A stretch of DNA of 21,741 nucleotides from a virus. A program made the translations under genes and the position numbers. The stretch spans positions 1-21,741 of IMG/VR virus record IMGVR_UViG_3300035659_001673; one strand, written 5' to 3'. Below the pieces are notes generated by a model. It did no database searches, was not told where the DNA came from, and saw only the letters and a list, made by a program, of their open reading frames with translations. Of the stretch, positions 1 through 21,741 are shown one piece after another. The stretch's first letter is position 1. Every line of letters starts with the position of its first letter.

Positions 1-1034
1 GTATGTGCATTGACAACACGAACGGTGTAGTTGTTGTTGCACCAGACAACATCATCACAGGTATCATCTTAAGGGATACATGGTTGCCTGCAGCTAGTTT
101 GGGAGTGAAGACTGCTGTACTTCGTCCAGGTAGTCACAGCATCATCAATGCTGATGCACTGCCATTGCATACCTTGACGGGTGATCCCGACATTGTGGTC
201 ACAGATCTTATCACGGACTTGCAAGCATCGGGTTACTTTGTACGGCGTGAGCCAATTCAACAGACGACACAAGGTCGAATGGAAACACTCGGCGCTGAAG
301 GTGAAGGAAACGGGCAAGCACCTCCCCCAGTTGACAAAGTGCCTCCGGTCGTGCCTCCGAAAGAAGAAGTGCCTCCAGTTGACGAGACTCCGCCGCCGGC
401 GGAAGAGACGGAAGTTGAACCTCCGATCGCAGGTGAAGTTGAACCTCCCGCAGGCGGAGTTGATAACACCTTGCCACCAAGTGAAGAAGTCGCACCTCCC
501 GCAGGCGAAATCGATAACACACTTCCGCCGGTTGACGAGACTGTGCCTCCGCCGGAAGGACAAGTTGAACCTCCCGCAGGCGGAGTTGATAACACCTTGC
601 CACCAAGTGAAGAAGTCGCACCTCCCGCAGGCGAAATCGATAACACACTTCCGCCGGTTGACGAGACTGTGCCTCCGCCGGAAGGACAAGTTGATAACAC
701 ACTTCCACCGACGGACATCGAAGATGCAGTGGTCGGACAACCGATTGAACTGCCACCGGGCTTCAAGTTGGACTTGCCACCTGGTGTGAAGTTGCCGACG
801 GCAAAGCCTGGTCAACCGATCGTTATTCCGCCGCACACGAAGATCACAATTCCGCCGGACTTGGAGTTCCCCGAGGGTTTAGGTTTGGCTCCAGGGCAAC
901 ACCCAGTGCTTCCGCCAGGCACAACGATCAAGCTACCAGGCAATGCGAAGCCCAGCCAGGGTCAGAAGCCAACGTTACCTGTAGGCACGGAGTTGACGCT
1001 CCCAGCAACAAAGCCGAAGCCAAAGAAGAAGTAG
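1..1034 (+). CDS. Decoration-protein-like head protein with proline-rich repeat arm (5' partial)
   Basis: Probable capsid decoration protein with a long surface arm. An in-frame ATG lies at 3, but translation there starts in the middle of a domain. The core TGIILRD...VLRPG...GYFVRREP (about residues 19-84) aligns with the C-terminal halves of the next two proteins, which have roughly 60 more residues in front. I therefore read the gene as entering from outside the window. Residues about 100-235 are Pro/Glu/Val-rich and contain a perfectly repeated 42-residue unit. Residues about 235-335 hold about four degenerate repeats of the type PxxLPPGxxLxLP, and the protein ends in a Lys-rich tail (KPKPKKK). 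It precedes two paralogues and the major capsid gene, the expected place for decoration proteins. Seen: repeats and shared core. Inferred: capsid display. It could instead be a head fibre. Confidence 0.6.
   Translation, partial: MCIDNTNGVVVVAPDNIITGIILRDTWLPAASLGVKTAVLRPGSHSIINADALPLHTLTGDPDIVVTDLITDLQASGYFVRREPIQQTTQGRMETLGAEGEGNGQAPPPVDKVPPVVPPKEEVPPVDETPPPAEETEVEPPIAGEVEPPAGGVDNTLPPSEEVAPPAGEIDNTLPPVDETVPPPEGQVEPPAGGVDNTLPPSEEVAPPAGEIDNTLPPVDETVPPPEGQVDNTLPPTDIEDAVVGQPIELPPGFKLDLPPGVKLPTAKPGQPIVIPPHTKITIPPDLEFPEGLGLAPGQHPVLPPGTTIKLPGNAKPSQGQKPTLPVGTELTLPATKPKPKKK
436..694 (+). repeat. Perfect tandem duplication, 126-bp period (42 codons)
   Basis: Bases 436-568 are repeated without a mismatch at 562-694, so the period is 126 bp and the reading frame is kept. 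Each 42-residue unit has two related halves, PPAGGVDNTLPPSEEV and PPAGEIDNTLPPVDETV, showing an older duplication inside a recent one. A further partial half-unit follows at 690. The lack of any synonymous difference points to recent expansion or gene conversion. An assembly artefact is possible but would have to be exactly in frame. Confidence 0.95.
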
Positions 1035-1040
1035 TGACGT

Positions 1041-1460
1041 ATGCCGGCCGGAATTAAATTCGACGAGCCTGCAACAATCCCAAGTGGGCAGCACAATAAA
1101 TGGTCATATACTGACCTGACAGGTGCTCCTTGGTTAGTTGAGTCGTATCCGCAAGAATACAATCGCGAAGGACAAACGATCAATGTGCCAGACGTGCTTA
1201 TATTGCCGTCAGGTACACCCTTGCTAAACTTTTCACCGTTGCAGGCGAAAGACATTGCACTTTGCACTGGTTTACTTTTAGATGACCTCATTGCATGGTG
1301 CTTCCCAATCAGTGGGCCAAACTATGTTGGTGTTCTTGTGCGGGGGCGCAACACCATTAGTATGGCTTTTTTGCCTGACAGTGACTGGAAGGGTGTGAAA
1401 TACGACAAGGTTGCATGGGCCGCACGACTTGAAGCACTTGGATACAGAGCACTATTATGA
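1041..1460 (+). CDS. Decoration-protein-like head protein, paralogue 2
   Basis: A 139-aa protein, probably a capsid-stabilising decoration protein of the lambda gpD type. The C-terminal half has the pattern TGLLLDD, then VLVRG with a following ISMAFLP, then an amphipathic end LEALGYRALL. The same series of elements occurs in the genes on both sides. gpD-like proteins typically have a beta-rich core with a G-x-L-x-x-D step followed by a short strand ending in RG, which is the basis of the call. The start is 6 bp after the previous stop with no clear ribosome site, so coupled translation is likely. Its stop overlaps the next start (ATGA). There is no signal peptide or membrane segment. The family assignment is by pattern only. 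Confidence 0.55.
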   Translation: MPAGIKFDEPATIPSGQHNKWSYTDLTGAPWLVESYPQEYNREGQTINVPDVLILPSGTPLLNFSPLQAKDIALCTGLLLDDLIAWCFPISGPNYVGVLVRGRNTISMAFLPDSDWKGVKYDKVAWAARLEALGYRALL

Positions 1461-1918
1461 CCGTAAAACCTCTCAATGCACGTCCGAATGATCCCGTCGA
1501 TGGCGGTAGCATATTCATACAGTTGCTGCCGAATGCGGACTATTGCATCGAGTCGAAGAAAGTCATTAGTTTTGCAGGTTCACCGATGCCAAAAATTCCG
1601 GCAGGGTATCCGATCTTGCTAAACGGAACACTCGCATCCGCTGCAGTCATCGCAGGTGTGACAGGCAACTTGCTCAGGTTCGTGATGAACGATGTTGATG
1701 TTTACGATGACGGGTTGGGTGGTCAAGTGCTTGGCAACATTCCGATCGTTTGTCGTGGACCATGCATTGTCAACTTCAGTATGATGCCCACAACAGATTA
1801 TGCTGGTGTGGCATTTGACATGATTCAAATGTTTGTGCAGATGGCTTTCTTTGGTTTTCGATTAGTACGAGAACCAACGCAAATGTCGAACGCACCACTT
1901 GCAGTTGGCGAAAACTAA
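1457..1918 (+). CDS. Decoration-protein-like head protein, paralogue 3
   Basis: A 153-aa protein and the third tandem member of the set. Visible elements are IPAGYPILLNG (about residues 47-57), TGNLLRFVMNDVDVYDDG (about 70-87), VCRGPCIVNFSMMP and the end FGFRLVREP. That last motif matches GYFVRREP in the first gene more closely than the end of the second gene does. Gly-Asp-rich turns and short beta stretches fit a decoration protein of the lambda gpD fold. The gene starts inside the previous stop (ATGA) and ends 37 bp before the major capsid gene. Why the phage needs three versions is unknown. They may occupy different capsid sites or form mixed trimers. Confidence 0.55.
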   Translation: MTVKPLNARPNDPVDGGSIFIQLLPNADYCIESKKVISFAGSPMPKIPAGYPILLNGTLASAAVIAGVTGNLLRFVMNDVDVYDDGLGGQVLGNIPIVCRGPCIVNFSMMPTTDYAGVAFDMIQMFVQMAFFGFRLVREPTQMSNAPLAVGEN

Positions 1919-1941
1919 AACAAGTAACGTGTTTCTTTACT

Positions 1942-1946
1942 AGGAG
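1942..1946 (+). promoter_or_regulatory. Strong ribosome binding site of the major capsid gene
   Basis: AGGAG lies 9 nt before the ATG at 1956. It is one of the best-placed Shine-Dalgarno sites in the window, as expected for the most highly made virion protein. Confidence 0.8.
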
Positions 1947-1955
1947 AGTCCAGCT

Positions 1956-3065
1956 ATGCCTATGCTCGACGTGTTCAAGTCCGACGTTTATGGGGTAGTT
2001 TCGTTAACTGCCGCCGTAAATAAACTGCCGTACGTGCCGTCGCGCCTCGGCCAGTTGAATATCTTCAAAAAGAAGGGTGTCACGACCACAAGCATCGTCG
2101 TTGAGGAAGAGCGTGGAAAGCTCTTCGTCGTTCCGACCGCCGCTCGTGGTTCCAATCCCAACGTGTATGGTGGCAAGAAGCGCCAAGCACGTTCGTTCGT
2201 TGTGCCTCACGTTCCCTTGATTGGTAACGTGTTCGCCGACGACGTGCAGAACATTCGTGCTTTCGGTTCGGAGACCGAAGTCGAAGCTGTCGCCGGCTTG
2301 GTCAACGACAAGTTGTCCGGCATGCGTCAAGCCATGGAGACGACCCAAGAATGGATGCGCATTGGTGCGTTGAACGGCAAGGTGCTCGATGCTGACCTCA
2401 CGGTCATCTACGATTGGTTCGCCGAGTTTGGTATCGCGAAGCCGACCATCACGCTTGACTTCACGGCAAACACCACGCGCGCGGTTAAGACCATGTGCAA
2501 TAACGTTCGTCGTATGATCGAGGATGCCCTTGGTATGTCGACCTACACTGGCATTCGTGCCATCTGCGGTTCGACCATTTACGATGCTATCTCCGGTTCG
2601 ACGGAAGTCAACCATGCGTACTTCCGCAAAGACGACTCGTCGTTCTTGCGCGCTTCCCATGTGCGTGGCGAGTTCGAGTACGGTGGTGTGAACTTCGAAG
2701 AGTACCGTGGTAAGATCGGTACGGCATTCAATGGTGACGGTTCGTTTATTCCTCCGACGCACATCTATTTCTACCCGGAAGGAACGTCGGACATCTTCCT
2801 CGAGAATTACGCTCCCGCGAACTTCATCGAGACCGTCAACACCATGGGCAAGGCAGTATATGCCAAGCAACGCCCGATGGATTGGGACATGGGAATTGAA
2901 CTGCATGTGCAGTCGAATCCTTTGCTCGTTTGCACCCGACCGGGTGTGTTGGTTGAATGCACGGCAATCACGGGAACGCCGTTGTCCATGAACCAATCCG
3001 AAACGTCGGAGAATCCTCCGGACCTGAGTAATCCGGAACACGTCGAAGAGGGCGCTGGTCAATAG
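1956..3065 (+). CDS. Major capsid protein, lambda gpE type
   Basis: A 369-aa protein that forms the icosahedral shell. The N-terminal half has features I recognise from the phage major capsid protein E family: a short N-terminal segment leading into LTAAVNKLPYVPSRLG, a strand series with EEERGKLFVVP, and the stretch RSFVVPHVPLIGNVFADDVQNIRAFG. Gln/Arg-rich helices (about residues 110-140) and a WMRIGALNG segment follow. The length is close to that of lambda gpE (about 340 aa). The AGGAG site fixes the start. Decoration-like genes lie directly upstream and a terminator follows. Codon choice is shifted toward C-ending codons (nearly all Phe is TTC) compared with neighbours, consistent with very high expression. 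The C-terminal 25 residues are acidic and look disordered. Confidence 0.88.
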   Translation: MPMLDVFKSDVYGVVSLTAAVNKLPYVPSRLGQLNIFKKKGVTTTSIVVEEERGKLFVVPTAARGSNPNVYGGKKRQARSFVVPHVPLIGNVFADDVQNIRAFGSETEVEAVAGLVNDKLSGMRQAMETTQEWMRIGALNGKVLDADLTVIYDWFAEFGIAKPTITLDFTANTTRAVKTMCNNVRRMIEDALGMSTYTGIRAICGSTIYDAISGSTEVNHAYFRKDDSSFLRASHVRGEFEYGGVNFEEYRGKIGTAFNGDGSFIPPTHIYFYPEGTSDIFLENYAPANFIETVNTMGKAVYAKQRPMDWDMGIELHVQSNPLLVCTRPGVLVECTAITGTPLSMNQSETSENPPDLSNPEHVEEGAGQ

Positions 3066-3078
3066 CACAACGTTGAAT

Positions 3079-3098
3079 CAACACTCCGCCAGGTGTTG
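3079..3098 (+). other. Small hairpin after the capsid gene
   Basis: CAACAC (3079-3084) can pair with GTGTTG (3093-3098) around an 8-nt loop. It lies between the capsid stop and the terminator. It may protect the 3' end of the capsid mRNA or have no function. Confidence 0.35.
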
Positions 3099-3110
3099 TC
3101 ATCGGTGCCA

Positions 3111-3153
3111 CCCCGCTGTGCAGTCTGAAAAGATTTGTGCAGCGGGGTTTTTT
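3111..3153 (+). terminator. Rho-independent terminator downstream of the major capsid gene
   Basis: CCCCGCTG (3111-3118) pairs perfectly with CAGCGGGG (3140-3147) and is followed at once by six T residues (3148-3153). The 21-nt loop is long. It lies between the capsid gene and the first connector gene. Since no promoter is evident before 3174, it probably lowers rather than abolishes transcription of the tail genes. Confidence 0.85.
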
Positions 3154-3173
3154 AGGTAGAGGACCAAGTTGTC

Positions 3174-3686
3174 ATGGCTGTAACTGTTGAATTGAAATTG
3201 ACTGGGCTTAGTTTATTCAGTCGATTGACTTCAACGAACAGTCCAGTCGTTATGAAGATCTTGAAGCAATGGGGTTTCTTGTATCGTGCATGGGCGATGA
3301 ATCGCTTCGATGTGTACAGCAAAGGTGGAGGTGATTGGCCAGCCCTTAAACCCGCAACAATTCGTAGACGGCGTGGGAAGGGACAAAATGTTGCTATTCT
3401 GCGTGACACCGGCTTATTGTTCATGGTACTTCAACCTGCTTTTCAAAGTACGGCAGGTGCGGTCCAGCAGTTTGGTGATTTTTCAGTAACTGTTGGATAC
3501 GGTGGTGGAGCACCACACGGAACTAGCAAAACAACAATCGCGGATATTGCTTCGTTCCATAATTTTGGAATGGGACATAATCCGAAAAGAGAAATTATTG
3601 CAACGCCTGATCCTGCACTGCTGAAGAAAATGACGGATGTTGCAAACAAAGACTTAGGTGAAGCAGCGCATGTCACCAACCCCTAA
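3174..3686 (+). CDS. Virion morphogenesis / tail completion protein (gp10/gpS-like)
   Basis: A 170-aa protein that probably acts at the head-tail junction. It carries the hallmark series of the phage virion morphogenesis and HK97 gp10-like families: WPALKPATIRRRRGKG (about residues 55-70), then ILRDTGLL (about 75-82), then a short strand and a segment ASFHNFGMGHNPKRE. In relatives the last segment is a YxxxHxxG...PxRPFL-type motif. Here the PxRP portion is altered to NPKREIIATP. A good ribosome site, AGAGGA (3158-3163), lies 10 nt before the ATG. The gene is in the position of lambda Z. The next gene starts inside it. Confidence 0.72.
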   Translation: MAVTVELKLTGLSLFSRLTSTNSPVVMKILKQWGFLYRAWAMNRFDVYSKGGGDWPALKPATIRRRRGKGQNVAILRDTGLLFMVLQPAFQSTAGAVQQFGDFSVTVGYGGGAPHGTSKTTIADIASFHNFGMGHNPKREIIATPDPALLKKMTDVANKDLGEAAHVTNP

Positions 3687-4212
3687 TCCACCAAGCGCTG
3701 ATCCATTCACATTGGTGTTCAATGAGTTGTGGTCTCTTGCAGAAGCGAGTGTACCACTTACCGCACTGGTTAAGCCCGGCAACTTAATAAAGTACAACAA
3801 GGCGCAAGACCGTTCACCAATCAAGGAAGAGATTGCAGTTGCAGATATGCCTGAGTTGTTGCTGACTAGTGTCGGCACCTCAGACATCAAATCGCATAGC
3901 AGTTCTTGTGGCTCAGGCATCACACGACAATATCAATGGCTGCTGACAACTGGCGACTTTCGAATCAACTTCAAATTGTATCCCGTGCAGTGGGCATTGT
4001 TTGCGGCAGTTATCGCAGGTGAGTCGGCGATTGCAGCACTCAAATGGAACAACAAACCATTTGTAACACGGATGATGTGGTCAGGACTTAGCGAAGGATT
4101 AAGCAACGCTGAGTTGAATCGAGGCATCAAAGGTTGGTCATCACTGTGGACGTTTCAAATTGAAATGAACTTCACGACTGCGGACTTGCTCCGCTTTACG
4201 CAAGGAATTTAA
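3670..4212 (+). CDS. Candidate tail terminator protein (lambda U position)
   Basis: An unrecognised 180-aa protein. I chose ATG 3670 rather than the in-frame GTG at 3658, because the AGGTGA-like sequence at 3656-3661 would overlap the GTG but sits about 8 nt before the ATG. It overlaps the preceding gene by 17 bp. The protein has an N-terminal helix (FTLVFNELWSLAEASVPLTALV), a Cys/Ser-rich turn (SHSSSCGSG) and a C-terminal segment with alternating hydrophobic residues (WSSLWTFQIEMNFTTADLL). An N-terminal helix followed by strands fits the small tail terminators. Synteny supports this: it lies between the Z-like protein and the tail tube, as U does in lambda. The function is inferred from position only. 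Confidence 0.45.
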   Translation: MSPTPNPPSADPFTLVFNELWSLAEASVPLTALVKPGNLIKYNKAQDRSPIKEEIAVADMPELLLTSVGTSDIKSHSSSCGSGITRQYQWLLTTGDFRINFKLYPVQWALFAAVIAGESAIAALKWNNKPFVTRMMWSGLSEGLSNAELNRGIKGWSSLWTFQIEMNFTTADLLRFTQGI

Positions 4213-4215
4213 GCT

Positions 4216-5166
4216 ATGCCTCTTTCTGCCACATGCCCAATGTCCGGCCAACATGGTGCAGTTAGCTTCAAAGGTGCGCCACTTTCTACCATTCGCAATT
4301 GGCAGACGTCAATCACGAGTGAGTTGAAAACATTCGTGGCATCCAATACCAAGGGTGGTACTGGTCGACGACCAGGCATCTTCGATTGGAACGGCACCTT
4401 CGGGCAGTATGGTGGTGTGCCTGTCGCTTTGCCTGGAGATGCCGGAGCATTCATCGGGTATCCTGGCCCGGAAGATGGCATTGTTGGTTCGTCTGGTCCT
4501 TGCGCAGAAGGCCCAGCGATGATCCAACAACTGTCAACCACTTGGAACTGGGTGACAGATGAAATTGTATCGACCGTGTATAACATGGTCGGAACAGGTC
4601 CATTGATTGCCAACTCTGCATTGGTACAAGATGCATCCACTCCGAACACCACGCGATCGTCTGCGTGTGCACCTTGGCAGTTTACTCCAGTTGGTGGTGC
4701 GGTGCAGTCGCCGTGCATTCAACAAGCAACACTCAATGTGCTCGTGAACTTGAAAGAATTTGCGAACAGTTGCACAGGTGGTTTCAAATCACGCACGACC
4801 GGCGTGATCGACTGGAATCTGTCTTTGACATTGGACGAAGCGGACGTCACCAAACTTGTCGGCATGACACCTGGTGTATTCTGTGCGATCAAAGCATTCG
4901 TCAATCCCACGTTGTTCTGGCAGTTGAACTATGGTCTCATTGGAGACTTCTCGAATTACAACGTGAACATCGAGACAGGCGACATCATCACTTACAACGT
5001 GAACTTCAGTATGGCATCTGACAATGGTGCGGCTGTGCCAGTTGCTGGAGCTATCACAGCACCTGGTGGCGTGGCATACTGGCCGGCTTCAGGAGCGATC
5101 GTTGCTGAAGGTGCAGAAGAAGAGCTAGTCGACACCGAAGGAGTTCCAATTACCGAAGAAGAGTAA
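4216..5166 (+). CDS. Major tail tube protein with internal duplication
   Basis: A 316-aa protein that probably stacks into the inner tube of the tail. Two halves align. Residues about 27-62 contain NWQTSITSELKTFVASNT, then RRPGIFDWNGTF. Residues about 174-204 contain NVLVNLKEFANSCTGG, then RTTGVIDWNLSL. Each half also ends in a similar strand pair: residues 110-130 with DEIVSTVYNMVG, and 249-266 with GDIITYNVNFS. The G-[IV]-x-DW step resembles that of major tail protein families. The last 25 residues are acidic. The ribosome site AAGGAA lies 8 nt upstream. The gene comes just before the frameshifting chaperone, the usual place for the tube gene. The duplication suggests fewer subunits per ring (see findings). 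Confidence 0.68.
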   Translation: MPLSATCPMSGQHGAVSFKGAPLSTIRNWQTSITSELKTFVASNTKGGTGRRPGIFDWNGTFGQYGGVPVALPGDAGAFIGYPGPEDGIVGSSGPCAEGPAMIQQLSTTWNWVTDEIVSTVYNMVGTGPLIANSALVQDASTPNTTRSSACAPWQFTPVGGAVQSPCIQQATLNVLVNLKEFANSCTGGFKSRTTGVIDWNLSLTLDEADVTKLVGMTPGVFCAIKAFVNPTLFWQLNYGLIGDFSNYNVNIETGDIITYNVNFSMASDNGAAVPVAGAITAPGGVAYWPASGAIVAEGAEEELVDTEGVPITEEE

Positions 5167-5177
5167 AGGAAACAGGC

Positions 5178-5648
5178 ATGACCGCGAAGATAACAGGCGC
5201 GTCCGTACCGATCAAGTTTACAGATGGAACGATTTACCAGTTCTCGCCGTTAAGCGACAAAGACCTCGATGAGCTCGATGAGTGGTTGCAGTTCAAAATT
5301 ATTGATGTTGCACGACGTTCACTCTCTGCAGGTGCGACACAAGAAGAACGTGATGAGACTCTAAGAATAGCTCAACGAGAAGCTTGCACCGTTACATTTC
5401 TTTCGCCGCGTGGTGTAGAGATAATGGCAACGCTTGCAGGCATGACACATCTTTGCTATGTCTCATTGCGGAAGCTGCAACCAGATCTAACCGAAGAGTT
5501 TCTTGCGCCCATTGTGCGCGATCCGCGGAATCTGCGGATTATCAACGAGACGTTCTCTCACACGAACCACGTTCCTCAAAAGGTTAAAAAACCAGGAGCA
5601 AAGGTAAGCTCAAAAAAAGCGCGACACCACCCGAAGACCCGTCCGTAA
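5178..5648 (+). CDS. Tail assembly chaperone, short form (gpG-like)
   Basis: A 156-aa protein that is probably the short form of the tail assembly chaperone, which coats the tape measure protein during tail assembly. It has an N-terminal strand region (VPIKFTDGTIYQFSPLS), an amphipathic helical body with DLDELDEWLQFKI, and a highly basic, Lys/His-rich end. It lies between the tail tube and tape measure genes, which is diagnostic for this function. Near its 3' end the mRNA contains AAAAAAA in the frame A AAA AAA. A -1 slip there gives the longer product described separately. The AAAGGA ribosome site is 7 nt before the ATG. It is not homologous at sight to lambda gpG, so the call rests on position plus the frameshift arrangement. 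Confidence 0.72.
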   Translation: MTAKITGASVPIKFTDGTIYQFSPLSDKDLDELDEWLQFKIIDVARRSLSAGATQEERDETLRIAQREACTVTFLSPRGVEIMATLAGMTHLCYVSLRKLQPDLTEEFLAPIVRDPRNLRIINETFSHTNHVPQKVKKPGAKVSSKKARHHPKTRP

Positions 5649-5839
5649 CAAAGCTTCGAGTGTACCAAGGACTTGCCAAACTGTATCATTGGACACCTGA
5701 GCAGATTGCCGACATGACACGTTACCAGCAAATGGTTATGCTTGGTGATGTTGGTGATGAAAAGCAAGTCGAAGGCACTATGACGTTCAACACCCTAGCT
5801 GAGCTCGATGCTTGGCGAAAATCTAAAGGCTTAAAATGA
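5178..5839 (+). CDS. Tail assembly chaperone, -1 frameshift long form (gpGT-like)
   Basis: Join of 5178-5618 with 5618-5839: 147 residues of the short form followed by 73 new residues. After the slip on AAAAAAA (5612-5618) the new frame reads SATPPEDPSV, then LAKLYHWTPEQIADMTRYQQM, and ends in WRKSKGLK with TGA at 5837-5839. The WTPEQIxxMT motif is typical of gpT-like C-terminal extensions. The -1 frame is closed by TAA at 5585-5587, so the shift must occur downstream of that and before the zero-frame stop at 5646. No conventional start fits the extension. It ends in an ATGA overlap with the tape measure gene. In lambda the ratio of the two products matters for tail assembly. Confidence 0.8.
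5612..5618 (+). promoter_or_regulatory. -1 ribosomal frameshift slippery heptamer
   Basis: Seven A residues are read as TCA AAA AAA GCG in the zero frame, giving A_AAA_AAA. Both Lys tRNAs can re-pair perfectly one base back. AGGAG (5594-5598) and AAGG (5601-5604) upstream resemble Shine-Dalgarno sequences that stimulate shifting in dnaX-type sites. Downstream, CGAAG (5632-5636) can pair with CTTCG (5654-5658), a weak candidate stimulator. Confidence 0.85.
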
Positions 5840-7338
5840 GTACGGGTGGAGCCGCAGGAACTTCTGCTGTAGTTCAAATCACGGGCAACAATGCCGGTCT
5901 CAAGCAGTCGCTCACGCAATCAGCGAGCATGCTCAAAGACTTTGCACAAGGTGTTGTTATCGGCGGTGCAGCTGCAGTTGGAACTGCGTTGCTCGAGCAC
6001 GTCGGTCAAGGTATTGCAGCACTGGGTGACTACATTGCATCGTCCGTAGACAAAGCTCAAGCACTCGAGCGCCAGATGATCCGGCTCAATTCAGTGCTCG
6101 AGAACAGTGGCAACAAAACTGGCTTCACGAAAAAGCAACTTGAAGCATTCAATGAAGAGATGGGCCGAACAACAATCTACAGTGAGAATGCTTCTCGCGC
6201 TGTAGAGTTGATGTTTCTCAAGGCAAAGAATATCTCTGGTGATGCATTCAAGGATGGTCTCAAAGCTGCTGCTGATCTTGCTGCACAGACGGGTGAGACT
6301 CTTGAGCAAGCAGGTGCGAAGGTTGCACACATGCTCAAGAACCCGATGGCAGGTGCAAGTGAGGCTGGTGCGAACCCTGAGCAAATTCGTCGCATCACTG
6401 AGACACAGAACTCAGGTGCACTCGGCAAAGCACAGCAGATGATTATCCAACTGCTGAACGCACAGAACCAAGGAACTGCTGCAAAGATTGCAGAGACAGG
6501 TCTTGGTGAAATGGAGATGCTGCAAAACCGAGTTGATAAGTCGTCTGAAGAGTTCGGCAAAAAGTTCCTGCCCATCTATGAGACGATTGTCAAAATACGA
6601 ATCGCACTTGTTGATGCCTTTGCTGAAATCTCTGCAGCACTTTCTGCTGATGTGTCCAGTGCCGGCACTTGGTTGCAAGCATACTTAGAAGCTGGAGGTG
6701 GTGCAAAAGGCTTCAAAGAAATTGTCGACGCGCTTGTAGCATCATTCAAGAGTTTGAATTCCATCTGGTCAGTGATGACGGGAACCTCAAACACTCTTGC
6801 AGGTTCGCTCGAAGGTCTCTTCACCTTGCTTCGCAAAGCGGCAGTTGCGCATCAGTGGGACACAGGTCAGATCACTCTTGCAGAGGCGCAAGATAAGTGG
6901 ATTGAAATCGATCGTGATGCAAAGATCGCGAAAGAAAAAGCAGTCCTTGCAGAAGTTGATAAGCGCCGAGCAGTAAAGCAAGCCGCGAAAAAAGCGCAAG
7001 ATGAAATGTTCGCAGAAGACGCAGGTGGAGTTGGCCCTGGAAAAAGTAAAGGCTCGGGCAAAGGTTACAATGCAACTGAGGTACCAAAGAGTGAAGGCAG
7101 TTTGGTCGGCACCTTTGAAGGGCTCGAAGCATTTTATACTCGCCTCTCGTCTGGTGCAGCAGGAAACCGGATGCTTGATGATGTTATAAAAGAGGCTGAA
7201 GAGAAGCGCAGCAATGATGCTGCAAAAGCTCAAGTCACATTCGAAGAAGTATTGGAAGTGCTTCGGAACATGGCGATGGGCACAGAGCAAGTTGCGAACA
7301 ACACTAAGAACCTGCCCCAGCCAGGAGCGCTTGCATAA
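5836..7338 (+). CDS. Tape measure protein (short)
   Basis: A 500-aa protein that probably sets tail length and occupies the tail lumen. It begins with a Gly/Ala/Ser-rich segment and a long hydrophobic Gly/Ala helix (about residues 37-64). Then comes the conserved-looking N-terminal domain of tape measure proteins, with ALERQMIRLNSVLENSG and a helical region of the type LMFLKAKNISGDAFKDGLKAAADLAAQTG. Residues about 345-395 form a charged, Lys/Glu/Ala-rich probable coiled coil. A Gly/Lys-rich linker (GPGKSKGSGKG) and a helical C-terminus follow. The start overlaps the stop of the frameshift product (ATGA). At about 1.5 Angstrom per residue, 500 residues would give a tail of about 75 nm, short for a siphovirus. 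The length estimate is inference. Confidence 0.8.
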   Translation: MSTGGAAGTSAVVQITGNNAGLKQSLTQSASMLKDFAQGVVIGGAAAVGTALLEHVGQGIAALGDYIASSVDKAQALERQMIRLNSVLENSGNKTGFTKKQLEAFNEEMGRTTIYSENASRAVELMFLKAKNISGDAFKDGLKAAADLAAQTGETLEQAGAKVAHMLKNPMAGASEAGANPEQIRRITETQNSGALGKAQQMIIQLLNAQNQGTAAKIAETGLGEMEMLQNRVDKSSEEFGKKFLPIYETIVKIRIALVDAFAEISAALSADVSSAGTWLQAYLEAGGGAKGFKEIVDALVASFKSLNSIWSVMTGTSNTLAGSLEGLFTLLRKAAVAHQWDTGQITLAEAQDKWIEIDRDAKIAKEKAVLAEVDKRRAVKQAAKKAQDEMFAEDAGGVGPGKSKGSGKGYNATEVPKSEGSLVGTFEGLEAFYTRLSSGAAGNRMLDDVIKEAEEKRSNDAAKAQVTFEEVLEVLRNMAMGTEQVANNTKNLPQPGALA

Positions 7339-8249
7339 TGGCAAAGAAGCCTAAGTACGTGCCTCGTGCAAAAGCAGTTAAGTCTGGCCCAGTTGAGTGG
7401 TCAGACACTGTATCTGCATGCGAAGAGCACGACACACGCTCTGAGGAGTGGGGTGATAAAAGCTTTGAAGCATCCGTCGTTGTGCGAGTTGCAACCGATG
7501 AGCGCTTCGCTTTAATTGAAAGCATTCGTAATGGTCAGCGTTCGTGGCCTTGGATGAGTGATGCCATGTTTGCAGGTGCAAGCATGAAACCATTTGCAGA
7601 GAAGGCCGAAGCACTCGAAGGTGATGAAGCACTTGATTATCCGACAACACTTGTCACACTCAAATACAGCACAACACAGTTTGAGCGCTTCGTGCTTGAA
7701 TCAATCGAGCCGACTGTTCAGTTCCAAGTGCTTGACTACCGCAAGTTTTGGTGGAAGAACGACGATGACACGTACACACAACTGATTGAAAAAGAATCGC
7801 CTGGCGAACAAATTCGCGGACTGTCTTATACAGTTCGATTCAATAACATCTTCGCTGAAAACTTTGATGTTGTTGAGTACCAAGACTTGATCGGCAAAGT
7901 CAATGCGGACGATCAAGCAATCAAGATGCTCAATCAGACTTTCACAAAAGGACAACTGCTTTTGCTGTCGTCTCCGCTCAACTACTTGGAAATGCCGCAG
8001 TCAGATGAAGACTATGCTGCAAATGATGCGAAGCACAAGTGGGAGTACGTTCTTAAGTATGGCATCAAGAACAACGTGGATGGTTGGAATGCCTACTTGC
8101 GTAAGTCAACACAAGAGTACGAAAAGATTTACACCACCGATGATACAACTGGCGCACCCTACGAATACAAGAACTTTGCTGAAGGTGACATCACGTCTCT
8201 TCTGCCCGCCTTCTTATTAGGTCTCGCACCTCCACCACCTGGTCCCTAA
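7338..8249 (+). CDS. Unrecognised tail protein downstream of tape measure
   Basis: A 303-aa protein I cannot assign to a family with certainty. The N-terminus is basic (MAKKPKYVPRAKAVK). The first half is strand-rich, with several aromatic positions (SWPWM, FWWKN) and TLVTLKYSTTQFERFVLES. The second half has the series LIGKVNADDQ, FTKGQLLLLSSPL, KWEYVLKYGIKNNVDGWNAYL and an end that is Pro-rich (LAPPPPGP). The order GKVN, then GxLLLL, then a WxxxxxY strand and GWN reminds me of unnamed virion proteins in other tail clusters. Start and previous stop overlap (TAATG), as do its stop and the next start. By position it may be a distal tail or tail-hub component. Confidence 0.5.
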   Translation: MAKKPKYVPRAKAVKSGPVEWSDTVSACEEHDTRSEEWGDKSFEASVVVRVATDERFALIESIRNGQRSWPWMSDAMFAGASMKPFAEKAEALEGDEALDYPTTLVTLKYSTTQFERFVLESIEPTVQFQVLDYRKFWWKNDDDTYTQLIEKESPGEQIRGLSYTVRFNNIFAENFDVVEYQDLIGKVNADDQAIKMLNQTFTKGQLLLLSSPLNYLEMPQSDEDYAANDAKHKWEYVLKYGIKNNVDGWNAYLRKSTQEYEKIYTTDDTTGAPYEYKNFAEGDITSLLPAFLLGLAPPPPGP

Positions 8250-9037
8250 TGCAACCAGATGAGCTACGCCCAAAGGCTCCAGGTGAACCGCAAACGCGCG
8301 AGAACTATAACGCGTTAGTGCAAGCGGTAAAGGTCGCTGCATACAATGTAGACGGTTATCACGACCCAGACACAATCGGCGTTTGGGATCGCTATGTCAA
8401 CGAACCTGCATGGTGGCCATGCGTGTGCGATACCGTTAACATTGAGCCCTTCTCAGTATTCACACTGAAGTCTTCTTTGCCCGGGCAGGATGAAGATCCG
8501 CAAACTCCACCTATTCATGGGATAGTTAGTCCAAAGAAAGACCAAACGGCGTTATTGTACTTGACGAATGGTGAAACTAAAATCTCTCAAGCGATGGGTG
8601 GTAAAGGTTACTGCCGAGCAATCGGAGATTATATTCCGACGCGTTTGAAGATCGAATCAAGTGGTCCTAACTCTGTGCCGATCCCTAGTCGAATGTGTGG
8701 ACCAATGCGAGACAGTCTTGGCATTAACCTTGGTGGAACAGGGCTAATTTGTCTCGCGCTTGAAAAGACTTTCGATGGTTCTGATCCAACGTTTGCATGG
8801 GTAGTTGCATCACGTGGTGCAGACGTTCGTCTTGGCAAGATCAAAACTGGTGGTCAACCTCTTGCGCCAGGACAATCTGCTGACTTTGAAATTTGGTCCG
8901 GCCTACCTGGTGCAGAGACCAATACTCAAATCGTTATCAAAGTCTGCAATCGCACTAGCATAACAATTCCAACAGCGAAGTTTTGCAAAATCACAGCCAT
9001 TGATGGCTATTGGTATGCAGAACCATGGGAGTGCTAG
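8249..9037 (+). CDS. Unrecognised tail-associated protein
   Basis: A 262-aa protein of unknown function. The N-terminus is a short hydrophilic helix (RENYNALVQAVKVAAYNV). The rest looks beta-rich: FSVFTLKSSLPG, a segment GETKISQAMGGKGYCRAIG, LGINLGGTGLICLALE, TFAWVVASRGADVRLGKI and TQIVIKVCNRTSITIP. Six Cys residues are spread along it, including CVC near residue 60 and the last residue. It is translationally coupled to both neighbours (TAATG at the start, TAGTATG at the end) in the tail tip region, so a virion role is likely. It could be a tail tip or fibre-base protein. No signal peptide or membrane segment is seen. Confidence 0.45.
   Translation: MQPDELRPKAPGEPQTRENYNALVQAVKVAAYNVDGYHDPDTIGVWDRYVNEPAWWPCVCDTVNIEPFSVFTLKSSLPGQDEDPQTPPIHGIVSPKKDQTALLYLTNGETKISQAMGGKGYCRAIGDYIPTRLKIESSGPNSVPIPSRMCGPMRDSLGINLGGTGLICLALEKTFDGSDPTFAWVVASRGADVRLGKIKTGGQPLAPGQSADFEIWSGLPGAETNTQIVIKVCNRTSITIPTAKFCKITAIDGYWYAEPWEC
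9026..9030 (+). promoter_or_regulatory. Ribosome binding site that selects ATG 9039
   Basis: GGGAG lies 8 nt before the ATG at 9039. Earlier in-frame candidates at 9000 (TTG), 9003 and 9015 would overlap the upstream gene and have no such site. Confidence 0.7.
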
Positions 9038-9038
9038 T

Positions 9039-11339
9039 ATGGTCGTCGTAGGTCTTGGGTGCGGCACACCCGTAGTTCCTCCACTCACAATAGAAGTGCA
9101 GTCTACTGCTAATGAAGGTGATACCTTCGCAGAAGACAACTTCTCTCCAGACACGTTCGGTGTCTCAGCATTTCCAGGTGGTGGTCCACCTGATGACGTT
9201 ATTCCGCCTGGTCCGAGCGATGCGGACTGCTTTAAGTGTGGTGGATGTTCACAATGCACTGACAACTTCAATCGACCTGACAATGACGACATCACTGAAG
9301 GCTCAACCTGCGGCTGGACAAAAGAGTCAGGTACGTCAGAGATAAAGGACAACTATCTCAACTTGCATAGCAATGCAATTGTGACGTGCGACACCGAAAC
9401 GCCTGGCCCAGGTGTATACACACTTGTTGCATTTCGCTTTCGAGCTGTAGGCGATGTGATTCGCGCGATCGTGAAATGGACCGATGAAAATGATTACTAC
9501 TACTCCGAGTTGACATGCGGAGCAGAAAGCAATCTTACACTTGGACACAGCAAAGACGGTGTTGACTCCGTGCTTGCTGGAGGTTCATCATCAATACTAA
9601 CCGAGGTTAACACGACATACGAACTGCGAACATGTTATGGCAATGGTGGTTTTGGTGTTGACTTGGTGTTTGTCGATACACTAGAGACAACATACAGTCT
9701 AATTGTCCCGCCTGCAGAGACACATCCAACTTTGCCGGATATTAAGACTGCTGGCATCGAGTGTGTAAGCGGTCCGGTTGATATTTCGCATTGGGACATT
9801 CAAGCAGGTGCTGATAAAGCAAACTGCAAGACTTGCTTTACATTTTGCCCGATATGTGAAGGTGTGCAATTACCTGGTGACCCTATACTTCCCGTTGGAT
9901 TTTGGATAAGCACGTGCGGAATGGAGTTGATTCAAGGTGAAATACTTCCAGCCGTGCACGCGTATCCAATCTTCACTAGTAACTATGAAGGTGATTTTGT
10001 AGGCTATCCAGCATTTCAAGCGGATACGATCGGCAAACTTATCAAAGGCTACGACATCACAACGCCGGGAATGGGCGCAACAATTCGAAATGTTAGTTGG
10101 AAGACAAGTGCGAGCACAAGCTATCAAAGTGCACCTGAAGTCGGCAACTATCCTGGCCCGATATATCAAATGATTCGCATTGCTTGTAACTTCTTAGACG
10201 CAGACAACTATGACTGCGGTGAATGGATCATCGATATTGGTCCAGCAGTTTTCGATGTTGATGATCCGACTATATACCTTGGCCAAGAGTGGGCCAGGAG
10301 TTCAGCAAAAGTAATCTCACGACGTGATGGCATCGACACTGTTCTCCGTGATGGTGGAACACTTTATGGTATGTACAAATGGTTGTTCTACGGTATTTGC
10401 AATGTGACGACAACTGGTGATGGTCACATCATGGTGACTACAGGCACAATTGTTGGTGGGTACGGTCGAACATTGGGTGTGCAGTACGCAGAGATTCCTG
10501 ATCCACCCGTTGGAGGTGATAAGTTCGCGCTCATAACAGGGACGAACAACACACACTTGGTTGGCTTTGACAATGTTGTGTACTCAGGCACGATTTTCTC
10601 AGATGCAGAAGTCGCAGTTTATCACGCGTACTCCTGCAACTTTGATTATCCTGCCGGGTATTGGATTGGCTGCAACGCTAAACCGAAAAAATATGCGCAT
10701 GTGAAAATCTCTGGTGCAGAGAGTTATCCGCCTGGGCGCGATGACATGTACACAGGAGTCAAGCCTTGCCAAAAGTGTGCTGAGTTCAATGGCGACTGGA
10801 CGTGTGAACTGCAAGGAGCGATTTTCACTGCGTATAATTACTACAGCAACGTCGCCGGTGTGTTATGGCGATATAAGTTCAGCATTGCTGGAACGTGCGC
10901 GATGAACTGCTTGGATGTTATCGTGATGGAAGATTACGATAATGTGCCACACCCAAATAATCCTGCAGGCCTGCGTAGTTATTACATTGTGCGACTCTAC
11001 AGCACTTCTGATTATGTCGACCCACAAGTTCCTGACGCAATGGGAAACATTGAGACTGGCCAAATCAACACGGTGATGCCAGACGCCGATAAGATTTACT
11101 GGGATGGTGTTCGTCGCTATCCCTTCGGTGGAAATGATGACACGCTTGGAAGTATCGCTACATCTTCTATGGTTGACTGTGGTTCAGGAACATTTAGACT
11201 AATTGATGATGGAAGCTATTCGTCCAATGGCCAAGCTGGTTGTCGCTTAACATATGACTGGTCCCAGCCAATAGGCCCTGGAAATGTGCCACCTGATGTT
11301 GGTGGTTATATAGAATTGACATTCTCAGATGACCCTTGA
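9039..11339 (+). CDS. Tail adhesin-like protein with two lectin-like domains and cysteine clusters
   Basis: A 766-aa protein, probably a tail tip or fibre protein that contacts the cell surface. Residues 64-73 are CFKCGGCSQC. A first laminin-G/concanavalin-like domain (about 74-255) opens with DNFNRPDND and ends with VDISHWDI. A second cluster, CKTCFTFCPIC, spans 263-273. A second domain (about 285-515) repeats elements of the first: DADNYDCGEW against DENDYYYSEL, SRRDGIDTVLRDGG against HSKDGVDSVLAGG, and HLVGFDNV against VDISHWDI. A third Cys group (CQKC at 577-580, C589) starts a C-terminal beta-rich region. The GGGAG site sets the start 1 bp past the previous stop. Ligand and metal binding are inferred; the domain duplication is visible. 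Confidence 0.6.
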   Translation: MVVVGLGCGTPVVPPLTIEVQSTANEGDTFAEDNFSPDTFGVSAFPGGGPPDDVIPPGPSDADCFKCGGCSQCTDNFNRPDNDDITEGSTCGWTKESGTSEIKDNYLNLHSNAIVTCDTETPGPGVYTLVAFRFRAVGDVIRAIVKWTDENDYYYSELTCGAESNLTLGHSKDGVDSVLAGGSSSILTEVNTTYELRTCYGNGGFGVDLVFVDTLETTYSLIVPPAETHPTLPDIKTAGIECVSGPVDISHWDIQAGADKANCKTCFTFCPICEGVQLPGDPILPVGFWISTCGMELIQGEILPAVHAYPIFTSNYEGDFVGYPAFQADTIGKLIKGYDITTPGMGATIRNVSWKTSASTSYQSAPEVGNYPGPIYQMIRIACNFLDADNYDCGEWIIDIGPAVFDVDDPTIYLGQEWARSSAKVISRRDGIDTVLRDGGTLYGMYKWLFYGICNVTTTGDGHIMVTTGTIVGGYGRTLGVQYAEIPDPPVGGDKFALITGTNNTHLVGFDNVVYSGTIFSDAEVAVYHAYSCNFDYPAGYWIGCNAKPKKYAHVKISGAESYPPGRDDMYTGVKPCQKCAEFNGDWTCELQGAIFTAYNYYSNVAGVLWRYKFSIAGTCAMNCLDVIVMEDYDNVPHPNNPAGLRSYYIVRLYSTSDYVDPQVPDAMGNIETGQINTVMPDADKIYWDGVRRYPFGGNDDTLGSIATSSMVDCGSGTFRLIDDGSYSSNGQAGCRLTYDWSQPIGPGNVPPDVGGYIELTFSDDP

Positions 11340-11733
11340 TTTTTCAAATGACTGCGTGTTGCTTCCGCCGGATTTTGTTTGCCCGCACTGCACTCGGCCA
11401 GGTCGAGAGGGTCAGCACAGAAACTGTCCGAAGCGTCCGGTCGCACCACCACTTCCGCCACTGCACAAGCGTCTTGCAAATTTCGCAGTCGCCGCGATCG
11501 GTCACGCGCTTGCAGGATTGCCTACGTGCACGCAAGAAGAAATCGACGAGCGTCTTGCGATTTGTCATCAGTGCGAATTGTATTTGCCTGATCGGGATAA
11601 TCCAACAATCGGACACTGCACACATCCCGACTGCGGGTGCTCAATCACAAATCTTCAGGGGTTCGTCAAAAAGCTCGCGTGGGCGGATCAAAGTTGCCCT
11701 CTGGGGAAGTGGCTAAAAATTTCTTCAAAATAG
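11329..11733 (+). CDS. Small cysteine-rich, probably zinc-binding protein
   Basis: A 134-aa protein of unknown function. Three metal-ligand-like groups are visible: C18-x2-C21 with H30 and C33; C79-x2-C82 with C97; and C102-x-C104 with C123. A Pro-rich linker (about residues 37-47) and a hydrophobic helix (about 50-64) separate the first group from the others. The pattern C-x2-C...C-x4-CGC...CPLGKW looks like that of a small protein often found near tail genes, but I know no function for it. It overlaps the adhesin gene by 11 bp and ends at the edge of the promoter region, so it closes the structural operon. Options are a virion assembly factor or a transcription factor for the late genes. 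Confidence 0.5.
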   Translation: MTLDFSNDCVLLPPDFVCPHCTRPGREGQHRNCPKRPVAPPLPPLHKRLANFAVAAIGHALAGLPTCTQEEIDERLAICHQCELYLPDRDNPTIGHCTHPDCGCSITNLQGFVKKLAWADQSCPLGKWLKISSK

Positions 11734-11756
11734 TTGACAAAGGCTATTTACTTTGA
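11725..11756 (+). other. Interrupted inverted repeat overlapping the -35 region
   Basis: AAATAG (11728-11733) pairs with CTATTT (11744-11749) around TTGACAAAGG. The outer TCAA and TTGA extend it with a 4-nt bulge. It covers the stop of the cysteine-rich gene and the -35 box of the following promoter, so it could be an operator. The stem is too AT-rich to be a convincing terminator. Confidence 0.35.
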
Positions 11757-11775
11757 GGGCGATTCATGGTATAAT
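11747..11775 (+). promoter_or_regulatory. Extended -10 sigma70-type promoter of the replication block
   Basis: TATAAT (11770-11775) matches the -10 consensus exactly and is preceded by TG one base upstream (TGGTATAAT), an extended -10 element. A -35-like TTTACT (4 of 6 matches) lies exactly 17 bp upstream (11747-11752). It is the only strong promoter I can see and lies 53 bp before the helicase start. Transcription would begin near 11782. Confidence 0.75.
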
Positions 11776-11783
11776 GACCTCTG

Positions 11784-11799
11784 CGGAAAGAAGCTTCCG
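11784..11799 (+). other. Hairpin near the 5' end of the predicted transcript
   Basis: CGGAA (11784-11788) pairs with TTCCG (11795-11799) around a 6-nt loop, almost at the predicted transcription start. Such 5' hairpins can stabilise mRNA. With only 5 bp it may be chance. Confidence 0.3.
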
Positions 11800-11828
11800 A
11801 GTCACCATCACAATCAGGTCACATCACA

Positions 11829-13784
11829 ATGAAACCGCTCACGTCAGCAACTGCTGCTCTTCTGAAGCCAATCGCGCTTCACGAGACCGATCGAATGACC
11901 ATCCGCTTGGATGGGAATTACTTCATCTGCGAAATTCACGCAGTGACTGCACATGATCCAACGAAATGGACATGGGCAAGTTATCCCGCACGTTCTCATT
12001 TTCCCGTGCGTGTACCCGAGCGCAAAGTTCTCACTGGTGGAAAGTCAGACACTTGGCAATTCGGTGCTACTGACATCACTGTGACGGTCATCAATGCACT
12101 TTGGAAACCCGAACAACTTGAGTTCATTGGCGAAGATGCTCAGCTGCAATACGACTATCTGATCGCGTCGTCAATCGCGTATGCTCGCATCAGTGAAATG
12201 TCGGCAACATACCACGCAGACAAGTCTGTTCCTGCGCATCAAATGTCGAGCCATGCAGACTTTCCGCTTACACCTTATCAGCGTGTGGCAACTGCCGCTT
12301 CACTGCTCACTCCGGGATATGCGCTCTTCATGGAGCAAGGCACGGGCAAAACTCCGTGCGTGATTAGTCACATCAACACGGAAGCGTCGAAGTGCAATGG
12401 ACGCATGCATAGATCATTGATCGTATGCCCAAAGCAGGTTCGAACCAATTGGGTTGAAGAGTTGGAAAAGTTCTCGACCGTGCATGGTCGCGCGACAATC
12501 TTGCGTGGTGACAACGTTGACCGCATCAAGTTGCTGATTGACGCACTCACTCCGATGAATGGCGACAAATACACTGCAGTGATTTGCAGTTACGAAGTCA
12601 TGACGCGCATGCAAGAAGCATTGATGACCCTCGAGTGGGATTTGATTACCCTCGATGAAGGTCACAGCATCAAAGCACCAAATTCAAAACGCACGCGTGC
12701 GAGTCACGTGTTGCGCGAGCACTCAACCAAAAAGCTTTTGCTGACAGGTTCTCCGATTGGCAACACGATGCTTGACCTTTACAGTCAGCTCGAGTTTCTC
12801 GGCAAAGGTGCAAGTGGGTTCACAACGTGGAAGGCATTCAAGAATTTCTACGGTGTCTACATCAAGGACGAAAGCACGGGTGGATACGAAAAGCTGATTG
12901 GCATTCAGAATTTGCCGTTCATGAAAGAACGTCTTGCTCGTTATAGCTTCATCATCAAGAAGAAAGATGCACTCCCTGACTTGCCTGATAAGCTCTACAG
13001 AGTGCTCGAGTGTTCGATGGGTGCAAAGCAGACTGATGCATATAACAGTCTCAGCACTTCACTCATGGCTGAAATCGATCAAGACCTCTTGCGTGATGAT
13101 GCGCCTCCGTCAGTTGTCATCAACAACGTGTTGACGAAGTTGCTGCGGCTTGCACAAGTCACATCAGGATTTATTCCGCTTGATCCATATTATGGTGACA
13201 ACGGAGAGGTGATTCAAAAACGGCGCATCAAGCACTTCACTCCGAACCCAAAGCTCGACACACTCGTTGAAGCGTTGAAGGAGAAGGATCCAAATAGCAA
13301 GAGTGTGATTTGGTGCCATTGGATACCGGACATCTTGACCATCCGTGAGCGCCTTGAAGCTGAAGGCAGAAACGTAGTATCCTTCTATGGTGGCACAAGT
13401 GAAGCTGATCGTGCGGAGGCAATACGAAGATTCAATTGCGATCCAAATTGCAAAGTGTTCATCAGCAATCCTGCAGCGGGTGGGTCTGGTCTCAACTTGC
13501 TTGGTTATCCGCCAGGAAAACCTGAAGGGTATGATACGAACTGCGATGAGCACTTTGTGTACTCGCAATCATGGAGCTACTTGACTCGCAGCCAAGCTGA
13601 AGACCGCAGTCATCGCAAAGGTACTCGAGTGCCCGTGCAAATCACGGACCTCTGCGTGCCAAAGACAATCGACGAAGAAATTCGTGTGCGTGTGTTGAAG
13701 AAGAAGAAAGACGCGTTGGAAATTTCGGACATCAGAGACATCCTCAAAGCAGTATTGCACGGAGTAGCCAGAGATGACGAGTAA
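11829..13784 (+). CDS. SNF2-type superfamily 2 DNA helicase/translocase
   Basis: A 651-aa ATP-dependent DNA translocase. After an N-terminal domain of about 145 residues, the helicase core starts at LTPYQR (148-152). Walker A is EQGTGKT (169-175), motif Ia is SLIVCPKQVRTNW (196-208), and motif II is DEGH (276-279). Motif III is TGSP (307-309 region). The second RecA-like lobe includes KSVIWCHW (491-498), motif V as AAGGSGLNL (549-557) and motif VI as QAEDRSHRKGT (589-599). The Q-x-x-D-R-x-H-R form of motif VI is typical of SNF2 proteins in phages. DEGH replaces the more common DEAH/DEGH-type boxes of relatives without loss of the acidic pair. It is the first gene after the promoter, with a weak ribosome site (AGGTC). 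Probable roles are replication fork remodelling or recombination. Confidence 0.88.
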   Translation: MKPLTSATAALLKPIALHETDRMTIRLDGNYFICEIHAVTAHDPTKWTWASYPARSHFPVRVPERKVLTGGKSDTWQFGATDITVTVINALWKPEQLEFIGEDAQLQYDYLIASSIAYARISEMSATYHADKSVPAHQMSSHADFPLTPYQRVATAASLLTPGYALFMEQGTGKTPCVISHINTEASKCNGRMHRSLIVCPKQVRTNWVEELEKFSTVHGRATILRGDNVDRIKLLIDALTPMNGDKYTAVICSYEVMTRMQEALMTLEWDLITLDEGHSIKAPNSKRTRASHVLREHSTKKLLLTGSPIGNTMLDLYSQLEFLGKGASGFTTWKAFKNFYGVYIKDESTGGYEKLIGIQNLPFMKERLARYSFIIKKKDALPDLPDKLYRVLECSMGAKQTDAYNSLSTSLMAEIDQDLLRDDAPPSVVINNVLTKLLRLAQVTSGFIPLDPYYGDNGEVIQKRRIKHFTPNPKLDTLVEALKEKDPNSKSVIWCHWIPDILTIRERLEAEGRNVVSFYGGTSEADRAEAIRRFNCDPNCKVFISNPAAGGSGLNLLGYPPGKPEGYDTNCDEHFVYSQSWSYLTRSQAEDRSHRKGTRVPVQITDLCVPKTIDEEIRVRVLKKKKDALEISDIRDILKAVLHGVARDDE

Positions 13785-14121
13785 AGTGTTCTGCGTTGAG
13801 GAAGTCAAACATGACATCCGAGGCGCACAGGAATTTGGTGACATTATCTACTTGTTTGACGCCGCGGAACGTCGACCAAGTATCTTCACACCCGAATATG
13901 GTGAAGAGGTTCTCCGCAGATTAGTCGAGAATGGATTCGACAAGCATCAAGACCTTATCCTCTTGGCAGGGAATGTAATCGTGCTTGTCACGACAGTTGC
14001 AAAGCTTGCAGGGCAGTTCGGATACTGCAATGTGCTTGCGTTCGATAGTCAGATCAGGTCATATGTCAAACTTCACACAGGAAGGATTTTCGAGTATGGG
14101 AATGCCAAAACAGGCAGTTGA
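13774..14121 (+). CDS. Small unknown protein of the replication block
   Basis: A 115-aa protein I do not recognise. It starts inside the helicase stop region (ATG overlaps by 11 bp) with GGAG about 10 nt upstream, so it is translationally coupled. Visible parts are an N-terminal strand region, a helix EYGEEVLRRLVENGF, then a conserved-looking segment DLILLAGNVIVLVTTVAKLAG (about residues 59-79) and CNVLAFDSQIRSYVKLHTG. The hydrophobic segment probably packs in an alpha/beta fold and is not a clear membrane helix. Its place suggests an accessory role for the helicase or for the proteins that follow. Confidence 0.55.
   Translation: MTSKVFCVEEVKHDIRGAQEFGDIIYLFDAAERRPSIFTPEYGEEVLRRLVENGFDKHQDLILLAGNVIVLVTTVAKLAGQFGYCNVLAFDSQIRSYVKLHTGRIFEYGNAKTGS
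14082..14086 (+). promoter_or_regulatory. Ribosome binding site that selects ATG 14096
   Basis: AAGGA, within AGGAAGGA, lies 9 nt before ATG 14096. This favours the internal start over the long upstream extension of the same frame (open from 13985), which lies wholly within the previous gene. Confidence 0.65.
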
Positions 14122-14668
14122 AGTATTCAACACCGTCAAGCGTGCACACGAAGAAATCTATAAGGCACTCAAAGAGTTGAAGGTGCTTGCAAGTCAGACA
14201 GTCGACATCAGAGACCTCGCTGACATTGCACACGCAATCAATCAAGCACAGCAGTTAACAGCGGACACAGACAAGGACTTTCGTCTCACACTCGAGACCG
14301 TCAAGAAAGCCTTGTGCGTCATGTGGACACGCGAGACTGATGCAACTGGCGAACCAATCCGCACCTTGTATGTGACGGCAAGTCCGTCCGTCAAGATGAT
14401 GTTGTCTGTGCCTTCGCGCAAGACAGACTACGAGAACTATGAGAAGCTCATGCGTAGTCTGAACATTCCTGAACATCTGTGGAATCAACCGGTCGGCGAA
14501 AGTGCGATTGTACAAGTGCATTTTCCTGGCTTTGTTGAATACGTTTCGGGCTTAGTCGAACGTGGTGAGCAACTTCCTGAAGGTTGCGATCCGAAGCGAC
14601 TGGTGCCGATTTACAAGGTAACACTCACGAGCAGAAAGGAAGTAGGCCAATACACGGAAGAAGACTGA
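14096..14668 (+). CDS. Unknown protein with N-terminal coiled coil
   Basis: A 190-aa protein of unknown function. The first 65 residues (about 8-70) form a long helical, probably coiled-coil region rich in Ala, Leu, Glu and Lys (VKRAHEEIYKALKELKVLA). The middle has strands: TVKKALCVMWTRE and PIRTLYVTASPSVKMMLS. The end is a mixed region with IVQVHFPGFVEYVSGLVERG and an acidic tail. The start at 14096 follows a good ribosome site and overlaps the previous gene by 26 bp. A second ATG (14102) is possible. Its place between the helicase and a possible ssDNA-binding protein suggests a replication or recombination accessory. No enzyme motif is visible. Confidence 0.55.
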   Translation: MGMPKQAVEVFNTVKRAHEEIYKALKELKVLASQTVDIRDLADIAHAINQAQQLTADTDKDFRLTLETVKKALCVMWTRETDATGEPIRTLYVTASPSVKMMLSVPSRKTDYENYEKLMRSLNIPEHLWNQPVGESAIVQVHFPGFVEYVSGLVERGEQLPEGCDPKRLVPIYKVTLTSRKEVGQYTEED

Positions 14669-14717
14669 TGCAGTCCGAACCGACTCTTTTTCTTACAATC
14701 TAAATTGGAGAATTGAA

Positions 14718-15593
14718 ATGTCAAAAGCGAAAGACAATGAAGTTGCAGTGCAACGTCCGGGAGCATTAACACTCTCGACCGCTCCGAGCTTCTTGCAGAA
14801 GTACACGGAGGAGCACGGTGCAGTTGGTTTGGAAAACGCGCAAGCGTTCATCAAGCCACCAAGGTTGAAGATCATCCAAAAGGCGGCACAAGCACCCTAC
14901 AGTGATACGTTCAACACTGGTGACGTCGTGATGGTTCCGCAGATGGCACTTGTCGCACCAATCATGGTCGACGAGAAGGGCAAGTCGGGTGACCGAGGTG
15001 CTCCGTTTCATTTCGTGCCATTGTTCTTCTTTCCCGAGTGGTGCTTGTGGAACCCGATTCAAACGAAGGGGCAACTCGATGCCATTCGCAATCGGTCATT
15101 CGACAAGTCAAGCATCCTCGCGCAGAAGAGTCGTGACCCGAACTCGCGAGCTGAACCATGCCCTGAGGCGCCGCAGTTCATGATGAAGTACCAAGAGCAC
15201 TTGAACTTCGTCTTGATGATTCTCGGCGACAATGAGTGCGCGGGAACACCCGTCATTCAGAGCTTTTTCAGGGGTGAGCATCGAACGGGAAGCACGCTAC
15301 TCAGCGTTGCGAAGATGCGCAAGGCTCCGATGTTTGGACAGATCTTCGAAGCCACGAGTACCTATCGCCCTGGTTCAGGCAAAGGTGATTGGTACGGTTT
15401 GGACATCACTGCACCGAGCATGGTGTCTGGGCTCAGTTCGTGGGTGACAGACGCAGGAATGTTTGCTGCCTACGAGAAGATGCATGAAGAGTTGAAGAAG
15501 GCACATGCTGACAACGCAATCGTTGTCGACATGGATGACCTTGACGACTCGACATACAACGACTCGTTAGCAAACAACCCTGACAAGATGTAG
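14718..15593 (+). CDS. Possible single-stranded DNA-binding protein
   Basis: A 291-aa soluble protein. I see an N-terminal low-complexity stretch, then PPRLKIIQKAAQ (about residues 47-58) and a beta-rich core with GDVVMVPQMALVAPI. An aromatic-rich segment follows (FHFVPLFFFPEWCLW, about 97-111), with a strand series of the type HLNFVLMILGDNE and a basic RGEHRTGSTLLSV. The C-terminus is strongly acidic (DMDDLDD). Abundant aromatic and basic strands plus an acidic tail resemble phage ssDNA-binding proteins, and the gene lies between two helicases, where such a protein is expected. GGAG sits about 9 nt before the ATG. The assignment is inference; the protein could instead be an annealing or other replication factor. 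A terminator-like structure follows. Confidence 0.42.
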   Translation: MSKAKDNEVAVQRPGALTLSTAPSFLQKYTEEHGAVGLENAQAFIKPPRLKIIQKAAQAPYSDTFNTGDVVMVPQMALVAPIMVDEKGKSGDRGAPFHFVPLFFFPEWCLWNPIQTKGQLDAIRNRSFDKSSILAQKSRDPNSRAEPCPEAPQFMMKYQEHLNFVLMILGDNECAGTPVIQSFFRGEHRTGSTLLSVAKMRKAPMFGQIFEATSTYRPGSGKGDWYGLDITAPSMVSGLSSWVTDAGMFAAYEKMHEELKKAHADNAIVVDMDDLDDSTYNDSLANNPDKM

Positions 15594-15604
15594 TCACGAT
15601 CGAG

Positions 15605-15670
15605 AACCGCGCGACGGTTCGTAAAACTAAGTTTAACTGCCCTTGGGCTTAGTGCCGTCGCGCGGATTTT
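15605..15670 (+). terminator. Nested inverted repeat: terminator or attenuator before the primase gene
   Basis: CCGCGCGACGG (15607-15617) pairs perfectly over 11 bp with CCGTCGCGCGG (15655-15665), followed by ATTTT. Inside the 37-nt loop, ACTAAG (15626-15631) pairs with CTTAGT (15648-15653). The left arm can alternatively fold alone, with AACCG (15605-15609) pairing with CGGTT (15615-15619), which would break the long stem. It ends 22 bp before the next start. Confidence 0.7.
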
Positions 15671-15692
15671 ACTCTTGCATGGATCGCTTCGT

Positions 15693-18560
15693 ATGTCATT
15701 AGAAAAAGTCAGCATACTGGCGGAGCTTGAACGCAACGGAATCACGTTTGACTACGTGTCCGAAAGCAGTGTCAAGGTTCTTTGCCCGTTCCACTCCGAT
15801 CATAGCCCGTCATGTCACGTTGACCTCAAGCGACACAACTATAAGTGCTTTGCCGCTGGATGTATGTCGACTGGTGACTTCGCAACATATCTTGCGGGCG
15901 TACTCAAGACTGATCGCACGACAGTCCTTGTCGACCTTGCGAAGCGATACGGCACAACACCCGCTTCAAAGATCATCAATGCAAATGTAATTGAATCTTA
16001 CCATGCCAAAATCTGGCAGGCATTTCCGCTTCTCAAAGAGCTATACGATCGCGGAATAACTGACGATGACATTCGTGAGCTTCGTCTAGGTGAGCATCAT
16101 GGTCGGATAACTATTCCAATCACTGATGAGTATGGCTTGTTCGTTAACATTCGGAAGTACCTTCCTGGCGCACCTGGCTCAGACAAGATGCAAGGTACCA
16201 AAGGCCATAACGAAATTCGTCTTTGGCCGATGAAGCAACTTGCATACCCGACGATTGTAATTCTCGGTGGAGAGTTAAAGCAACGTGTTGTGCAGAAAGA
16301 ACTGAATGCTGCAAACATCGGAGCAGTCACTACCACTGCAGGTGAAGGCAACTGGGATAAAAAGTTCTCACCGCTGTTTCATGGCAAGAAAGTTTACGTC
16401 TGTCTTGACATCGATGATGAGGGACAATCTGCAGCGCACTCATTGTGTGATACTCTAAGGCACTTCGCATCTTGGGTTGGCAACGTTGTTCTTCCACTCA
16501 ATCCAAATAAGTATCCGCATGGTGATGTTAATGACTTGATCGGGCAAGAGAAGCAACTGTTTCTACCCTTGCTTGATGTAGTTGAAAAGTGGACACCTCC
16601 TCCACTAGTTCACTCTGGCCAAATGTTCGATGACAAAGCGTCTCCGAATAAATTAGGCTTGCATCAAGCAAGTCATGCACGATGGGCAAACAAGCGCTTG
16701 CAAGTCAAAGCGATAGTTGCAGCAATGGATACAAGTCCATTTGCAATTCCCAAGAGTGTCACAGTGTTGTGCGACAAGCAACAACCTTGGTGCAACCTTT
16801 GTCCAGTGAAAGATGCAGAAGACAGACTTGAGTACAGTATTCATAATGAGCATCCAGCTTTGCTCGAAATGATTAACACAACTAAGGGTGCGCAGTCAGA
16901 TGCTCTCAAGCGTGGTATCGGAGTTCCATTACCTTGCTTGTCTGCGACGTTTAATGTGCTCGAGTATTACAACATTGAAGATGTGCGACTTTCGCCGGAA
17001 CTGGAAGTATCCAACCGAGCTTCCGAGCGAACGATGACGCCGGCAATGTGCATTGGTAACGACATTCAACTCAATGAAAATTATCAGTTCACTGGACGGA
17101 TGCATCCGCACCCAAAAACTCAGCATGCGACTTTGCTTATCAGCAAGTATCGTCCGACCAAAGATGCGCTGAGTACTTATCAGTGCAACAAGCTTGAACG
17201 TCTCGGATTATTCCAACCTCTTGAATGGACTGTCGATAGCATTCAACAGAGGCTTGATGTAATCTACGAAGACTTCGAAGCAAATATCACGCGAATCTAT
17301 ATGCGACGTGATGTGCACTTGATTGTCGACTTGGCTTATCACTCTCCGTTGCTGCTTAACTTTGATGGGAAGCAAGTCAAAGGTTGGGTTGAAGCACTTG
17401 TTGTAGGTGACTCGGCACAAGGCAAAACCGAGACAGTCATGAACATGCTTGGTCACTATGCCCTTGGCGAAAAAGTGGAGTGCAAAAATGCAAGTGTTGC
17501 TGGACTACTCGGTGGACTTGCCCAAATGGGAACTCAGTGGTTCGTATCTTGGGGCATCATACCAACGCACGACAAACGATTGGTTGTACTTGAAGAGCTC
17601 AAAGGTGCAAGCAAAGAAGTTATTGCAAAGCTTACCGACATGCGGTCAAGTGGTATCGCTGAAATACCTAAGATCGAAAAGCGCAAGACTCATGCACGCA
17701 CACGTCTGATAGCACTGAGCAACTCTCGCTCGGGTCATGCGATGGCTTCATATAATTATGGCATCGAGGCGATTGCAGAATTGATCGGAGCACTCGAAGA
17801 CGTACGTCGCTTCGACATCAGTTGCATCGTCTCTGCAAACGACCTTGATGTAGGTGTAATCAATCAGCTTCAAATACATCGACCGAAGATTGCACATCTT
17901 CATACAAGCGAACTATGCCGGCAGTTAATTCTCTGGGCATGGACACGGACAACAGAGCAAATCAGTTTTGATGAAGACGCGACTGCTTTAATTATGGCGG
18001 AGTCAACCAACCTTTGTGAGGAGTTTACAGATGCAATACCGGTTATTGATAGAGGCTCCACCAGGCACAAGATTGCAAGATTGTCTGCGAGCCTTGCCAG
18101 TCGTACTTTTTCCACCGGAGAAAGTTTGGAAAGCATTCGAGTTCGAGGAGCGCACGTACAATATACTACAGGACTCCTTAGACGATTGTATTCTAGCTCG
18201 GCATTTGGCTATGGAGATTACACAGAATCTGTTCGCATGAATCAGAAGCTTGTGGATCCGACTGAGATTAAGATGCGACTAAATGTCGTTAGCTTCCCAC
18301 GCGACTTTGTAAAGCAGTCACTGCACAGCGGTACGATTGATCGGACGGACATCGCAGATTGGCTTGGCTGGGACAGAGAAAAAGCAAACGAGCTACTAAG
18401 CTTCTTGGTGCGCAAGCATGCGCTTGTGCGAGATGACAGTGGAAGAGCGTATCGAAAGACACCTCCATACATCCAGCTACTGAAACACATGCTGGAAAAT
18501 GGAACTCCCAACACGGCAATTGACAAACCGAAACACATTCCAATTGAGGAGACAATGTAA
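15693..18560 (+). CDS. CHC2/Toprim primase fused to an MCM-like helicase
   Basis: A 955-aa protein that probably primes and unwinds DNA at the fork. A CHC2-type zinc finger has C31-P-F-H34, PSC at 39-41, C52 and C57. The primase core contains GRITIPI (137-143) and NIRKYLPG. Toprim residues are E194 (GGELKQ) and D239/D241 (CLDIDDEG). Residues about 310-500 look like an MCM N-terminal region, with a zinc-like C360, C367, C370 and OB-type strands. The AAA+ core has Walker A GDSAQGKT (572-579), Walker B VVLEEL (631-636), sensor LSNS (675-678) and the arginine-finger motif RRFD (705-708). A winged-helix-like end (about 880-925) contains TDIADWLGWDREKANELL. I prefer ATG 15693 to an upstream in-frame TTG at 15675; neither has a strong ribosome site. 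Walker B has Glu in place of the usual Asp. Confidence 0.8.
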   Translation: MSLEKVSILAELERNGITFDYVSESSVKVLCPFHSDHSPSCHVDLKRHNYKCFAAGCMSTGDFATYLAGVLKTDRTTVLVDLAKRYGTTPASKIINANVIESYHAKIWQAFPLLKELYDRGITDDDIRELRLGEHHGRITIPITDEYGLFVNIRKYLPGAPGSDKMQGTKGHNEIRLWPMKQLAYPTIVILGGELKQRVVQKELNAANIGAVTTTAGEGNWDKKFSPLFHGKKVYVCLDIDDEGQSAAHSLCDTLRHFASWVGNVVLPLNPNKYPHGDVNDLIGQEKQLFLPLLDVVEKWTPPPLVHSGQMFDDKASPNKLGLHQASHARWANKRLQVKAIVAAMDTSPFAIPKSVTVLCDKQQPWCNLCPVKDAEDRLEYSIHNEHPALLEMINTTKGAQSDALKRGIGVPLPCLSATFNVLEYYNIEDVRLSPELEVSNRASERTMTPAMCIGNDIQLNENYQFTGRMHPHPKTQHATLLISKYRPTKDALSTYQCNKLERLGLFQPLEWTVDSIQQRLDVIYEDFEANITRIYMRRDVHLIVDLAYHSPLLLNFDGKQVKGWVEALVVGDSAQGKTETVMNMLGHYALGEKVECKNASVAGLLGGLAQMGTQWFVSWGIIPTHDKRLVVLEELKGASKEVIAKLTDMRSSGIAEIPKIEKRKTHARTRLIALSNSRSGHAMASYNYGIEAIAELIGALEDVRRFDISCIVSANDLDVGVINQLQIHRPKIAHLHTSELCRQLILWAWTRTTEQISFDEDATALIMAESTNLCEEFTDAIPVIDRGSTRHKIARLSASLASRTFSTGESLESIRVRGAHVQYTTGLLRRLYSSSAFGYGDYTESVRMNQKLVDPTEIKMRLNVVSFPRDFVKQSLHSGTIDRTDIADWLGWDREKANELLSFLVRKHALVRDDSGRAYRKTPPYIQLLKHMLENGTPNTAIDKPKHIPIEETM

Positions 18561-19129
18561 TGTTAATGCAAATGCAACAAGTAAAAGATTTTCATCGCAA
18601 GCTTGACGTCGGCCGACCATGCCGACCTGGCGACGATGCTTTGTTGATACTCGAAGAGGTCTCGTTGAGCATACAAAGACTTTCTAAAATGCTCGAGCCA
18701 CTCGGTGCGATCGATGAGCGCTTCAGTCGGATGCACTTGATCTTTGAAGAAGCGGCGGAACTTGGCATTGAACTCAGTAAAGGTTTGCCGCTGACTGACA
18801 CTGAGGAGTCGTATAACCTCGAGGCAGCAATGCTGGATGGTTTGTCTGACTTGCTGTACGTTGTGCTTGGAACAGCCGTGACGTTTGATTGGCCGATGGT
18901 CAATGCGTTTGCTGAAGTGCACGATAGCAACATGACCAAAGAGAAGCAAGATGACGACGAGGCTGGACATCGTGTCCGTCTCAAAGGTCCGAACTACAAA
19001 GCACCTGACTTGGTGTCAGTGCTTCGCGCGTATCGTGAGCATCAGCGACTTCATGCTGAGTGCTCACACAACAACCCACTCAAACATTCGGAGGATGACG
19101 ACGATGCTCTATCAGAAGGTCGAGATTGA
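18560..19129 (+). CDS. MazG-like NTP pyrophosphohydrolase
   Basis: A 189-aa all-alpha nucleotide pyrophosphatase of the MazG/PRA-PH type, which would hydrolyse NTPs or dNTPs to monophosphates. The metal-binding pattern is EEAAE (63-67) with DGLSD (93-97) and the following LLYVVLGTA. The region DFH at residues 10-12 and AEVHDSNMTK (118-127), with a basic RLKGPNY segment, matches the phage members well. The start overlaps the primase-MCM stop (TAATG) with GAGGAG about 9 nt before it. The C-terminal 50 residues are charged and hydrophilic and may be disordered. It probably removes unwanted nucleotides or tunes the pool for the phage polymerase. Substrate specificity cannot be read. Confidence 0.82.
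   Translation: MLMQMQQVKDFHRKLDVGRPCRPGDDALLILEEVSLSIQRLSKMLEPLGAIDERFSRMHLIFEEAAELGIELSKGLPLTDTEESYNLEAAMLDGLSDLLYVVLGTAVTFDWPMVNAFAEVHDSNMTKEKQDDDEAGHRVRLKGPNYKAPDLVSVLRAYREHQRLHAECSHNNPLKHSEDDDDALSEGRD
19090..19094 (+). promoter_or_regulatory. Ribosome binding site that selects ATG 19104
   Basis: GGAGG is a full consensus site 9 nt before ATG 19104. The in-frame ATG at 19095 directly abuts it and could not be used with this site. Confidence 0.7.
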
Positions 19130-19361
19130 ATTGCCCGTGCAAATGGTTGGTGGACACGTTCGCTATCTTGAAGCGATGGGTGGAGTCGGCCATGCTAGTG
19201 TGATTGTGATGCTGATTGAAAAGCCTAACTATATGGTCGCAAAGATCGGGTCAGGTGATGAGAACTGGGTTGCACAGTTCGGAATGGATTTGACATTGCA
19301 ACAAGCAAAGGTGTTCTTTCCAACCGCTCACATGCAAAGCTATAGGGAGCCAAAGTCTTGA
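19104..19361 (+). CDS. Small unknown protein
   Basis: An 85-aa protein of unknown function. It is mixed alpha/beta: a first strand YQKVEIELPVQM, a Gly-rich turn, a second strand SVIVMLIEKPNYMVAKIG, and an end containing LTLQQAKVFFPTAHMQSY. The GGAGG site fixes the start, so the gene overlaps the MazG-like gene by 26 bp. Its TGA overlaps the TTG start of the kinase gene. The two-gene coupling suggests that it is made in step with the nucleotide enzymes. It is too short and plain for a motif-based call. Confidence 0.5.
   Translation: MLYQKVEIELPVQMVGGHVRYLEAMGGVGHASVIVMLIEKPNYMVAKIGSGDENWVAQFGMDLTLQQAKVFFPTAHMQSYREPKS
19345..19349 (+). promoter_or_regulatory. Ribosome binding site supporting the TTG start of the kinase
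   Basis: GGGAG lies 8 nt before TTG 19358. The kinase P-loop begins only four codons later, so no later start would keep a complete first strand. Confidence 0.7.
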
Positions 19362-19981
19362 TTATTATTGAAGGCACCGACACACTCGGCAAGACGACAC
19401 TTGCCCAGAAACTTGTGGCAAGCAAAGAGCTTGTTGCTCAAGGATACTTGTATCGGCACTTGACTCGTCCGCCAAGTACGCTCAATCGGTTCTGGGGTTA
19501 CCTTGATGAAGCGGCAGCGCACACTGTGCAAGATCGATTCCACATGAGCGAGGTTGCTTACAGCTATGCTCGAGGTGATCGATCAAGTCCACTCTCACCA
19601 GAAATGTACAACATGGTGGATGCATTCTTGCGCTTGCAAGGTGCGTTCACAGTTGTGCTGACTGCAAGCAGAGACTTGATCGAGCGGCGTTTCAGAGAAG
19701 TAACTGCGGAACCTGGTCGAACAGAAATGTATGATCTTGACGTTGTTCAACGAGCAAATTCTGCATTCCGATACTTTGCTCAAGGTGCGTTTATATACGA
19801 GCCAATTGACTTGTACCGCGCTGACTCTCACTTTCATATCGAACTAACAGAGGACTATCCATGGGTAAGCGCAAGACAAGTCGAAAAGCTGTTGAGTGTG
19901 TTCGTGCAGTTTCAGAACAAGCATCGTCGAATTATAGAGTCTCGCCAACCCTTTCAGAGGCCATCCGTTTGGCTGGGCTAG
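19358..19981 (+). CDS. Thymidylate/dNMP kinase-like P-loop protein
   Basis: A 207-aa nucleotide kinase that would phosphorylate a deoxynucleoside monophosphate for replication. The first strand and Walker A are IIIEGTDTLGKTT (residues 2-14). DRFHMSEVAYS (59-69) matches the substrate-binding DR motif of the thymidylate kinase superfamily. The stretch LTASRDLIERRFRE (101-114) corresponds to the third strand and LID region with its Arg residues. Translation starts at TTG, overlapping the previous TGA by 2 bp. The rare start is supported by the GGGAG site and the need for the first strand. The C-terminal 40 residues overlap another gene in a different frame. The exact nucleotide substrate is not readable. 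Confidence 0.75.
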   Translation: MIIIEGTDTLGKTTLAQKLVASKELVAQGYLYRHLTRPPSTLNRFWGYLDEAAAHTVQDRFHMSEVAYSYARGDRSSPLSPEMYNMVDAFLRLQGAFTVVLTASRDLIERRFREVTAEPGRTEMYDLDVVQRANSAFRYFAQGAFIYEPIDLYRADSHFHIELTEDYPWVSARQVEKLLSVFVQFQNKHRRIIESRQPFQRPSVWLG

Positions 19982-20235
19982 TTCCGGCGCATCATCAGTT
20001 GAGTCGTTTGTTTATTCTCATGGAGGACCTCGGTGGAAAGTATGCTCGAGCAAAGGATGACATACAACGGCGACTTAACCTTTGTGAGGGCTTGACAAGT
20101 TCCATTTTCATAGGCCCAGGTTTACGTTGTCTGGGTTTCACACCTTACCAATCGTTCGCGGAATGGAAGCGTACAACACCATGGATCAAGGTCAGCACAG
20201 ATGTTAAAGTTCGAAAATCGCGGAAATCTAATTGA
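19861..20235 (+). CDS. Small unknown protein overlapping the kinase
   Basis: A 124-aa basic protein of unknown function. The N-terminus is Lys/Arg-rich (MGKRKTSRKAVE). Then come two helical segments, SEAIRLAGLVPAHHQLSRLFILMEDLGGKYARAK, and a C-terminal WKRTTPWIK region with a basic tail. GAGGA lies about 6 nt before the ATG, so initiation at 19861 looks real although it sits 121 bp inside the kinase gene. The next Met (codon 53, at 20017) has no ribosome site. The 3' end overlaps the polymerase start by 35 bp. The charge suggests nucleic acid or polymerase contact, but that is a guess. Confidence 0.5.
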   Translation: MGKRKTSRKAVECVRAVSEQASSNYRVSPTLSEAIRLAGLVPAHHQLSRLFILMEDLGGKYARAKDDIQRRLNLCEGLTSSIFIGPGLRCLGFTPYQSFAEWKRTTPWIKVSTDVKVRKSRKSN

Positions 20236-21741
20236 AGTCCCAGGTGATCGTCCGATACTTCCGGAAGTGATCGAGCGATTGTACTTGGACTTCGAGACGA
20301 CCTCTGGTGATGCAAAGCAAGACAGCTTGAACCCTTGGCATAACTGCAAGCCGAAAGGTTTCGCGTTTACTTGGGATGAGTTTCCGCTTGCGTGGTATTG
20401 CCCGATGGATGTGCCATTGTCTGAAAAGTATCTCCAAATGATAATGGCACGGACAAAAGTGTGGGTCAATCACAATGTGAAATACGACGCACATGTGTAT
20501 GCGAACAATATTGAACCATTGCCGGAACACATCATCCTCAAAGACACCGTGGTCGGTTCAAAGCTGATCGATTCTGATCGAGGCTTCGGCAAAGGTGGGT
20601 ATGGCTTGGACACAGTTGCTCGAGACTGGTTGCATGAAGACATCAGTATTCACGAGGAGCGGCTGCAAGTCTATCTGCACAAGAACAAAGACTACGGAGC
20701 AATCCCCGATGACATCATGGCGGAATATGCTTGCCAGGATGTTTTGACCACCAGGCGGTTGGATAAGTTCATCGATGCTCAAATGCCGGAAGAGGTGAAT
20801 GACGTTTGGCAGACTGAGACTGCTTTGACTCACGTCCTGTTTGAAATAGAACAGAACGGACTTCAAGTCAACTTGATCGAACTGCAAAAGCGTGAACTGC
20901 TTTTCATGCATGCCATGCTTCAACTCGAGGCACAGCTCAATGATTTGATTGGCCGACCGATCAGGCCACACACAAATGCAGACTGCTATGAAGTCCTTTG
21001 CATTCAGTATGGCTTGCCCATTGCCGGCTTTACAGAATCTGGTGAAGCTTCGTTTGGCAAGCATGAATTGCTGTTGTATCTCAGTCATCCGCTTGCGCCA
21101 AAAGAGATTGTCGAAAAGATCATGCAGTATCGGAAGCTGCATACGCACATCAACTTCTTTGTGAGACCATACCAAGAGTTGAGCGTGGATGAAATCCTGC
21201 ACTCGTCTTACAACCAACTTGTGCGGACTGGACGGATGGCAAGCAAGTGGCCGAATAGTCAGCAACTCGACAAGCTTGCAAAGGAACTAATTCATCCTCG
21301 ACCTAGCAATGCATTTCTTTCAATTGATTATAGCCAGATTGAGTTCCGAACAATCGTGCACTATATTCAGGATGAAGCTTGCATTGAAGCCTTCACCAAA
21401 AATCCAGATGAAGACTTCCACCAAATGATCGCGGACATGTGCGGAGTCTCTCGACGTCCAGCGAAGACCATCAACTTCATGGTGGGATTTGGCGCAGGCA
21501 AACGCAAGACTTTGAAAGTTCTCTCTGTGATGGGCGAAGTGATCGCTGACATCAAAGGACAAATCGATGAGTTGATCGCCGGAACATTGCTGACTGAAGA
21601 AGATCGTGGTTCGGTGTTTAATCGAATGGCAGAGGAGCGAGCACTCGACGTCTACAACCGATACCATGCTTTGCTCCCTGGAATAAAGTCAACAAGCAAA
21701 AGAGCAGAATCAATTGCAGCTTATCGTGGATACGTTCGCAA
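20201..21741 (+). CDS. polA: Family A DNA polymerase with 3'-5' exonuclease (3' partial)
   Basis: Replicative DNA polymerase of the Pol I family; 513 codons are visible and the frame is open at the right edge. Exonuclease motifs are complete: Exo I D30-x-E32 (YLDFETT), Exo II N92 with Y95-D96, and Exo III Y176-x3-D180. There is no 5'-3' nuclease domain. Polymerase motif A is DYSQIEFR (376-383). Motif B is RRPAKTINFMVGFG (418-431). At the site equivalent to E. coli F762 the residue is Phe (F426), and the Y766 equivalent is Phe (F430). Motif C lies beyond the window. The start has AAGG 9 nt upstream and overlaps the preceding gene by 35 bp. With the primase-MCM and kinase genes it forms the replication module. 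Confidence 0.92.
   Translation, partial: MLKFENRGNLIEVPGDRPILPEVIERLYLDFETTSGDAKQDSLNPWHNCKPKGFAFTWDEFPLAWYCPMDVPLSEKYLQMIMARTKVWVNHNVKYDAHVYANNIEPLPEHIILKDTVVGSKLIDSDRGFGKGGYGLDTVARDWLHEDISIHEERLQVYLHKNKDYGAIPDDIMAEYACQDVLTTRRLDKFIDAQMPEEVNDVWQTETALTHVLFEIEQNGLQVNLIELQKRELLFMHAMLQLEAQLNDLIGRPIRPHTNADCYEVLCIQYGLPIAGFTESGEASFGKHELLLYLSHPLAPKEIVEKIMQYRKLHTHINFFVRPYQELSVDEILHSSYNQLVRTGRMASKWPNSQQLDKLAKELIHPRPSNAFLSIDYSQIEFRTIVHYIQDEACIEAFTKNPDEDFHQMIADMCGVSRRPAKTINFMVGFGAGKRKTLKVLSVMGEVIADIKGQIDELIAGTLLTEEDRGSVFNRMAEERALDVYNRYHALLPGIKSTSKRAESIAAYRGYVR

Follow-up and report, generated by a model that had tools for sequence, protein, structure and literature searches.

Textbook replisomes come in two pairings: a RecA-like helicase ringed around the lagging strand works with a DnaG primase, and an MCM helicase ringed around the leading strand works with an archaeo-eukaryotic primase (AEP). 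An MCM motor travels 3'-5', its N-terminal tier in front. In gp4 of phage T7, the motor is RecA-like and travels 5'-3' with the lagging strand inside the ring (PMC12593628), and phage MCMs joined to AEP primases have already been described (PMC5862659). One AEP-MCM fusion, BcMCM, is reported to be a 3'-5' helicase; it was first described without primase activity, and a later study assigned it both primase and polymerase activity (PMC4538821). The primase of yeast and human replisomes is placed on the MCM N-tier, above the lagging-strand exit (PMC10501992).

The DNA analysed here (hereafter the window) is IMG/VR record IMGVR_UViG_3300035659_001673, a metagenomic contig of 21,741 bases, which is probably a fragment of a phage genome; any other replication genes of this phage would lie outside these 21.7 kb. 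A sequence-only reading had proposed that one of its genes joins a CHC2-Toprim primase to an MCM-like helicase in a single polypeptide, and family profiles, a structural model and residue conservation all bear this out.

Gene context and domain architecture

The gene is an uninterrupted open reading frame on the plus strand (15693..18560), running from an ATG at 15693 to a stop codon ending at 18560 and encoding 955 amino acid residues; its assignment as a CHC2-Toprim-MCM primase-helicase draws on Pfam, a family profile and the model. A TTG at 15675 precedes this ATG in the same frame, and the relatives start at the position equivalent to the ATG. In the window, a phage_cap_E major capsid gene and tail genes, including the tape measure, are followed by an early block, all members of which lie on the plus strand. 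This block comprises an SNF2-type helicase (11829..13784; Pfam 2.3e-32), a Pam3 gp34-like protein just upstream of the primase-helicase gene (14718..15593; Pfam 1e-9), the primase-helicase itself, a MazG/PRA-PH-like NTP pyrophosphohydrolase just downstream (18560..19129; PHROG 3.2e-19) and a thymidylate-kinase-like protein (19358..19981; PHROG 3.8e-7). The last three of these neighbours of the primase-helicase are conserved in 73, 58 and 48 loci, respectively, and homologues of the SNF2-type ATPase were found near the primase-helicase in 84 related loci.

The intergenic region just 5' of the gene harbours a stem-loop (15607-15665; fold z -4.5), in which a perfect 11-bp inverted repeat, CCGCGCGACGG/CCGTCGCGCGG, encloses a second hairpin. 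An analogous upstream stem composed of different bases occurs in locus L081, and a fold z below -2 was obtained for 22 of the 64 upstream regions of 110 bases; the element may be a terminator, a regulator or part of an origin. A candidate upstream origin or promoter motif, TTGCATGG, was set aside: it matches 4 times in the window (≤1 mismatch), where 1.7 matches would be expected, and GCATGG is present in 5 of 64 upstream regions. Scans for tRNAs and against Rfam found nothing.

Residue counts given below refer, unless stated otherwise, to 188 full-length sequences, that is, the window protein and the 187 Toprim-MCM proteins among 208 unique full-length relatives in the gathered loci. The primase part (aa ~27-300) consists of a CHC2 zinc finger and a DnaG-type Toprim core. 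The finger (aa 27-89, 15771..15959), with C31, H34, C52 and C57 recognised from column counts, matches Pfam Zn_ribbon_DnaG (CHC2, PF01807) above the cut-off with the single sequence (E 6e-10). The N-terminal part of the catalytic core (aa 97-170, 15981..16202; R138, R154, K165) was delimited by the profile match to DnaG (2au3) and by the model, and R154 and K165 are each kept in 181/188 sequences. It is followed by the Toprim domain (aa 187-290, 16251..16562; E194, D239, D241, D278, D281), detected by Pfam, weakly in the window protein, and by profile, the acidic residues of which are near-invariant (E194 and D239 in 188/188, D241 in 185/188). Compared with PDB sequences, a family profile built from 8 relatives matched DnaG 2au3 over aa 24-302 (E 6.7e-29), its match to T7 gp4 (1nui) being confined to the Toprim part; a single-sequence PDB search retrieved DnaG only. 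The AEP/PriS primase family PF01896 is absent from the window protein. A Toprim fold with the E and DxD metal ligands is present, and RNA primer synthesis is predicted. In three relatives, Krampus (L005), Wollypog (L006) and Sparcetus (L010), no Pfam CHC2 match was obtained, the first cysteine pair being kept as CPxC and the second altered; were CHC2 missing, template recognition would be weaker in Krampus- and Wollypog-type relatives.

The helicase half begins with an equivalent of the MCM N-tier (aa 312-490, 16626..17162), composed of a zinc site and an OB-like beta barrel. This second zinc site (C360, C367, C370 and C415; 16770..16937) is invariant in the 61 closest sequences and is found in Toprim and AEP relatives alike, with C360, C367 and C370 kept in 178-179/188, C415 in 167/188, and the site carried by 21/21 AEP relatives. 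The MCM AAA+ motor (aa 497-835, 17181..18197), recognised by Pfam, two profiles and fold comparison, displays the Walker A motif GDSAQGKT (aa 572-579, 17406..17429), whose K578 is present in 209/209 sequences, a helix-2-insert beta hairpin (aa 607-620, 17511..17552) and a pre-sensor-1 beta hairpin with a basic tip (aa 655-667, 17655..17693), the first hairpin taken from the secondary structure of the model and the second from model and sequence. These are followed by the invariant sensor 1 asparagine N677 (17721..17723), the arginine-finger motif EDVRRFD (aa 702-708, 17796..17816; R706 invariant), which aligns with the MCM SRFD, and a sensor-2-like KIAR (aa 793-796, 18069..18080; K793 185/188, R796 177/188). 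A winged helix (aa 855-936, 18255..18500) closes the chain. The GD-starting Walker A, the helix-2-insert-like spacing, the sensor with its RRFD arginine finger, the zinc/OB-like region and the terminal winged helix had each been read from the sequence, and all are recovered here. The EE pair noted at Walker B (LVVLEE, aa 630-635, 17580..17597) is likewise real at 634-635, with E635 in 187/188, but it is no peculiarity of this protein, the first position being E in 75 and D in 113 of the 188 sequences. Besides E194, D239, K578, N677 and R706, R671 is also invariant in 188/188, and substitutions at D241, E635 and K793 occur in no more than 3 of the 188.

With the single sequence, the Pfam MCM model matched aa 516-713 with 19.5 bits (E 5.8e-4), just below its cut-off of 23.3. 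This match was judged insufficient alone, because the same model also scores above cut-off in bacteria without an MCM, such as E. coli, where it probably finds ComM/Mg-chelatase-like proteins. When the 8-sequence profile was compared with the PDB, the motor matched MCM2-7, MCM9 and archaeal MCMs (best 3.6e-9), and no non-MCM AAA+ family appeared among the 60 matches listed. A second profile, built from the window protein and 60 IMG/VR relatives (61 sequences), gave the same DnaG and MCM outcome, its sole non-MCM P-loop matches being HPr kinase (E about 2). No RecA-like (DnaB-type) motor was found, the motor being AAA+/MCM and the T7 matches ending at the Toprim domain. PHROG family phrog_18685, to which no function is assigned, spans aa 316-937 (E 5.5e-74), so that only the C-terminal part of the window protein matches it.

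The AlphaFold2 model computed from the 61-sequence alignment has a mean pLDDT of 89.4 and a pTM of 0.65. The 50 best folds retrieved by Foldseek from the PDB were all MCMs (E about 1e-23 to 1e-21), and VIA-align superposed model residues 317-847 on residues 103-607 of SsoMCM bound to DNA (6mii_E; Z 30.2, rmsd 4.9, 461 residues, identity about 14%), thereby covering both the Zn/OB tier and the motor. On profile and fold, aa 497-835 group with MCM and not with RecA/DnaB, SF3 or other AAA+ clades, and the region before the motor aligns with the MCM Zn/OB tier, which were the two points on which the sequence-only reading had staked its proposal. The best MCM alignments begin at about residue 100 of archaeal MCM, and the primase occupies the preceding position in the chain; it would stand where MCM subdomain A, taken here as those first ~100 residues, is expected. 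The C-terminal 110 residues (aa 836-945), modelled separately with a pLDDT of 88.5, matched winged-helix structures in the PDB (Z 7-8), a modelled resemblance to the winged-helix fold in general rather than to that of MCM specifically. A search of a viral fold library returned mainly matches to the primase or to the AAA+ part on its own, and none clearly named as an equivalent of the whole fusion. As a monomer model with a pTM of 0.65, the prediction leaves the placement of the primase against the ring unconstrained.

Distribution and relation to AEP-MCM proteins

At E 1e-5, a tblastn search recovered 53 GenBank records of phages, and in 45 of them the match extends over 80% or more of the protein. 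They include a Manatee Spring metagenome phage (MW202657, 41% identity), Bacillus BSP7 and BSTP phages, Weizmannia Youna2, 36 Microbacterium phages, Arthrobacter Wollypog, and Paenibacillus SV21 and API480, and the relatives are annotated as DNA primase, DNA primase/helicase, DNA primase small subunit or DNA directed DNA polymerase. Among seven AEP-less representatives, Pfam recognised MCM in 7/7, Toprim in 7/7 (weakly in SV21) and CHC2 in 4/7. A single-sequence search of IMG/VR found no relatives; profile scans of the same collection yielded 287 related stretches with the 8-sequence profile and 378 in a later scan. Close relatives also occur in two MAG contigs that bear the label Robiginitomaculum, no more than a hint of alphaproteobacterial hosts. 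Hundreds of phages appear to possess the fusion as their sole primase and replicative-type helicase, mostly under the annotation "DNA primase". The window protein is not unique, the same architecture having lain unrecognised in 45 GenBank phage records and hundreds of IMG/VR contigs.

Genes for nucleotide metabolism accompany several of these proteins. In MW202657 (L002 12770-15901), a pyrimidine hydroxymethylase and a dCMP deaminase adjoin the primase-helicase, which, together with the MazG-like and thymidylate-kinase-like genes of the window, suggests modified pyrimidines in the DNA. In the Bacillus (L003 8069-11232) and Weizmannia (L004 8021-11670) relatives, queC, queD, queE and folE directly follow the primase-helicase, suggesting a deazaguanine-type DNA modification pathway in these phages.

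The 208 full-length relatives comprise 181 with CHC2, Toprim and MCM, 6 with Toprim and MCM in which CHC2 is sub-threshold, and 21 AEP-MCM proteins without CHC2 and Toprim. The branch of Paenibacillus SV21 (L007 4944-7736; relatives e.g. L206, L209) is the deepest in the tree. SV21 is devoid of most of the second-site zinc cysteines, as are about 9 of the 188 relatives, and N-tier zinc may be dispensable in this branch.

AEP-joined MCMs of Bacillus prophages, mentioned in the sequence-only reading, have a helicase half that proves homologous to that of the window protein. In phage vB_BboS-125 and in B. velezensis plasmid p3, Pfam detected a PriS-type primase together with MCM, PF01896 being present in vB_BboS-125. 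In proteins of this type, with which BcMCM is grouped by kind, the primase is also N-terminal and homology extends over ~620 residues (window ~304-937), taking in every motor motif as well as the four zinc cysteines; the primase, in contrast, is archaeo-eukaryotic (PriS-like) and unrelated to CHC2-Toprim. Two unrelated primases are joined to one and the same helicase half, a module swap made by nature. A tree of 49 rows, for which archaeal-type MCMs of viral contigs served as the root, nested five AEP-MCMs with starred support in the Toprim-MCMs, beside L173 and L278, in which the CHC2 and Toprim motifs are intact. Because AEP-MCM and Toprim-MCM as separate groups were not rejected by the AU test (p 0.27), the primase exchange may have run in either direction, and the derivation of AEP-MCMs from Toprim-MCMs was not retained as a firm claim. 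Toprim-MCM may be the older, larger architecture, with AEP-MCMs arising by exchange of the primase module.

Probable role at the replication fork

The protein most probably acts as an active replicative primase-helicase of a tailed phage within one polypeptide, a reading to which we assign a probability of roughly 0.8. Its assignment to both families has been tested thoroughly; what is said here of its activity, polarity and topology is deduced from those families. A DnaB_C helicase was not found in any of 27 relatives with one DnaB family model, which matched 14/14 controls, and no second CHC2 primase was detected in these relatives, each genome having at most one. A separate AEP was absent from 19 Toprim-MCM relatives, AEP occurring only in the AEP-MCM phage. 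A family A polymerase was detected in 18/20 relatives searched, and the other two, Krampus and Wollypog, have an annotated DnaE. The lack of a phage DnaB and of a second primase, the phage polymerase and the conserved block all fit a replicative role; an unrecognised phage helicase or host DnaB is a possible alternative source of helicase.

By analogy with the two parent families, with BcMCM and archaeal MCM as the models for a hexamer that unwinds 3'-5', a DnaG-type primase joined to the N-terminus of an MCM ring with its zinc/OB tier, AAA+ motor and winged helix would assemble as six subunits into a ring on single-stranded DNA. The ring would move 3'-5' on the leading-strand template with its N-tier ahead, so that the tethered primases, located at the leading edge, would take the ring-excluded lagging strand and lay RNA primers for extension by the phage polymerase, mostly of family A. 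The winged helix and the neighbouring early genes may aid loading at the origin. Since MCM moves 3'-5' with the N-tier first and the primase is N-terminal, we lean slightly towards a topology in which the primase primes the excluded strand at the leading edge. By the same analogy, the priming layout would be the reverse of that of T7 gp4 and DnaB-DnaG. We give even odds to a further proposal, namely that a DnaG-type primase has been rewired onto an MCM of opposite polarity, reaching independently a layout like that of eukaryotic CMG-Pol alpha, with Toprim-MCM possibly the older form.

Other explanations fare less well. The protein might serve restart, repair or recombination-dependent replication at forks driven by host DnaB and DnaG, as could be argued from the exonuclease, RecA-like and DUF669/Rad52-type genes just upstream in related phages and from the SNF2-type helicase in the block of the window. 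Recombination genes, however, commonly accompany phage replicases, and the missing phage DnaB in 27 relatives, the phage-coded polymerase in nearly all and the strict conservation of both active sites render such a role unlikely. Very unlikely, in turn, is a primase half reduced to a degenerate DNA-binding relic on a protein that is a helicase only: the weak Pfam Toprim match would agree with it, as would the initial report of BcMCM without primase activity (PMC4538821), but a relic would not keep the Toprim metal site and the basic residues R154 and K165 at the frequencies given above.

The attribution of the C-terminal half to another helix-2-insert AAA+ family (Mg-chelatase/ComM, MoxR or McrB type) profits from the poor discrimination of the Pfam MCM model in bacteria without MCM. 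It is nevertheless extremely improbable, the family profiles having retrieved MCMs only among PDB AAA+ chains, the top 50 folds being MCMs aligned over Zn/OB tier and motor, and the homologous half of the Bacillus AEP-MCM reaching 1e-13 with Pfam MCM. Finally, a metagenomic contig could in principle join two phage genes as an assembly chimera; the chance of this is negligible, since homologues of full length are encoded by isolated phages whose genomes are complete and by dozens of contigs of independent origin. A replicative primase-helicase therefore remains the preferred reading.

Comparison with known replication proteins

No description of a CHC2-Toprim-MCM fusion was found in the open-access literature searched, and an earlier mention is possible; primase-helicase fusions and phage AEP-MCMs are known, and the present architecture is widespread, unrecognised and informative about mechanism rather than categorically new. 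Its recognition would add a helicase to hundreds of "DNA primase" annotations, and genetics is practical, since relatives are encoded by phages that have been isolated on Bacillus subtilis, Microbacterium and Arthrobacter. How a DnaG-type primase is supplied with template by a ring of opposite polarity becomes testable with a single phage protein.

Bacterial DnaG shares with the window protein the CHC2 finger and the catalytic core. The C-terminal domain of DnaG binds DnaB; this domain has no counterpart in the window protein, to which a helicase is fused instead. Like T7 gp4 and Twinkle, the window protein combines an N-terminal CHC2-Toprim primase and a ring helicase within a single polypeptide, with a Toprim domain matching 1nui, but the motor of T7 gp4 is RecA-like and runs 5'-3', whereas that of the window protein is an AAA+ MCM motor expected to run 3'-5'. 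With archaeal MCM and MCM2-7 it has in common the Zn/OB tier, the AAA+ motor with helix-2-insert and pre-sensor-1 hairpins, the arginine finger and the winged helix, and it differs from them in its low identity and in bearing a bacterial-type primase where their first ~100 residues find no match in the best alignments. In this manner, the family crosses both textbook pairings in one chain.
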